54,607 bases of DNA from an uncultured Muribaculaceae bacterium (lineage in GTDB: Bacteria > Bacteroidota > Bacteroidia > Bacteroidales > Muribaculaceae), in the NCBI GenBank assembly GCA_947629175.1, contig CANRCT010000022.1, positions 1 to 54,607 of the forward strand, given 5' to 3'. Under the pieces are notes generated by a model, which was given only the letters and a program-made list of their open reading frames with translations, searched no databases and was not told where the DNA came from. Below, piece by piece: positions 1 to 54,607 of this stretch. The stretch's first letter is position 1. Every line of letters starts with the position of its first letter. Position numbers and translations under genes: made by a program.

Positions 1-438
1 GCCCAGCGGGAGCTGCATCTTCTCGGCGATCTCACCGTATTTGTAGCCTGCCACATGCATCGAGAAGGGGATGCGGTACTTGTCGGGAAACTCGTTGATC
101 GCAGCCGTGATCTCGCTGGCGCCGATGGAGCCTTCAGGAGTCTCCAGCCCCGAGTCCTGGCTGAGGTTGAGGTGGTAGAGATCCTCCGTCTGGTCGATCA
201 CGGTGGCCGAGCGCACCACGCGGCGGTAGTTGTTGATGAATATGTTGCGCATGATGGTGAACACCCAGCCCTTGAAATTGGTGTTCTCCACATACTTGTC
301 GGCGTTGTCAAGGGCTTTCAGCGTGGTGTCCTGCAGCAGATCGTAGGCGTCGTCGCGGTTGGAAGTGAGCATGTAGGCGAAGTTCAGGAGATTTGCCTGA
401 AGACCCATGAGGCGGTTTTGGAAGTTTGCTGTAGCCAT
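1..438 (-). CDS. ECF-type RNA polymerase sigma factor (partial, C-terminus outside window)
   Basis: The first 146 residues are visible and the gene runs off the left edge. It starts MATANFQNRLMGLQANLLNF. A sigma-70 region 2 follows at about residues 5-75, with the core-binding stretch around NRDDAYDLLQDTTLKALDNA and the -10-melting stretch FKGWVFTIMRNIFINNYRR. After a linker the start of region 4 is seen (KYRIPFSMHVAGYKYGEIAEKM), which would be the -35-binding helix-turn-helix. Length and domain order fit the small ECF group. No anti-sigma gene is visible on the inner side, so any partner must lie to the left. A Bacteroidetes promoter lies about 75 bases upstream. The target regulon cannot be told from sequence. 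Confidence 0.9.
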   Translation of the reverse strand, partial: MATANFQNRLMGLQANLLNFAYMLTSNRDDAYDLLQDTTLKALDNADKYVENTNFKGWVFTIMRNIFINNYRRVVRSATVIDQTEDLYHLNLSQDSGLETPEGSIGASEITAAINEFPDKYRIPFSMHVAGYKYGEIAEKMQLPLG

Positions 439-511
439 TGTAAGGAGTTTTTAGAGGTGATCTGTTTTATGTCGGGTTTGTCAGCGCTGTTGTTACATTT
501 CGTTGACAATG

Positions 512-540
512 CAAAGTTACGGAGAATTGCGGGCGTGCAA
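512..540 (-). promoter_or_regulatory. Promoter of the ECF sigma factor gene
   Basis: On the minus strand a -7 box TAACTTTG (512-519) is preceded by TTG at 538-540 with 18 bases between, matching the Bacteroidetes sigma-ABfr pattern. The predicted leader to the ATG at 438 is about 65-70 bases. Confidence 0.6.
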
Positions 541-802
541 TAGTTTTTGCGTTAAACGAAGTTAAAATGGTTACGACCTTGTTACAATGGGTGCTATAGT
601 GCGTAGCAAGTAGTTGTGTTGTAATTGTGTGTGTGTGTTCAGCCTGTTTTGCGCAGTTAACCATTTTTGTCGGCCGCTTCCCTGACCGTTATTTAATGTA
701 TCGGTCATCTGCTGAAGTTTAACTCTATATTTGCATGCCTGATTAACGTAATATTACATGAATAATGGGAATAGTCAGGATGTTGATGGTAGCGGACGGC
801 TG

Positions 803-833
803 TTGTAACAATGCGAAATTATACATATCTTTG
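803..833 (+). promoter_or_regulatory. Promoter of the SPFH protein gene
   Basis: TTG at 803-805 and TATCTTTG at 826-833 are 20 bases apart, a full match to the Bacteroidetes promoter pattern, with a leader of about 25 bases to the ATG at 862. The rest of the 439-861 gap shows the divergent sigma-factor promoter and nothing else I can name. Confidence 0.6.
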
Positions 834-861
834 CAATATCATTTTAATATCACAATAAGAT

Positions 862-1839
862 ATGGATATGCCTGACAAAAACCACGAGTTTACGTTTGCC
901 GGAACAACGGTGAATGGTTTCCTGATGCTGCTGGTCAACATCATCATTATTCCCGCGCTTATCGCAGGCGCGATTTATCTGGCAGCATGCTATGGCTGGG
1001 TCGCTCCGATAGTGCTTGCATTGCTGCTCGGGCTTGCGTTTGTCATCTGCCTGTGCGGTTTTTTCACGCAGCAGCCCAATCAGGCCCGCGTGATGATATT
1101 TTTCGGCAAATATCGCGGCACATTCCGCCAGACCGGTTTCTTCTGGCGCAATCCGTTCATGACAGCCAAGAAGATCTCCCTGCGCATCCGCAATATGGAC
1201 ATAGCCCCGATAAAGGTCAACGACAAGGTGGGCAATCCCGTGATGATAGGAATGGTGCTGGTGTGGAAAGTAAGGGATACTTACCGGGCCGTATTCGATA
1301 TCGACTCTGGTGAGACCTCGGTTATAACCGTGGAGAGCGGCGGCAAGACAAATGTCACCACCCAGTCGGGTAATACTTCCAAAGCCCTCGAGAATTTCGT
1401 GAAGATACAGAGCGACGCGGCTCTGCGCGAAGTGACAGGGCGCTTCGCCTACGACGACGAGGACTCCAGGACCAAGGAGCCTACACTTCGCGGCGGGAGC
1501 CATGAGATCGTGGAGCTTCTGGAGGAGAAACTCAACGAACGCCTGTCGATGGCCGGCATCGAGGTGGTGGAGGCGCGCCTCAATTATCTTGCCTATGCGC
1601 CGGAGATAGCAGCCGTCATGCTGCGGCGTCAGCAGGCATCGGCCATTATTGCCGCCCGCGAGAAGATCGTGGAGGGCGCCGTGTCGATGGTGAAGATGGC
1701 GCTCAACGAGCTTAAGGAGGAACAGGTGGTGGAGCTCGACGAGGAGCGAAAGGCCGCTATGGTGAGCAATCTTCTCGTAGTGCTCTGCGCCGACGAGCCG
1801 GCTCAGCCGGTAGTCAACACCGGCACTCTCTACAACTGA
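862..1839 (+). CDS. SPFH/band-7 domain membrane protein
   Basis: This 325-residue protein has two N-terminal membrane segments (about residues 20-42 and 48-68) followed by an SPFH/band-7 domain. The domain opens with NQARVMIFFGKYRGTFRQTG and has the stomatin-type stretch RIRNMDIAPIKVNDKVGNPV. Late helices rich in Ala and Glu (about 255-300) resemble the oligomerising coiled coil of flotillin and stomatin families. Such proteins form ring-like membrane scaffolds, often tied to membrane-protein quality control, but no substrate can be inferred here. Six bases after its stop comes a small ribbon-helix-helix gene that probably shares the transcript. Confidence 0.85.
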   Translation: MDMPDKNHEFTFAGTTVNGFLMLLVNIIIIPALIAGAIYLAACYGWVAPIVLALLLGLAFVICLCGFFTQQPNQARVMIFFGKYRGTFRQTGFFWRNPFMTAKKISLRIRNMDIAPIKVNDKVGNPVMIGMVLVWKVRDTYRAVFDIDSGETSVITVESGGKTNVTTQSGNTSKALENFVKIQSDAALREVTGRFAYDDEDSRTKEPTLRGGSHEIVELLEEKLNERLSMAGIEVVEARLNYLAYAPEIAAVMLRRQQASAIIAAREKIVEGAVSMVKMALNELKEEQVVELDEERKAAMVSNLLVVLCADEPAQPVVNTGTLYN

Positions 1840-1845
1840 CGGCCC

Positions 1846-2040
1846 ATGGCTAAAAAAGAGACCGGTAAAAGTTTCCTGCTTCGTCTCGACGCCGAAACGA
1901 TGGAAAAGGTTGAGGCGTGGGCGGCGCAGGAATTCCGTTCGGTCAACGGCCAGATACAATGGATCATCGCCGACGCCTTGAGGCGCCACAGGCGGCGTTG
2001 GCCAGATGACACGGATAAAAAAAGTGCGGACGGCTCATGA
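1846..2040 (+). CDS. Small Arc-like ribbon-helix-helix protein
   Basis: A 64-residue basic protein. Residues 8-45 (SFLLRLDAETMEKVEAWAAQ, then EFRSVNGQIQWIIADALRR) match the Arc/MetJ ribbon-helix-helix pattern: a short strand, a helix, a turn, then a helix with the usual SVNGQIQWII-like packing. It ends in a basic, unstructured tail. The family binds DNA as dimers and often autoregulates. The pairing of an SPFH gene with an Arc-like gene, six bases apart, suggests co-expression. A role for the small protein outside DNA binding is possible but not shown. Confidence 0.75.
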   Translation: MAKKETGKSFLLRLDAETMEKVEAWAAQEFRSVNGQIQWIIADALRRHRRRWPDDTDKKSADGS

Positions 2041-2055
2041 CGGGCCGTCCACGTT
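2017..2055 (-). terminator. Rho-independent terminator between the ribbon-helix-helix gene and mrp
   Basis: GGACGGC (2028-2034) pairs with GCCGTCC (2044-2050). On the minus strand the stem is followed by seven Ts (2017-2023), making it the terminator of mrp. On the plus strand a shorter TTTT tract follows, so it may work both ways. The stem overlaps the end of the ribbon-helix-helix gene. Confidence 0.75.
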
Positions 2056-2071
2056 TTATGTAGGAGCTATT

Positions 2072-3169
2072 TCAGTGCAGCGAAACCTTGATGGTGGGCG
2101 GAAGGGTGCCGTTGCGGCGGTCGCAGGCGTCCACCACCTCGCGGGCCACATGGCGGAAAGCCTGCCCTGTGAGTGTGGCATCGTCGAGGGCTACCGGATG
2201 TCCCTCGTCGCCCCCTTCGCAGATTGATTCTACCACAGGGATCTGACCGAGAAGCTTCACGCCGAGCTTTTCGGCAAGTTTCACTCCTCCTTCGCGGCCG
2301 AAAATGTAGTAGCGCTCGTCGGGGTGACGTTCGGGGGTGAACCAGGCCATGTTTTCGACAAGGCCGAGTATGGGCACGTTGACCTTGTCGCCCATAAACA
2401 TCGAGATACCCTTGCGCGCGTCGGCGAGGGCCACTTCCTGCGGTGTGCTGACGATGACCACTCCGGTGATGGCAAGCGTTTGCACGAGGGTCAGGTGAAT
2501 GTCGCTCGTGCCCGGGGGCATATCGATGAGGAAATAGTCGAGTTCGCCCCAGTCGGCTTCGCCTATCAGCTGCTTGAGGGCATTTGAGGCCATGCCGCCT
2601 CGCCAGAGTACGGCGCTGTCCTTGTCGACGAGAAATCCGATCGACAGCAGTTTTACTCCATATTTTTCAAGCGGGATGATCAGCGCGCGGCCGTCGACTT
2701 CATGCATGTAGACCTGTTCGTCCTCCACTCCGAACATCTTCGGGAGCGACGGGCCGAATATGTCGGCGTCGAGAAGCCCTACCCTGTAGCCCTCCTGCGC
2801 CAGAGCCACCGCGAGATTGACGGCTACAGTCGATTTTCCCACGCCCCCCTTGCCGGAGCTGACGCCTATGATGTTCTTCACGCCGGGAAGCATCGGGGCG
2901 GCTTTCTGTTCAGGCTGCCGCGAGGCAGTGGCGATTGTGGCCTCCACTTCGGGCGATATATAGGTGTGGAGAGCGGCTTCGGCCGCTTTCACGATCGACT
3001 TCATGAAGGGATCGGTGGGCTTCTCGAAAACGATCGTGAAGCTCACTTTCGGCCCGTCGATGCGTATGTCGTCGGCGATCATGCCGAGATCCACTATGTC
3101 GCGTCCGTTGCCCGGGTAGCGCACGTTGCGCAGGGCGTCAAGTATCAGGTTGGGATATAAGCGTTCCAT
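2072..3169 (-). CDS. mrp: Mrp/ApbC family iron-sulfur cluster carrier ATPase
   Basis: A 365-residue protein. Residues 1-80 form an FSCA/DUF59 domain, followed by a MinD/Mrp-type P-loop ATPase with the deviant Walker A motif GKGGVGKST and the Walker B stretch YFLIDMPPGTSD. The family carries and inserts Fe-S clusters in the cytoplasm. The C-terminal CxxC found in E. coli Mrp is absent here (the corresponding region reads ENMAWFTPERHP), which as I recall is common in Bacteroidetes members. I chose the ATG at 3169, where an AAGGA motif sits upstream and the DUF59 domain begins at once. An in-frame extension to 3331 would run into trmB and lacks homology. trmB lies just upstream on the same strand. 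Confidence 0.93.
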   Translation of the reverse strand: MERLYPNLILDALRNVRYPGNGRDIVDLGMIADDIRIDGPKVSFTIVFEKPTDPFMKSIVKAAEAALHTYISPEVEATIATASRQPEQKAAPMLPGVKNIIGVSSGKGGVGKSTVAVNLAVALAQEGYRVGLLDADIFGPSLPKMFGVEDEQVYMHEVDGRALIIPLEKYGVKLLSIGFLVDKDSAVLWRGGMASNALKQLIGEADWGELDYFLIDMPPGTSDIHLTLVQTLAITGVVIVSTPQEVALADARKGISMFMGDKVNVPILGLVENMAWFTPERHPDERYYIFGREGGVKLAEKLGVKLLGQIPVVESICEGGDEGHPVALDDATLTGQAFRHVAREVVDACDRRNGTLPPTIKVSLH

Positions 3170-3189
3170 AAATCCTTTTTGTTTTTCTT

Positions 3190-3948
3190 TTACTTTTCCT
3201 CTCCCTCTACATGTCCGCGTGAGAAGCTGCGGTAGGTGTCGTAGGGAATGTCGATATCGGGCTCGGTCAGCACGCGGTCGCGCGGTATGGTCAGCCGCAG
3301 ATATTTTATCGTCAGTCCGCGCGAGAGCCACTGCTGCTCGTAGTAGGTGCGTATCGACAGTATTTCGTCGGCGGGATGGTCGGGATCGCCGTAAAGATCG
3401 GCTGTGTCGGCTTCGGGCACGATGCCGTTGTGATCGGCCATGGCGCGCGTATATGTGTAGAGAAAGGGGCTGTCGGTTTTCAGATGAAGTTTACCGTCAG
3501 GTTTCAGTATGTGGCTGTATAGATCGAGAAAACGTGTGGAGGTCAGCCGTTTGCGCACCTTCTTCATCTGCGGGTCGGGAAACGTGATCCATATCTCGCT
3601 CACTTCTCCGGGGCCGAAGAAACGGTCGATCAGCTCTATGTCGGTACGGAGAAAGCCAACGTTGGTCAGCCCCATCTGCTGGGCACGCTTGGCGCCGGTC
3701 CACATCCGGGCGCCCTTGACGTCAATGCCGATGAAATTCTTGTCGGGCGTACGCTCGGCCAGTCCTACGGTGTATTCGCCCTTGCCGCATCCGAGTTCGA
3801 GCACTATGGGGTTGTCGTTGTGGAAAAATTCAGTATGCCAGTGTCCTTTCATGCCGAAGCCTTCAGCGGCCAGTGAAGCGAAGGGACATTGCACGACGAA
3901 GGGTATATCCTCCATCTCCCGGAATTTTTTCAATTTGTTCTTGCCCAT
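3190..3948 (-). CDS. trmB: tRNA (guanine-N7)-methyltransferase
   Basis: A 252-residue class I SAM methyltransferase that makes m7G46 in tRNA. The SAM-binding loop is VLELGCGKGEYTVGLAERTP, followed by the TrmB signatures FIGIDVKGARMW and ISEIWITFPDPQMKKVRKRL (substrate and catalytic region) and LKTDSPFLYTYT. The start at 3948 gives a short N-terminal basic segment (MGKNKLKKFREMEDIPFV) as usual in Bacteroidetes. The longer in-frame ORF upstream overlaps the divergent epimerase gene and is discarded. mrp follows after 20 bases, so the two are likely co-transcribed. Confidence 0.95.
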   Translation of the reverse strand: MGKNKLKKFREMEDIPFVVQCPFASLAAEGFGMKGHWHTEFFHNDNPIVLELGCGKGEYTVGLAERTPDKNFIGIDVKGARMWTGAKRAQQMGLTNVGFLRTDIELIDRFFGPGEVSEIWITFPDPQMKKVRKRLTSTRFLDLYSHILKPDGKLHLKTDSPFLYTYTRAMADHNGIVPEADTADLYGDPDHPADEILSIRTYYEQQWLSRGLTIKYLRLTIPRDRVLTEPDIDIPYDTYRSFSRGHVEGEEK

Positions 3949-3978
3949 GATCTGTCGGTAGGTTATCTGCTTTGTCTG

Positions 3979-4016
3979 CAAAATTAAGGAAAATCCGCGG
4001 ATTTTCCCTAACTTTG
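3979..4016. promoter_or_regulatory. Near-palindromic divergent promoter of trmB and the epimerase gene
   Basis: A minus-strand -7 box (CAAAATTA as written on the plus strand, 3979-3986) and a plus-strand -7 box TAACTTTG (4009-4016) flank the perfect 20-base palindrome GGAAAATCCGCGGATTTTCC (3988-4007). The full 38 bases are palindromic apart from two symmetric positions. Each gene's upstream promoter half must overlap the other's. Confidence 0.65.
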
Positions 4017-4023
4017 CCTTCAA

Positions 4024-5046
4024 ATGAACAAAAACGTACTCATCATAGGCGCCGGCGGATTTGTCGGCGGTTTTATAGCCGAGGAGGCGCTTCGGCGGGG
4101 CTATACGGTTCTTGCCGGTGTCAGGGAGTCGACCTCGCGCCGCTATCTGGCCGACGACCGCATCCGCTTCGTGACGCTCGACTACGAGAATCCCGTGCAG
4201 ATGGCCGAGGCTATAACCGATGCCATCCCCGAGGGCGATCCCTACTGGCTGGTGTATAATCTCGGAGCGACGAAATGCACCAACTTCGCCGACTTCAACC
4301 GTATCAACTACCAGTATCTCCGCAATGTCGTCGAGGCGTTGCGTCAGTGCGGACGCATCCCGCAGCGGTTTCTCTACATGAGCAGCCTCTCGGCTCTCGG
4401 CCCAGGCGACGAGCGCACTTACGCGCCCCTGACCGGCAAGACTATCCCGGCTCCCGATACACGCTACGGCGTCAGCAAGATCAAGGCCGAGACGTTTCTG
4501 GAGACCTGTCCCGATATCCCTTGGACGATATTCCGTCCGACGGGAGTCTACGGCCCCCACGAGCTCGACTATCTGATGATGATACGCTCCATCGACCGTC
4601 ACTGGGATTTCGGCGTGGGGATGCGCCGCCAGATGCTGACATTCATCTACGTCAAGGATCTTGCGGCTGCGGTGTTCGACGCTCTCGCATCGGACCGGAC
4701 CGTGCGCCGCAAATATATAATCTCGGAGCCGCGCAGCTACTCGCAGGCCGAATTCCGGCGCATTGCCGCTCGCATCCTCGGCCGCAAGCTGGTCATACCG
4801 GTGAGAGTGCCCATATGGATGCTTTATGTGGTGTCGGCTGTAGCCGAGAAAATCGGCGTCATGCGGTCGAAACCGAGCACTCTTAACCGCGACAAGTTCC
4901 GGATCATGCGTCAGCGCAACTGGAACTGTTCGGTCGACGAGGCGGTGGCCGACTTCGGCTTCGCGCCGCGCTATGATCTCGCAGCCGGTCTGACCGAGAC
5001 AGTGGCCGCCTACCGCGAGAGCCTCAGGGAGGGGGCGGGAAAATGA
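4024..5046 (+). CDS. NAD-dependent epimerase/dehydratase (extended SDR)
   Basis: A 340-residue extended short-chain dehydrogenase/reductase. The N-terminal Rossmann motif is LIIGAGGFVGG, the active-site pair is YGVSK (Tyr-x3-Lys) near residue 157, with the preceding Ser in LYMSSLSALG and the late motif FRPTGVYGPHE. The substrate is probably a nucleotide sugar or isoprenoid-like compound, but nothing in the sequence fixes it. The ATG lies only seven bases after the -7 box, so the message may be leaderless. A four-base overlap (ATGA) joins it to the next gene. Confidence 0.88.
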   Translation: MNKNVLIIGAGGFVGGFIAEEALRRGYTVLAGVRESTSRRYLADDRIRFVTLDYENPVQMAEAITDAIPEGDPYWLVYNLGATKCTNFADFNRINYQYLRNVVEALRQCGRIPQRFLYMSSLSALGPGDERTYAPLTGKTIPAPDTRYGVSKIKAETFLETCPDIPWTIFRPTGVYGPHELDYLMMIRSIDRHWDFGVGMRRQMLTFIYVKDLAAAVFDALASDRTVRRKYIISEPRSYSQAEFRRIAARILGRKLVIPVRVPIWMLYVVSAVAEKIGVMRSKPSTLNRDKFRIMRQRNWNCSVDEAVADFGFAPRYDLAAGLTETVAAYRESLREGAGK

Positions 5047-5327
5047 CGCAGCCCTCCAGTTACCGCGCTCCCGGATGGTTTATCGCGCTTGCCGTCATCG
5101 TGGCGCTTCCGGTATTCCAGACTCCGGCGCTTCTCGACGCGTGTCCGCCCGACGGCGGCATAGTGCGCACTCTCGTCTGGATCTATCCGTTCTATGTGGC
5201 TGTGGCGGCATGGCTCGCCTGCCTCTGCTGGGACAGCCGCAGGGCGATGGCATGGATACTGATCGCGATCATGGCGCTTACCCACATAGGGATGCGCATG
5301 CTTGTCGCTATGCCGTTAAACATCTGA
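5043..5327 (+). CDS. Small hypothetical membrane protein
   Basis: A 94-residue protein I do not recognise. Three hydrophobic segments are visible (about residues 10-32, 40-62 and 68-90), with a short cytoplasmic-looking loop CWDSRRAM between the last two. Its ATG overlaps the stop of the epimerase gene, which supports translation and co-expression. No catalytic motif is visible. Confidence 0.7.
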   Translation: MTQPSSYRAPGWFIALAVIVALPVFQTPALLDACPPDGGIVRTLVWIYPFYVAVAAWLACLCWDSRRAMAWILIAIMALTHIGMRMLVAMPLNI

Positions 5328-5341
5328 TTATTATTGGTTTT

Positions 5342-5360
5342 CGGGAAATTTTTGTTCCCG
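5342..5360 (+). terminator. Possible terminator before aroQ
   Basis: CGGGAA (5342-5347) and TTCCCG (5355-5360) form a six-base stem with a seven-base loop, followed by GTTTATTTT. It lies 15 bases after the small membrane protein gene. Confidence 0.4.
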
Positions 5361-5380
5361 GTTTATTTTGACGACATTAT

Positions 5381-5812
5381 ATGAAAATACTGATAATCAA
5401 CGGCCCTAACCTCAATCTTCTCGGGGTGCGCGAGCCGGGCATCTACGGAAGCGCCACTTTCGACTCCGCGCTTGAGCGTCTGCGCGGTCTTTATCCCGAC
5501 ATCGAGCTGGAATATTTCCAGAGCAATCACGAGGGTGCGATCATCGACCGTCTGCATGCGGCCGGCTTCGGCGACGCTTACGCCGGCATCATACTCAATG
5601 CAGGCGCATATACCCACACATCCCTTGCCATAGCCGACGCCATCGCGGCCATCAAGGTGCAGGTGGTGGAGGTGCACATATCCAATGTGGCTGCCCGTGA
5701 GGAGATACGCCACCGCTCGCTAATCGCACCGGTGTGCCGCGGATCCATAGTGGGGTTCGGGCTCGACAGCTACCGCCTGGCAGTGGAGGCGATTGTGCAT
5801 AGTGACAAATAA
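5381..5812 (+). CDS. aroQ: 3-dehydroquinate dehydratase, type II
   Basis: A 143-residue protein of the small dodecameric type II class, catalysing the third shikimate-pathway step (3-dehydroquinate to 3-dehydroshikimate) in the cytoplasm. Signatures are NGPNLNLLGVREPGIYGS at the N-terminus (catalytic Tyr and flexible-loop Arg), FQSNHEGAIIDRLH, NAGAYTHTSLAIADAI and EVHISNVAAREEIRHRS with the catalytic His. Length is normal. It is followed ten bases later by the pyruvate kinase gene, an order I recall from other Bacteroidales. Confidence 0.97.
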   Translation: MKILIINGPNLNLLGVREPGIYGSATFDSALERLRGLYPDIELEYFQSNHEGAIIDRLHAAGFGDAYAGIILNAGAYTHTSLAIADAIAAIKVQVVEVHISNVAAREEIRHRSLIAPVCRGSIVGFGLDSYRLAVEAIVHSDK

Positions 5813-5821
5813 TTCCGGCAG

Positions 5822-6838
5822 ATGACAATGAAAAGACTTACCGACATAATGGCCACGGTGACCGATGCCCGTTGCGACGCGAACTTTCTCAAATCGCTAC
5901 GCCGCGCAGGCATGGACTCCGTGCGCATCAATTCGGCCCACGTCGACGGCGAGGGATTGAGGCGCATCATCCGCGCTGTTCGCAGGCATGTCCCCGGCGT
6001 AGGGATACTGATGGATACCAAAGGGCCTGAAATCCGCACTACGGCGCTTGACGGCGCCCTCGAATCCATATCTTTTGCCGAGGGTGACAAGGTGATGATC
6101 GCCGCGGGCGCTCCGACGTCGGCCGACACTATAGGCATAGCAGTGGATGGAGTCTGCCGGGCGCTTCGCAAAGGCGACCGCGTGGTGCTCGACGACGGCG
6201 CTATGGAGCTGTCGGTCAGCAGGGATGACGGCGACCGCGTGGAAGCCATGGTGACTCTCGGAGGCGAGCTCGGCTCGCGCAAGACCGTAAATCTGCCCGA
6301 TACCGACCTGCCTCCGCTCCCGGCAGTGTCGGAGCGCGACCGCCGCGCCATAGAGGTGGCCGTGGAGGAGAGGATCGACATGATAGCCCACTCGTTCGTG
6401 CGCAGCGCGGCCGATGTGGATGCGGTAAGAGCCTTGACTGCCGGCACACCCATACGGGTCTATGCCAAGATAGAGTGCCGCGACGCCCTGAAGAATTTCA
6501 ACGGCATACTTGAGGCGGCCGACGGCATACTCGTGGCTCGCGGCGACCTCGGCACACAGATCGACGTGGCCACCATCCCTGCCGTGCAGCACAAGGCCTG
6601 CTCGCTCGCACATGATGCGGGAAAGCCCGTGATCGTGTCGACGCAGATACTCACCTCGATGGTCGACCATCCCTATCCCACGCGCGCCGAGATGACCGAC
6701 GTGGCCTTTGCCGTGCGCGACGGCGTGGAGACCCTTCTGCTCACCGGCGAGACCGCCCAGGGACATTTCCCGGAGGAGTGTGTCGACGCCATGAGACGCT
6801 GCATCGAGGCTTCGCAAACCTATTTCGGCACGCTATGA
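5822..6838 (+). CDS. pyk: Pyruvate kinase, short form lacking the C-terminal domain
   Basis: A 338-residue protein with the A and B domains of pyruvate kinase (phosphoenolpyruvate plus ADP to pyruvate plus ATP). Motifs seen are ILMDTKGPEIRT, the acid-base Lys in YAKIECRDALKNF, metal-site stretch ILVARGDLGTQI, and the substrate/K+ region STQILTSMVDHPYPTRAE with LLLTGETAQGHFPEE. Usual bacterial enzymes are about 470-500 residues. Here the protein stops where the allosteric C-terminal domain would start, and the next gene begins within its stop codon, so this is not a recent frameshift. The substrate loop reads RINSAH rather than RLNFSH. Two ATGs are possible (5822 or 5831). Confidence 0.88.
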   Translation: MTMKRLTDIMATVTDARCDANFLKSLRRAGMDSVRINSAHVDGEGLRRIIRAVRRHVPGVGILMDTKGPEIRTTALDGALESISFAEGDKVMIAAGAPTSADTIGIAVDGVCRALRKGDRVVLDDGAMELSVSRDDGDRVEAMVTLGGELGSRKTVNLPDTDLPPLPAVSERDRRAIEVAVEERIDMIAHSFVRSAADVDAVRALTAGTPIRVYAKIECRDALKNFNGILEAADGILVARGDLGTQIDVATIPAVQHKACSLAHDAGKPVIVSTQILTSMVDHPYPTRAEMTDVAFAVRDGVETLLLTGETAQGHFPEECVDAMRRCIEASQTYFGTL

Positions 6839-7476
6839 GCGGGCTGATGCTTACCGAAGATGCTCTCGAGCAATATATCGAGGGCCATATCTCGGCCGAG
6901 CCGGAGCATCTGCAGCGGCTCTACCGCCACACATGGCTCCATCATCTCTATCCACGCATGTGTTCCGGCCATCTGCAGGGGCGCATCCTGAAGATGCTCA
7001 CGGAGATGATAGCGCCGCGCCGCGTGCTCGAACTGGGCACGTTCACCGGCTATTCAGCCCTCTGCATAGCCGAAGGGCTCCCCTCGGGCGCCACGCTCCA
7101 CACTGTGGAGATCGACGACGAGATGGAGGATGAGCTTCGGGAGCGGTTCGCTCCCTTTCCTGCCATCACCCTTCATATCGGTGATGCCTCCGAGGTGGTG
7201 GAGCGGCTGGGAGGGGAGTGGGATATGGTGTTTCTCGACGCCGATAAGCGCCGCTATCCCGAATTTCTCTCCCTGCTGAAGCCCCGCATGGCCCGCGGCG
7301 GATACATACTGGCCGACAATACGCTATGGTCAGGTCAGGTCATCGACAAGGATGCCGCCCGCGATCCGCAGCTGCGCGGCATCATGCAGTTCAACCAACT
7401 TGTGGCTGCCGATCCGGAGCTGGAATCGGTGATATTTCCGCTCCGCGACGGTCTGTCGCTCATAAAACGTCTGTGA
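6835..7476 (+). CDS. Class I SAM-dependent O-methyltransferase
   Basis: A 213-residue protein of the caffeoyl-CoA/catechol O-methyltransferase-like family. It shows the SAM motif RRVLELGTFTGYSALCIAEG, the acidic residue in HTVEIDDEMED, the metal-site stretch MVFLDADKRRYPEF and ILADNTLWSGQV. The preferred start ATG at 6835 overlaps the pyk stop (ATGA), indicating translational coupling. An in-frame start at 6778 would lie inside pyk and adds no homologous sequence. The acceptor is unknown. Confidence 0.92.
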   Translation: MSGLMLTEDALEQYIEGHISAEPEHLQRLYRHTWLHHLYPRMCSGHLQGRILKMLTEMIAPRRVLELGTFTGYSALCIAEGLPSGATLHTVEIDDEMEDELRERFAPFPAITLHIGDASEVVERLGGEWDMVFLDADKRRYPEFLSLLKPRMARGGYILADNTLWSGQVIDKDAARDPQLRGIMQFNQLVAADPELESVIFPLRDGLSLIKRL

Positions 7477-7479
7477 ATC

Positions 7480-8283
7480 ATGCCCAACCGTCTTGAAAAG
7501 GATCTTATAGCCCAGCCGGAGCTCTGGAGCCTCGTGATGCAGCTCTCCGCCACATCGCTCACCGCGGCTCTGCTGCCGCCGGTCGACAGCGAGCAGATGA
7601 TTCTCTCGCATATCCCTCTGTTGACCGAGACGGCCGGAAGCTATGCCAAGGCCGTGGAGGAAGCCGTCTACGACAATCCGCTCCTGCTGTCCGACTTCAG
7701 CCGCATCACGCTTCTGACCGCGTCCGACCGCGTGGCGCTCCTGCCGGCGCAGCTTGATCCTGAGGAAGCCGCCGACGCTTTCAGAGCCACTTTCGGCGAG
7801 GATGCCGAGGCCACGCTCTTGGAGACTACGTCGCGCGGGCCGGTGGTCGCCTCGGAGGAGGATCAGCAGCTTCTCGCTTTCTTCCGCCGCACATTTTTCA
7901 ACATCTCGATACGCCCTACTCTCGCGGCCATGATCGAAAACTGGCAGGCCGACGGCCTCTGGGTATCGTGCGAGGAGGGCATAGTCCGGGTCGTCTATAA
8001 TCTCGACGGACGCCTGGTGACGGCCAACAGCTTCCCGTCGACCGCTCCCGAGGATGCCGCCTACTATGTGGCCGCCCTGAGGCGCGTCTATGGAGCCGAC
8101 CGGGGCACTGTCTTTCTACGTCGGGCCGGAGCCTCGCGCGAGGCCTGCGCCGTGATGGCCGACATGCTGCGCGGCGCATCGTGTCCCGTCGAGACGGTCA
8201 ACGCATCTCCCGCCATCTGTCGCCTGGGCCATGCTGCCGCCGACCTCCCTGACTATTTCCTCGCCTCCCGCCCGTCAGCCTGA
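7480..8283 (+). CDS. DUF3822 family protein
   Basis: A 267-residue protein without membrane segment or signal. It has the overall layout I associate with DUF3822, a Bacteroidetes family with an actin/FtsA-like duplicated fold: repeated FxRxTLLTASDRVALLPAQL-like and YVAALRRVYGADRGTVFLRR stretches. The family is regularly found next to rsmD, which here follows after a small unrelated minus-strand gene. It starts three bases after the O-methyltransferase stop, so it probably belongs to the aroQ operon. The function is unknown. Confidence 0.75.
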   Translation: MPNRLEKDLIAQPELWSLVMQLSATSLTAALLPPVDSEQMILSHIPLLTETAGSYAKAVEEAVYDNPLLLSDFSRITLLTASDRVALLPAQLDPEEAADAFRATFGEDAEATLLETTSRGPVVASEEDQQLLAFFRRTFFNISIRPTLAAMIENWQADGLWVSCEEGIVRVVYNLDGRLVTANSFPSTAPEDAAYYVAALRRVYGADRGTVFLRRAGASREACAVMADMLRGASCPVETVNASPAICRLGHAAADLPDYFLASRPSA

Positions 8284-8433
8284 GTAGAGTAAACTCGGCG
8301 AAATTAAGAGTTTAGCATAGAGGGAAACAGATGAAGTTCGGAATTTGGATGGAGTTTATCGGTTGTTCTGTTTTTTTATGAATATGCCTCCGGTTTTATA
8401 AATCTGAAAATCCGGCGGTTTGTTGCAGTGAAG

Positions 8434-8748
8434 TCATATCACGTTCTTCTGGATGAGGAATATTATAAGAATTGCTATACCGCAGATGGCCACGCTTATT
8501 ATACGGATTGCGTTGCGATAGCGCCGGAGGAAGTTGTCGTCAGAAAACTTCACGTTATGTCTGTGGCGTTGCCACAAGGCATATATCCGTCCCAACGGGA
8601 TGACGAGCATCCCGACCGCGCACAATATTATCGCAAATGAAACCATACCGTTTTCTCTTATCAACCATTTCAGATCCTTTATGGTTTTGTATAACTTAAG
8701 TTTCGAGTGTCTGTTTCTGTAATTCTCAGTCTCATGAAATTGTTTCAT
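8434..8748 (-). CDS. Small hypothetical membrane protein
   Basis: A 104-residue protein I do not recognise. A basic N-terminus (residues 1-32) precedes two strong hydrophobic segments, MVSFAIILCAVGMLVIPLG (about 35-57) and IISVAICGIAILIIFLIQ (about 82-101), joined by a basic loop. The opposite-strand ORF over the same bases has no such order and is taken as the shadow. Its base composition is more AT-rich than the neighbours, and it separates DUF3822 from rsmD, which suggests a later insertion. Confidence 0.6.
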   Translation of the reverse strand: MKQFHETENYRNRHSKLKLYKTIKDLKWLIRENGMVSFAIILCAVGMLVIPLGRIYALWQRHRHNVKFSDDNFLRRYRNAIRIISVAICGIAILIIFLIQKNVI

Positions 8749-8760
8749 AGTGTTCTTTCT

Positions 8761-8791
8761 TTTGGAAAGAGAGGGAAATTTGCTAATTTAG
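8761..8791 (+). promoter_or_regulatory. Possible promoter of rsmD
   Basis: TTTG at 8761-8764 and TAATTTAG at 8784-8791 (one mismatch to TAnnTTTG) are 19 bases apart. It would give a leader of about 135 bases. Confidence 0.35.
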
Positions 8792-8930
8792 CGGTATGGA
8801 TCTGAGCGGCCGGGAGAGGAGCGGAAGGCGTGAACTTCCGGCTCGTCCGGGGCGTTTGACTCCATGACAGCCAAGAGATCATATAACAAGAGATCATATC
8901 CAAAAAGAGAATCTTCCGAATCAATACAAA

Positions 8931-9464
8931 GTGAGAATCATAAGAGGAAAATACGGCCGACGCCGGTTTGACGTGCCGACGGGCATTACAGCGCGTCCCA
9001 CTACCGACTTCGCCCGCGAGAATATATTCAACGTAGTCGAGAACCTGATGGATCTTGAGGGCGTGAGGGCGCTCGACCTGTTCGCCGGGACGGGGGCCAT
9101 CACTTTCGAGCTTCTTTCGCGAGGAGCGGCGGAGGTGACGGCTGTGGAACGCGCGCCGGTGCAGTGCTCGTTCATACGCCGCACGGCCGAGACCCTCGGA
9201 GCCGACAATCTCCATCTGGTGCGCGGCGACGCTCTGCGCTACATATCAGCGGCGCGCACGCCGTTTGACTTCATCTTCGCCGATCCCCCCTATGACATGC
9301 CCGACTTCGGCGATATACCGGGCCGTGTCATCAATTCGGCGCTCGTAAAGGAGGGTACGCTATTCGTCATGGAGCATTCCCGCCGGTATGACTTCTCCTC
9401 GCTGCCCGGATTCTTCGACCACCGGGCCTACGGGAGCGTCAATTTCTCGCTTTTCAGATTTTAG
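8931..9464 (+). CDS. rsmD: 16S rRNA (guanine966-N2)-methyltransferase
   Basis: A 177-residue RsmD-family methyltransferase. It opens MRIIRGKYGRRRFDVPTG, followed by RPTTDFARENIFN, the SAM motif ALDLFAGTGAITFELLSRGA and the catalytic FADPPYD motif. All match the family, which methylates G966 in helix 31 of 16S rRNA during 30S assembly. The start is GTG at 8931, because no ATG precedes the conserved RIIRGKY stretch. No clear Shine-Dalgarno is visible. Confidence 0.95.
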   Translation: MRIIRGKYGRRRFDVPTGITARPTTDFARENIFNVVENLMDLEGVRALDLFAGTGAITFELLSRGAAEVTAVERAPVQCSFIRRTAETLGADNLHLVRGDALRYISAARTPFDFIFADPPYDMPDFGDIPGRVINSALVKEGTLFVMEHSRRYDFSSLPGFFDHRAYGSVNFSLFRF

Positions 9465-9487
9465 ACTGATAAAACAAAACATACGCT

Positions 9488-10183
9488 ATGAAAAAGATCG
9501 TCATTTCCACCGGCGCCGGCATGAGCGCCGAGAGCGGCATAAGCACGTTCCGCGACAGCGGCGGACTGTGGGAGAATTATCCGGTGATGGATGTGGCCAG
9601 CGCCGACGGATTCCGTCGCAATCCGAAGCTCGTCCACGACTTCTACAACGCCCGTCGCCGCGAACTCCTCAAGGCGAAGCCCAATGCGGGCCATATCGGC
9701 CTCGCTGAGCTCGAAAAGCATTTCGAGGTGTATATCATCACCCAGAATGTCGACGATCTTCACGAGAGGGCCGGGAGCAGCCATGTGCTTCACCTCCATG
9801 GCGAGCTGATGGCCGTGCGCACGGTCGACGAGCCCTACCGCGTATACCGTCTCGATCCGGAGCATATAGAGACCTCGCCCGAGAGCCGCGATGCCGACGG
9901 CCGACAGCTGCGGCCCCACATCGTGTTTTTCCAGGAGGCTGTGCCGATGATGGAGCCGGCGGTCGATCTGGTGCGTCAGGCCGACATATTCGTGGTCATA
10001 GGCACGAGTCTGGTGGTGTATCCCGCCGCCGGGCTACTCGGCTACGTGCGTCCCGGCACCCCGGTCTACTATATCGATCCCAATCCGGCGCCTGTGCCCG
10101 CGTGGGTCCACGTGATCCGCAAAGGAGCCTCTGAGGGTGTGGCCGAGCTTACACGCATTCTCGAATCGCAAAACCGGGAGTAA
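9488..10183 (+). CDS. Sir2-family NAD-dependent protein deacylase, zinc-cysteine-less
   Basis: A 231-residue sirtuin. NAD-binding signatures are STGAGMSAESGISTFRDSGG, TQNVDDLHERAGS and the catalytic His in HLHGEL, followed by RPHIVFFQEAVP and VIGTSLVVYPAAGLL. It resembles CobB/SIRT5-type deacylases that remove acyl groups from lysines. The segment that normally carries four zinc-binding cysteines (between HGEL and RPHIVFF) contains no cysteine. I recall that Bacteroidetes sirtuins of this group share this trait. It follows rsmD by 23 bases and precedes the esterase gene by three. Confidence 0.92.
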   Translation: MKKIVISTGAGMSAESGISTFRDSGGLWENYPVMDVASADGFRRNPKLVHDFYNARRRELLKAKPNAGHIGLAELEKHFEVYIITQNVDDLHERAGSSHVLHLHGELMAVRTVDEPYRVYRLDPEHIETSPESRDADGRQLRPHIVFFQEAVPMMEPAVDLVRQADIFVVIGTSLVVYPAAGLLGYVRPGTPVYYIDPNPAPVPAWVHVIRKGASEGVAELTRILESQNRE

Positions 10184-10186
10184 GCC

Positions 10187-11059
10187 ATGGCCGACGGGTT
10201 TATCGAGAGCCGCATGGCCGACCATATGTCGGGCCGCGGCGGCAGGCGCGTTTCGGCGCCTGCGGGGATCCGCAAGGGTGTGGCTGCCGCGCTCAGCGCG
10301 CTGTCGCTCGCCTCGGTCACCACATTCGCCCAGGGCAGGGTCGTAGAGGTCGAATCGCCTGCAATGCGTGTGTACGTGCCGTCAAAGCCCACGGGGCTGA
10401 CGGTGCTCGCTCTTCCCGGGGGAGGCTATTCCATGACGGCAGTAGATCATGAGGGCTACGACTGGGCGCCGTTCTTCAACAGTCTGGGCATCACCTATGC
10501 CGTGCTTGACTATAAGCTTCCGGAGGGCGACATGCGCCGCCCGCTCGGCGATGTGGCCGCGGCCTACCGCGTGCTGACGGAGAATGCCGGAGAGTGGCAT
10601 GTCAGTCCCGACAGCATCGGCATCATGGGCTTCTCGGCCGGGGGACATCTTGCCTCCGCCGTTGCCACCCATCCCTCGGAAGGCTGCCGCCCGGCATTCC
10701 AGATACTCTTCTACCCGGTGGTGACTCTCACGCGGGGCATCACCCACGAGGGTAGCGCCGTGCAGTTTCTCGGCGATAATGACACCCCCGAGATGCGTGC
10801 CCGCTACTCGGCCGAGCAGCAGGTCACTCAGGCCACGCCTCCCGCATTCATAGCTCTCAGCGCCGACGATCCTACCGTGTCGCCGCTCAATTCCATCAAC
10901 TATTTTCTGGCTCTGCGTCGCGAGGGGGTCGATGCGTCGATGCACATCTATCCGTCGGGTGGTCATGGATGGGGATTCCGCCGCGATCAGATGCCGTGCC
11001 ACGACGCTGTCGTAGTGGAACTTGCCACATGGCTGAAAAAACACCTCCGGCATGATTGA
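10187..11059 (+). CDS. Secreted alpha/beta-hydrolase (esterase/acetyl-xylan-esterase-like)
   Basis: A 290-residue alpha/beta-hydrolase. An N-terminal hydrophobic segment (VAAALSALSLASVTTFAQG, about 30-50) looks like a signal peptide. The long polar stretch before it suggests that the true start may be the ATG at 10226. The oxyanion region LPGGGY, the nucleophile elbow IMGFSAGGHLAS, the Asp in LSADDPTV and the His in PSGGHGWGF form a plausible triad. Such enzymes in Bacteroidales usually deacetylate polysaccharides, but the substrate is not shown. It follows the sirtuin gene by three bases. Confidence 0.82.
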   Translation: MADGFIESRMADHMSGRGGRRVSAPAGIRKGVAAALSALSLASVTTFAQGRVVEVESPAMRVYVPSKPTGLTVLALPGGGYSMTAVDHEGYDWAPFFNSLGITYAVLDYKLPEGDMRRPLGDVAAAYRVLTENAGEWHVSPDSIGIMGFSAGGHLASAVATHPSEGCRPAFQILFYPVVTLTRGITHEGSAVQFLGDNDTPEMRARYSAEQQVTQATPPAFIALSADDPTVSPLNSINYFLALRREGVDASMHIYPSGGHGWGFRRDQMPCHDAVVVELATWLKKHLRHD

Positions 11060-11084
11060 GTTTGTGATTAAATTATTAAATTTG
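11056..11084 (+). promoter_or_regulatory. Promoter of the propeller lipoprotein gene
   Basis: TTG at 11056-11058 and TAAATTTG at 11077-11084 with 18 bases between. The -33 element overlaps the stop codon of the esterase gene. The leader is about 25 bases. Confidence 0.6.
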
Positions 11085-11112
11085 CCGCTGTAAATCATCA
11101 ACCAAATCAATC

Positions 11113-12369
11113 ATGCGAAAAATTATTGCTTCTATTTCGGCTGTCGCATTGTTCTGCGGCTGCCAGGGTGTGAAGACAGCCGGCGACGGCGAGCTTCCCG
11201 TTGTGGATGTGGCCGGAGCGTTGGCTTCGCCCGTCGATCTCAAAGTGAGCGATCTCGGCTCTAAAATCTCATACATACCGTTGGAGACCAACGACAGTTC
11301 GCTTATCGGCAACCAGTATATACTGCGGGCCGAGAACGGAGCGTTGTTTGTCGTAGGCATGGATCCGTGGGGGCTGGCGGCACAGAACTGCAAGGCCTTC
11401 AGACTCTCCGACGGCGGTTTCATCGCTTCCATCGGCCATGCCGGTCAGGATCCTCAGGCCTGGTCGAGTCCGGTGCCGACGATGACCGTCGGCAATCCCG
11501 ACGTGCTGTATTTTTACTCTTACGTTACTGACGGAGCGAAGGCACAGAAATATTCGCTCGACGGACAGTATCTCGGCGTGATACGTCCGGGAGCTTTCTC
11601 CCGCTGGGGTTCGGCTGTGACGGATACTACGGTGCTGACGGTATCATCGCTTGTCTACGACAACTCATTCGGTATGCAGCTCATGCGCAGCGGCCTGAAT
11701 TCGCCGGCCGATACGATTACCGTCTACCCCATGCCCCAGCTGCCGTCTTCGCGGTCATGGAATGGTGTTGCGATGACTGCCGTGCATGGTGTGATGCTCA
11801 ACAGTCAGACGGTATTCATGCACTATAGGGTCGGCGACAAGAACACTTACGAGAGTATGGGCATGAGCCGTCAGATGTGGTTCCGCGGCAGCGACGTAAG
11901 GTTCAAGCCATCGTTTGTCGACACTCTCTACAACGTCACTCCCTCGGGAATGGAAAAAGCCTATGTGTTCAATACCGGCGAGAAGGGAGTTGACTACCGC
12001 ACGATGAACATTGACGGTATCCAGAAAGACAACCTGATGCTCTGCGAGGTGCTGGAGACACCTGACAAGATCATTTTCGGGGCAAGCATCGGGTGGATGA
12101 ACGGCGATCACAAATCATACATGGGATATTACGACAAATCTTCAGGCAAGGCGGTGGCCACTGATGCTTCTAAGGGATTTGTCGACGACCTCGAAGGATT
12201 CATGCCGTTCAATCCGGTGCTCACCACTCCCGACGGCGACCTCATCGGTTTCCTTAAGATCGAGGATATAATCAAGTGGACCGAAGAACATCCCGACGTC
12301 GAGCTGCCGGCGTCACTGCAGGATATGCCCGACGATGCCAATCCTGTGATAGTGGTTGTCAGCAAGTGA
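11113..12369 (+). CDS. Six-bladed beta-propeller lipoprotein
   Basis: A 418-residue predicted lipoprotein: a short basic start, a hydrophobic stretch and the lipobox-like VALFCGC at about residues 11-17. After it, LKVSDLGSKISYIPLETNDS is the typical opening of the Bacteroidetes six-bladed beta-propeller (DUF4934/BF3164-like) group, followed by repeated strand-rich blades such as DPQAWSSP and KYSLDGQYLGVIRPG. These surface or periplasmic proteins have no assigned activity. It is monocistronic here, with its own promoter and terminator. Confidence 0.8.
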   Translation: MRKIIASISAVALFCGCQGVKTAGDGELPVVDVAGALASPVDLKVSDLGSKISYIPLETNDSSLIGNQYILRAENGALFVVGMDPWGLAAQNCKAFRLSDGGFIASIGHAGQDPQAWSSPVPTMTVGNPDVLYFYSYVTDGAKAQKYSLDGQYLGVIRPGAFSRWGSAVTDTTVLTVSSLVYDNSFGMQLMRSGLNSPADTITVYPMPQLPSSRSWNGVAMTAVHGVMLNSQTVFMHYRVGDKNTYESMGMSRQMWFRGSDVRFKPSFVDTLYNVTPSGMEKAYVFNTGEKGVDYRTMNIDGIQKDNLMLCEVLETPDKIIFGASIGWMNGDHKSYMGYYDKSSGKAVATDASKGFVDDLEGFMPFNPVLTTPDGDLIGFLKIEDIIKWTEEHPDVELPASLQDMPDDANPVIVVVSK

Positions 12370-12380
12370 CCGTTTTCCAG

Positions 12381-12416
12381 CAAACCCTTCCGTGAGGCCA
12401 TGGAGGGGTTTGTTTT
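12381..12416 (+). terminator. Terminator of the propeller lipoprotein gene
   Basis: CAAACCCTTCC (12381-12391) pairs with GGAGGGGTTTG (12402-12412), eleven pairs with one G-T, followed by TTTT. It lies 11 bases after the stop. Confidence 0.75.
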
Positions 12417-12477
12417 CGGGAAGACAGAAGTATCCTATAAGTTCTTTATACAAAAAATCAGCCATTGCCTTAATCAA

Positions 12478-12744
12478 TCATCTAACGGTTATTATCGGCT
12501 GGCCGAAGAATGAGGACAGCATAGCGAGAGTGGAGAGTGTAAAATTATGCTGTCCACTTAACCATTTGGTGATTTCGCACGGACGCTTGCCAATCGAGCG
12601 GGCAAACTCGGCCTTTGACAATCCTTTTTGGGTCATAAGGTCATAAATTCGATTGGACACAGCCATTTCCATGTCCACCTCTTTGCGGATATTATCCGGT
12701 ATAGATGACACTATACTATTGTATTCATCAAAGGCCGTCTTCAT
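12478..12744 (-). CDS. XRE-family helix-turn-helix antitoxin (HigA-like)
   Basis: An 88-residue protein. A helix-turn-helix of the XRE/Cro class spans about residues 38-80: LMTQKGLSKAEFARSIGKRP followed by CEITKWLSGQHNFTLSTLAM. The ATG overlaps the stop of the upstream gene (ATGA), giving the toxin-then-antitoxin order of higBA. The family binds the operon promoter and neutralises the toxin. The locus is more AT-rich than the surrounding genes, consistent with acquisition by transfer. Confidence 0.85.
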   Translation of the reverse strand: MKTAFDEYNSIVSSIPDNIRKEVDMEMAVSNRIYDLMTQKGLSKAEFARSIGKRPCEITKWLSGQHNFTLSTLAMLSSFFGQPIITVR

Positions 12745-13073
12745 ACATCAAATGTTTTGTTGGTTTCAATTTTATTCTCGGAAATGCTGATGGTTCCGTC
12801 CTTCACACCTTCTTTGATAAGCTTGTCAAAGTTCTGTAGGGTAACCACAAATCCACGCAGTTCATCATCTTCATCATAGGTACGTGTTTTCTTGACTCCT
12901 CCATTGCCGAGAATAAGGATGCTGTCTGAGAGTCGCAGACAATACAGGCGCAACTTTGATTTTACAACCGGGAGCGCACAGACTCGATCACTCATCTTTC
13001 CTTCCGGTCGGAAGAAACGCTCCAACGCACCAAGATCAGCGATGCTTTCAACGAACTGGGCTATACGGGCCAA
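12741..13073 (-). CDS. HigB/RelE-like toxin, start codon unclear
   Basis: The annotated part has 110 residues from a TTG codon. The central stretch SKLRLYCLRLSDSILILGNG followed by GVKKTRTYDED resembles the core of phage-Gp49/HigB-like mRNA interferases from Bacteroidetes (LYCLR.S..ILILG.GGVKKTR). The same frame stays open for 37 further codons to 13184, reading TITAPFYTIQFLTEDKGEYL then RFYNRFKDD, which looks like the natural N-terminus. That stretch has no ATG, GTG or TTG, only ATA at 13173-13175. The gene may thus use a rare start, or may have lost its ATG. The antitoxin gene follows with a four-base overlap. Confidence 0.68.
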   Translation of the reverse strand: MARIAQFVESIADLGALERFFRPEGKMSDRVCALPVVKSKLRLYCLRLSDSILILGNGGVKKTRTYDEDDELRGFVVTLQNFDKLIKEGVKDGTISISENKIETNKTFDV

Positions 13074-13242
13074 ATCTTCATTATAAGTAGCGTCATCCTT
13101 GAAACGATTATAGAAACGAAGATACTCACCCTTGTCCTCAGTGAGGAACTGAATTGTGTAAAAGGGTGCAGTTATGGTCTTTGTTTAGCTGTATAAGTTC
13201 TGCCTCGCTCGTATCTGTATTGTCTCTTTATCTTAACAACCG

Positions 13243-13250
13243 CAAAGTTA
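13243..13250 (-). promoter_or_regulatory. -7 box of the toxin-antitoxin operon
   Basis: Minus-strand TAACTTTG in the context TTTCGTAACTTTGC. Initiation near 13237 gives a leader of about 60 bases if the toxin starts at the ATA at 13175, but about 165 if it starts at the TTG at 13073. Confidence 0.5.
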
Positions 13251-13425
13251 CGAAAAATGTTTTTATTTATAAGTAAACAAATTGGCGTTTTTTCAGTATA
13301 ACTTCACTATTATCGCCGGAACCTCATTAAACTTGTCGGCTGGCAATCTTTTGATATAGTTGGCGGCGGCGCCAGGAGGCTGCGGAGATTGTCATTTTTA
13401 TCTATGAACTTTGGGGCGAATTTCG

Positions 13426-13433
13426 TAACTTTG
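13426..13433 (+). promoter_or_regulatory. -7 box of the yqeY-serS-trmH transcript
   Basis: TAACTTTG in the context TTTCGTAACTTTGC, with a leader of about 25 bases to the ATG at 13463. No clear TTG at the -33 position. Confidence 0.5.
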
Positions 13434-13462
13434 CGCGCATAAAAACCGACAAAACCAAGACT

Positions 13463-13912
13463 ATGGACATGTTTGAACGCATAAGCGCCGATATCAAGGG
13501 CGCGATGCTTGCCCGCGACCACGTCAGACTGGAGACTCTGCGGGGCATAAAGAAGGAATTTCTTGAAGCCCGGACGGCAAAAGGATCCGACGGCAATCTG
13601 ACCGACGAGATGGCCGTCAGGATAATGACGAAGATGGTGAAGCAGCGCCGCGAGACAGCCGAGATCTACTCACAGCAGAATCGTCCGGAGCTTGCCTCCA
13701 ATGAGCTTGCCGAGGCAGCCGTCATCGAGGAGTATCTCCCGAAGCAGCTTTCCGAAGAGGAGCTGACCGCCGAACTGAAGAAGATCATTGAGCAGACCGG
13801 AGCCACCTCTGCCAAGGAGATGGGCAAGGTGATGGGCGTGGCCTCGAAGGCTCTCGCCGGACGTGCCGACGGCCGCGCTATCTCCGCCAAGGTCAAGGAA
13901 CTGCTCGCATAA
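13463..13912 (+). CDS. GatB/YqeY domain protein
   Basis: A 149-residue YqeY-family protein, full length. Family stretches are IKGAMLARDHVRLETLRGIK at the N-terminus, IMTKMVKQRRETAEIYSQQN, EEYLPKQLSEEEL and ATSAKEMGKVMGVASKALAG with the final ADGRAISAKVKELL. It is homologous to the tRNA-binding tail of GatB, although it acts in no known amidotransferase here. serS follows after 28 bases, a link to tRNA biology that is consistent but not proof. Confidence 0.9.
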   Translation: MDMFERISADIKGAMLARDHVRLETLRGIKKEFLEARTAKGSDGNLTDEMAVRIMTKMVKQRRETAEIYSQQNRPELASNELAEAAVIEEYLPKQLSEEELTAELKKIIEQTGATSAKEMGKVMGVASKALAGRADGRAISAKVKELLA

Positions 13913-13940
13913 GAATTAACCCGATTACGACTGAAAACAT

Positions 13941-15212
13941 ATGCTTACTCTACAGCAGATCAAAGAGAATCCCGATCAGGTGGTGGAGCGTCTGGCCATT
14001 AAAGGCTTCGACGGCCGCGGCCCGATCGACGAAATAATGAAGCTCGACGCGCAGCGCCGTCAGCTCCAGCTGTCGAACGACACACGCGCGGCAGAACTCA
14101 ACAAGCTCGCCGCATCGATAGGCGCACTCATGAAGCAGGGCAAGAAGGATGAGGCCGAGGAAGCAAAGCGTCAGGTGGCCGATCTCAAGGCACAGCAGAA
14201 GGATGTGGCCGACAGTCTGGCCGACACCGAACGCCGCATGCGCGACATATTGCTGACGGTGCCCAATCTGCCCTGTCCGGCTGTCCCCAAGGGTCTTACC
14301 GCCGAGGACAATGTGGTGGAGAAGACCGGAGGCCCGATGCCCGACCTTCCGGCTGACGCGCTTCCCCACTGGGATCTGGCGAAGAAATACGATCTGATCG
14401 ACTTCGACCTCGGAGTGAAGATCACCGGAGCCGGATTCCCGGTCTACAAGGGCAAAGGCGCCAAGTTGCAGAGAGCCCTGATACAGTTTTTCCTCGACCA
14501 GGCTTCTGAAGCGGGCTACCTCGAAGTGCAGCCGCCGTATGTGGTCAACGAGGCTTCGGGCTACGGCACGGGACAGCTTCCCGACAAGGAGGGACAGATG
14601 TACTACGTGGGCGAGGACAATCTCTATCTCATACCGACGGCCGAAGTGCCTGTCACCAACCTCTACCGCGACGTCATCCTCTCTGAAAGCCAGCTCCCGG
14701 TGAAGAACTGTGCCTACTCCGCCTGCTTCCGCCGCGAGGCCGGCAGCTACGGCAAGGATGTGCGTGGTCTCAACCGCCTCCATCAGTTCGACAAGGTGGA
14801 GATAGTGCGTATCGAGAAGCCTGAGAACTCCTACGCCGCCCTCGAAGAGATGAAGGATCACGTGCAGGGACTTCTTGAGAAGCTGGGCCTGCCCTGGCAC
14901 ATACTGCGCCTCTGCGGCGGCGACATGAGCTTCACTTCGGCCATCACGTTTGACTTCGAGGTGTGGTCGGGCGCCCAGAAGCGCTGGCTTGAGGTATCGT
15001 CAGTCAGCAACTTCGAGACCTATCAGGCCAACCGTCTGAAATGCCGCTACCGCGACGCCGACAAGAAGACTCGCCTCTGCCATACGCTCAACGGTTCGGC
15101 TCTCGCCCTGCCGCGCATCATGGCCGCGCTCCTTGAAAACAATCAGACACCGCAGGGCATCGTCGTGCCCGAGTGTCTGCGCCGCTATACCGGCTTCGAC
15201 ATCATCGACTGA
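13941..15212 (+). CDS. serS: Seryl-tRNA synthetase
   Basis: A 423-residue class II synthetase that charges tRNA-Ser in the cytoplasm. Residues 1-110 form the long antiparallel coiled coil that grips the tRNA variable arm. The catalytic part shows motif 2 ACFRREAGSYGKDVRGLNRL and motif 3 LNGSALALPRIMAALLENNQ, with TSAITFDFEVW between. The start and length are normal. It sits between yqeY and an rRNA/tRNA methyltransferase gene, forming a small translation operon. Confidence 0.98.
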   Translation: MLTLQQIKENPDQVVERLAIKGFDGRGPIDEIMKLDAQRRQLQLSNDTRAAELNKLAASIGALMKQGKKDEAEEAKRQVADLKAQQKDVADSLADTERRMRDILLTVPNLPCPAVPKGLTAEDNVVEKTGGPMPDLPADALPHWDLAKKYDLIDFDLGVKITGAGFPVYKGKGAKLQRALIQFFLDQASEAGYLEVQPPYVVNEASGYGTGQLPDKEGQMYYVGEDNLYLIPTAEVPVTNLYRDVILSESQLPVKNCAYSACFRREAGSYGKDVRGLNRLHQFDKVEIVRIEKPENSYAALEEMKDHVQGLLEKLGLPWHILRLCGGDMSFTSAITFDFEVWSGAQKRWLEVSSVSNFETYQANRLKCRYRDADKKTRLCHTLNGSALALPRIMAALLENNQTPQGIVVPECLRRYTGFDIID

Positions 15213-15227
15213 ACGCAGCCTGGCGCT

Positions 15228-15797
15228 ATGAAAAAGAAGAGCATCATCGATCTGGGGCGCGACACCGTCGACGCCTACAGGGCAAAAAAGAAACTGCCGT
15301 TGACGGTGGTGCTCGACAACGTGCGCTCGCTAAACAATATCGGTTCGATATTCCGCACCTCCGACGCATTTCTGGTTGAGCGCCTGATGCTTTGCGGCAT
15401 CACGGCCACGCCGCCCTCGGTTGAGATCCACAAGACGGCCCTCGGCGCCGAGGAATCGGTGGAATGGCAATACTTCGCCTCTATGGCCGAATGCCTGGAG
15501 GCGCTCCGCAGGGAAGGCTATACGGTATGTGTGCTCGAACAGGTGGAGGGCAGCGTGGCGCTGCAGGATTTCCGTCCGGAGAGGGGCCGACGCTACGCGA
15601 TAGTAGCGGGTCATGAGGTACACGGCGTCAGTCAGGAAGCGGTGGATGCCGCCGACGTATGCCTGGAGATACCGCAGTGCGGCACCAAGCATTCGCTCAA
15701 CGTATCTGTATCGACCGGGCTTGCCTTATGGCATTTCTTTATCGGCCTCGGCGGACAGAACGGCGCGGGCGGCCTCGGCGTCGGCTGCGATCTGTGA
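15228..15797 (+). CDS. TrmH/SpoU-family RNA 2'-O-methyltransferase
   Basis: A 189-residue SPOUT methyltransferase. Motif 1 is DNVRSLNNIGSIFRTSDAF, motif 2 IVAGHEVHGVSQEAV and motif 3 EIPQCGTKHSLNVSVSTGLA, which form the trefoil-knot SAM site. It lacks the extra RNA-binding N-terminal domain of TrmH proper, so the target nucleotide is not predictable. Its last 72 bases overlap the end of ribF on the opposite strand. The overlapping tail (GLGGQNGAGGLGVGCDL) is beyond the conserved fold. Confidence 0.93.
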   Translation: MKKKSIIDLGRDTVDAYRAKKKLPLTVVLDNVRSLNNIGSIFRTSDAFLVERLMLCGITATPPSVEIHKTALGAEESVEWQYFASMAECLEALRREGYTVCVLEQVEGSVALQDFRPERGRRYAIVAGHEVHGVSQEAVDAADVCLEIPQCGTKHSLNVSVSTGLALWHFFIGLGGQNGAGGLGVGCDL

Positions 15798-16688
15798 ACG
15801 CAGACAGCTGACCGAATCGAAGCGCCTTTCGGGGCGCAGACGCTCCACGAATTCTATCCGCAGGCGGCTGCCGTAGAGATCGCCTTCATATCCGAGCAGG
15901 TATGCTTCAACGCTTACAGCGGGGCTCACGGTCGTGTCGACCGTGGGCCTCACTCCTATATTTACCACGGCGAAGTGGCGCTGACCGTCGGGGGCGACGG
16001 CAATGGCGGCATACACTCCATGGGCCGGGATGAGCATCTCCGCAGGCTCAACTGAGATATTGGCGGTAGGGAAACCGAGAGTGCGGCCTATGCGCTGACC
16101 GTAGCCTACTGTCCCTTCGATGGCATAGCGTCGTCCGAGCATCTCTGCGGCCTGCCTGGCATCTCCCTTTTGCAGGGCCTCTCTTATGGCCGATGACGAC
16201 ACCGGAGCGCCGCCGTAATGACGCGGCAGCGGGGGAGCGAACTTCACCTCGATCCCGGCTTCGGCGGCGGCCTGGCGATACTGGCCGGGTGTCGAAAGCC
16301 GGTCGTGGCCAAGCCGGTGGTTGAAGCCCATTAGAAGCGTTTCAGCTCCGAGCTGCCATCGGAGCGTCGTCATGAATTGCGTTGCTGACAGCTGACGGGT
16401 GGCTTCGTCGAAATGTATGGCGGCCGCTGCGCATCCGCAGGCCTCCATCATGGCCAGCCGCTCGGGAAGCGGCGCGAGCATGGCGGGTGCGCGCAGAGGG
16501 TCAATGATGCTGAGGGGATGGCGGTCGAATGTGAGGGCTACGGGACGCAGCCCGCGCGAACGGGCTGCGCCGGCAAGCGCCGACAGCAGGAACCGATGGC
16601 CCGCATGGACTCCGTCGAACATGCCCACGGTGACCATCGACGGCGTTGCCGTCTGCGCGATGCTGTCGGGCGAAAGCGTCAGGGCCAT
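15726..16688 (-). CDS. ribF: Bifunctional riboflavin kinase/FAD synthetase
   Basis: A 320-residue protein making FMN and then FAD. The N-terminal FAD-synthetase domain has VTVGMFDGVHAGHRFLLSAL (nucleotidyl-transfer motif) and GFNHRLGHDR. The C-terminal flavokinase domain has GTVGYGQRIGRTLGFPTANI and EAYLLGYEGDLYG. Both are complete. I chose the ATG at 16688, which overlaps the TGA of the upstream HAD gene (TGATG). A GTG one codon earlier is possible. The 3' end overlaps the trmH-like gene by 72 bases, tail to tail. Confidence 0.95.
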   Translation of the reverse strand: MALTLSPDSIAQTATPSMVTVGMFDGVHAGHRFLLSALAGAARSRGLRPVALTFDRHPLSIIDPLRAPAMLAPLPERLAMMEACGCAAAAIHFDEATRQLSATQFMTTLRWQLGAETLLMGFNHRLGHDRLSTPGQYRQAAAEAGIEVKFAPPLPRHYGGAPVSSSAIREALQKGDARQAAEMLGRRYAIEGTVGYGQRIGRTLGFPTANISVEPAEMLIPAHGVYAAIAVAPDGQRHFAVVNIGVRPTVDTTVSPAVSVEAYLLGYEGDLYGSRLRIEFVERLRPERRFDSVSCLRSQIAADAEAARAVLSAEADKEMP

Positions 16689-17308
16689 CACTGTATTCCT
16701 TCGGCTGCGAGAAGATCGGCGAATTCAGTGCCGGGGGGCACAAGGAGTGTGCGGTAGCCCAGGCGGGCGGCAGCGTCGAGATTGGTCTGCGAGTCGTCGA
16801 GAAACAGTGTCTCTTCAGGCTTGATGCCGAACGATTCCTCCACGCGGCGGAAAATCCGCTCGTCGGGTTTCATGCATTTTGCTTCGAATGATGTGACTAT
16901 GCCGTCGAAATAATCCTCGCGGCGCAGACCCTCCTTGCGGAACTCTTCGGCGATGATGCCCCGCCACATAATGGGATTGGTGTTGCTCAGCAGATAGACG
17001 CCACGGCGTTTGCGCAGGCTTCTGAGCGCGGCCAGACGCGGCTGGGGGAGCCCGGTGATGAATGAGCAGAAGGCACGGTCGATCCGGGCGTCGCTGACAC
17101 CCTCGGGGAGCTGGGAGCGCAGGGCCTCGTGGAACTGGGCGGCCGAGATCTCACCCGCCTCAAGCTGTCCGAACGGCCCCTGCTGCACATATTCTCCTAT
17201 GAGATTCTCCGGATGGGCCATTCCGAGGCGGCGGAATGCTTCGAGGCAGTCGGCGCGGCGTATGTCCATTATCACACCGCCGAGGTCGAAGAGAAGGTTG
17301 CGTGGCAT
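16688..17308 (-). CDS. HAD-superfamily hydrolase
   Basis: A 206-residue HAD phosphatase of subclass I. Motif I is LLFDLGGVIMDI (nucleophile Asp and acid-base position occupied by Gly-Gly in the usual FDLGGVLxD way), motif II VYLLSNTNPIMW, motif III Lys in CMKPDERIF and motif IV ETLFLDDSQTNLDAA. It resembles YihX-type sugar-phosphate or FMN phosphatases. Coupling with ribF by start/stop overlap makes a flavin or sugar-phosphate substrate plausible but unproven. The start at 17308 is chosen because motif I follows directly. Confidence 0.9.
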   Translation of the reverse strand: MPRNLLFDLGGVIMDIRRADCLEAFRRLGMAHPENLIGEYVQQGPFGQLEAGEISAAQFHEALRSQLPEGVSDARIDRAFCSFITGLPQPRLAALRSLRKRRGVYLLSNTNPIMWRGIIAEEFRKEGLRREDYFDGIVTSFEAKCMKPDERIFRRVEESFGIKPEETLFLDDSQTNLDAAARLGYRTLLVPPGTEFADLLAAEGIQ

Positions 17309-17404
17309 ATGAGGTATTGTATTCTTGTTTGTTTTATAGTGCAAATTTAGCAAATAGTTCGCAATCGCACACAATTCCCGCGGCGAAGCATGTTGCGCAG
17401 ATTG

Positions 17405-17435
17405 TTGGTGAAATGATTAAATTTAACTAATTTTG
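17405..17435 (+). promoter_or_regulatory. Promoter of the Lrp/AsnC regulator gene
   Basis: TTG at 17405-17407 and TAATTTTG at 17428-17435, 20 bases apart. The leader to the ATG at 17495 is about 55 bases. Confidence 0.6.
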
Positions 17436-17494
17436 TAAGCGAAAAGAGCCTCTGGCAGGCATTAACATGGGTGAAAGTTTACAAAACCGCAAAA

Positions 17495-17956
17495 ATGGAG
17501 AAAATCGACAGTCTTGACAGAAAGATTTTGAGCATCATCATCGGCAATGCCCGGATACCGTCGAAGGATGTGGCGCTTGAATGCGGCATATCGCGTGCGG
17601 CGGTTCATCAGCGCATCCAGCGTCTGACCGACATGGGGGTCATCACTGGATCTGGCTACCATATCAATCCAAAGTCGCTCGGATTCCATACGTGCACATT
17701 TATCGGTGTGAATCTGGAGCGGGGAGCCATGTACCGCCATGTGGTGCCGGAGCTTGAGAAAATCCCGGAGGTGGTGGAGTGCCACTACACCACCGGGCCC
17801 TACACGATGCTTATAAAAGTGTATGCGCGCGACAACGAGCATCTGATGGAGCTCCTTAACGGCAAGATACAGAATATTGCCGGAGTCACCGGCACGGAGA
17901 CTCTCATTTCGCTCGACCACGGACTCCTGCGCGAGCTGCCGGTCGATGCGGTCTGA
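17495..17956 (+). CDS. Lrp/AsnC-family transcriptional regulator
   Basis: A 153-residue regulator. Residues 1-55 hold the AsnC-type winged helix (EKIDSLDRKILSIIIGNARI, then SKDVALECGISRAAVHQRI), and residues 65-140 the ligand-binding RAM domain with HYTTGPYTMLIKVYARDNE. Such proteins form octamers and sense amino acids or related metabolites. I use the ATG at 17495 because homology begins with MEKIDSLDRKIL. An upstream in-frame GTG at 17471 adds only eight residues. It has its own promoter and strong terminator, and no clear target gene next to it. Confidence 0.93.
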   Translation: MEKIDSLDRKILSIIIGNARIPSKDVALECGISRAAVHQRIQRLTDMGVITGSGYHINPKSLGFHTCTFIGVNLERGAMYRHVVPELEKIPEVVECHYTTGPYTMLIKVYARDNEHLMELLNGKIQNIAGVTGTETLISLDHGLLRELPVDAV

Positions 17957-17967
17957 CGGATTTTGAA

Positions 17968-18026
17968 CGGCTTCGGCCCGACACTGATGGCGGTCTGCCA
18001 TAGTGTCGGGCCGAAGCCGGTTTTTT
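17968..18026 (+). terminator. Strong terminator of the Lrp regulator gene
   Basis: CGGCTTCGGCCCGACACT (17968-17985) pairs perfectly with the complementary arm ending at 18019. The inner ATGGC/GCCAT arm extends the stem, and six Ts follow (18021-18026). It begins 11 bases after the stop and also separates the convergent manC gene. Confidence 0.9.
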
Positions 18027-18044
18027 ATACGGTCGGCGCTGGCT

Positions 18045-19133
18045 TCAGAGATATTTGTCGTCGAAGCGCTCCTGCACGTCGTTGACCATGCGCTTGATGT
18101 CCTGTTCGCGCTCTTTGGGGCAGATGAGCAGCACGTCGCCCGAATCGGCTACGATATAGTCGTTGAGGCCGGCTGTCACCACGAGCTTGTCGGGCTGGCG
18201 GACGGCGAATATGTTGCCGGTCGAGTCATAGGTGATGACATTGCAGTTCTGAGTGACGTTGGTCTCGCGGTTCTTCGGGGAGTTGTCGTAAAGGGCCGAC
18301 CATGTGCCGAGGTCGCTCCAGCCGAAGCTGGCGCACTCCACGTAGACGTTGGAGGCCTTCTCCATGATGGCGAAGTCCACCGATATGCTCGGGCACGACG
18401 GGAAATGCTCGGTGATGAACTCATTCTCGCGAGGCGTACCGAAAAGGCCTTCGCCCTTGTCGAACTCCCGGTCGAGATCGGGAGCCAGAGCGCTGAAAGC
18501 CCTGGAGATCGACTCCGCGCTCCACAGGAAGATGCCCGAATTCCAGTAAAACTCTCCCGAGTCGACAAACACCCGTGCCAGCTCTATGTCGGGCTTCTCC
18601 ACGAATGTCTTCACCTTGAGGAAGCCGGGAGCCACCTCGGCTCCGATCTGTATGTAGCCGTAGCCGGTCTCGGGCCGTGTGGGATGTATGCCGAGAGTCA
18701 GCAGGGCGTCGTGGGTCTCCACAAACTCGAATCCGCTGCGCACGCAGTCCTCAAACATGCGTTCGTTGGTGATGAGATGGTCGCTCGGAGTGACGATCAT
18801 GCTCGCCTGCGGGTCGCACGCGCGTATGTGGCGCACTGCCCATGCTATGCAGGGAGCGGTGTTGCGGCGGCATGGTTCAAGGAGTATCTGGCTGTCGGAC
18901 AGCTCGGGAAGCTGCTGTCTGACGATAGGGGCGTAGGTGGCGTTGGTGACCACTATGATGTGCGACGGATCCACCATCGGGAGTATGCGGTCGTAGCTCA
19001 TCTGGAGCAGCGAGCGGCCGGTGCCCAGGAAGTCGATGAACTGCTTCGGCAGGCGGGTGCGGCTGTAGGGCCAGAAGCGGCTCCCGATGCCTCCGCACAT
19101 TATCACGCAATATCTGTGGTTGTTGGCGTCCAT
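18045..19133 (-). CDS. manC: Mannose-1-phosphate guanylyltransferase
   Basis: A 362-residue enzyme that makes GDP-mannose from mannose-1-phosphate and GTP, feeding GDP-fucose and surface-glycan synthesis. The nucleotide-binding signature is MCGGIGSRFWPYSRTRLPKQ, followed by LEPCRRNTAPCIAWAV, VTPSDHLI, the active-site FVEKP and SFGWSDLGTWSALYD. It is the monofunctional form without a phosphomannose-isomerase domain. It is monocistronic, facing panB across a shared promoter region. Confidence 0.95.
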   Translation of the reverse strand: MDANNHRYCVIMCGGIGSRFWPYSRTRLPKQFIDFLGTGRSLLQMSYDRILPMVDPSHIIVVTNATYAPIVRQQLPELSDSQILLEPCRRNTAPCIAWAVRHIRACDPQASMIVTPSDHLITNERMFEDCVRSGFEFVETHDALLTLGIHPTRPETGYGYIQIGAEVAPGFLKVKTFVEKPDIELARVFVDSGEFYWNSGIFLWSAESISRAFSALAPDLDREFDKGEGLFGTPRENEFITEHFPSCPSISVDFAIMEKASNVYVECASFGWSDLGTWSALYDNSPKNRETNVTQNCNVITYDSTGNIFAVRQPDKLVVTAGLNDYIVADSGDVLLICPKEREQDIKRMVNDVQERFDDKYL

Positions 19134-19185
19134 GATCGGATTTGATTATGAGAAGTGTATCAGGTTTGAAATAAAGTTGACACGG

Positions 19186-19214
19186 CTAAATTAAGGAAAT
19201 ATTTCGATATTTCC
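19186..19214 (-). promoter_or_regulatory. Candidate manC promoter with adjoining dyad
   Basis: A minus-strand TAATTTAG (plus-strand CTAAATTA, 19186-19193) is one mismatch from the -7 box. It touches the perfect dyad GGAAATATTTCGATATTTCC (19195-19214). The arrangement parallels the trmB promoter, where the same TTAAGGAAA stretch leads into a dyad. Confidence 0.4.
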
Positions 19215-19247
19215 TACCCTGCCGGTCAACATTAGAGAAAAATCGAG

Positions 19248-19255
19248 TAATTTTG
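19248..19255 (+). promoter_or_regulatory. -7 box of the panB-MATE transcript
   Basis: TAATTTTG, 24 bases before the chosen panB ATG at 19280. The earlier in-frame codon at 19253 lies within the box itself and cannot be the start. Confidence 0.5.
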
Positions 19256-19279
19256 CACAAATTTCAACCTAACGAAGAA

Positions 19280-20101
19280 ATGTCGACATATACCGAACAG
19301 AAAAAGACCAAGGTGACCACGCGCCGCCTTATGGAGATGAAGCAACGCGGCGAGAAGATCGCCTGCCTGACATCATATGATTTCACCATAGCGTCGCTGG
19401 TCGACGAGGCCGGTGTGGATCTCATACTGGTGGGCGACTCGGCCTCCAATGTCATGGCCGGAAACCTTACTACGCTTCCTATCACTCTCGACGAGATGAT
19501 CACTTATGCCAAGGGCGTCACCCGCGCGGCAAAGCGCGCGCTTGTGGTGGTGGATCTTCCGTTCGGCTCATATCAGGGCAACTCCATGGAGGCGCTGGCG
19601 TCGGCCGTGCGTGTCATGAAGGAGGCCGGAGCCGAGGCCGTGAAGCTCGAAGGGGGCTCCGAGATCCGCGAGTCGATAGAGCGCATACTGACGGCCGGCA
19701 TCCCGGTGATGGGACATCTCGGCCTGACGCCGCAGTCGATCAACAAGTTCGGCACCTACAGCGTGCGCGCCAAGGAGGAGGCCGAGGCCCGCAAGCTTGA
19801 GGAGGACGCGCGCCTGCTCGACGAGCTCGGATGCTTCGCGATTGTGCTTGAGAAGGTGCCGGCGGAGCTGGCGCAGAGGGTGGCCTCGCAGGTGAGCGTG
19901 CCGGTGATCGGCATCGGTGCCGGCGGCGGCGTCGACGGCCAGATACTCGTATTCCAGGACATGATGGGCATGAACCACGGATTCTCACCCAAATTCCTGC
20001 GCCGCTACGCCGATCTGGCGTCGGTGATCAACGCGGGAGTCAGCCGCTACGTGGAGGACGTCAAAAACTCCGAATTCCCCAGCGCCGATGAGCAATACTG
20101 A
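19280..20101 (+). CDS. panB: 3-methyl-2-oxobutanoate hydroxymethyltransferase
   Basis: A 273-residue enzyme of the first committed step of pantothenate (coenzyme A) synthesis. It adds a hydroxymethyl group from methylene-tetrahydrofolate to ketoisovalerate. Signatures are [32 protein letters not shown] (metal and substrate site), [32 protein letters not shown] and [20 protein letters not shown]. The start is placed after the -7 box. Its 3' end overlaps the MATE gene by 14 bases. Confidence 0.97.
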
Positions 20102-21461
20102 CGCTCCGGCGCCGATGGCGCCGGGCCGTCGGGCCACATACTTAAGCATCCTGCGTCTGGGCCTCCCGATACTGATAGGGCAGCTCGGAATGATCATCGT
20201 TGGATTCGCCGACACGAAGATGGTGGGACTCTATTCAACGGAGGCCCTTGCATCGGCATCGTTTGTCAACAATCTCTTCAACGTGTGCATCTTCGCGTGC
20301 GTGGGCTTCACCTACGGCCTGACGCCGCTCGTGGGCTCGCTCTTCACACAGGGGCGTCTGCGGGCCATCGGCTCTCTGCTGCGCAACGGCGTGGCGGTCA
20401 ATCTGGCTTTCGCTCTGCTTGTCACGGCCATAATGACCGTGGTCTATTTCAATCTCCACCGCATGGGGCAGCCCGAGGAGCTGCTCCCGGTGATGCGTCC
20501 CTATTATCTGATATATCTCTCGGGGATAGTGCCTGTGGCGCTCTTCAATGTGTTCGCCCAATGGGCCTACGCCATCCGCCGCACCCGCATGCCAATGTGG
20601 ATCATCCTCGCGGCCAACGCCCTCAATATTTTCGGCAACTGGCTGCTGATCTACGGCCACTGGGGATGCCCCGAGCTGGGACTGACGGGCGCAGGCATCT
20701 CCACCCTGATAGCGCGCATCGTGTGTCCGGCGGCGATCATATGGGTGTTCTGCACCCGGAGCGATTATCGCGAATACCGCCGGGGATTCTCCGAAGGGAG
20801 GCTTGAGAGGCGCCTTGCGTCGCAGGTGAGCCGCACGTCCTGGCCCGTGGCGCTGCAGATGACCTTCGAGTCGGGCTCATTCTCGGCCGCGGCCGTGATG
20901 GCCGGATGGCTCGGGGCAATAGAGCTGGCGGCCTTTCAGGTGACGGTCATCATCGGCACTCTCGGCTTCTGCGTCTACTACAGCATGGCCGCCGCGGTGT
21001 CGGTGCTCGTCAGCAACGCCGCCGGACTCGGCGACAGCCCCCTTATGCGCCGCACGGCTTTCTCGGGCTATCACATACTGCTGCTGCTCGCCACGTGCGC
21101 CTCGGCATGCTTCATGCTGTTCGGCCCCGAGATCATCCGCCAGTTCACCCGCGATCCGGCCGTCATAGCCACGGCTCTGTCGCTGATCGTGCCGCTGATG
21201 CTCTACCAGTATTGCGACGCCACGCAGATCAATTTCGCCAACGCCCTGCGCGGCACCTCGCGCGTCATGCCGATGGTGTGGATCGCCTTTGTCAGCTATG
21301 TCATAGTGGGGCTGCCGGCCACCTATCTGCTCGCTTTCCCGGCCGGAATGGGCATCTACGGCATATTGCTCAGCTTCTCCGTGTCGCTGTTTATCGCGGC
21401 GGTGCTCTTCCTCGTCTATTTCATCCGTTATACCCGCCGCCGTACGCGAAAGATTTCGTAA
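20088..21461 (+). CDS. MATE-family efflux transporter
   Basis: A 457-residue inner-membrane transporter with twelve predicted membrane segments. It starts with the family-typical [20 protein letters not shown] at about residues 22-45, and the internal duplication shows in [12 protein letters not shown] and [20 protein letters not shown] (second half). MATE proteins exchange Na+ or H+ for drugs or metabolites. The substrate is unknown. The start codon lies inside panB, so translation is probably coupled. Confidence 0.93.
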
Positions 21462-21466
21462 CTTTG
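21459..21466 (+). promoter_or_regulatory. dnaG -7 box, nearly leaderless
   Basis: TAACTTTG in the context TTTCGTAACTTTGC overlaps the MATE stop codon (TAA, 21459-21461). The dnaG ATG is only seven bases after the box, so a transcript from here would have almost no leader. Confidence 0.5.
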
Positions 21467-21473
21467 CCCCGCA

Positions 21474-23693
21474 ATGGCAAGGATCGACGAAGCTACAGTA
21501 CGACGTATCAACGACGCCGCCGACATCGTGGAGGTGGTGAGCGACTACGTGCGCCTGAAGAAGCGCGGCAGCGGCTATATAGGCCTCTGTCCGTTCCACA
21601 ACGAGCGCACCCCGTCGTTCTCCGTCTCGAAGTCGCGCAACATATGCAAGTGCTTCAGCTGCGGCAAGGGCGGATCGCCCGTGGGCTTCATCATGGAGAT
21701 TGAGCAGGTGGACTATCCGGGCGCCCTCCGCATCCTCGCCCGCAAATACGGCATCGCCATAGAGGAGCGTGAACTCACCGACGAGGAGCGCCGCGAGGCG
21801 TCGGAGCGCGAGAGCATGCTCGCGGTCAACGAATTCGCCATGCGGTGGTTTGAGCGCAATCTGCAGCATACGCAGGAGGGACGTGATGTCGGACTGGCTT
21901 ATTTCCGCCACCGCGGCATCTCCGACCGCATGATCGAGCGCTTCCATCTCGGATATTCGCTTGAGAAGCGCGACGCTCTGCGCCAGGAGGCTCTGCGCGC
22001 CGGATTTACCGACGAGTTTCTGGAGAAGACAGGCCTGATAATGCGCCACGAAGGGGGCGATATAAGCGACCGCTTCCGCGCCCGCGTGATCTACCCCATC
22101 TTCACTCTCTCGGGCAAGGTGGTCGGATTCGGGGGCCGCACGCTCCGCACCGACAAGAAGATGGCCAAGTATGTCAATTCGCCCGAGAGCGTCATCTATC
22201 ACAAGAGCACCGAGCTTTACGGTCTCCATCAGGCCAAGCCGTCGATCGTGCGCAAGGACAAGTGCATACTTGTGGAGGGCTACATGGATGTCATATCCAT
22301 GCATCAGGCCGGCATAGAGAATGTCGTGGCCTCCTCGGGCACGTCGCTCACCGAGGGCCAGATACGCCTTATCCACCGGTTCACGGAGAATGTCACTGTC
22401 ATCTACGACTCCGACCCGGCGGGCATCAAGGCGTCGCTCCGGGGCATCGACCTGCTGCTGGCCGAGGGGCTGATGGTGAAGGTGCTTCTGCTCCCCGACG
22501 GGGAGGATCCCGACTCTTTCGCCCAGGGCCATCCGTCGTCGGAGGTGGAGCGGTATATCGCAGAGAACGAGGGCGATTTCGTCCAGTTCAAGACCGACAT
22601 ACTGATGAAGGACACCGGCAACGATCCGATAGCCCGGAGCCGGGCGATGACCGAGATCGTGCGCACCATAGCCGTCATTCCGGAGATGATGCTCCGCACG
22701 ACGTATATCGCAGAGTGCAGCCGCCGTTTCGGCATCGGCGAGGAGCTGCTGACTCTGCAGGTGCGCCGCGAGATAGCCGCCCGCGCCGAGCGTCAGGCCG
22801 CCGAGGATCGCACCCGCCAGGCGCGCCGCTCGTGGGATACGGCTGCCGGCGAAGCTGCTGAAGCGTCTGCCGTGCCCTCGGCCGCGCAGCCCGAGGCTGC
22901 GGTGCAGGCTCCTGCAGCTGCGGCGTCGGCCGCCGCCCCGGCAGTGGCCAATCGGCTTGCCCCCTACGAGCGCGAGATACTCCGCTACGTGCTCCGCTAC
23001 GGGCCGCTCTATCTGGCCGACATGGCCGACGAGGAGGGGCATACCCATCCGATGAGCGTGATCGACGTGGTGGCGTCGCTTCTTGAGCAGGACATGATGC
23101 AGTTCTCTTATCCTCCGTATGCCGACACCTACGCTGCCGCCCGCGCCCTGATGGCCCGTTCATGGCCTGGCTATATCGCCCGGCAGCGCGAGCGGCTGGA
23201 AGCCGAGCGGGAGAGCCGGCTCGCCGCCGGACGCGAGGAGATACGCCAGACCGCAGCCGACATGGCCGAGATAGAGCGTCGCGAGCAGGAGCTGCAGCAG
23301 AGCGTGGCCACGATGGTCGACGACAGCCTGGAGGAGGCCTCGCGCACATTCATCAGCCGCGAGCTCGGCGTGGATCCCGACGACACTGTCAGGCAGGTGA
23401 CCCTCTCGCTCGTCAGCGAGCGCCATAAACTCAGCAAGATCCATTCGAAATTCTCGCGTGTGGAGACCGAGCGCGACCGTCTGGTGGAGCTTGTCCCAAT
23501 GGCCATCTACAACCTCAAGGAGGCTATAATAGAGCAGCGTCTGGCGGCCCTCCGCGACGAGCTGCGCAGCCGCGGCAGCGACCCCGAGGCATGCCGCCGC
23601 ATACTCGCCGACATGGGGCAGCTCAACGAGAGCAAGAAGAGCCTCGCGGCATATCTGGGCGAACGCACCATCACCCCGCGCCATCATAAATGA
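21474..23693 (+). CDS. dnaG: DNA primase
   Basis: A 739-residue primase. The N-terminal CHC2 zinc finger is GLCPFHNERTPSFSV with CKCFSCGKGG (about residues 39-65). The catalytic core follows, with the TOPRIM motifs CILVEGYMDVISMHQAGIEN and VIYDSDPAGIKAS. The C-terminal third (about 430-739) starts with an Ala/Pro/Glu-rich linker and ends in a helical, probably helicase-binding region. It is longer than the E. coli protein (581), which I recall as usual in Bacteroidetes. The start matches the family (ARIDEATVRRINDAADIVEV). Confidence 0.97.
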   Translation: MARIDEATVRRINDAADIVEVVSDYVRLKKRGSGYIGLCPFHNERTPSFSVSKSRNICKCFSCGKGGSPVGFIMEIEQVDYPGALRILARKYGIAIEERELTDEERREASERESMLAVNEFAMRWFERNLQHTQEGRDVGLAYFRHRGISDRMIERFHLGYSLEKRDALRQEALRAGFTDEFLEKTGLIMRHEGGDISDRFRARVIYPIFTLSGKVVGFGGRTLRTDKKMAKYVNSPESVIYHKSTELYGLHQAKPSIVRKDKCILVEGYMDVISMHQAGIENVVASSGTSLTEGQIRLIHRFTENVTVIYDSDPAGIKASLRGIDLLLAEGLMVKVLLLPDGEDPDSFAQGHPSSEVERYIAENEGDFVQFKTDILMKDTGNDPIARSRAMTEIVRTIAVIPEMMLRTTYIAECSRRFGIGEELLTLQVRREIAARAERQAAEDRTRQARRSWDTAAGEAAEASAVPSAAQPEAAVQAPAAAASAAAPAVANRLAPYEREILRYVLRYGPLYLADMADEEGHTHPMSVIDVVASLLEQDMMQFSYPPYADTYAAARALMARSWPGYIARQRERLEAERESRLAAGREEIRQTAADMAEIERREQELQQSVATMVDDSLEEASRTFISRELGVDPDDTVRQVTLSLVSERHKLSKIHSKFSRVETERDRLVELVPMAIYNLKEAIIEQRLAALRDELRSRGSDPEACRRILADMGQLNESKKSLAAYLGERTITPRHHK

Positions 23694-23697
23694 TCAC

Positions 23698-24210
23698 ATG
23701 TCATACGTCGATATCATACTCATAGCTCTCGCCGTCGGAGCCGCCGTCATAGGCTACCGCAAGGGCGCCATACGCCAGGCAGCCTCCATAGGCGGCCTGA
23801 TAGTGGCTCTTTTCGCAGTCAGGGTGGCGGGCGACAGGGCCACGGCGATTGTCGCCGGGATCCTCGGAGAGAACGCCGATGCGGCGGGAGAATATACGGC
23901 CCGCATCATCGGATGCGGCCTGCTGTTTCTGGCCGTATGGGGCGGATGCTGGATGCTCGGGCGCATGCTCCGGCTGACGGTCAGAGCCGTGATGCTCGGG
24001 CCGGTCGACGGTGTGGCCGGCTCGGTGTTCCTCATCTTCAAGTGGGGACTGGTGGTCAGCCTGCTGCTCAACCTGTGGAAGATCATATCGCCCGACAGCT
24101 CTCTCTTCTCGGCCTCGCGGCTCGCCGGGGGGCGCCTTTTCGCCGCCGTGATGGATCTCGCCCCGGCCGTCATGGGATTTCTGCGCGATTCGTTCGTCAC
24201 AGGCACGTGA
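23698..24210 (+). CDS. CvpA family membrane protein
   Basis: A 170-residue protein with four hydrophobic segments. It starts in the way typical of CvpA proteins: YVDIILIALAVGAAVIGYRK GAIRQ, with the conserved Gly-rich turn after the first segment and LGPVDGVAGSVFLIFKWG later. Despite the historic name (colicin V production) the family is a general membrane protein linked to envelope robustness. It starts four bases after dnaG. Confidence 0.85.
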   Translation: MSYVDIILIALAVGAAVIGYRKGAIRQAASIGGLIVALFAVRVAGDRATAIVAGILGENADAAGEYTARIIGCGLLFLAVWGGCWMLGRMLRLTVRAVMLGPVDGVAGSVFLIFKWGLVVSLLLNLWKIISPDSSLFSASRLAGGRLFAAVMDLAPAVMGFLRDSFVTGT

Positions 24211-24263
24211 GCCGCTGAACTTTTACCGCGCCGCTGCCGTTTGAAATAGAAAAAGTTTCGACT

Positions 24264-24821
24264 ATGAAAACGGCAAACAATTGGTTGACTACTGTCATCG
24301 TATTTGTAGTGGGAGTGCTGCTCATCGTATGGCACGCCCGTATCGACGTGCTGGAGTGGATAGTGATGGCCGTGGGCCTGATGCTCGTCATCCCCGGCGC
24401 CTACAGTTTTATTTCGGCCATAGCGCGGCGCTCGAAGCCCGATGACGGACGGTATTCGGCCGCCACATCCACTATCGTGGCCTCAGTGGGCGCTCTCGCC
24501 CTGGGCATATGGATGCTCGTCACGCCGACGTTTTTCGTGGGGCTCCTGGCCTATATTTTCGGCGCCATACTGGTGCTCTACGGCATATTCCATATCGTCG
24601 TCATACGGTTCTGGAGCGCGCCCTACGTGCTTCCCTGGTGGTTCTATATCATCCCCGTGCTGATGATAGCCGCAGGAGTGGTGATACTCTGCTCCTCGGT
24701 GCGCACCATGAACGCCGTGGTAGTGCTCGTCACAGGCATATCGCTGGTGGCTTCGGCCGTCAACTCCGTGCTTGAGACAGTAAGCACCCACCCCGCCCGC
24801 ACCCGCCAGGCCGGCTTATAG
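24264..24821 (+). CDS. HdeD/DUF308 family membrane protein
   Basis: A 185-residue protein with six hydrophobic segments in three pairs, the layout of HdeD/DUF308 proteins: LEWIVMAVGLMLVIPGAYSF, LALGIWMLVTPTFFVGLLAY and ILVLYGIFHIV are characteristic stretches. The family is linked to acid resistance in E. coli, but no function is shown in Bacteroidetes. Its stop codon lies in the first unit of a 9-base tandem repeat. Confidence 0.8.
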   Translation: MKTANNWLTTVIVFVVGVLLIVWHARIDVLEWIVMAVGLMLVIPGAYSFISAIARRSKPDDGRYSAATSTIVASVGALALGIWMLVTPTFFVGLLAYIFGAILVLYGIFHIVVIRFWSAPYVLPWWFYIIPVLMIAAGVVILCSSVRTMNAVVVLVTGISLVASAVNSVLETVSTHPARTRQAGL

Positions 24822-24841
24822 GCCCTATAGGTCTTATAAAG
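24815..24841. repeat. 9-base tandem repeat, three units
   Basis: Units CTTATAGGC, CCTATAGGT and CTTATAAAG follow each other at 24815, 24824 and 24833. The first unit overlaps the stop of the DUF308 gene. A related 9-base repeat lies at 33219-33263. Confidence 0.6.
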
Positions 24842-24851
24842 CAGTTGCCTG

Positions 24852-24889
24852 AAAAAACAGCGCGTCCCCGATTCACATCGGAGGCGCGC
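24852..24889 (-). terminator. Terminator of the 2071-residue secreted protein gene
   Basis: GCGCG (24860-24864) with the CCGAT/ATCGG inner arm pairs with the arm ending CGCGC at 24889, with one internal mismatch. On the minus strand it is followed by TGTTTTTT (24852-24859). It lies about 65 bases after the stop. Confidence 0.75.
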
Positions 24890-24953
24890 CTTATCGTATA
24901 CTAACTAAAAAAAACAGTCTATTTGTTGTATTGTTTCTGGACTGGTGTCATGT

Positions 24954-27900
24954 TTATCTGATCACCACCTTCACGGCCTTGCCCGAGGCGAGGCGCACGA
25001 TGTAGATGCCGCGGGAGAGTCCCTCCGGATTTACGCGGCGTCCGGCGATGTCGAATGTCTGCGCGCCCTCCGGCACGGTGATCGTGTTCCCCTCCACTTT
25101 CACTCCGTCAGCCTCGCCGTCGGCTCCGATGCCGCTGATGCCGGTCACCACAATGTTCTCGGTAGCGGTCTTGCCGGCCTTCTTGCCCTCTTCGAGAGCG
25201 TAGGCGCTGACGGTGTATGTGCCGTTGGCGGTGGGGGTGTATTCGATGGGCGTCCCGTCATACTTCACGAAGTCGCCTTTGTCGCCGATCCTGTACCAGA
25301 TGTCGCCGGCTTCGGCCGTCAGGGTGATGTAGTAGGTACCGCTGTTTTCAGTCAGGGTGATGTCGACGTCGCAGCTCGGGCGCAGTCCCTCTACGGCTAT
25401 CGTGGCTGCTGCCACCTGTCCGGCGGTCTTTTCGGGCTCGATGCAGACGGCCTTGACGGTCATGCCGTTGTCAGCGGCCTCCACCTCGAAGGGTGCGGTG
25501 TAGAGGGCCGACCCGGCTGTGGGCTCCGAGCCGTCGGTGGTGTAGCGGATCTCGGCGTTCTGGTGCAGATGCTTTGGATCCTTGGGTGCGATGGTAACGG
25601 TGGTGAATCCTTCGCCTTTCTCGGGCGTGATCTCAAGGTCGTGGGCGCGGACGCTGACAGCAACTGGATCGCTCGCCTTTCCGGGTCGCTTGCCGTTCTC
25701 GACGACGAGCGCGCGGATCGACGCGGCCTTTTCGCTCTCGATGGGGGCGGTGTAGAGCGTCGACTCGGCTGTAGGCTCCGTGCCGTCGGTGGTGTAGTAG
25801 ATCTTGTAGCTGTCGACTGCGAGATCGGTCGCGGGGGCTATCGCCACCTCGGTGTATCCTCCCTTGGCTGTCGGGGTGATCTTCGCCTCGGCGGAGTAGT
25901 ATTCGCGCTTGATCGAAAGGGCGAGAGGCGTGCTGTAGTCATGGCCAGGAACGATAGCGCGGGCAGCGAATTCAGCCGATTCTCCGACCGTCACGACTCC
26001 GGCGTAGGGCTTCCATGTGGCGCCTCCGTCGAGCGAATACTCGATCGTGGAATACTGTTCATCGCATGCGAGGCTGATGACTACATCTTCTACTGTCACA
26101 ACTTTTCCATCCTCGATGCTCTCCTCTCCGGTGATCTCATACGTGGGAGTATGGGCCGGACGGCGCTTCTCGATGGTCATAGGCACAAATTCCAGGTCAT
26201 CAAGCGTAAGCGGAGCGGCTGTCTCATCTTCATCTTCATCGGCAGCAAGAGTCATCTTCGAGCGGGGAACGCTCTTGTCGTTCTTCGGCAGGAGAAGACC
26301 GGTCAGCACATATCCGCTTTCGGGACTGTTGCCTGTGATATCGCACTCAAACGCGTTGCTGAGCTTAATCTCTTTGGGCTCATCTGTGAGATCGGCGATG
26401 GTGAGTGATCCGTCGGCTCCCTCGATGATGCGCGTGTCGGTCAGACGGACGTATTTCTCCACATGGTCGGCTGTGAGCTTGCCGGTGATCACCGGCTCGA
26501 TGGACGGAAGTGTCTCATCTTCGGCGGGGGTGTAGACATGATTCTCCAGACGATCAATCAATGTATACTGGTATCTGAAGTTCATGCCTCCGACAGCTTT
26601 GGAGGAGCTTGTCTTGATATTGCTGATTGCGAAGTCACTTAGCATTGTGCCAGGCTTGGGAAGATCCTCGTCGTTGCCGAGACTGATCACCAGATAATGG
26701 CCGGTTGCATCGGTGACTGTCGCGAGATTGCCATAAGGCCAGATTGTGGCGGCAGAGGCCACTCTCAATGCACCGTGCATGTGCATATAGTTGACCTGAG
26801 GATCGAGGTTCTCTTCGAGCGATGCTAGGGCGTCGTTGATGTCGGATACGTCGGGCGATGGTTTTTTGACAGTAAAAGTGCGTCCGGTCAAAGCGCCGGC
26901 TTCAGGATTGCAGCCCGCGAACTGATAGCGGTAATCCTTGTCTTCGGTAGTCAGTTTGATTGTTTCGTCAACTCCTATCGCATGCCATTCGGCAGCAAGG
27001 AATGCGGCGCTGAGTTCATCAGCCGTCATATCGATCCATTCCCCGGCATTGTCGGGATCCTCTTTCTTTGTGTACACTTTCTTGTATGAAAGAAGCGTTC
27101 CTTCGGGAGCCGAGAACCGGATCGTCCCGTAGTCATAGAATGATCTGTCGTAAACGGTTGTTACAGGCGAGTCATTGAAGTAGACGGTGAGATCGGGATT
27201 AGACGTCAGAGTCGCCGCTACTGTGGCGACGTCAAGCGATGTCTTGCCGTCGGCCTTGACGATCGTGCCGGTGATGTTGAAGCTGGCATAGGAACGTTTT
27301 GACAGGACGGTTTCTGAGCCGTCGGTCGCGACGATGAAACTCGGCATTTTCTGGTTGATGATGTTCCTGTGACTGTTGAGCAGGGTTGAATTGGTAGTCC
27401 ATACAAGCTCTGCCTCCTCTTCGCCTACCGGTAGCGAAAGGGTGTAGGTGTTAGCTTTGATTGCCGCCTCATCTGCATACGTCTTCGTCACCAGAGTGCC
27501 TCGGAAGGTAACCACTGCGCCATCGGCATATTTGTCGAGCGAAGCTTTTCCGTAGTAGCTGTCGTGGTGGGGATGGTCGCAGATAGTGACGATGTTGTCG
27601 AGGCATTCGAGCGAGATCACTTCGAGTTTCACTCCGCCATTGCCGTCGCTCATCACGTAGCCCACAATATGGTAGGAGGCATCATCGTTCGCTCCGTTGA
27701 TCGTGGCCTGATGGGCTGTCCTATTGACGGCTCCGAGGTTGTCCCATGACAGGGCGATGTCGGATTTCAAAGCCAGCATCATCGGGCTGTCGTCGTCAGC
27801 CGCTTTCTTGATCTTGACTCCCTTTATTTCCACGACTTTTCGGATATACGACTTGTCGATCTGCGCTTCGGCTGGGTTCTCGATTTTTGACGAAACACGC

Positions 27901-30900
27901 CAGTCGTTGAGATGACTGATGAATGCTGCGCTGCTGTTGCCGATGGGACGGTGGAAGCCCCAGTCGTCAGTAGTTCTGGTGTTAGAAGATGCCGGTTTGA
28001 GCATATTGGATGCGTCAAGAGTCATTTTGTCATCGGCTATCTGCATTGTGAGCCATGAGAGACCTTCACCTTCCGCAACTGTAGCACTGTTTGCACTTGA
28101 GGTTCGGTAATAGGCTCGGACCACCGTCGTACTCCATCCCTTGCTTGAATAGACAAGGAAGAAGTCGGGATTTGCTTCCTGCTCATCAGTAGCATTTCCC
28201 TCATCGTCGGTGTTAACGTCTCTTACGAGCATGTAGTTGCCTCTGATATATGCAGTCATTGCTATAGGGCGGTACCATGTCCCTGAAGCGTTGCCGAGGT
28301 CGAAGTGAAAATTATGAGGAGTTTCGATTTTAACAAATCCTTTGTCGTTTTCAAAGTCGATTTGTGAGAAAGCCGTACGATAGCTGATATTATCTTTTGA
28401 AGCGTCCTTGACAATCAGAATGCTTGCTTCGCTGCGCTCGAACGGGATGCCTGTGGCGCCCACGTTCTGGTCCTCGACATGGACAGTGGCCACGCCGTTG
28501 TTGATATGTGTGGAGTTTTGCAACTTTTGGGATTTAGCCTGGGAGCTGAATGGAGTTGGTACGTCATTCTTGTCAATATACCAGGCGTAATAGTTGGTAC
28601 CGGAACTGAAAGCGGCGGTGACTTCCGCTGTTGAATGGAGTTTTATGGCTGTCGTGACGTTGCCTTCGGTGATGGGATCTCCTTCAATTTGGCCGGCCAC
28701 CGTGAATGTAAACGCTGGACTCGTCTGAATTGTCTTGGCCTGATTCTTATACATCAGGTAGTATCTGTCATTCTCCGCATCATATTCAACGATGCCGCAG
28801 ATAGTGATCTTGTCATCTGTTGTAAGGCTGCTCAGACTCGTAGTTGACTGGGTGTTCTGATAGGAGTTACTTACAGAGGGTACGATCATCAGTTTCGTGC
28901 CGGCCGTGACTACAGGCAGCTCGCCCTTATCGTTGGAGAATGTACCGGACGACTTGTCATAAGTAACGTTGCGTATCCATACCATTCGGCCGTAGAGATC
29001 TTTCGTTATCTCTTCAGCCTTGCAGTGCGTGTTGAGCGTGCGGGCGAAGAGGGCGTTGGATCCTACGCTTGACGGTGCGACAAGAGCGGTCTGATGGCAT
29101 TCGCTGAAATGATCGATGCCGGCAGATGCATCTTTGAGAATCAGTATGGGGTGTCCCTGCTTGTTTACTTTCACAGTCGCTACAACCCCTTTCGAGGGAA
29201 TGAACATATTGAATGTCGTCCCCGACATTGTATAGGCTGCGCCTTTGAAGGCATTTCCGGGAACTTGGGCGTCAGTAGTTTTGGCAAGTTTTGACATCAT
29301 AACCACCGGATTGTTGTCGAGATCTCGGCCATAAGTCATGTATGTCAGTTTGTCGGTGCCAAGAGTACCTGCTGCTATTACGTTGACAGGGAAATTGAGC
29401 CAAACTGTTTTGCCGTCAAGCGCTGCGGTGATCTGCGAGGCGTTGTCGAGCATGACGGTTTCGGCCTTCTCAAACTGATATGCTATCACAGGCGAAGCGG
29501 TTTCTTTACCGTCGGTTCCGGTAGCGTAGACGCGTAGCGCGAGATGCGGCTTGGCGCCGTCGATGTCGATGGTGGATCCGGAGGTGAGTTCTGTGGCTTT
29601 TGCGCGGTCGAATGTTTCCGTGGTCAGAGCATCGTCACTCCACTGGCAGTAGACCTTCGCTTCGGGATAGAGCGGGTCGGTGAATGTCATTGTGGCTTTT
29701 CCGGCCCCGTATATCTGATAGATGCCCTTGTTGTCAACAGTGATTTTGTCGGGCATCGTGAGAGATGCCGCCATAGGCGTGCGCTGTTCTCTGGGGTTGT
29801 TGGATGTGTAGGAGAGCGTCAGCTCCTGGAAGATTACAGTGGGAGCGAGGCCGTTTGTGTGATCGTTCGTTTTGTTGCCACCGGTAATGCCATCATACGT
29901 GGGACTGGCATTGGCTGTGATACAATCGGCATCTGTAAGTCCTGTAGGGTTGGTGAATGTTGCGAGCATCTCTGTCGTTGAGCCGCTACCTCTGACGCCG
30001 TTGCTTCCTATAGTTATGTTGCTGATAAGGCGGCCGGCAAGAGTGGAGTAAGTATATGCAGGGGCTTTGCCTCTGAGGGTATAAGTGACTTTATAGGCTT
30101 CGTTGTTGCCTAAGGCTGTGAACTCAGGATCAAGATATGTCCGGAACTTGCATCCGGCAGTAGTGCCTATCCATCGTTCTGCTCCGTTGATGATAGCTGT
30201 CAGTTGTCCTGTCTTTGGACTGGCGGGGAGAGTGAATTCGGTTATCGCTTCGCCTAATTTTACTTTTACGGGCGATTCTGTGATCTTGACGGTCTCGGCT
30301 CCGATGACTTCCTCCCATTCGGTTGCTTCGCCGACTTTATACAGGATTGGAGTGCCAAAATCTTTGCCTACGCTAAACGTGTGGTCGTATTTCGGCGTGT
30401 CTTCAGTTGTTTCGAAATAGGTGACCTCGATGCCGCTGAAATTGATTATGGCATCTGCGGTGGGTTTTACTCCTATCAGATTTAAGGATTCCGTCCCTAT
30501 TGGAGATGCAGGTACGAATGAAACCGATGTCCAGTAGTAATTTGAATTTACCCCTGAAGCATTGATTGTAGTTGATAGATCTATATTGCCCAGACATTCT
30601 ATAGGTCGTAGAAAATCTACGACAGTTCCAGATTTATAATAGAAGTCGGACGAAGAACCACTTTTGTGGGTTATAAGTTTGACTGATTTAATGCGTTTTC
30701 CCTCTCCGAGGCTTATGCTGAATGCCGTGCCGGGATCGGTAGTGAGTTTGTGCATTACCTGCAGGTAGTCTGCAGTCAATTGGTTGGTAGATTGGAAGGG
30801 GATGTTTGAGCCTGATGCTATCGGGCTTTTTGAGAAGTCGAAATCCACGAAAATGTCTACGTCTTCTTCCCCGTTATTGCCTGTTAGGATGATTTTTCCC

Positions 30901-31169
30901 CAGCCGTATTGTTTCGGACCGATTGGCGCTTCTGTGAGCGTTTTTACTTTGTCGCCGGTGTCGAGAGTGAAATCAGTGGGATCGGTCGATGAGTAAAGCA
31001 CCGCTTTGGCGCGGTTGCCCGCCTTGACTTTGCCGCCGGTATAGGCGTCGGAAGAGAATGTGAATGAGACGGTTTTCTCTTCAGGCGTTGTCGTCTGGGC
31101 TTGGGCGGGGTGTGGGGAGAGACCACAGAGGGCCGCGGCCCCGAGTAGGGTGAGTAGAAGTTTTTTCAT
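24954..31169 (-). CDS. Giant secreted protein with type IX secretion sorting domain
   Basis: A 2071-residue protein. Residues 1-25 are a clear signal peptide (KKLLLTLLGAAALCGL, cleavage near AQA). The long middle is strand-rich with many Ser/Thr and no recognised catalytic motif. Near residues 1700-1900 lie three chitobiase/hexosaminidase C-terminal-like repeats with YTTDGTEPTAESTLYTAP at about 1785 and YTTDGSEPTAGSALYTAP at about 1870, and a weaker one at about 1708. The last 70 residues form a type-A type IX sorting domain (FDIAGRRVNPEGLSRGIYIV then RLASGKAVKVVIR). I chose the ATG at 31169, where the signal peptide starts. It is probably surface-anchored. Ligand unknown. Confidence 0.85.
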   Translation of the reverse strand: MKKLLLTLLGAAALCGLSPHPAQAQTTTPEEKTVSFTFSSDAYTGGKVKAGNRAKAVLYSSTDPTDFTLDTGDKVKTLTEAPIGPKQYGWGKIILTGNNGEEDVDIFVDFDFSKSPIASGSNIPFQSTNQLTADYLQVMHKLTTDPGTAFSISLGEGKRIKSVKLITHKSGSSSDFYYKSGTVVDFLRPIECLGNIDLSTTINASGVNSNYYWTSVSFVPASPIGTESLNLIGVKPTADAIINFSGIEVTYFETTEDTPKYDHTFSVGKDFGTPILYKVGEATEWEEVIGAETVKITESPVKVKLGEAITEFTLPASPKTGQLTAIINGAERWIGTTAGCKFRTYLDPEFTALGNNEAYKVTYTLRGKAPAYTYSTLAGRLISNITIGSNGVRGSGSTTEMLATFTNPTGLTDADCITANASPTYDGITGGNKTNDHTNGLAPTVIFQELTLSYTSNNPREQRTPMAASLTMPDKITVDNKGIYQIYGAGKATMTFTDPLYPEAKVYCQWSDDALTTETFDRAKATELTSGSTIDIDGAKPHLALRVYATGTDGKETASPVIAYQFEKAETVMLDNASQITAALDGKTVWLNFPVNVIAAGTLGTDKLTYMTYGRDLDNNPVVMMSKLAKTTDAQVPGNAFKGAAYTMSGTTFNMFIPSKGVVATVKVNKQGHPILILKDASAGIDHFSECHQTALVAPSSVGSNALFARTLNTHCKAEEITKDLYGRMVWIRNVTYDKSSGTFSNDKGELPVVTAGTKLMIVPSVSNSYQNTQSTTSLSSLTTDDKITICGIVEYDAENDRYYLMYKNQAKTIQTSPAFTFTVAGQIEGDPITEGNVTTAIKLHSTAEVTAAFSSGTNYYAWYIDKNDVPTPFSSQAKSQKLQNSTHINNGVATVHVEDQNVGATGIPFERSEASILIVKDASKDNISYRTAFSQIDFENDKGFVKIETPHNFHFDLGNASGTWYRPIAMTAYIRGNYMLVRDVNTDDEGNATDEQEANPDFFLVYSSKGWSTTVVRAYYRTSSANSATVAEGEGLSWLTMQIADDKMTLDASNMLKPASSNTRTTDDWGFHRPIGNSSAAFISHLNDWRVSSKIENPAEAQIDKSYIRKVVEIKGVKIKKAADDDSPMMLALKSDIALSWDNLGAVNRTAHQATINGANDDASYHIVGYVMSDGNGGVKLEVISLECLDNIVTICDHPHHDSYYGKASLDKYADGAVVTFRGTLVTKTYADEAAIKANTYTLSLPVGEEEAELVWTTNSTLLNSHRNIINQKMPSFIVATDGSETVLSKRSYASFNITGTIVKADGKTSLDVATVAATLTSNPDLTVYFNDSPVTTVYDRSFYDYGTIRFSAPEGTLLSYKKVYTKKEDPDNAGEWIDMTADELSAAFLAAEWHAIGVDETIKLTTEDKDYRYQFAGCNPEAGALTGRTFTVKKPSPDVSDINDALASLEENLDPQVNYMHMHGALRVASAATIWPYGNLATVTDATGHYLVISLGNDEDLPKPGTMLSDFAISNIKTSSSKAVGGMNFRYQYTLIDRLENHVYTPAEDETLPSIEPVITGKLTADHVEKYVRLTDTRIIEGADGSLTIADLTDEPKEIKLSNAFECDITGNSPESGYVLTGLLLPKNDKSVPRSKMTLAADEDEDETAAPLTLDDLEFVPMTIEKRRPAHTPTYEITGEESIEDGKVVTVEDVVISLACDEQYSTIEYSLDGGATWKPYAGVVTVGESAEFAARAIVPGHDYSTPLALSIKREYYSAEAKITPTAKGGYTEVAIAPATDLAVDSYKIYYTTDGTEPTAESTLYTAPIESEKAASIRALVVENGKRPGKASDPVAVSVRAHDLEITPEKGEGFTTVTIAPKDPKHLHQNAEIRYTTDGSEPTAGSALYTAPFEVEAADNGMTVKAVCIEPEKTAGQVAAATIAVEGLRPSCDVDITLTENSGTYYITLTAEAGDIWYRIGDKGDFVKYDGTPIEYTPTANGTYTVSAYALEEGKKAGKTATENIVVTGISGIGADGEADGVKVEGNTITVPEGAQTFDIAGRRVNPEGLSRGIYIVRLASGKAVKVVIR

Positions 31170-31342
31170 AATCACGTTCCTGTTTAGTGAAAAATAAGAT
31201 TTGGTATTGTATAAAATAAGAATATTTTCCTGAATCCCTGTAAATAGACAGATCGGTCTCAAAAACCACGGTTGAAATTAAGTTTTTGAGATTATTGCGA
31301 ATACTTTGGTCGAAAAGTTTAACAGAATTGTAAAAGTGTGTC

Positions 31343-31353
31343 GGGGGGGGGGG
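31343..31353. repeat. Homopolymer of eleven Gs
   Basis: An uninterrupted G11 run about 175 bases upstream of the giant secreted protein's ATG. Such runs slip in replication and can act as phase-variable switches. Confidence 0.8.
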
Positions 31354-31457
31354 TACAAAAATGTATACAAAAGGTAACACGAGGCGCGTGTCGCGCCGAA
31401 GTGACGCTTTCACTGCGACTGTATCAATAGTGCAAGAAAAATGCATATAATTTGTGG

Positions 31458-31528
31458 GGACGCGATACATCGCGTCCGCCTCCGCATGGCGCGTCCGCCC
31501 AGGCGTGTTGCGTCCGCCTCCGCATGGT
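31458..31528. repeat. Perfect dyad followed by 19-base tandem repeats
   Basis: GGACGCGATACATCGCGTCC (31458-31477) is a perfect 9-base dyad. Beginning inside it, three 19-base units start GCGTCCGCC at 31472, 31491 and 31510. The first and third units share 18 bases (GCGTCCGCCTCCGCATGG), and the middle one has a different second half. It looks like a dispersed intergenic palindrome. No gene is visible between 31170 and 31656. Confidence 0.7.
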
Positions 31529-31570
31529 TATCTCAGCCGCGGTGATGCCGCGGCGTATCGGCAGGGACGT

Positions 31571-31618
31571 AAAAAAGGCGGTGCGCCGGGCTCTCGCGAG
31601 CTGCGGCGCACCGCCTTT
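31571..31618 (-). terminator. Terminator of the inositol-phosphate synthase gene
   Basis: AAAGGCGGTGCGCCG (31574-31588) pairs perfectly with the arm ending at 31618. On the minus strand six Ts follow. It lies about 40 bases after the synthase stop. Confidence 0.9.
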
Positions 31619-31656
31619 GCGGTTATCTTGTATTTGTCAGTCGGACCGACTGCGGA

Positions 31657-32964
31657 TCAGTCGATCTCTTCGTCAGCCTCGTAGCCGCCCATCTCGCGGA
31701 GGGCGTTCTTGAGCATGACGTACTGCTGGAAGAGATGATTGACGGGCACTTCACCCTTGGTGTAGTCGTGCATCGGGCTCTTGAGGAAGAAGCTCAGGAA
31801 GCGCTGTATGCCGTGGCGGCCGGCGCGTGCGGCGAGGTCGCTGAGCAGCACGAGGTCGAGGCAGAGGGGAGCGGCGAGGATGGAGTCGCGGCAGAGGAAG
31901 TTGATCTTGATCTGCATGGGATAGCCCATCCATCCGAAGATGTCGATGTTGTCCCAGCCCTCCTTGTTGTCGTTGCGCGGGGGATAGTAGTTGATGCGCA
32001 CCTTGTGGTAGTAGTCGGTGTAGAGGTCGGGCTGCTCCTCGGGTACGAGGATCGACTCCAGAGTGGAGAGCTTCGAAACCTCCTTGGTGCGGAAGTTGGC
32101 GGGCTCGTCGAGCACGAGGCCGTCGCGGTTGCCGAGGATGTTGGTCGAGAACCATCCGGAGAGGCCGAGGCAGCGGGTGCCGATGATGGGTGCGAAGCCG
32201 CTCTTCACGAGGGTCTGGCCTGTCTTGAAGTCCTTGCCTGCGATGGGCATGCCGGTCTGCTCGGAGAGCTCCCACATGGCGGGGATGTCGACAGTGGTGT
32301 TGGGTGCGCCCATGATGAAGGGTGCGCCCTCCTTGAGAGCTGCGTAGGCGTAGCACATCGAGGGAGCGATATGCTCCTTGTCGTCGGCCTTCATGGCTGC
32401 TTCAAGAGCGGCGAGCGAGCCGTGTACCTTCTCGTCGACCGGAACGTAAACCTCGGTAGAAGCCGCCCAGAGCACTACGACGCGGTCGACGCCTGTCTCC
32501 TTCTTGAAGCGGCGGATATCCTCGCGGATCTGCTCGGTCATGTCCCAGCGGTCCTTGACGGTCTTAACGTTGTCGCCGTCGAGACGCTTGGCGTAGTTGT
32601 GGTCGAATGCGGCCTTCATGGGGACGATCTTCTCGAGCTCGTCCTTCACGGGGTTGATGTCCTTCTCCTTGAGCACCTCGCAGTTGATGGCGCTCTCGTA
32701 GGCGTTGGCGGGATAAACGTCCCATGCTCCGAACACGATGTCGTTGAGGTCGGCGATGGGCACGATTTCGTTGTATTTCAGATATTTTTTGTCAGCACCT
32801 TTTCCAACGCGGATTTTGTCGTACTGCGTCATCGAACCGACAGGTTTTGCAAGGCCTTTGCGGGCCATGAGTACGCCGGTCATGAAGGTGGAGGAGACTG
32901 CTCCGAGACCTACCACGAGGACTCCGAGCTTACCTTCGGCAGGCTTGACATTTGATTTGCTCAT
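31657..32964 (-). CDS. ino1: myo-Inositol-1-phosphate synthase
   Basis: A 435-residue NAD-dependent isomerase that turns glucose-6-phosphate into inositol-3-phosphate, the entry to inositol lipids. It shows the Rossmann motif VLVVGLGAVSSTFMTGVLMA, VVVLWAASTEVYVP, AKRLDGDNVKTV, the catalytic-region GKDFKTGQTLVKSGFAP, and GWFSTNILGNRDGLVLDEP. Length fits the prokaryotic group. In Bacteroides thetaiotaomicron the homologue is reported to lie beside the inositol-lipid genes. Here it is separated from them by 317 bases and has its own terminator. An 8-base inverted repeat sits in its upstream region. Confidence 0.95.
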   Translation of the reverse strand: MSKSNVKPAEGKLGVLVVGLGAVSSTFMTGVLMARKGLAKPVGSMTQYDKIRVGKGADKKYLKYNEIVPIADLNDIVFGAWDVYPANAYESAINCEVLKEKDINPVKDELEKIVPMKAAFDHNYAKRLDGDNVKTVKDRWDMTEQIREDIRRFKKETGVDRVVVLWAASTEVYVPVDEKVHGSLAALEAAMKADDKEHIAPSMCYAYAALKEGAPFIMGAPNTTVDIPAMWELSEQTGMPIAGKDFKTGQTLVKSGFAPIIGTRCLGLSGWFSTNILGNRDGLVLDEPANFRTKEVSKLSTLESILVPEEQPDLYTDYYHKVRINYYPPRNDNKEGWDNIDIFGWMGYPMQIKINFLCRDSILAAPLCLDLVLLSDLAARAGRHGIQRFLSFFLKSPMHDYTKGEVPVNHLFQQYVMLKNALREMGGYEADEEID

Positions 32965-33010
32965 AATTTAATTAGATTGGTTATATAGTTGTTAAAATTT
33001 CTTTAATGGG

Positions 33011-33042
33011 CGCTCGTTCAGGCGAGGGCCGAAAAACGAGCG
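33011..33042. promoter_or_regulatory. Inverted repeat in the leader of the inositol-phosphate synthase gene
   Basis: CGCTCGTT (33011-33018) and AACGAGCG (33035-33042) form an 8-base perfect inverted repeat, about 47-78 bases upstream of the ATG at 32964. It could fold in the leader RNA or bind a regulator. No T-run follows. Confidence 0.4.
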
Positions 33043-33128
33043 TAAAATTACCCTATATTTTTCAATTGTGAAAGAATTTCAACAGTTATCTTCAATTTGA
33101 TTCGTTAAAGATAACAAACCTGCCACAA

Positions 33129-33147
33129 TAACAATAAAATATTGTTA
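33129..33147. terminator. AT-rich perfect dyad between synthase and HAD genes
   Basis: TAACAATA, a three-base loop AAA, and TATTGTTA. It may be a weak terminator for the HAD gene or an operator. The function is undecided. Confidence 0.35.
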
Positions 33148-33218
33148 AATGTTGAAATACAGTCGGCAAAGAATGTGAATGGAAGTTAATAGCCCTCGGC
33201 GGGAAGAAGAGGAAGTGT

Positions 33219-33263
33219 ATTGGCCTAATTGGTCTAATTGGCCTGATTGGTCTAATTGGCTAT
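33219..33263. repeat. 9-base tandem repeat, five units
   Basis: ATTGGCCTA, ATTGGTCTA, ATTGGCCTG, ATTGGTCTA and ATTGGCTAT run head to tail just after the HAD gene stop. It shares the 9-base period and YCTAnnnGG core with the repeat at 24815-24841. Confidence 0.75.
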
Positions 33264-33281
33264 CCGATCCTCTCCCCGCTT

Positions 33282-33974
33282 TCAGATCATCCCGAGTATG
33301 TCGGCGAGGCGGCCTATCTGCGAGGGATGGGTGGCGAGATCCTCTTCCGGCGTCCAGCCTTTGCCTTTGAGCCACGCCGTGGGGCAGCCTATGGACTCTG
33401 CGGGCAGTATGTCTTTTTTCAGGCTGTCGCCCACCACGAGCACCTCCCGGGGCTGCAGCCCGAGGGCGTCGACGCCGAGCATGAAGATGCGCGGATCCGG
33501 CTTCCTTACACCCACCACCGCGCTCTCAATGACGGCACGGAACAGATGGTCGAGGCCGAAATCGGCGAGCACGGCCCCGATATTGCCGTAGAAATTGCTG
33601 ACGAGCACCGCCGGAACTCGGGCGGTCACTCCCTCGATGACGGGGCGCGACTCTTCGACGCACTCCCGGGCGCGGTCATAGCAGTAACGGGCCGCCTCCT
33701 CGGCCATCGCGTCGGTGGCGGTGTAGCCGCTGTCGCGGAGGAAGCGGGCCTCGGTGGCAGTCTTTGCCTGCATGAGCTGCATGAAGTCGAAGTCGGACTT
33801 CACCACCGGATGTGTGGCGAAGTAGCGCTCCGTAGCCACATAGGCCTCGCGGAACGCCTCCCTGGAGAATGTGGCTCCTGCGCGGAACCAGCCGTCCCAG
33901 ATTATTTCGCTCCAGTGGTCGCCGCGGCTGTCGATAGTGCCGCCATAGTCGAATATCACTCCTTTTATATCCAT
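33282..33974 (-). CDS. HAD-superfamily hydrolase of the inositol-lipid locus
   Basis: A 230-residue HAD phosphatase. Motif I reads GVIFDYGGTIDSRG, where the second Asp of DxD is replaced by Gly in the usual FDYGGT way. Motif II is AVLVSNFYGNIGA, motif III the Lys in VGVRKPDPRIF and motif IV VLVVGDSLKKDI. A helical cap lies at about residues 20-110. It follows the second CDP-alcohol transferase gene by 23 bases. It could remove phosphate from an inositol-lipid intermediate or a soluble inositol phosphate, but this is inferred only from position. Confidence 0.85.
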   Translation of the reverse strand: MDIKGVIFDYGGTIDSRGDHWSEIIWDGWFRAGATFSREAFREAYVATERYFATHPVVKSDFDFMQLMQAKTATEARFLRDSGYTATDAMAEEAARYCYDRARECVEESRPVIEGVTARVPAVLVSNFYGNIGAVLADFGLDHLFRAVIESAVVGVRKPDPRIFMLGVDALGLQPREVLVVGDSLKKDILPAESIGCPTAWLKGKGWTPEEDLATHPSQIGRLADILGMI

Positions 33975-33997
33975 GGTCGGGGGGATGTCGGGTCGGT

Positions 33998-34945
33998 TTA
34001 TTCGTCGAAGTCGCCCTGCTCGATGCGCCGGGCAAAGCGGCGGCATATGCGCTCGTGGCGAATGACCATCATGACGAGCAGCGCGTTGAGCACCGTGAGC
34101 TCAAACACGAAGTAGAGCCAGGGCATCGTCAGGAAGAGCGCCGTGAAGAGGGCGATGGTGCGCCAGTTGAACGACAGGATGTTGGTGTATTTCATAAGCG
34201 GGAGGCTCGCCCGGCGGAAGGCCTGGCGCAGACTCTCGGGGAGGGGAGTGCCGTCGGGGTAGCGGGCGGCAATGGCGCGCCGAAACTGCTGCATGGCAGG
34301 GGATGTGGCCTCCTGCTGCACTGTGTAGCTCGTATAGAAGGCGAGAGTGAGCTTCTGCCAGAAATCATGGCGCCAGCTCAGCGTGGCGAGGCGGCGTCGG
34401 AGGGTGAAGGCGCGGTCGAGCTCGCTGCCGGCCTCCCCCTTGAGGAAGTAGAGGTGAAACTGGCGGTAGTAGTCGGCCATGGCGGCCTGCTTGGCATGGC
34501 ATATGCCCGTCACCGCTGCGATCACCCATATGAGCCACGGATGGGCCATGAAGAAGGTGGAGGTGACATTCTCGCGCAGGCATATGGCTATATAGATGGC
34601 CGCGAACCAGAGGTCGCCGCTGACGCCGTCGAGTATCCGGCCGATGCGTGAATACTGGCGGGTCATCCGCGCGAGCTGCCCGTCGGCGCTGTCGAACGAG
34701 TTGGCCCAGATCAGGAGAAGCATTCCGGCCACGTTGACGGCCATGGAGTCGAAATAGAAGCAGATTCCCGCTCCGATGCCGAGAAATATCGAGGCGATGG
34801 TGATGGCGTTGGGCGTGACGCCCAGGCGTGCGGCCAAGCGAGCCCACATGTAGCCTATGGGACGGTAGAAAGCCAGATCGATCCCCTCCTCGGTATCGAG
34901 CGACTTGAGGCTCTGGCGGTAGGCCGACTCCTTCTTTTCAGCCAT
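33998..34945 (-). CDS. CDP-alcohol phosphatidyltransferase-family protein with altered metal motif
   Basis: A 315-residue inner-membrane protein with about six membrane segments and a long cytoplasmic insert (about residues 165-245). The family motif is DSADGQLARMTRQYSRIGRI, followed by LDGVSGD. The canonical pattern ends GxxxDxxxD, but here the last Asp is one place late, with Gly at the usual position. The enzyme class joins a CDP-activated lipid to an alcohol. The locus contains a second, canonical member, so this copy may use a different alcohol. The start ATG overlaps the acyltransferase stop (TGATG). Confidence 0.85.
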   Translation of the reverse strand: MAEKKESAYRQSLKSLDTEEGIDLAFYRPIGYMWARLAARLGVTPNAITIASIFLGIGAGICFYFDSMAVNVAGMLLLIWANSFDSADGQLARMTRQYSRIGRILDGVSGDLWFAAIYIAICLRENVTSTFFMAHPWLIWVIAAVTGICHAKQAAMADYYRQFHLYFLKGEAGSELDRAFTLRRRLATLSWRHDFWQKLTLAFYTSYTVQQEATSPAMQQFRRAIAARYPDGTPLPESLRQAFRRASLPLMKYTNILSFNWRTIALFTALFLTMPWLYFVFELTVLNALLVMMVIRHERICRRFARRIEQGDFDE

Positions 34946-35817
34946 CACTTGAGATCGCGGAGTTTATAGGTCTGCTGGCGCAGATAGGCCCCGAGGGTCT
35001 CGAAATCCTTGCGGTACGGCTCCTGTTCGGCCAGTGTGATGGGCTGTTCCACGCTGATGTGCATGGTTTTGCCGGTCTTGCGGAACACTTCGGCCGGCAG
35101 GCGCAGCGAGCGGGCCGGCCAGCATATGTGGCCCAGGATGTTGAACCACCACGAGTTGGATCCGTGGAAGTATATAGGTATTACCGGCACCTTTGCTTTG
35201 TAGATCAGCTGCAGTATCGATTTCTGCCAGGGTCGGTCGACGAGATGTCCGTGCCAGTCGACCTTGCTCATGGCTCCGGCGGGGAAGAATCCGAGCGGCT
35301 CACCCTCGGAGAGCTGACGCATGGCCTGACGGATGCCGTTGACGCTGACGGCGCGCTTGGCGGGGTCTTTCTGCGCCCATGCGTCGACGGCGATGAAGTT
35401 GGGGCGCATGGCCGAGATCTTGTTGAGGATCATGTTGACCATCACCCGGTATTTCGGGCGGCGCGACGATATGAGATATATCAGCATGATGCCGTCGAGC
35501 GCTCCGAACGGATGGTTGCTGACGGTGATGAAGGGGCCTTCGGGCAGATTGTCGAGCACCTCCTCGCCGTCGATGCGCAGCTTTATGCGGAAGCCGTCGA
35601 AGAGCATGCGGCGCACGAATTCCGGGCCGGGAGTGTCGCAGAAGCGTCGGTGGATGTCGTTGACCTTGTCGACCGACAGGAAATGCAGCAGCCAGTTGAC
35701 AAGTTTCTCGTGCCCGTCGAGGCGGGGTGCCATCTGGCGTATGTCGTCATAGTTGAGCACGTCGGGGCGCACTTCGCACTCTGCGGCGGCGTGTTTGGTT
35801 TCAGTGTTGTTGTCCAT
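34945..35817 (-). CDS. Lysophospholipid-type acyltransferase
   Basis: A 290-residue PlsC-like acyltransferase. Block I is VSNHPFGALDG (NHxxxxD with catalytic His), and block III-like FFPAGAMSK replaces the usual FPEG, as in the hemolysin/OlsA-like subgroup; PVIPIYFHGSNSWWF is block IV. It probably acylates a lysolipid or hydroxy group on a lipid at the inner membrane. Its start overlaps the PAP2 gene by 17 bases, and its stop overlaps the next gene's start, so it is firmly in the inositol-lipid operon, where an acylated inositol lipid is a possible product (inference). Confidence 0.85.
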   Translation of the reverse strand: MDNNTETKHAAAECEVRPDVLNYDDIRQMAPRLDGHEKLVNWLLHFLSVDKVNDIHRRFCDTPGPEFVRRMLFDGFRIKLRIDGEEVLDNLPEGPFITVSNHPFGALDGIMLIYLISSRRPKYRVMVNMILNKISAMRPNFIAVDAWAQKDPAKRAVSVNGIRQAMRQLSEGEPLGFFPAGAMSKVDWHGHLVDRPWQKSILQLIYKAKVPVIPIYFHGSNSWWFNILGHICWPARSLRLPAEVFRKTGKTMHISVEQPITLAEQEPYRKDFETLGAYLRQQTYKLRDLK

Positions 35818-36745
35818 TGGAGATATATTCGGTGTAGCGGCGCGTGAATCGGGCGAAAGCGGGCCACTTCATCAGCGCGTATTCAAAAATGAGGTATCCG
35901 GCGAGGGCGCAGGCGATGCCGCCGGCCACGTCGAGTATGTAGTGGTGGGAGGTGTAGACGGCCGTCCACCATATGCCGAGAGTCACCACCGCGAGGGTCA
36001 GACGCCAGGCCAGGCTTATGCCGCGGCCGCGCAGGGCGTAGAGTAGGGCGGTGAGCGTGTAGGCCGAGTGGAGCGAGGGCATGGCGGCGAAGACGTTGCT
36101 GTTGCGGGCGTAGAGGCCGTTGAAGATGCCGAGCCCGGTCATCTCGTCGAAGGCGCCGAGTCCGGCCACGGATCCGGGCGTGCCCGGCACGGCTTCGAAG
36201 CCGTGGAGCGCCACATACCATGGCGGCGCTGCCGGGTGGATGTAGTAGAACGTGAAGCCGATCAGATTGGTCAGCAGGAACACCATCGCGAAGTGGAGGT
36301 AGAGTCCGCGTCGGCCGGTGAAGTAGAGCCAGAGGCCGAATATGACCGGCAGCGGCACCCAGCAGAGGTAGAACACTCCCGCCATGAAGTCGGCCGCGCG
36401 GCAGGTGTGGAGCGCCCACCATTCGTTGGGCGTGAGTCCCGCGATGCCGAAGAGCGAGAGCTCCGTCTCGTAGAGGCCGCGGACGTCGACCGGATTTACC
36501 TCATAGTTGGGCAGGAGGTTCATCCAGTCGTAGGATATGCCGAAGAGGAAGAAGGGTATGAGCGCCACAGTGAGCCGTCGGGTGGCCGGCGCGGCGAAGA
36601 AGAGGGCTGCGATGGCCACGGCCATGACGGTGTGTTCCGGTCGGAAGCCGATGCCGAGGGCCGTGACTGAGAGCCACAGGCACAGGGCTGCGACGCACGT
36701 GGCCGATTCGGCCAGGGAAGGCAGGCGGTCGGAGAAGAGTCTCAT
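35801..36745 (-). CDS. PAP2-superfamily inositol-phosphoceramide synthase (Aur1-like)
   Basis: A 314-residue membrane protein with six or more membrane segments. The PAP2 catalytic motifs are AAMPSLHSAYTLTALLYAL (first His) and TSHHYILDVAGG (HxxxD). The preceding WYVALHG and HPAAPPW stretches are typical of the Aur1/IPC-synthase-like branch, which moves phosphoinositol from phosphatidylinositol to ceramide. A homologue in B. thetaiotaomicron is reported to make inositol phosphoceramide. The ATG overlaps the stop of the phosphatidylinositol-phosphate synthase gene. Confidence 0.87.
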   Translation of the reverse strand: MRLFSDRLPSLAESATCVAALCLWLSVTALGIGFRPEHTVMAVAIAALFFAAPATRRLTVALIPFFLFGISYDWMNLLPNYEVNPVDVRGLYETELSLFGIAGLTPNEWWALHTCRAADFMAGVFYLCWVPLPVIFGLWLYFTGRRGLYLHFAMVFLLTNLIGFTFYYIHPAAPPWYVALHGFEAVPGTPGSVAGLGAFDEMTGLGIFNGLYARNSNVFAAMPSLHSAYTLTALLYALRGRGISLAWRLTLAVVTLGIWWTAVYTSHHYILDVAGGIACALAGYLIFEYALMKWPAFARFTRRYTEYISNGQQH

Positions 36746-37449
36746 TTGCGTCCGGCGAGAAGTTTGCGGCAGTGGTTGATGCGTGCTATCGCCGTGAGGT
36801 TGGCGAAGATGGCGATGACGGTCATGGCGATGACCAGTATCGTGTCGGGGTTGAAGCCCTCGGCTCCCGGCTGGTAGCCAGATATCTGGCCGGTGATGCC
36901 GGTGGCGAGAGTCGCCACGCTTGTCACCACCACTCGCTCCGGACGCTGCATGAACCCGATCTTGCACTCCAGTCCGAGGCCTTCGGCGCGTGCTCTGACA
37001 TAGCTCACCATGATGCTGCCGGTGAGGGCCACGAACGCAATCACGGCGCCGACGAAGCTGCCGGTCTGGATCAGATAGTAGGCCACTCCGCCGAGGGTGG
37101 CGAGCTCGCAGTAGCGGTCGAGCACGGAGTCATACATGGCTCCGAATGTCGACGACATGCCGCCGAGGCGGGCCACCTGTCCGTCGAGCATGTCGAAGAG
37201 CGAGAATCCGATGATGAGCGCTCCGGCCCATGTGACGAGCGACCAGTCGACCGTGCCGGTGCGGGCCGCTCCGTATCCTGCGATGACGATCACTACGGCA
37301 GCCGCCAGATTTCCGAGAAATCCTATGGTGGTCACTGTGTTGGGGGTCACGCCCATGCGGATTAGAAGCTTTACGAAGGGGTTTATCACCCGGTAGATGC
37401 CCAGCTGGAGCGCGTCGCGGGTCTGTTTTGATGTAGCTTTGATATCCAT
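36742..37449 (-). CDS. CDP-alcohol phosphatidyltransferase, likely phosphatidylinositol-phosphate synthase
   Basis: A 235-residue membrane enzyme with the canonical motif FDMLDGQVARLGGMSSTFGA followed by MYDSVLDRYCE, giving all metal-binding Asp residues. It has six membrane segments. Context with inositol-phosphate synthase and PgpA-type phosphatase supports transfer of inositol-phosphate to CDP-diacylglycerol. The B. thetaiotaomicron counterpart is reported as that synthase. The PAP2 gene overlaps its end by four bases, and the GtrA gene precedes it by 28. Confidence 0.88.
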   Translation of the reverse strand: MDIKATSKQTRDALQLGIYRVINPFVKLLIRMGVTPNTVTTIGFLGNLAAAVVIVIAGYGAARTGTVDWSLVTWAGALIIGFSLFDMLDGQVARLGGMSSTFGAMYDSVLDRYCELATLGGVAYYLIQTGSFVGAVIAFVALTGSIMVSYVRARAEGLGLECKIGFMQRPERVVVTSVATLATGITGQISGYQPGAEGFNPDTILVIAMTVIAIFANLTAIARINHCRKLLAGRK

Positions 37450-37477
37450 CTTTGGTTGTTCCGGTATGAAGTTTTGT

Positions 37478-38038
37478 TCAGTTTTGCTTTTTATGACGGA
37501 ATGTGAACAGGTCGACTATTCTGATGGCCCACGGATCGAACGCCGACGGGCGGTAGACGAAGTAGCGCTGCAGGGCGAAGTTCCAGAACCATGACACGAG
37601 CAGCGACACCGCAAGGGTCGACGCGGCGAAGATGCCGTCGGGGGTAAAGCCGAGATTGATCAGGAATTTCCACCGCGAGAGAGCCTCGCAGGTGAATGTG
37701 GTACCGTACATGTTGAGCAGCAGGCTGCCGGTCCATACAAGTGCGTATTTCACGATGACCGCCTTGACGCTTTGTCCGGCGGCGTGGAAAGTGAAGCGGT
37801 AGTTGATGGTGCAGTTGACTATGCCCCCCACGAGAGCGCCGCTAGCCACCGAGAGGTTGCTGCGGTAGAAGGGGTCGACGGCCTGGAAGACAAAAGCGAA
37901 CATCACCATGCGCACGATCATGTCGGACCACGATGCGGCCTGCGACGACACAATGGAGCGGAGAAAGGTGAATACGAGCGAGTCGCTGCGCAGCACCTTG
38001 TCGGCCACCTTTTTCGATCTGTCCTTGATCTGGGTCAT
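37478..38038 (-). CDS. GtrA-family membrane protein
   Basis: A 186-residue protein with four hydrophobic segments in the GtrA arrangement. SLVFTFLRSIVSSQAASWSD opens the domain, followed by GGIVNCTINYRFTFHA (conserved NYxxxR-type turn) and VSWFWNFALQRYFVYR (NFxxxRxxVF-like ending). The family is proposed to flip or carry polyprenyl-linked sugars. In this operon it might move an inositol lipid or its sugar donor across the membrane (inference). The ATG overlaps the PgpA-like gene's stop. Confidence 0.85.
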   Translation of the reverse strand: MTQIKDRSKKVADKVLRSDSLVFTFLRSIVSSQAASWSDMIVRMVMFAFVFQAVDPFYRSNLSVASGALVGGIVNCTINYRFTFHAAGQSVKAVIVKYALVWTGSLLLNMYGTTFTCEALSRWKFLINLGFTPDGIFAASTLAVSLLVSWFWNFALQRYFVYRPSAFDPWAIRIVDLFTFRHKKQN

Positions 38039-38550
38039 AATATGAGGAGGTTTATTGCGAATATTATAAGCAGAGAGTAGATGCCGGCGAGGATATCGTC
38101 GGCCATCATGCCCCATCCGCCCGGAAGTTTCTCGGTGGCCCTGATGCCGAGCGGCTTGTAGATGTCGAAAAGGCGGAAGAGCAGGAGCGCGAGAAGTATC
38201 TCCCACCAGGGACAGAGCGGGGTGAGGGGGAGCATCGACACCCACTGGCCCACGGTCTCGTCGACGCATGCCACCACCGGATCCTTGCCCCAGTAGCGTT
38301 CGGCCACGCCGCTGGCCCATGTGCCGAGAACGGTCAGCACGGCGATGGCGCCGAGTGTGACCCAGAAAGTGACGTCGGCCGACGCCCACAGGTAGAGCGG
38401 GAGCCAGAGTATGACTCCGGCTATGGCACCCCACGTGCCGGGAGCGAGAGGGAGAAAGCCGGCTCCAAGAGAGGTGGCTATAAGGCGCGGCAGCAGGGGA
38501 AACTGGCGCGTGGAGCCTTCGGGTCGGTTGTCCTGGGGGTGGCGTTTCAT
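38035..38550 (-). CDS. Phosphatidylglycerophosphatase A-like lipid phosphatase
   Basis: A 171-residue PgpA-family membrane protein. Signatures are ATSLGAGFLPLAPGTWGAIA near the N-terminus, VVACVDETVGQWVSM (conserved DExxG) and FRLFDIYKPLGIRATEKLPG. Four membrane segments are visible. In this locus it is the natural candidate for dephosphorylating phosphatidylinositol-phosphate to phosphatidylinositol, as reported for the Bacteroides homologue, rather than for phosphatidylglycerol synthesis. The ATG overlaps the stop of the ATP-grasp-like gene. Confidence 0.9.
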   Translation of the reverse strand: MKRHPQDNRPEGSTRQFPLLPRLIATSLGAGFLPLAPGTWGAIAGVILWLPLYLWASADVTFWVTLGAIAVLTVLGTWASGVAERYWGKDPVVACVDETVGQWVSMLPLTPLCPWWEILLALLLFRLFDIYKPLGIRATEKLPGGWGMMADDILAGIYSLLIIFAINLLIL

Positions 38551-39431
38551 CTGTCGGTGCGTTTTGATTCGGTATACTGTCGTATGGCAGCCATGATCGC
38601 CTTGGCTATATGCGGCGCGGCTTCCGCGCGGCAGGGGGCGAAGGAGGGCCAGTCGTTGAAGTCGATGATGCGTATCTCGCCGTCGGGCGCCACCACGCAG
38701 TCGCCGCCGTAGATCATCACGTCGAGGATCTCGGCCGACCGGTTGCAGAGGCTCCGCAGGCGGTTCATGTCGAATTCGGTGCCGCGGGCGCAACCGTTGA
38801 CGCGCTCGTAGCCGTATTTCGAGTGGTCGTTGATGAAGGGGTAGAACCAGTAGAAGAAATCCGTCCCGGCGATGCCGTAGAACTTTATGAGGTCGCCTTC
38901 GAGATGGCGCGAAATGACTGCCCGCTTGATGCCGCGCAGGAAATACTCCTGAAGCACCTCCTGGGCCTCTTCGGGATGCCTGACGTAGCTTACGTCCTCC
39001 TTGTGCATCGTGTAGTAGTCGCCGCGCTTTATCCAGCATTTGTGCATGGCAGCGTCGTGGAGGCGCTGGCGCACGGCCTCGTCGGTGCCAACGGTGATGC
39101 TTTCGGGGAAAGGTATGCCCGAGCCTACGAGTATGCGTGTCATCCGCTCGCGCGTGCAGTTCTCGATGCCGTAGCCCGAATTGATGACGAGTCTTCCCTC
39201 ATCCTCCATGCGCTGCAGCGTCTTGAGCGATCCCTGCTCGCGGCACATGTTGATCACAACCGGCTCGCCGACGGCTCCTGCGCATAGCTGCTCCTCGGAG
39301 TAGACGCTGACCTCGCAGCCGCGCTTGCGCAGCTGCTCCGCCACAATGTTGAGTATGGCCGTGTCGTTGCCTATATGGTTGGGGGAGTATACCCCGGCGC
39401 GCTTCACAGCCGCTATCTTAATCTCTGCCAT
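38547..39431 (-). CDS. ATP-grasp-like protein of the inositol-lipid locus
   Basis: A 294-residue soluble protein. The fold looks like ATP-grasp: VINSGYGIENCTRERMTRIL (central-domain entry), KCWIKRGDYYTMHKEDVSYV (nucleotide lysine region) and the late metal-site-like GGDCVVAPDGEIRIIDFNDW (DxNxW). I cannot assign the ligated substrates. It overlaps both neighbours (14 bases with the nucleotidyltransferase gene, 4 with the PgpA-like gene). Possible roles are attaching an amino acid or carboxylate to the lipid headgroup, or kinase-like activation of inositol. Confidence 0.7.
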   Translation of the reverse strand: MAEIKIAAVKRAGVYSPNHIGNDTAILNIVAEQLRKRGCEVSVYSEEQLCAGAVGEPVVINMCREQGSLKTLQRMEDEGRLVINSGYGIENCTRERMTRILVGSGIPFPESITVGTDEAVRQRLHDAAMHKCWIKRGDYYTMHKEDVSYVRHPEEAQEVLQEYFLRGIKRAVISRHLEGDLIKFYGIAGTDFFYWFYPFINDHSKYGYERVNGCARGTEFDMNRLRSLCNRSAEILDVMIYGGDCVVAPDGEIRIIDFNDWPSFAPCRAEAAPHIAKAIMAAIRQYTESKRTDR

Positions 39432-40158
39432 GATGATGGTCGTAGTCTGATTTGATTATGTCACGCGCCAGGGCGATGTCGGAAGCGTGGTCCACGTCGA
39501 CCACCTTTCCCATCGGCCATGCGCGCAGCTTCATGCCGCTCTCAAGGAGCTCGCGCTGGAAATGGCGCATGCGCGTGGTTCCTGCCGCGATGCAGCGGGC
39601 CAGGCAATCGAGCGCTTTCCGGGGAAGGCAGTAGACTCCGGCCGACACGTAGCGCGAGTCGTCGCTGCGCACGTCGGTGAAGGCCGTAATCATCCCCTTG
39701 TCGTCGGTGCTGACCCACAGCGGTTTCTCGTCGTCGGCATATGTGCTGACGCCCATATACCCGTCGGCGTCGGTGCGGGAAGCGAAAGCTTCGGCCAGAC
39801 GCACCATCTCGTCGGCGGCGAAGACGGTGTCGACCGTCGTGACGATGAAATCGCCGTCGAAGTCTGCAGTCACCTCTGCGAAGCTGAGCATTGAGTCGGC
39901 CGTGGCCTTGACGATGACGCGTGTCAGCTGGCCGATGCCTGTCTGTCCGCACGCGGTCTGCACATGGCCGGCGACCTCCTGCTCGCGCACTATTACGTTG
40001 AGGCGCGTCAGGGCGGCCTCTCCCTGCGGGAGCGACATTATGCGCATGAGGCGGTCGATCAGCGGCTCGCCGTCGGGAGCTACCAGCGGCTTGGGGAGGA
40101 GGATCCCTTCGGTGGCGAGCCGCTCGCCTTTGCCGGCGGCGATGATACCGTAGTTCAT
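39418..40158 (-). CDS. Sugar/alcohol-phosphate nucleotidyltransferase domain protein
   Basis: A 246-residue protein with the NTP-transferase signature MNYGIIAAGKGERLATEG and PKPLV at the N-terminus, FIVTTVDTVFA (metal-binding Asp) and a late MGKVVDVDHASDIALARDII typical of MobA/GlmU-like folds. It would make an NDP-activated alcohol or sugar. In an inositol-lipid operon, CDP-inositol or a nucleotide sugar is plausible (compare CDP-inositol-forming IPCT enzymes), but the substrate is not decided by the sequence. This is the first gene of the operon. I start at 40158, where the signature begins. Confidence 0.82.
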   Translation of the reverse strand: MNYGIIAAGKGERLATEGILLPKPLVAPDGEPLIDRLMRIMSLPQGEAALTRLNVIVREQEVAGHVQTACGQTGIGQLTRVIVKATADSMLSFAEVTADFDGDFIVTTVDTVFAADEMVRLAEAFASRTDADGYMGVSTYADDEKPLWVSTDDKGMITAFTDVRSDDSRYVSAGVYCLPRKALDCLARCIAAGTTRMRHFQRELLESGMKLRAWPMGKVVDVDHASDIALARDIIKSDYDHHHGRD

Positions 40159-40309
40159 CGTGCGGCAGGCATTGTGCGGCGTCGCGACGTGGCCGTGACG
40201 GCGGCGGGGATTAAACACTTCTTGATCATTGCAAGCGATATGTGGCCAAAACAGCGCGCTAAGTTACTCATTATTTCCCATCCGGCCAAAAAGGCCTGAC
40301 GGCGAGTGG

Positions 40310-41422
40310 TTATTTGTCGTCGGTCTTGGTGAGGTCGAGCACCACGTTGTCTTTCTTGTTCTTCTCCACATACTGGCGCCGGAGCGGGTTGGCGTGGGCC
40401 TCGTCGTAGGCGGCGCGGCAGCGGTAGGTGTCGATTGCGCGGTAGATGGCCTCGCGCATCGATTCGGCCGATGCCATTCCCTTGCCGGCGATGTCGTAGG
40501 CCGTGCCGTGGTCGGGCGATGTGCGCACGTAGGGGAGTCCGGCCGTCAGGTTGACGCCGCGGTCCATCGCGATGGTCTTGAATGGAGCGAGTCCCTGGTC
40601 GTGATACATCGCCAGCACTCCGTCGAAGCGGCTGAAGAGGCCGTTGCCGAAGAATCCGTCGGCCGCATACGGGCCGAACGCCTCGATGCGCTCCTTGCGC
40701 ACGCTCTCGATGGCCGGGATGATGGCAGTCTGCTCCTCTGTGCCGAGCAGTCCCTGCTCGCCCGCATGGGGGTTGAGGGCAAGCACTGCTATGCGGGGGC
40801 GCACGATGCCGAAATCGCGGCGGAGCGACGAGTCGAGAGCCTTGATCTTCTCCTCCACCGCCTCCTGGGTGACGGTCTGGGCCACGCGGGCCATCGGGGT
40901 GTGGGTGGTCAGCAGTGCCACGCGCAGCGCCGGAGCCTCGGAGCACATCACCATCAGCGCCTTCTCGCCCGGCTCGCCGAGCGACGACTCCAGATACTCC
41001 GTATGGCCGGGGAACCGGAAAGTGTCGCTCTGCATCTCGTGCTTGTTGATCGGCGCGGTGACGAGCACGTCGATGTCGCCGGCTTTGAGGTCAGCCACGG
41101 CGCGCTCGAGAGCCGTCATCGCAGCCTCGCCGGCCGTGCGGGTGGCCTGTCCGGGTTCCACCTTGGTGTCTTCTCCGACCACGTTGATTATATTGTAGTG
41201 TTCGTCGCGGGCCTCCGACGCCTGCTGCACCTGGTTGAGCGGTAGTGCCGGCAGCTCCAGCGCCTTGCGGTAGAAAGCTGCTATCTTGGCCGATCCGTAG
41301 ATCACCGGAGTGCACAGTTCGAGGATCGCCTCGTCCTCCAGAGCCTTCATGATCACCTCGTAGCCGATACCGTTGATATCGCCCTGTGTGATGCCTATCT
41401 TGAGTTTTTTGTTGTCAGCCAT
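40310..41422 (-). CDS. pdxA: 4-Hydroxythreonine-4-phosphate dehydrogenase
   Basis: A 370-residue NAD-dependent enzyme of pyridoxal-5-phosphate synthesis. Signatures: KIGITQGDINGIGYEVI (N-terminal), TAPINKHEMQ, FPGHTEYL with a metal His, VLALNPHAGEQG, AMYHDQGLAPFKT (second His) and RTSPDHGTAYDIAGKGMA (third His). Length is normal for the Bacteroidetes form. A separate gene just upstream of the inositol-lipid operon, 151 bases away. Confidence 0.95.
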   Translation of the reverse strand: MADNKKLKIGITQGDINGIGYEVIMKALEDEAILELCTPVIYGSAKIAAFYRKALELPALPLNQVQQASEARDEHYNIINVVGEDTKVEPGQATRTAGEAAMTALERAVADLKAGDIDVLVTAPINKHEMQSDTFRFPGHTEYLESSLGEPGEKALMVMCSEAPALRVALLTTHTPMARVAQTVTQEAVEEKIKALDSSLRRDFGIVRPRIAVLALNPHAGEQGLLGTEEQTAIIPAIESVRKERIEAFGPYAADGFFGNGLFSRFDGVLAMYHDQGLAPFKTIAMDRGVNLTAGLPYVRTSPDHGTAYDIAGKGMASAESMREAIYRAIDTYRCRAAYDEAHANPLRRQYVEKNKKDNVVLDLTKTDDK

Positions 41423-41479
41423 TTGAGTCTGTAGCGGTATGTATGAAGCGTTGCGGGCATTATTGCCCTAAATTAGCCG

Positions 41480-41510
41480 CTAAATTACTAATTTTTCCGC
41501 AATCCGCCAA
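41480..41510 (-). promoter_or_regulatory. Candidate pdxA promoter
   Basis: Minus-strand TAATTTAG (plus CTAAATTA, 41480-41487) with TTG at 41508-41510, 20 bases apart. A second copy of TAATTTAG lies at 41468-41475. Confidence 0.4.
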
Positions 41511-41670
41511 CCCCCGCCCTCCGCAAGGTATTGAATGCTGTCAGATAAAATGCGACGATATAATCTTAATTAAACTATGGCGAGGGGGAAGTTGTTGTCT
41601 CTTTAAGGATGCGGCGGACGGCATTAAGATTTTTTTGTTAAAATATAGTCAAGGTCAGCGGATTTTCCCC

Positions 41671-41678
41671 TACCTTTG
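41671..41678 (+). promoter_or_regulatory. -7 box of the FKBP operon
   Basis: TACCTTTG, preceded by GCGGATTTTCCCC, a stretch shared with the epimerase promoter at 3997-4008. The leader to the ATG at 41730 is about 47 bases. The rest of the 41423-41729 gap holds the pdxA promoter. Confidence 0.5.
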
Positions 41679-41729
41679 TGCCGCCAAAGCTCCCGACATG
41701 TCAAAAAACAACAACATTTAATCACCATC

Positions 41730-42359
41730 ATGATGGAAAACAAAGAATTAGACCGCATCAGCTATGCTCTCGGTCTGAGCATGGGCAACAATTTCCGCAG
41801 CAGCGGCATCGACAAGATCGACTTCAAGGATTTCGCCGATGGCGTGGCAGCCGTATATTCCGGCGAGAAGCCCCGCATGACCTACGACGAGGCCAAGGAG
41901 GAGATACGCCGCTATTTCACTGCCATGGAGGAGCGTCAGCATGCCGAGGCAGCCGAGAAAGGCAAGATCAACCGTGCGGCCGGCGAGGCTTTCCTGGCAG
42001 AGAACGCAAAGCGCCCCGAGGTGAAGACCACCGCCACCGGGCTGCAGTATGAGATCGTCAAGGAGGGCGACGGCCCGATGCCTACGGCGCAGGACTCTGT
42101 CACCGTACACTATACGGGCAAGCTTATCGACGGCACGGTGTTCGACAGCTCCGTGGAGCGCGGCGCGCCCGCCACGTTCGGCGTCAGCCAGGTGATACCC
42201 GGCTGGGTCGAGGCCCTGCAGATGATGAAGGCCGGCTCGAAGTGGCGCCTCTTCATCCCCTCGCAGCTCGCCTACGGCCCCAACGGCGCCGGCCCGGTCA
42301 TCGGCCCGGACTCCACTCTGATATTTGACGTCGAACTCATCAAGGTAGAGGGCAAATGA
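41730..42359 (+). CDS. FKBP-type peptidyl-prolyl isomerase, cytoplasmic
   Basis: A 209-residue FklB/Mip-like isomerase without a signal peptide. Residues 1-80 form the helical dimerisation domain (RISYALGLSMGNNFRSSGID). The FKBP domain at about 105-208 has SVTVHYTGKLIDGTVFDSSV, VIPGWVEALQMMKAGSKWRL and IPSQLAYGPNGAGPVIGPDS, keeping the active-site Tyr, Asp, Phe and Trp. It is the first of three FKBP genes in a row, and its stop overlaps the next start. Two adjacent in-frame ATGs (41730, 41733) are possible. Confidence 0.93.
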   Translation: MMENKELDRISYALGLSMGNNFRSSGIDKIDFKDFADGVAAVYSGEKPRMTYDEAKEEIRRYFTAMEERQHAEAAEKGKINRAAGEAFLAENAKRPEVKTTATGLQYEIVKEGDGPMPTAQDSVTVHYTGKLIDGTVFDSSVERGAPATFGVSQVIPGWVEALQMMKAGSKWRLFIPSQLAYGPNGAGPVIGPDSTLIFDVELIKVEGK

Positions 42360-43171
42360 TCCCCTCCAGGCGGCGATATGCGCTCGCACTGCTGATGTTG
42401 CTGTCCGCTTTTGCCGGCGTGGCGCAGGAGCGCGCCGACTCCGTGGCCGAAGCTTTCGCTTCGATGTGGAGCCATTATCTGACTCCGCTGACGTCGCCCG
42501 GCATGTCGGCCGACAGCGAGAAGCTCAGAGCCTATACCGACGGTTTCCGCAAGGGACTGCGCGACAGCATCGACGAGACCTACGTGCAGGGCTATTACGA
42601 GGGAGTGCAGCTCGCCTCGCGTCTGCGCACGCTCCACGGTCTGGGCCTCGACGTCGATTCCCGCCGCCTGACGACCGCTCTCGCCCGCATTTTCGGCGGA
42701 GGCAAGCCTCTTATGGCTCCGCTCGACGCCGAGGCCTACATCACGTCGCTTATAGACGTGGAGGTGCGTCCGCAGGCTCCCTCGGCAGAGGAACAGCAGG
42801 CTTTTCTCGATGAAGTGGCCGCCCGCAGCGGAGTGGAGCGCACGCCGTCGGGACTGCTCTTCGAGATCGTTGAGCCGGGTACGGGCGAAAGTCCGGGCGC
42901 CGACGACACGGCTCTGGTGACGTATACCGGCACATTTACCGACGGCCGCGAGTTCGACTCCACCGGAGCCGACACTCCCATCGAGCTGCCGCTCAACGGG
43001 GTGGTCGACGGCATGGCCGAAGGGCTCCGCAAGATGCGCAAGGGGGGCACCTACAGGCTGTTTATCCCGCCGGCCCTCGCCTACGGGTCGACCGGCGTGG
43101 GCGACGTCATCCCGCCCGGAGCAGTGATCATATTCGAGGTGAAGCTCGTCGACGTGATCAGCAGACAATAA
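42356..43171 (+). CDS. Exported FKBP-type peptidyl-prolyl isomerase
   Basis: A 271-residue protein. Residues 1-24 look like a signal peptide (RRRYALALLMLLSAFAGVAQ). A helical domain follows, then a C-terminal FKBP domain (TALVTYTGTFTDGREFDSTG, NGVVDGMAEGLRKMRKGGTY, IPPALAYGSTGVGDVIPPGA). The Trp of the active site is replaced (VVDGMAEG), so catalysis may be weaker. It probably acts on periplasmic proteins. Four-base overlap with the first FKBP gene. Confidence 0.9.
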   Translation: MIPSRRRYALALLMLLSAFAGVAQERADSVAEAFASMWSHYLTPLTSPGMSADSEKLRAYTDGFRKGLRDSIDETYVQGYYEGVQLASRLRTLHGLGLDVDSRRLTTALARIFGGGKPLMAPLDAEAYITSLIDVEVRPQAPSAEEQQAFLDEVAARSGVERTPSGLLFEIVEPGTGESPGADDTALVTYTGTFTDGREFDSTGADTPIELPLNGVVDGMAEGLRKMRKGGTYRLFIPPALAYGSTGVGDVIPPGAVIIFEVKLVDVISRQ

Positions 43172-43207
43172 ACAAAAAATTTACAAAACTATAATCAATC
43201 CATTGTT

Positions 43208-44104
43208 ATGAAAAAGATCGTTATCGCTTGCGGCATCGCCGCAATGATGATCGGCGCCACCGGCTGCGGAAAGTCGTCGAGCGCCGCACCCGAGAGTTTC
43301 AACGACTCTCTGGCCTACTATATGGGCCGCTCACAGGGCCTCATGGTAGCCGACCATTTCAAGAACTCAATGACGGCCGAGCAGCAGAAGAAGTTTGACC
43401 GCGACGCCTTCCTGCGCGGATTCAAGCAGATGATCATGACCGACACCGCCGACGCCGACTATCTGCAGGGCATCTATATGGGCATGAACATGGCGCAGCA
43501 CCTCAACTATCTGGCACAGGACTCGATCGACATCGACCGCGCCACAGTATATGCCGAGTTTGCCAAGGCGCTGAAGACCGACACGCTCAGCCCCACAGCC
43601 GTGCAGATGGAGGTAGGACAGTTCCAGATGCTCATGAACCGCGCCCAGGATCTCATGCGTCAGCGCCAGATGCGCGCCGAAGAGGCCAAGCGTAAGGCTG
43701 CCGCAGGAACCGCCAAGGACAACGAGGCCAAGGGAGCTGCTTACGTCAAGGAGCAGATAGCCGCCGATCCCGAGATCAAGACCACCGAGTCGGGTCTGGC
43801 CTACAAGGTGATCAAGCAGGGCCAGGGCGCCATGCCTACCGATGAGAGCACTGTCAAGGTGCACTACACCGGCAAACTGATCGACGGCACTGTGTTCGAC
43901 AGCTCCGTCGACCGCGGCGAGCCGGCCGATTTCCCCGTCACCCAGGTGATCAAGGGCTTCGCCGAGGGTCTGAAGATGATGAACAAAGGCTCGAAATACG
44001 TGCTGTATATCCCTGCCGAGCTCGGATATGGCGACAGCGAGGCCGGAAGCATTCCCGCCGGATCCACCCTCATTTTCGAGGTGGAGATGCTCGACGTGAA
44101 GTGA
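43208..44104 (+). CDS. FKBP-type peptidyl-prolyl isomerase lipoprotein
   Basis: A 298-residue protein. The signal ends in the lipobox IGATGC, so the mature protein is a lipoprotein. The helical dimerisation domain spans about 30-140, with an Ala/Lys/Glu-rich helix next (RQRQMRAEEAKRKAAAG). The FKBP domain is complete: STVKVHYTGKLIDGTVFDSS, VIKGFAEGLKMMNKGSKYVL, IPAELGYGDSEAGSIPAGST. It is a likely folding factor for periplasmic or outer-membrane proteins. It lies 36 bases after the second FKBP gene. Confidence 0.94.
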   Translation: MKKIVIACGIAAMMIGATGCGKSSSAAPESFNDSLAYYMGRSQGLMVADHFKNSMTAEQQKKFDRDAFLRGFKQMIMTDTADADYLQGIYMGMNMAQHLNYLAQDSIDIDRATVYAEFAKALKTDTLSPTAVQMEVGQFQMLMNRAQDLMRQRQMRAEEAKRKAAAGTAKDNEAKGAAYVKEQIAADPEIKTTESGLAYKVIKQGQGAMPTDESTVKVHYTGKLIDGTVFDSSVDRGEPADFPVTQVIKGFAEGLKMMNKGSKYVLYIPAELGYGDSEAGSIPAGSTLIFEVEMLDVK

Positions 44105-44132
44105 TCGGCTGAAATCTGATCCAATGCATAAA

Positions 44133-44177
44133 GGAAGCGCTGCGGCGCCGCATTCAGCGGCCGGCCGCGGCGCTTCC
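44133..44177. terminator. Hairpin between the FKBP operon and the peptide-export operon
   Basis: GGAAGCGC (44133-44140) pairs with GCGCTTCC (44170-44177), with a further GCGGC/GCCGC arm inside. It lies between convergent operons. T-runs are poor on both sides, so its strength is uncertain. Confidence 0.5.
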
Positions 44178-44209
44178 CGCGTCTCCGGGAGCATGGCGTG
44201 TGATCGCGT

Positions 44210-44416
44210 TCAGCGCCCCTGCATTATAACCTTAATTCCCGGTATGTCGAGGGGGAGGCCGGTCAGCCACAGCAGGGCGGCGACGGCGGCCGCCACGAAA
44301 AGGAATATCCCCGCCGCCCACCATATGACGCCGCGTGGCACCCCCGAGAGGATTCGGCCGACCTCTTCGCTGTGGTCGGCCACTGTGTGGCCGGTGGAGT
44401 GTCTGTTGTTTTTCAT
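44210..44416 (-). CDS. 68-residue single-pass membrane protein of the peptide operon
   Basis: A small protein I do not recognise. Its cytoplasmic part (residues 1-29) is rich in His, Ser and Glu. It is followed by one membrane segment (VIWWAAGIFLFVAAAVAALLWL, residues 30-51) and a short tail, PLDIPGIKVIMQGR. Its ATG overlaps the stop of the peptidase-ABC exporter (ATGA), which argues that it is translated and coupled. It may be an accessory or immunity-like subunit of the exporter, but this is only inferred from position and size. Confidence 0.7.
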   Translation of the reverse strand: MKNNRHSTGHTVADHSEEVGRILSGVPRGVIWWAAGIFLFVAAAVAALLWLTGLPLDIPGIKVIMQGR

Positions 44417-46629
44417 GCGTTTCCGAGTTCGAGCTGGTTTCTGACGAGATTGTAGTAGAGTCCGCGTCGCTCCACGAGCTGACTGTGGGTGCCCTGCTCG
44501 GCGATGCGTCCGCCGTCGAGCACCACGATGCAGTCGGCGTCGCGGACGGTGCTCAGACGGTGGGCCACGGTCACCACGGTTTTCCCGCGGTAGAATCCGG
44601 CCAGATTGCCCATGATGGCACGTTCGTTGTTGGCGTCGAGGGCGTTGGTGGCCTCGTCGAAAAAGATGTATCGCGGGCTTTTGTAGACGGTGCGCGCTAT
44701 CAGTATCCTCTGCCGCTGGCCCTGGCTGATGCCGCACCCCTCCATGCCTATCTTCGTGTCGTAGCCGAGCGGCAGCGAGTCGATGAATGTGTCGATGCAG
44801 GCCGTAGCGGCGGCCCGGCGCATGCGCTCCCGGTCGGGACGGTCGGCATCGACGGCTATGTTGCCGGCTATGGTGTCGGAAAAAATGAATCCGTCCTGCA
44901 CCACCGCTCCGGTGGCCGCGCGCCACGAGTGTGGATTGATGTCGGCCAGATCGCGGCCGCCGACGGTGATGCGTCCGCGGTCGGGCGCATAGAAGCCCAG
45001 GAGCAGCTTGAGCAGCGTCGTCTTGCCGCTGCCGCTCGCTCCCACTATGGCTGTCACCTTCCCGGCCGGAATCGTCAGGCTGATGTCGTGGAGCACGCGC
45101 GACCGCTCCGTTCCGTCGTAGGCGAAGCTCACGCCTTCGAGCCGCAGGTCGGCGTCGCCTGCGGGCACCTCCCCCTTCGCCTCTATGCCCTGCTCCTCGT
45201 CGCGGCGCGAGTGGATCTCGTTGAGGCGTTCGAGGCTGATCTTCGCGTCCTGCCACTGGCGTATGAATCCGATGAAGGAGTTGACCGGGCCGTTGAGCGC
45301 GCCGACGATGTAGGTCAGCGACACCATCATGCCCAGGGTCATCGTCCCCTCCACCACCCCGCGCGCGGCGATGTAGGATATGACTATGCCGGTGGCCTGG
45401 TTGAAAAACACCGAGCCGGCCTGCTGCACCTGCCCCAGCGCCTGCCCGCGCAGACCGATGTCGAACAGCTTCACCTGTATGCGCTCCCACTGCCAACGCT
45501 TGCGCCGCTCGCAGTTGTTGAGCTTGATCTCCTGCATTGCGGTCACCATCTGCACGAGGCTGCTCTGCTCGGCTGCGGCCTGCTCGAAGCGGCGGATGTC
45601 GAGATCGCGCCGGCGCTTCATGAAGGCGGTCACCCACAGTATGTAGCAGCTGTTGCCCGCAAGGAATATGCCGAGCACGAGAGGGCTGTAGACGGCGAGC
45701 ACCACCGCGAACACCAGGAAATTGACCATCGAGAAGAGCGTCGAGAGCGACGAGCCCATCAGAAACTGCTCTATGCGGCCGTGGTCGCCGATGCGCTGCA
45801 GTATGTCGCCCACATTGCGGGTGTCGAAGAAGTCGAGCGGCAGCCTCATCAGCTTGCACAGGAAGTCGGATATGAGCGATATGTTGATGCGCGCCGTCAC
45901 GTGGAGCATGATCCAGCCTCTGACGAAATCCACCGCCGTCTGCGAAGCCGTCAGCACGAGCTGCGCTATCAGTATGAGCACGATGAACCGCAGATTGCGC
46001 CCGTTGATGCCTGTGTCGACCAGCGACTGCGTCAGAAACGGGAATATCAGCTGCAGCACGCTCGCCAGCACCATCCCCGCCGCCAGCAGCCCGATCTCGC
46101 GGCCGTAGGGCCTGAGATAGCCCAGGAAGAAGCGCATGGAGCACCGGGCTGTGGCCTCGGGGTCGCTGCGGCGCTCCAGTTCGGGGCCCGGGGCGAGTGC
46201 GAGCACCGCTCCGCGCCTTGCTGCCCCTTCGCCCTCGGCTCCCCAGCATCGCAGCATCTCCTCTTCGCTGTAGACGAGCTTTTTGCTGGCCGGATCGGCT
46301 ATGTGGAAGCGGCGCCCGCGGAGGCCGCGCGTCACCCGGTGGCACACCACGAAGTGGCGCTGGTTCCAGTGGAGTATGCATGGCATAGGCACCTCCCGGG
46401 CGAGCATGTCGATGTCGATTTTCACGGCTTTGGTCCGGAAGCCTATCGCCTCAGCCGCCTCGCTGATGCCGAGCATCGACACTCCGCCCCGCGTGATGTG
46501 GCAGAGCCGTCGCAGCGTCGGGAGCGAATACTCCTTTCCGTAATGGCGCGCTATCATCCTCAGGCATGTCGGCCCGCAGTCCATCGCGTCGAGCTGCCGG
46601 TAGTGGGGGAAGGAGCGCAGCGAGATCAT
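44413..46629 (-). CDS. Peptidase-containing ABC transporter (C39 peptidase, PCAT)
   Basis: A 738-residue exporter. Residues 1-120 are a C39 cysteine peptidase that cleaves leaders after Gly-Gly: Gln12 and Cys18 in RQLDAMDCGPTCLRM, His92 in HWNQRHFVVCHR and Asp112 in HIADP. Then come six membrane segments (about 155-430) and a C-terminal ATPase with Walker A GASGSGKTTLL, signature GISQGQRQRIL and Walker B YIFFDEATNALD. All catalytic positions are present. It lies downstream of a GG-leader peptide gene in the same direction and would cleave and export the product across the inner membrane. The start at 46629 places Cys18 at the family position. Confidence 0.95.
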   Translation of the reverse strand: MISLRSFPHYRQLDAMDCGPTCLRMIARHYGKEYSLPTLRRLCHITRGGVSMLGISEAAEAIGFRTKAVKIDIDMLAREVPMPCILHWNQRHFVVCHRVTRGLRGRRFHIADPASKKLVYSEEEMLRCWGAEGEGAARRGAVLALAPGPELERRSDPEATARCSMRFFLGYLRPYGREIGLLAAGMVLASVLQLIFPFLTQSLVDTGINGRNLRFIVLILIAQLVLTASQTAVDFVRGWIMLHVTARINISLISDFLCKLMRLPLDFFDTRNVGDILQRIGDHGRIEQFLMGSSLSTLFSMVNFLVFAVVLAVYSPLVLGIFLAGNSCYILWVTAFMKRRRDLDIRRFEQAAAEQSSLVQMVTAMQEIKLNNCERRKRWQWERIQVKLFDIGLRGQALGQVQQAGSVFFNQATGIVISYIAARGVVEGTMTLGMMVSLTYIVGALNGPVNSFIGFIRQWQDAKISLERLNEIHSRRDEEQGIEAKGEVPAGDADLRLEGVSFAYDGTERSRVLHDISLTIPAGKVTAIVGASGSGKTTLLKLLLGFYAPDRGRITVGGRDLADINPHSWRAATGAVVQDGFIFSDTIAGNIAVDADRPDRERMRRAAATACIDTFIDSLPLGYDTKIGMEGCGISQGQRQRILIARTVYKSPRYIFFDEATNALDANNERAIMGNLAGFYRGKTVVTVAHRLSTVRDADCIVVLDGGRIAEQGTHSQLVERRGLYYNLVRNQLELGNA

Positions 46630-46630
46630 G

Positions 46631-47953
46631 TCAGTGAGTCGGCCGGTCGAACGGAGCGAACCAGCGGGCGATTGCGGAGGGGGAGGTGTGATGGGCGATG
46701 GCGCGGGGGAGGCGGCCGAAGAATTCGTCGGGGGTTGTGGAGACGAATCCGATCCCTTCGGCTTCGAGATCGGGGGTGTAGTCCCAGCCGGGAGTGGGGT
46801 TGAACACGAGCGGACAGCAGCCGTGGGCGATGCATTCCATGATGGTCGACGAATAGTGCGACACTGCCACCCGCGTCGAGGCGTAGACCTCCGGCAGGGG
46901 CATGTCGCTGACATCCCTTACGCCGGGCTCGGCGTCGAGCCGCTGCCTTACGGCGGGATCGATGCGCGACTCCGGATGGAGCCGGTAGTGCACGGGCAGC
47001 CCCGGAGAGCGCCGTGCCGTGGCCACAATAAGGTCGTACATCTGCCCGACCATCCTCGGCGAGCTTGCAAAGTATGGCTCCTGGAGGAAGAACGTCACAG
47101 CGTCGCGGCTCCCCTCAGCCTTCACCTTGTAGGGATAGCCGCCCGACAGGCATTCCGTTCCGGGATTGTAATGATGCCACAGATCGTTGAAGGCTTCTCC
47201 CCATGTGATCATGCGCGTGTAAGGCATCCCGACAAATCCTGCATGCATGAATGCCGGCCATCCCTGCTGATAGCAGATGCTTTCGGCGCCTCTTGCCGCA
47301 CATATTTCCGCCCAGATTTTGCCTATCACCTGACATCCGCAGATCGTGTGGAACCGTTGTGGCATAATTATCGAGTCCAGCAATTTGACAGTGTTGCAAA
47401 AAGAGTAATACACCGGAAAATGCCGTTCAATGAAATCATTCCTGTAAAGGCGCATGCGCAGATCGTAAAACCTGACGGCAGTCATGTAATGAGGCAGCCC
47501 GATCCGGTCGTAATCGATCTCATCCTCGCTGACAATCACCCCATTCTTCCGGCCTGATCTGATCCAAGGTATCAGGCAGGCTGCCATCCGCTCGAAGTTG
47601 GCGTAATACAAATCGCTGCCTTGTAATGGCGAAAGCGCCGATATCCATTTGCGTGCTACCGATGTCAATGGCAGGGGCTCCGGCGATATGACGTCGGCAT
47701 CTGTGGGTGATGGAAGCGCGATCATGGATGCGATCAGCCTGTCGGGCTGCTCTCCGTCACTTCTCCTGCGGCAATATTCATCGCGCAGCGGGTAGTTGCT
47801 GTAGTTGACGTAACTTTCAAGCGAGCCGCTCACATTCACATCGCCCATCACCATGAAATCTTTGTAAGTGGTGATCCACGCACTTACGGAATCTTTCAGC
47901 AGCGTGAAAAATTCCGTAATGTATGCGTCGGGGTTTTTCGATGTCTGACTCAT
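46631..47953 (-). CDS. GT-B-like glycosyltransferase of the peptide operon
   Basis: A 440-residue soluble protein. The C-terminal half resembles a GT-B nucleotide-sugar domain of the KpsS/CDP-glycerol/polysialyltransferase type: PVHYRLHPESRIDPAV, SDMPLPEVYASTRVAVSHYS and STIMECIAHGCCPLVFN (acidic residue of the donor site). The N-terminal part is not recognised. It is one base before the exporter gene and 15 bases after the barrel gene, so it is clearly part of the operon. Donor and acceptor are unknown. A CMP-sugar made by the nearby NeuA-like enzyme is an attractive but unproven donor. Confidence 0.72.
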   Translation of the reverse strand: MSQTSKNPDAYITEFFTLLKDSVSAWITTYKDFMVMGDVNVSGSLESYVNYSNYPLRDEYCRRRSDGEQPDRLIASMIALPSPTDADVISPEPLPLTSVARKWISALSPLQGSDLYYANFERMAACLIPWIRSGRKNGVIVSEDEIDYDRIGLPHYMTAVRFYDLRMRLYRNDFIERHFPVYYSFCNTVKLLDSIIMPQRFHTICGCQVIGKIWAEICAARGAESICYQQGWPAFMHAGFVGMPYTRMITWGEAFNDLWHHYNPGTECLSGGYPYKVKAEGSRDAVTFFLQEPYFASSPRMVGQMYDLIVATARRSPGLPVHYRLHPESRIDPAVRQRLDAEPGVRDVSDMPLPEVYASTRVAVSHYSSTIMECIAHGCCPLVFNPTPGWDYTPDLEAEGIGFVSTTPDEFFGRLPRAIAHHTSPSAIARWFAPFDRPTH

Positions 47954-47968
47954 GACGGGCTCTGTCGG

Positions 47969-50839
47969 TCAGCGTTTCTTCGGCTGTATCATGAAGCGGT
48001 ATTGCACATGGAGGAGTGCGTAGCGGGGCAGTACGTTGGTGTAGACTTCGGTGCGGCCTTGCGCGTTGACGTTGTAGCTGACATTGCTGAGCTGGTTGAG
48101 CAGATCGAAGCCGTCGAGCATGAATGTCCACCGTCCGCCTTTGAGGGAGCATGCGAGGCGTGCGTTCCACACAAGGTCGGTTGAGTTGAGCGACGGATCG
48201 GCGTAACCGCGGCGGGTGTAGACGTTGAAGTCGCTCGACAGCTCGAAGTTGTAGGGCAGTGCGAGCTTTCCGGCCAGAGTGGCTGTGGTGTTGGTGGCCG
48301 AGAAGTTGTTGAAGCCGGTGCGGTCGCCCTGCGTGTCGCGCCAGTTGACATTGCCGTTCACGCGGAGTTCATGCTTGCCAATCTGCCATGACAGCCCGAG
48401 GGTCTGGCCGAGTACCGTGTTCTTGACGGCTGTGCGGCTCACTTCGCCCCCGACGGTTCCTACCATATCGGCAGCACGCAGATATGTGGCCTGGGTGTTG
48501 GAGCTGAGGGTGAACTGGTCGGTCATGCCGAATGTCTTTGAATAGTAGTTGTTGAGCCCCAGATTCCAGTTGCCCGAGGTGTTGTAGACCTGATACGTGC
48601 GCACGCCTGTCGTGGGGTCGTAGCTGTAGCCGTTGACGAGTGCGTTCTGCTTTATGTCGGCCGAGAGTACAAGGCGTTCGTTGTAGCGGTGACGTCCGCT
48701 GCTGTATTTGTACCACTGGAGTTCGATGATGTTGTCGGCGGCGTTTTTCAGGTCGGACGCTCCCCTGAAGATATTAAGCGGGTCGCGCAGATCGGTGACA
48801 TCCACCAGCCGGTTGAGCTCCACTTGCCGGATATTGCGACGGTATTCGAGCTTCAGGTGCTGCGGTCCGAACCGGTAGAGAAGATACATCTGCATAACCG
48901 ATATGTCGAGACCGTTTTTCTTCACTTTCTGACTGAGGTTGCTCTGACGGTAGTCGAGTCTGCGCCAGCGGTAGTCGACAGATGGATTGAAGTGGAGTGA
49001 AAAACTTCTGTCGTCGGCAATCTCTATCTCCTGATGGAGGGTGAGCTGCGCTCCGGCGAGGTTCTGCCGTTCGGTGCTGAAATAGGTCTGGTCATGGTTG
49101 AGGGCCGAGCGGTAGTTATCGGGCAGACGTCCGAACACTCCCATGTCGGAAAGCCTGTCGAGCTGATAGAGGTAGGAGTCCTTGGTGTGGCGCGCGAAGC
49201 TCCAGCGGGGCTGTACGTTGAGCGAGCCGTTATCGCTGAAGACGTAAGTGTAGCTCGGCGATGCGAAGAAGCTCCATGCGTGGTCGGGAGCGTTTTTGGC
49301 ATACTGGTAGTCGGTGGTGCCCGGGCGTCCGCTGTTGCCGTAGCGGATGTCGTAGAGATCAAACGCGCCGTAATGGCTGGCGTTGTAGTCGGCGTCGAGA
49401 TACAGCCCTACGAGATCGGGGCTGTAAGAGAGTTTGCCCTCGGCGTTGGCGGAGATCTTCGCGTTCAGTGTGTGGCCGGCCATTGCCGAGCGTTTGATGC
49501 TTGTGTTGACAGCCTTGTCGGCGAGCGATTCGGCCTGGCCGTTGTGGATCTGTTCGAGCAGTGCGGCCGTGGCATCGGCAAGCTCACTGTTGAATGTGCC
49601 TGATATCTGGCTGGCCGTGCGGTCGCGCCTGATGTAGCTGAAATTCTGGCTGAGGGATATATATTTATCTTTGGGCCGCAGTGTCAGGTTGTTGTCGGTT
49701 GTCAGGGTGAGATTATGGCCGATGGCGTGGGCGAAGCGGTTGTCGTAGGTGTCGCCCGACGGGATGAAGTTGGTGATGTCGGTGGTGGTGATGTCGTTGG
49801 AGCGGGTATGTTCGGCTGTCGAGTTGCCCGAGAACTCCCAGCTCTTGTCGTCGCGTGCCGACACGTAGTAGTCGAGTCCGGCCATTTTGGTACGGAAATC
49901 GCCGGGAGTGCGGGTGACGCTCCACGATCCGTTCTGTCCGGGCGTGCGCGAGTCATTGAGGTTGTTGACGGCTCCGACGAGCGTCAGGCGCGAGCGGGTG
50001 GTATACCACATGCCGAAGAGCCGTCCGAGATAGCGGTCGGCCGTGCCGCCTCCGGCCTCGATGTTGAAGATATATCCGCTCATGTATTCGCGTTTGAGCC
50101 TGACGTCCATGACGTATTGCTTGTCGCCCAGATCGCGGCCTGCCAGCATGCTTCGCTCGCCGAGCTTGTCGTAGACGGCGATGTTTTTGACCGTGTATGC
50201 CCCGAGATTGTTGAGCATTATCCGGTTGTCGCCCTTGAAAAAATCTTTGCCGTTGAGCAGCAGGCTCTCCACGTATTTGCCGTTGACGTAGATCTGTCCG
50301 TTGTCCTTGAGCTCCACGCCGGGCAGCTGCCTGACAAGCACGTCGAGCATCGATCCGTGGGCGAGGCTGAATGCGTCGGCGTTGTAGACGAGCGTGTCCC
50401 CCTTGTGATAGAACTTTACCTTTGTCGCCTTGACCACCACTTCGTCAAGCACCTTGGTCTTGCGGTAGACAGGCAGTTCGGGTAGCTCGCGCTCGAGTTC
50501 CCGCCCTCCGATATGGCCGATATCTACGCTGTTGCGGAGCGTGTCGTAGTCGTTGTGGGCCACGACGATTGTGTATTTGCCCTCCCTGCGCGGGACTTCG
50601 CATATATAGTCGAGCATAAACACCATGTCGCCACCCTGCGACTTGTAATATGCCTTGGGTCGGGCTTTTGAGATTGTATCGCCGGTGGCGGCATCGAGAA
50701 GCACCACCCGCGCCTTCTTGACAGGCTCCATCGTAAGCCCGTCGACCACGCGCGCTTTCAGCGAAAGCTTCGGCCCGTCGGCTCTCGCCGTCAACGCCGC
50801 CAATAGCATAGCCGCAATGACAAAGATGATTTTTTTCAT
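47969..50839 (-). CDS. Outer-membrane beta-barrel protein with carboxypeptidase-regulatory-like and plug domains
   Basis: A 956-residue protein with a signal peptide (KKIIFVIAAMLLAALTARAD). Residues 22-140 include a CarboxypepD-reg-like/Cna-B fold (LKARVVDGLTMEPVKKARVV). A plug-like segment follows (LDEVVVKATKVKFYHKGDTL, then SMLDVLVRQLPGVELKDNGQ), and the rest is a long beta-barrel ending LHVQYRFMIQPKKR. It resembles TonB-linked OMP_b-brl_3 family proteins, not a SusC with a SusD partner. Between maturase and exporter genes, it may let the product cross, or bind it at, the outer membrane. Confidence 0.85.
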   Translation of the reverse strand: MKKIIFVIAAMLLAALTARADGPKLSLKARVVDGLTMEPVKKARVVLLDAATGDTISKARPKAYYKSQGGDMVFMLDYICEVPRREGKYTIVVAHNDYDTLRNSVDIGHIGGRELERELPELPVYRKTKVLDEVVVKATKVKFYHKGDTLVYNADAFSLAHGSMLDVLVRQLPGVELKDNGQIYVNGKYVESLLLNGKDFFKGDNRIMLNNLGAYTVKNIAVYDKLGERSMLAGRDLGDKQYVMDVRLKREYMSGYIFNIEAGGGTADRYLGRLFGMWYTTRSRLTLVGAVNNLNDSRTPGQNGSWSVTRTPGDFRTKMAGLDYYVSARDDKSWEFSGNSTAEHTRSNDITTTDITNFIPSGDTYDNRFAHAIGHNLTLTTDNNLTLRPKDKYISLSQNFSYIRRDRTASQISGTFNSELADATAALLEQIHNGQAESLADKAVNTSIKRSAMAGHTLNAKISANAEGKLSYSPDLVGLYLDADYNASHYGAFDLYDIRYGNSGRPGTTDYQYAKNAPDHAWSFFASPSYTYVFSDNGSLNVQPRWSFARHTKDSYLYQLDRLSDMGVFGRLPDNYRSALNHDQTYFSTERQNLAGAQLTLHQEIEIADDRSFSLHFNPSVDYRWRRLDYRQSNLSQKVKKNGLDISVMQMYLLYRFGPQHLKLEYRRNIRQVELNRLVDVTDLRDPLNIFRGASDLKNAADNIIELQWYKYSSGRHRYNERLVLSADIKQNALVNGYSYDPTTGVRTYQVYNTSGNWNLGLNNYYSKTFGMTDQFTLSSNTQATYLRAADMVGTVGGEVSRTAVKNTVLGQTLGLSWQIGKHELRVNGNVNWRDTQGDRTGFNNFSATNTTATLAGKLALPYNFELSSDFNVYTRRGYADPSLNSTDLVWNARLACSLKGGRWTFMLDGFDLLNQLSNVSYNVNAQGRTEVYTNVLPRYALLHVQYRFMIQPKKR

Positions 50840-50850
50840 GTCGGTGTAAT

Positions 50851-52146
50851 TTAAGGATTTTTTTTGGTTTTCTGCCTGCAAAGATAATGAAACCATAGAT
50901 AATCATCAATATTATCTTTAATCAAAGGGCAATCATTTTGTGTCTCTCCGCGTTCGAGACGTTTGATGCGCTCGTAGGGGCAACCACCGTTGCATACCGG
51001 AAACAGCAAGCATTTCAGACAGTTAGAGTCTTCGAGAGGATCAGCTTTGGTTTTATATGAGATGAACAGGGACTCGTTTGTCAGATTCTCTCTGATGTTG
51101 CCGTATACCCTTGACGGATTCCCCACATCGTTCCAGCAGCCATACAACTCGCCTTCCGGCCCTATGACATAGGTAGCACGCTTGCGTATAGCGCATTCCA
51201 TGCTGAATGATTGAGGATAAAAATTGTCAAATACCAGTCCATGTTCATTAAACATCCTGATGGCAAATGACTTCCTTTCGTTTCTGTCATAAAGGTTGCA
51301 TGTGCCTTTTTCAGTGGAATCACCGGTAAAGGCTGGGAATACGCTTATCTTTCCATCGAATTCTTTTGCGATGAACTTATATAATGTGATGAATTCCCGG
51401 TCGTTCTCATGGTCGATGTTTACTCTTACGCCGATACGGATTGCTGGAGCGAATTCGCGGAGCAGTCTCATTGAAGAGATTATTTTATCGAATGTCGGTC
51501 CGCCGTTTTTCAGACAGCGACGACTGTCATGCCGGTCTTTTAGTCCGTCAAGGGTGATCTGCATAGTGCTTATTTTCAGCTGTGACATCCGTTTTGCCAC
51601 ATCCTCGTTTACCAGATATCCGTTGCTTATTATTCCTGCATCGTATTCAAGTCCGAGTGACATCAGTTTATTGGAAAGACTTTCTATCCTATTGAACGCG
51701 ATGAGCGGTTCGCCTCCAAACCATGTGACGCGCATGGATCTGGCTTCACTATGCGACTTGATGAATTCTACAATCTGATCCTCTATCTCGGTGGTCATAG
51801 TCTTGCCGCTGTGATCGTATTCAAAACAATATGGACATGCGAAGTTGCATGCGAGAGTCGGATTGATGGTCAGAGCAAGGTGTGAATCGTTGAAACGAGT
51901 GGAACGGATGACATATTTGATTTTTTCCACTTCAAATTCATCATTGGCTATGCCCTTTATCTTCAGGAGCATCTCTTTGATGTCTTCAGGTAGCGTGGAG
52001 GTGTCTTCGCCTGGTTGCAGCTTTGATAACAGATCATATGACTCCTTGTCCAAAGCCACGAAAGCATTGGACAAGGAGTTGTAGAGAAGATTTACATTTT
52101 CCCGCGAGAAGAGATAGTTGAATCGGGAAAAGCGGTTTTCTGCCAT
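50851..52146 (-). CDS. Radical SAM/SPASM peptide maturase
   Basis: A 431-residue enzyme. The N-terminal 90 residues may be a peptide-recognition (PqqD-like) domain. The radical SAM motif is CNFACPYC (Cys100, 104, 107), followed by VTWFGGEPLIAFNRIESL and ISNGYLV. The SPASM domain has Cys318, then Cys337 in GELYGC, and CLKCLLFPVCNGGC (Cys376, 379, 385, 389) with Cys406, matching the consensus for two auxiliary clusters. Such enzymes form Cys-to-carbon thioethers or C-C links on RiPP precursors. It starts five bases after the Cys-rich precursor gene, the obvious substrate. Nature of the crosslink unknown. Confidence 0.92.
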   Translation of the reverse strand: MAENRFSRFNYLFSRENVNLLYNSLSNAFVALDKESYDLLSKLQPGEDTSTLPEDIKEMLLKIKGIANDEFEVEKIKYVIRSTRFNDSHLALTINPTLACNFACPYCFEYDHSGKTMTTEIEDQIVEFIKSHSEARSMRVTWFGGEPLIAFNRIESLSNKLMSLGLEYDAGIISNGYLVNEDVAKRMSQLKISTMQITLDGLKDRHDSRRCLKNGGPTFDKIISSMRLLREFAPAIRIGVRVNIDHENDREFITLYKFIAKEFDGKISVFPAFTGDSTEKGTCNLYDRNERKSFAIRMFNEHGLVFDNFYPQSFSMECAIRKRATYVIGPEGELYGCWNDVGNPSRVYGNIRENLTNESLFISYKTKADPLEDSNCLKCLLFPVCNGGCPYERIKRLERGETQNDCPLIKDNIDDYLWFHYLCRQKTKKNP

Positions 52147-52151
52147 GCCGA

Positions 52152-52415
52152 TTATGGTTTGGGAAGTACGTAATTCGTGCAGGTAGAAGAATGTTCAGCA
52201 CAGAATGAATCTCCTGTAGTAGACCCATGGCAATCGCAGTTCAGATCGTACCCTTTACCGTGTGAGTCAAGTGAGCAAGTGCTCTCTTTGTTTCCGAAAC
52301 ACTGCGTGTACCTGATTTCACAAAGTGTTCCTCCCAGAATGTGTGATGTGCCGGCTGCGGAGATTGTTATCTCCGGGCGGGGCAGTTCGATGAACTGGAA
52401 TTTTTCTTTTTCCAT
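52152..52415 (-). CDS. Cys-rich RiPP precursor peptide with Gly-Gly leader motif
   Basis: An 87-residue peptide. Residues 1-29 look like a leader (MEKEKFQFIELPRPEITISA, then AGTSHILGG) ending in a double glycine, the cleavage signal for the C39 exporter. The 58-residue core has seven cysteines (32, 39, 47, 60, 62, 72, 79), including CDC, and many Ser, Thr, Gly and His. The radical SAM gene follows after five bases. I know no named family that it clearly belongs to. An unmodified disulfide-rich peptide is a less likely alternative. Confidence 0.82.
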   Translation of the reverse strand: MEKEKFQFIELPRPEITISAAGTSHILGGTLCEIRYTQCFGNKESTCSLDSHGKGYDLNCDCHGSTTGDSFCAEHSSTCTNYVLPKP

Positions 52416-52466
52416 GTCGAAAAGTTTTAGGGTTTGTAAAAATGTTGATTATCGAATCATCGAGCC

Positions 52467-52482
52467 GGCTTTAGCCAAAGCC
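52467..52482. promoter_or_regulatory. Small perfect dyad between the NeuA-like gene and the precursor gene
   Basis: GGCTTTAGCCAAAGCC (52467-52482) is a perfect dyad lying in the readthrough tail after the amber codon. It may arise from the coding sequence. No T-run follows. No clear TAnnTTTG box was found before the precursor. Confidence 0.3.
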
Positions 52483-52493
52483 TCTGCTTTGAG

Positions 52494-53126
52494 CTAGTCG
52501 ATGGGTTCGTCGATGTCGATGTCGGTGCCGGGCGATGTCTCCACGATGCATATACGTCCCGAAAGGAGGCGTCCGCTGCGGGTGATGTCGCCGACTGTTG
52601 ATGCATAGAAAGCTCCTGTCTCTATGAGAGTTCCCCCGAAAGCCTGTCGGAGCGGCTTGGCGTCGAGCTGGTAGCTCAACGGCGTGCCGTCGCTCTGCCA
52701 GATGAATCGCTTGGACCGGAGGCACGAGATATAGGAGTCGGCTTGCTTCGCCTCGACGGCGCTCTGCAGGCTGCGGAAGTCGCCGGGCGTGGTGAATGGG
52801 AAGGTGGCCTGCGCGAGCACGAGCATGTCGGCGGGGTCATGGTCTGTGGCGGCGATAAACTCCCTGACCACTTCGATGACAGGGGATGTATCGGTGGCCG
52901 ACGAGTCGCTGCGGCGGTAAATGCCTACCGAGGGGTGCGACTCCCGGAGGTATCGCTCTGCCCGGTCATCGTCGGTAGCCACCCATATCTCGTCGGCGGT
53001 CTGCGAGGCCACGATGGCGTCGAGTACCCAGGCCACGAGAGGCTTTCCGCCAAGAAGCTTCATGTTCTTGTCGGGGACCCCCTTGCTCCCTTTGCGGACG
53101 GGGATAAGGTAGACGAGCCGAGCCAT
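52494..53126 (-). CDS. NeuA-like acylneuraminate (CMP-sugar) cytidylyltransferase, C-terminal helix cut by amber codon
   Basis: A 210-residue CMP-sugar synthetase of the NeuA/PseF type. The CTP-binding motif is LIPVRKGSKGVPDKNMKLLG, with PLVAWVLDAIVAS, EIWVATDDDRAE, VLAQATFPFTTPGDF and the late metal motif GTDIDIDEPID. At that point the frame meets TAG (52494-52496), where the family has Trp. The next 14 codons read LKAEALAKAGSMIR and end at TAA (52449-52451), matching the usual terminal helix. The enzyme would activate a nonulosonic or Kdo-like acid. It lies upstream of the peptide gene on the same strand. Confidence 0.85.
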   Translation of the reverse strand: MARLVYLIPVRKGSKGVPDKNMKLLGGKPLVAWVLDAIVASQTADEIWVATDDDRAERYLRESHPSVGIYRRSDSSATDTSPVIEVVREFIAATDHDPADMLVLAQATFPFTTPGDFRSLQSAVEAKQADSYISCLRSKRFIWQSDGTPLSYQLDAKPLRQAFGGTLIETGAFYASTVGDITRSGRLLSGRICIVETSPGTDIDIDEPID

Positions 53127-53153
53127 GCGCGGGGTGTATATATAATGTCAGGT

Positions 53154-53540
53154 TTAGAGGACGAGGTATCCGGCGAGGGCGTAGCCGTCGCCGCGCAGTT
53201 TGATCACTACGGCCTGATCAGATGATGCAGCGAGCGCGTCGAGAAACTCCTCTTTGCTGCCGAACACCTGCAGGCAGGACTGTCCGTCGGCGTCCCATAT
53301 CTCGAAGGTGTCGGCGTTGGTGACTTTTTCCGACGTACTTTTGATCGTGCGTGCATCCGTGTCGATTATGCAGCTAATCGGCCGCGGCGGTGTACGGTGC
53401 CCTTTGTCTTTCGGGTCAGGGATGGGATCGGTATTTTCAGGTTCCGGTTCCGGAAAAAGAGTTACCGGTGTTTCGGCAGCGACTGAAAATGCCAACGATC
53501 CGAGGAGGCAGATGACTCCGATAATTATGCGTTGTATCAT
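53154..53540 (-). CDS. Small exported protein (DUF3244-like)
   Basis: A predicted secreted protein of 128 residues. The signal peptide is IQRIIIGVICLLGSLAFSVA. A Pro/Glu-rich stretch (PEPEPENTDPIPDPKDKGH) links to a compact beta domain from about 60 to the end (IDTDARTIKSTSEKVT to VVIKLRGDGYALAGYLVL), similar in layout to DUF3244. I use the second ATG (53540) because the -7 box at 53570-53577 puts initiation at the first ATG (53564). It is 27 bases upstream of the NeuA-like gene. Confidence 0.65.
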   Translation of the reverse strand: MIQRIIIGVICLLGSLAFSVAAETPVTLFPEPEPENTDPIPDPKDKGHRTPPRPISCIIDTDARTIKSTSEKVTNADTFEIWDADGQSCLQVFGSKEEFLDALAASSDQAVVIKLRGDGYALAGYLVL

Positions 53541-53569
53541 GCTTATATGTGTTGATGTTTTCATAGACG

Positions 53570-53577
53570 CAAATTTA
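53570..53577 (-). promoter_or_regulatory. -7 box of the exported protein/NeuA/peptide transcript
   Basis: Minus-strand TAAATTTG. Initiation would be near 53564, about 25 bases before the ATG at 53540. No other good box was seen between here and the exporter, so this could drive the whole leftward array. Confidence 0.5.
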
Positions 53578-53758
53578 TCAGATTGTCACCGATATTCGAC
53601 ATTTTTAGACTTTAGTTTTTCTTTAGTTTTTGTTTAGTATAACTTTAGCTGATATCAAGTAGTTGAAATATAGCATATTGCGATATGGGCATGTTGAGGT
53701 GCTGTTAAAGCTTCAGATATGAGAATACTTCGGGAAGCCTATGGCATGTGATGATTTT

Positions 53759-54457
53759 TCAAAGGTTTTGAATGAGTTTGTCGACTAAGGCAGGGCTCAG
53801 TTTTCCATTCATTATTTTTTCTCCGATGGTTCTGCGACGGAATGTGATGGTACAGGCTTCCCGTCCGAATACTTTGCTTTGTTCTGCCGGTTTTATTCCC
53901 GCTTTGATCAGGAGAATGGTGTGGAATTCTTCAGTAGTGATCCTGCCTTCAGAAAGAATGCGTATTTTTTTGTCAAAATCTGGTGATACTTTGCAAATCA
54001 GTTCAAGAAGCTCGTCCCATATCTGATCATTGTCGTTGATTACTCTGTTTTGAGATATAGCATTCTTGAGGCGTACGTAAGTCTCGGAATTAAGAATGCG
54101 GTCGGGGACGGAGTATCGTTTTTCCGACAGTTTGTCAAGCGATTCTATATATTCATTCAGATCAGTGCGGTATGCAGTAGCTTCTCTATCACCGTCAACG
54201 TCACTTTCTGAGTGTGATGAATCGTCAGCGGTAGAGGTTTTTGATGATTTTATCTCAAATGCCTTATTCAGGACATTCAGCCGGTAATTTACATCAAACA
54301 GTTCGTTCTTTGATTGCTGATAGCGGTAACGGAGAAACAGAATCACGCAAAGAATGGCCATAATGACGGCTACAGCGCCAATCAGTATGATAATCAGTGT
54401 GTCGTTTTCGCTTTCAGCCTGCTGGCGTGCGCGTTCATGAATCGAATAGTCATACAT
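53759..54457 (-). pseudogene. C-terminal part of a membrane-anchored TPR/helix-turn-helix regulator, 5' end broken
   Basis: The open frame gives 232 residues. One membrane segment (TLIIILIGAVAVIMAILCVILFL, about 20-42) is followed by a cytoplasmic coiled region and a C-terminal helix-turn-helix-like part (GRITTEEFHTILLIKAGIKPA then EQSKVFGREACTITFRRRTI). This layout fits the tail of Bacteroidetes regulators with periplasmic TPR repeats. Coding-like sequence in the same frame extends to 54535 (YFDKNLEVTERHYNAHEQQA) and then hits TAG. The TPR part is missing, and unrelated sequence lies upstream. It may once have controlled the peptide locus. Confidence 0.65.
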
Positions 54458-54607
54458 GGATGCCTGAATGATAGCAGCCTGTTGCTCATGGGCATTGTAG
54501 TGTCTCTCTGTGACTTCAAGATTCTTGTCAAAATACTACTGGTGCGATAAAATCGCGTTAGTTTAGAAATCATCAAATAAAGAGAGTTCTTTGACATTTT
54601 GATTTGA

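What the first reader, a model, noticed from the sequence alone, without database searches (positions are those of the whole stretch)
44210..52415. Radical-SAM RiPP operon with outer-membrane barrel, glycosyltransferase and peptidase-exporter
Seen: six leftward genes with gaps of 1-15 bases or overlaps encode a GG-leader Cys-rich peptide, a SPASM radical SAM enzyme, an outer-membrane barrel, a GT-B-like glycosyltransferase, a C39-peptidase ABC exporter and a 68-residue membrane protein. Known: C39 exporters cut after Gly-Gly, and SPASM enzymes crosslink peptides. Inference: one system makes, trims and exports a modified peptide, with a barrel built into the operon. I know no described RiPP class with this exact set.
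Basis: partly seen in the sequence, partly recalled or inferred. Interest (0 to 1): 0.88.

Follow-up and report, generated by a model that had tools for sequence, protein, structure and literature searches.

The report
Radical-SAM peptide operon with sugar module
A relative of the gut bacterium Paramuribaculum carries an eight-gene operon that probably cross-links a cysteine-rich peptide, may attach a sialic-acid-like sugar to it, and exports it with a cut-down pump; if shown at the bench, that combination would be an unusual new variant of a ribosomal peptide product.

Summary
The six leftward genes are real and at the stated coordinates, but the operon is longer and two parts were misread. 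Two same-strand genes precede the precursor: a secreted 136-aa protein and a NeuA-like CMP-nonulosonic-acid synthetase. The synthetase subfamily (374 bits or more; next best 118) and the glycosyltransferase occur in the same 4 of 397 family genomes; one of these genomes carries both again beside a second, TIGR04148-type RiPP cluster. The '68-residue membrane protein' matches the N-terminus of HlyD membrane-fusion proteins (98.2%, 55 columns) and lacks their periplasmic part. Maturase, barrel and exporter form a patchy but recurrent set (30 of 397 genomes; 33 of 38 maturase-family genes followed by a barrel). Best reading: a crosslinked Cys-rich RiPP, tailored with a CMP-activated ulosonic acid, exported by a C39 transporter with a headless HlyD and a TonB-receptor-type barrel. 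Crosslink, sugar and acceptor are inferred; the transferase has no family match, and the window's synthetase gene ends early at an in-frame TAG. Known kind (rSAM RiPP), apparently new variant; the open-access searches listed no such RiPP.

The parts
53759..54607 (-). C-terminal part of an upstream regulator-like protein (family F1), cut by the contig end; probably a separate transcript (inference)
   Evidence: 67% identical over 258 aa to the F1 protein of L042; F1 proteins lie upstream in many related clusters; weak DUF6377 match below cut-off
53570..53577 (-). possible Bacteroidetes -7 element TAAATTTG
   Evidence: pattern is common in the window (26 against 10.7 expected)
53154..53564 (-). 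136-aa protein of unknown role, signal-peptide-like N-terminus (DUF136 here)
   Evidence: 74% identical copy in L042; dN/dS 0.148 against L042; weak relatives (27-29%) in families F16 and F21 of other clusters; no Pfam or NCBIfam match
52494..53126 (-). CMP-nonulosonic-acid (NeuA-like) synthetase; ends at an in-frame TAG before the ends of its six aligned relatives
   Evidence: PF02348 82.8 bits against 22.6; profile A3 best PDB matches are NeuA-type enzymes, E 2.2e-36 and 3e-34, first KdsB 2.7e-9; stop seen
52152..52415 (-). precursor peptide, 29-aa leader ending Gly-Gly, 58-aa Cys-rich core
   Evidence: dN/dS 0.125 against L038
50851..52146 (-). radical SAM/SPASM peptide maturase
   Evidence: closest solved relative 5wgg (radical SAM domain protein; the name CteB and its SCIFF role are recalled), E 7.6e-19
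47969..50839 (-). TonB-receptor-type outer-membrane barrel with N-terminal domain and plug-like region
46631..47953 (-). GT-B-fold glycosyltransferase-like protein with HP motif
44413..46629 (-). C39-peptidase ABC exporter
   Evidence: PF03412 111.1, PF00005 104, PF00664 86.9 bits, all over cut-off
44210..44416 (-). N-terminal stub of an HlyD membrane-fusion protein (cytosolic tail and one TM helix)
   Evidence: stub profile A4 against 7 HlyD proteins: 98.2%, E 3.5e-14, 55 columns; no Pfam match of its own

Best explanation
An eight-gene operon makes a tailored ribosomal peptide. The precursor's Gly-Gly leader guides a SPASM radical SAM enzyme that crosslinks the Cys-rich core (likely thioethers). 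A dedicated NeuA-like synthetase makes a CMP-activated nonulosonic acid, most likely CMP-N-acetylneuraminate because the genome encodes NeuB and NeuC, and the GT-B enzyme puts that sugar on the peptide or on a first sugar. The C39 exporter cuts the leader after Gly-Gly and moves the product across the inner membrane; its partner is a headless HlyD that keeps only the exporter-facing tail and TM helix, so a continuous HlyD-TolC duct is unlikely. The operon's own TonB-receptor-type barrel then serves as outer-membrane partner (exit, or re-uptake and self-protection). Shown: gene content, order, selection, homology of the parts, co-occurrence of synthetase and GT. Inferred: crosslink type, sugar identity, acceptor, barrel role.
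For: Gene order and selection. The synthetase is nearest to NeuA among solved structures; its subfamily (7 copies of 374 bits or more) and the GT occur in the same 4 of 397 family genomes, next best synthetase 118 bits (profile A3 was built from these 7 copies). The synthetase is in 6 of 6 clusters of this clade whose upstream side is visible (window, L039 twice, L040, L041, L042). In C51 of the same genome an rSAM passing TIGR04148 (476.5 against 300) lies near a synthetase and a GT whose frames overlap by 4 bases, beside a barrel of the same family. The genome has NeuB and NeuC over NCBIfam cut-offs. The GT model is GT-B and has the HP motif, which is involved in CMP-Neu5Ac binding in a bacterial polysialyltransferase (PMC2169525, abstract and passages). 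Profile scores against Capsule_synth sets (37.3; 34.7 with 6 stricter rows) and polysialyltransferase sets (34.8; 27.8 with 5 stricter rows) exceed 60 column shuffles of each first set (at most 20.6) and an epimerase set (20.2), but the probabilities are only 4-23%. Other sugar-transfer-like genes stand in the operons of L043 and L070/L071. HlyD stub.
Confidence: 0.45

Rival explanations
1. The synthetase and GT decorate the cell surface or the barrel (for self-protection or receptor masking), and the exported peptide itself is only crosslinked.
For: The Pfam families whose profiles are most like the GT of those compared are capsule-type; barrel and GT are duplicated together in L042 (barrel-GT-barrel-GT); most relatives of the operon lack the sugar genes.
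Against: 7 of 7 synthetase copies of this subfamily lie in RiPP clusters, the set is reused with a second RiPP type, and other GT-like proteins stand between barrel and exporter in L043 and L070/L071.
Confidence: 0.25
2. An ordinary radical SAM RiPP operon whose sugar genes are passengers or are decaying in this strain; the product is a crosslinked peptide without sugar.
For: In-frame TAG in the window's synthetase, with some positions conserved in relatives lost behind it; sugar genes in only 4 of 397 genomes; 220-aa proteins that cover or resemble only part of the GT elsewhere in the genome.
Against: dN/dS 0.159 for GT (window/L038, 323 codons) and 0.174 for synthetase (window/L042); the conserved acidic stretch near the synthetase's end is kept before the TAG; the synthetase is kept in 6 of 6 visible clusters of the clade.
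Confidence: 0.2
3. The barrel is a TonB-dependent uptake receptor for the mature peptide (metallophore-like or immunity role), not an exit route.
For: The model resembles TonB-dependent transporters including a plug-like region (much of that region has pLDDT under 50); a full HlyD and a barrel-like protein coexist in L112.
Against: In this family the exporter's HlyD is reduced (9 of 9 own-family hits), leaving outer-membrane passage unexplained unless another protein provides it; the barrel follows the maturase in 33 of 38 cases.
Confidence: 0.35

Closest known systems
Bacteroidales RiPP clusters BGC6-9 of PMC10352776 (abstract, passages and section 3.2 read)
   Same: C39 exporter plus outer-membrane protein and no identified membrane-fusion protein; rSAM enzyme in BGC6-8; Gly-Gly-type precursors in most of the paper's clusters; glycosyltransferase in BGC9
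   Different: BGC6-8 also have YcaO and BGC9 has LanM instead of rSAM; no CMP-sugar synthetase or HlyD stub is mentioned in the section read
GG-Bacteroidales system (TIGR04148/04149/04150/04157; system name recalled)
   Same: Gly-Gly leader and rSAM maturase; one such cluster in the same genome carries a synthetase-GT-barrel set
   Different: The window's precursor has no NCBIfam match, and TIGR04148 is not among the 25 best of 82 maturase matches (weakest shown 52 bits; TIGR04148 cut-off 300)
SCIFF / ranthipeptide maturases (5wgg, PapB)
   Same: SPASM radical SAM enzyme acting on Cys-rich peptides (recalled); 5wgg is the closest solved structure
   Different: Far below family cut-offs; crosslink chemistry untested
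Bacterial sialyl- and Kdo-transferases of GT-B fold (polysialyltransferase 5wc6, Capsule_synth family)
   Same: GT-B fold, HP motif, and here a CMP-sugar synthetase in the same operon
   Different: No family-level match, D/E-D/E-G motif not seen, coupled to a RiPP operon
Mycofactocin (recalled, no call)
   Same: rSAM-modified ribosomal peptide that is glycosylated
   Different: Glucose polymer by a GT2 enzyme, redox cofactor, no C39 exporter

Membership tests
rSAM/SPASM-modified RiPP operon | Radical_SAM and SPASM domains over curated cut-offs | tested here: met
   PF04055 70.9 against 29.5; TIGR04085 55 against 27
rSAM/SPASM-modified RiPP operon | Adjacent leader-core precursor under purifying selection | tested here: met
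rSAM/SPASM-modified RiPP operon | Crosslinked product | not testable with these tools
   needs mass spectrometry
TIGR04463 family (rSAM_vs_C_rich) | Maturase score over 525 bits | tested here: not met
   242.7 bits, the best NCBIfam match
Ranthipeptide / SCIFF maturases | PapB NF047865 (340) or TIGR03974 (425) cut-off | tested here: not met
   119.2 and 86.9 bits
GG-Bacteroidales (TIGR04148/04149) | Precursor matches TIGR04149 | tested here: not met
   0 NCBIfam families for the precursor at E up to 1; the C51 precursor reaches the cut-off at 25 against 25
C39 peptidase-containing exporter | Peptidase_C39, ABC_membrane, ABC_tran over cut-off | tested here: met
HlyD membrane-fusion protein | N-terminal tail and TM helix, encoded after the exporter gene | tested here: met
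   98.2%, 55 columns; 5 of the 7 full HlyD genes compared follow a C39 exporter (L096, L097, L101, L102, L105), L099 is at a contig edge and L104 follows another gene
HlyD membrane-fusion protein | Periplasmic domain PF13437 | tested here: not met
   0 Pfam families in the 68-aa protein; PF13437 in 7 of 7 full-length relatives
CMP-nonulosonic-acid synthetase | CTP_transf_3 domain and NeuA-like profile | tested here: met
CMP-nonulosonic-acid synthetase | NCBIfam equivalog PseF (TIGR03584) cut-off | tested here: not met
   52.8 against 205.7 bits, the best NCBIfam match
CMP-nonulosonic-acid synthetase | Intact C-terminus | tested here: not met
   the window's copy stops earlier than its six aligned relatives
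Bacterial sialyltransferases with HP motif (GT38/GT52/GT80) | HP motif | tested here: met
   6 of 6 full-length rows
Bacterial sialyltransferases with HP motif (GT38/GT52/GT80) | D/E-D/E-G motif | tested here: not met
   Q-x-G-W in 7 of 7 rows that cover the place I judge equivalent; that equivalence is my inference
Bacterial sialyltransferases with HP motif (GT38/GT52/GT80) | Pfam family match | tested here: not met
   no glycosyltransferase family at E up to 0.1 in any of 9 rows
TonB-dependent transporter-type barrel | Fold | tested here: met
TonB-dependent transporter-type barrel | TonB box and folded plug | tested here: inconclusive
   much of the plug region is modelled below pLDDT 50; TonB box not examined

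The most novel reading that the evidence does not exclude
A ribosomal peptide carrying a sialic-acid-type sugar: the first RiPP pathway with its own CMP-nonulosonic-acid synthetase and matching transferase, a module shared between two different RiPP classes in one genome, and exported by a C39 transporter whose HlyD has shrunk to a membrane anchor, with a TonB-receptor-type barrel taking over the outer membrane.
Probability: 0.35. Interest if true: 0.85.

Novelty: new variant of a known kind. Interest (0 to 1): 0.62.

Why it matters
A sialic-acid-type sugar on a bacterial peptide would be a new kind of RiPP tailoring, and in a gut commensal it could affect how host lectins or other microbes see the peptide. 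The HlyD stub raises a testable question about how Gram-negative gut bacteria export peptides without a standard tripartite duct. A named relative with a strain number (Paramuribaculum intestinale DSM 100749, 87% identical maturase) is available for the tests.

Tried and rejected
Filing the maturase under TIGR04463, PapB or SCIFF: all far below cut-off. Filing the GT as a sialyltransferase: no family match and one of two motifs not seen. Reading the GT as a UDP-GlcNAc 2-epimerase because these top the fold list: profile similarity to a five-row epimerase set (20.2) is no better than the best shuffles of other sets (up to 20.6), and GT-like genes stand in its operon slot elsewhere; not excluded. 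'Barrel replaces HlyD': weakened by L112. NeuB as a specific marker: it is in 13 of the 16 genus genomes searched, of 34 with handles.

Flaws in the comparison sets: the first polysialyltransferase set (8 rows) held a probably wrong ORF (L123) and two rows below the family cut-off that look epimerase-like (L128, L129); the first Capsule_synth set (8 rows) held a wrong-strand ORF (L136) and a row below cut-off (L137). One search used 5 and 6 rows without them (its label 'kps7' is wrong) and no shuffles of its own. Alignment A6 still had L128 and L129, matched epimerases best, and its 62.7% is not used. The sets came from 149 and 99 genomes. In the rSAM tree the L048 rows were dropped because a neighbour is a MiaB-type (UPF0004) enzyme; 37 rows used. 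Foldseek's plain 'pdb' search was never accepted; the VIA lists are a second look at Foldseek's own candidates.

Precursor-maturase swapping: in the window, precursor and rSAM have GC3 0.47-0.50 against 0.70-0.86 for synthetase, barrel, GT, C39 and stub and 0.61 for the 136-aa protein; L041/L042 maturases are nearly identical (dS 0.007) while their synthetases differ (dS 0.30). Against it, the L042 maturase has GC3 0.69 like its neighbours, and in L038 the contrast is smaller. Suggestive, not followed further.
Full report
What is there. The window is a whole contig (C22) of a 2.94-Mb, 79-contig genome. Its nearest relatives with a name are Paramuribaculum intestinale DSM 100749 (L008, 5569 bases like the contig of L038; family Muribaculaceae) and a MAG labelled Barnesiella sp. 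(L009 and L010, contig lengths as for L040 and L039). The six leftward genes of the finding are confirmed with gaps of 5, 11, 15 and 1 bases and a 4-base overlap. Two more same-strand genes stand upstream: a 136-aa protein with a signal-like N-terminus (53564-53154) and a CTP_transf_3 protein (53126-52494; 82.8 bits against 22.6), 27 and 78 bases from the next gene. Further up lies the C-terminal part of a regulator-like protein cut by the contig end (67% identical over 258 aa to that of L042).

Recurrence. With the maturase as query, 30 of 397 family genomes and 2 of 395 class genomes (own genome included in both) match at E up to 1e-40. I fetched 35 stretches around the matches. On them my gene calling found 38 maturase-family genes in maturase orientation; 33 are followed, with at most two small ORFs between, by a protein of one of two barrel families (F4, the window's; F2, one of whose members scores 128.9 bits for OMP_b-brl_3). 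Of the other five, two run off the contig (L054, L066), two are in L048 beside MiaB-like enzymes, and one (second gene of L047) is followed by a 720-aa protein without a Pfam match. By my reading, 29 of the 38 have a Gly-Gly peptide with four or more Cys within 1300 bases upstream; L065 has Gly-Gly peptides with one Cys; L044, L045, L048 (two), L055, L060, L064 and L068 show none there. So precursor, maturase, barrel and, where the contig allows, C39 exporter form a patchy but real system of this family.

The sugar module. Only the window's clade has this CMP synthetase and this GT. The GT occurs in 4 of 397 family genomes, all of one genus. A profile of the synthetase finds seven copies of 374 bits or more in exactly the same four genomes; the next best is 118 bits. 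The profile was built from those seven copies, but another genome with such a gene should have shown. The synthetase is seen in 6 of 6 clusters of the clade whose upstream side is on the contig (window, L039 twice, L040, L041, L042). In the own genome a second cluster (C51, L085) has an rSAM enzyme passing TIGR04148 (476.5 against 300), a precursor at the TIGR04149 cut-off (25 against 25), a pseudo-rSAM and a TIGR04157-like glycosyltransferase below theirs (200.1 against 250; 284.4 against 400), and next to them a synthetase (48% identical), a GT (32%) and a barrel (31%). The GT there has a C-terminal extension that is presumably the one methyltransferase match. There synthetase and GT overlap by 4 bases. 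Two further contigs (C79, C42) hold 220-aa proteins beside a GT-A-like enzyme (read from the sequence) and a C39 exporter; the C79 one matches the GT N-terminus (21%, query residues 9-222), the C42 one only looks similar to it.

Which sugar. Among solved structures the synthetase profile is closest to NeuA-type enzymes (2.2e-36, 3e-34), far before KdsB (2.7e-9). The genome encodes NeuB (477.6 against 399.65) and NeuC (429.3 against 235.9) side by side, and another NeuA-like gene elsewhere, so N-acetylneuraminate is the likeliest substrate and the operon's synthetase an extra copy. But NeuB is in 4 of 4 GT-bearing and 9 of 12 GT-less genomes of the genus that I searched, and that of G017 is of a weaker-scoring type, so this is supply, not proof. 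The window's own synthetase gene stops at an in-frame TAG before the ends of its six aligned relatives, which are intact; whether it is active is unknown.

Other GTs in the family. L043, sister to the window clade (99/96 support), has a DUF3405 protein (26.8 bits against 25; unknown function in Pfam) between barrel and exporter, and downstream a galactosyltransferase-like protein (Glyco_transf_7C, 22.2 against 23) and a Branch-type glycosyltransferase (94.1 against 23.4) with a weak methyltransferase match. L070 and L071, in a separate clade with L069 (95/93), have a protein of the same sequence family (F13; L070 copy 35 bits for Glyco_transf_7C against 23) between barrel and exporter. The window clade itself is supported at 94/87. 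Sugar transfer thus seems to have joined this RiPP family more than once, which favours the peptide as target; one gain with losses is not excluded, as several deep forks are weak.

The HlyD stub. The stub profile aligns with the N-termini of seven HlyD proteins (98.2%, E 3.5e-14, 55 columns), all seven with PF13437. In a search of 61 genomes, the nine hits in the own family have open frames of 52-199 aa, except the window's own frame, reported as 746 because that frame is open through the exporter gene (the gene itself is 68 aa; some of these rows are in the profile). Of eleven hits in other families of the order, ten have open frames of 338-459 aa and one of 230. Of the seven full HlyD genes compared, five follow a C39 exporter, one is at a contig edge and one follows another gene. 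Longer stubs of 162-174 aa occur in L072, L085 and L117. So this lineage seems to have reduced the adaptor to the part that faces the exporter. Against a simple replacement by the barrel, L112 has a barrel-like protein (22% identical to F2), C39 exporter and full HlyD together.

Novelty. Ten searches of open-access papers were made. Those aimed at the system, its sugar and its stub listed no RiPP with a nonulosonic acid or a CMP-sugar synthetase in its cluster and no such HlyD stub, judged from titles and starts of abstracts; the lists were capped (20 of 29, 15 of 23, 12 of 16). Searches looked for family names and the HP motif. I read one section, the abstract and passages of PMC10352776 and passages of two other papers; subscription papers are not held. 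The system is an rSAM RiPP operon, a known kind, with an apparently new tailoring module and exporter variant.

Noticed in passing
53126-52494: The CMP synthetase gene ends at an in-frame TAG earlier than its six aligned relatives: strain-specific damage, sequencing error or tolerated shortening.
   Followed up: partly
L085 (G000:C51): Second RiPP cluster of the same genome (TIGR04148-type rSAM, two Gly-Gly peptides, a 209-aa LanM-like fragment, two 387-413-aa secreted-looking proteins) beside a CMP synthetase, a GT with a C-terminal extension and a barrel; its left end has the end of a C39 exporter and a 172-aa HlyD-like stub.
   Followed up: partly
L117 (G000:C42) and L086 (G000:C79): 220-aa proteins that match (C79) or resemble (C42) the N-terminal part of the GT, next to a GT-A-like enzyme and a C39 exporter; the GT's N-terminal part may be a module of its own.
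   Followed up: no
L042:752-9214: Tandem barrel-GT-barrel-GT arrangement in one operon.
   Followed up: no
52415-50851 and L041/L042: In the window, precursor and maturase have much lower GC3 than the rest of the operon; in L041/L042 a near-identical precursor-maturase stretch is flanked by more diverged DNA: possible cassette exchange (the L042 maturase itself has ordinary GC3).
   Followed up: partly
41733-44104: Three tandem genes on the opposite strand that look like FKBP-type isomerases (read from the sequence, not tested); a similar trio follows the exporter end in L118 and L121, so the operons seem to sit at one conserved site in three genomes.
   Followed up: no
L048:5837-12276: Run of radical SAM genes, one scanned and found to be a UPF0004 (MiaB-like) enzyme, matched by the maturase search; not RiPP-like.
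   Followed up: no
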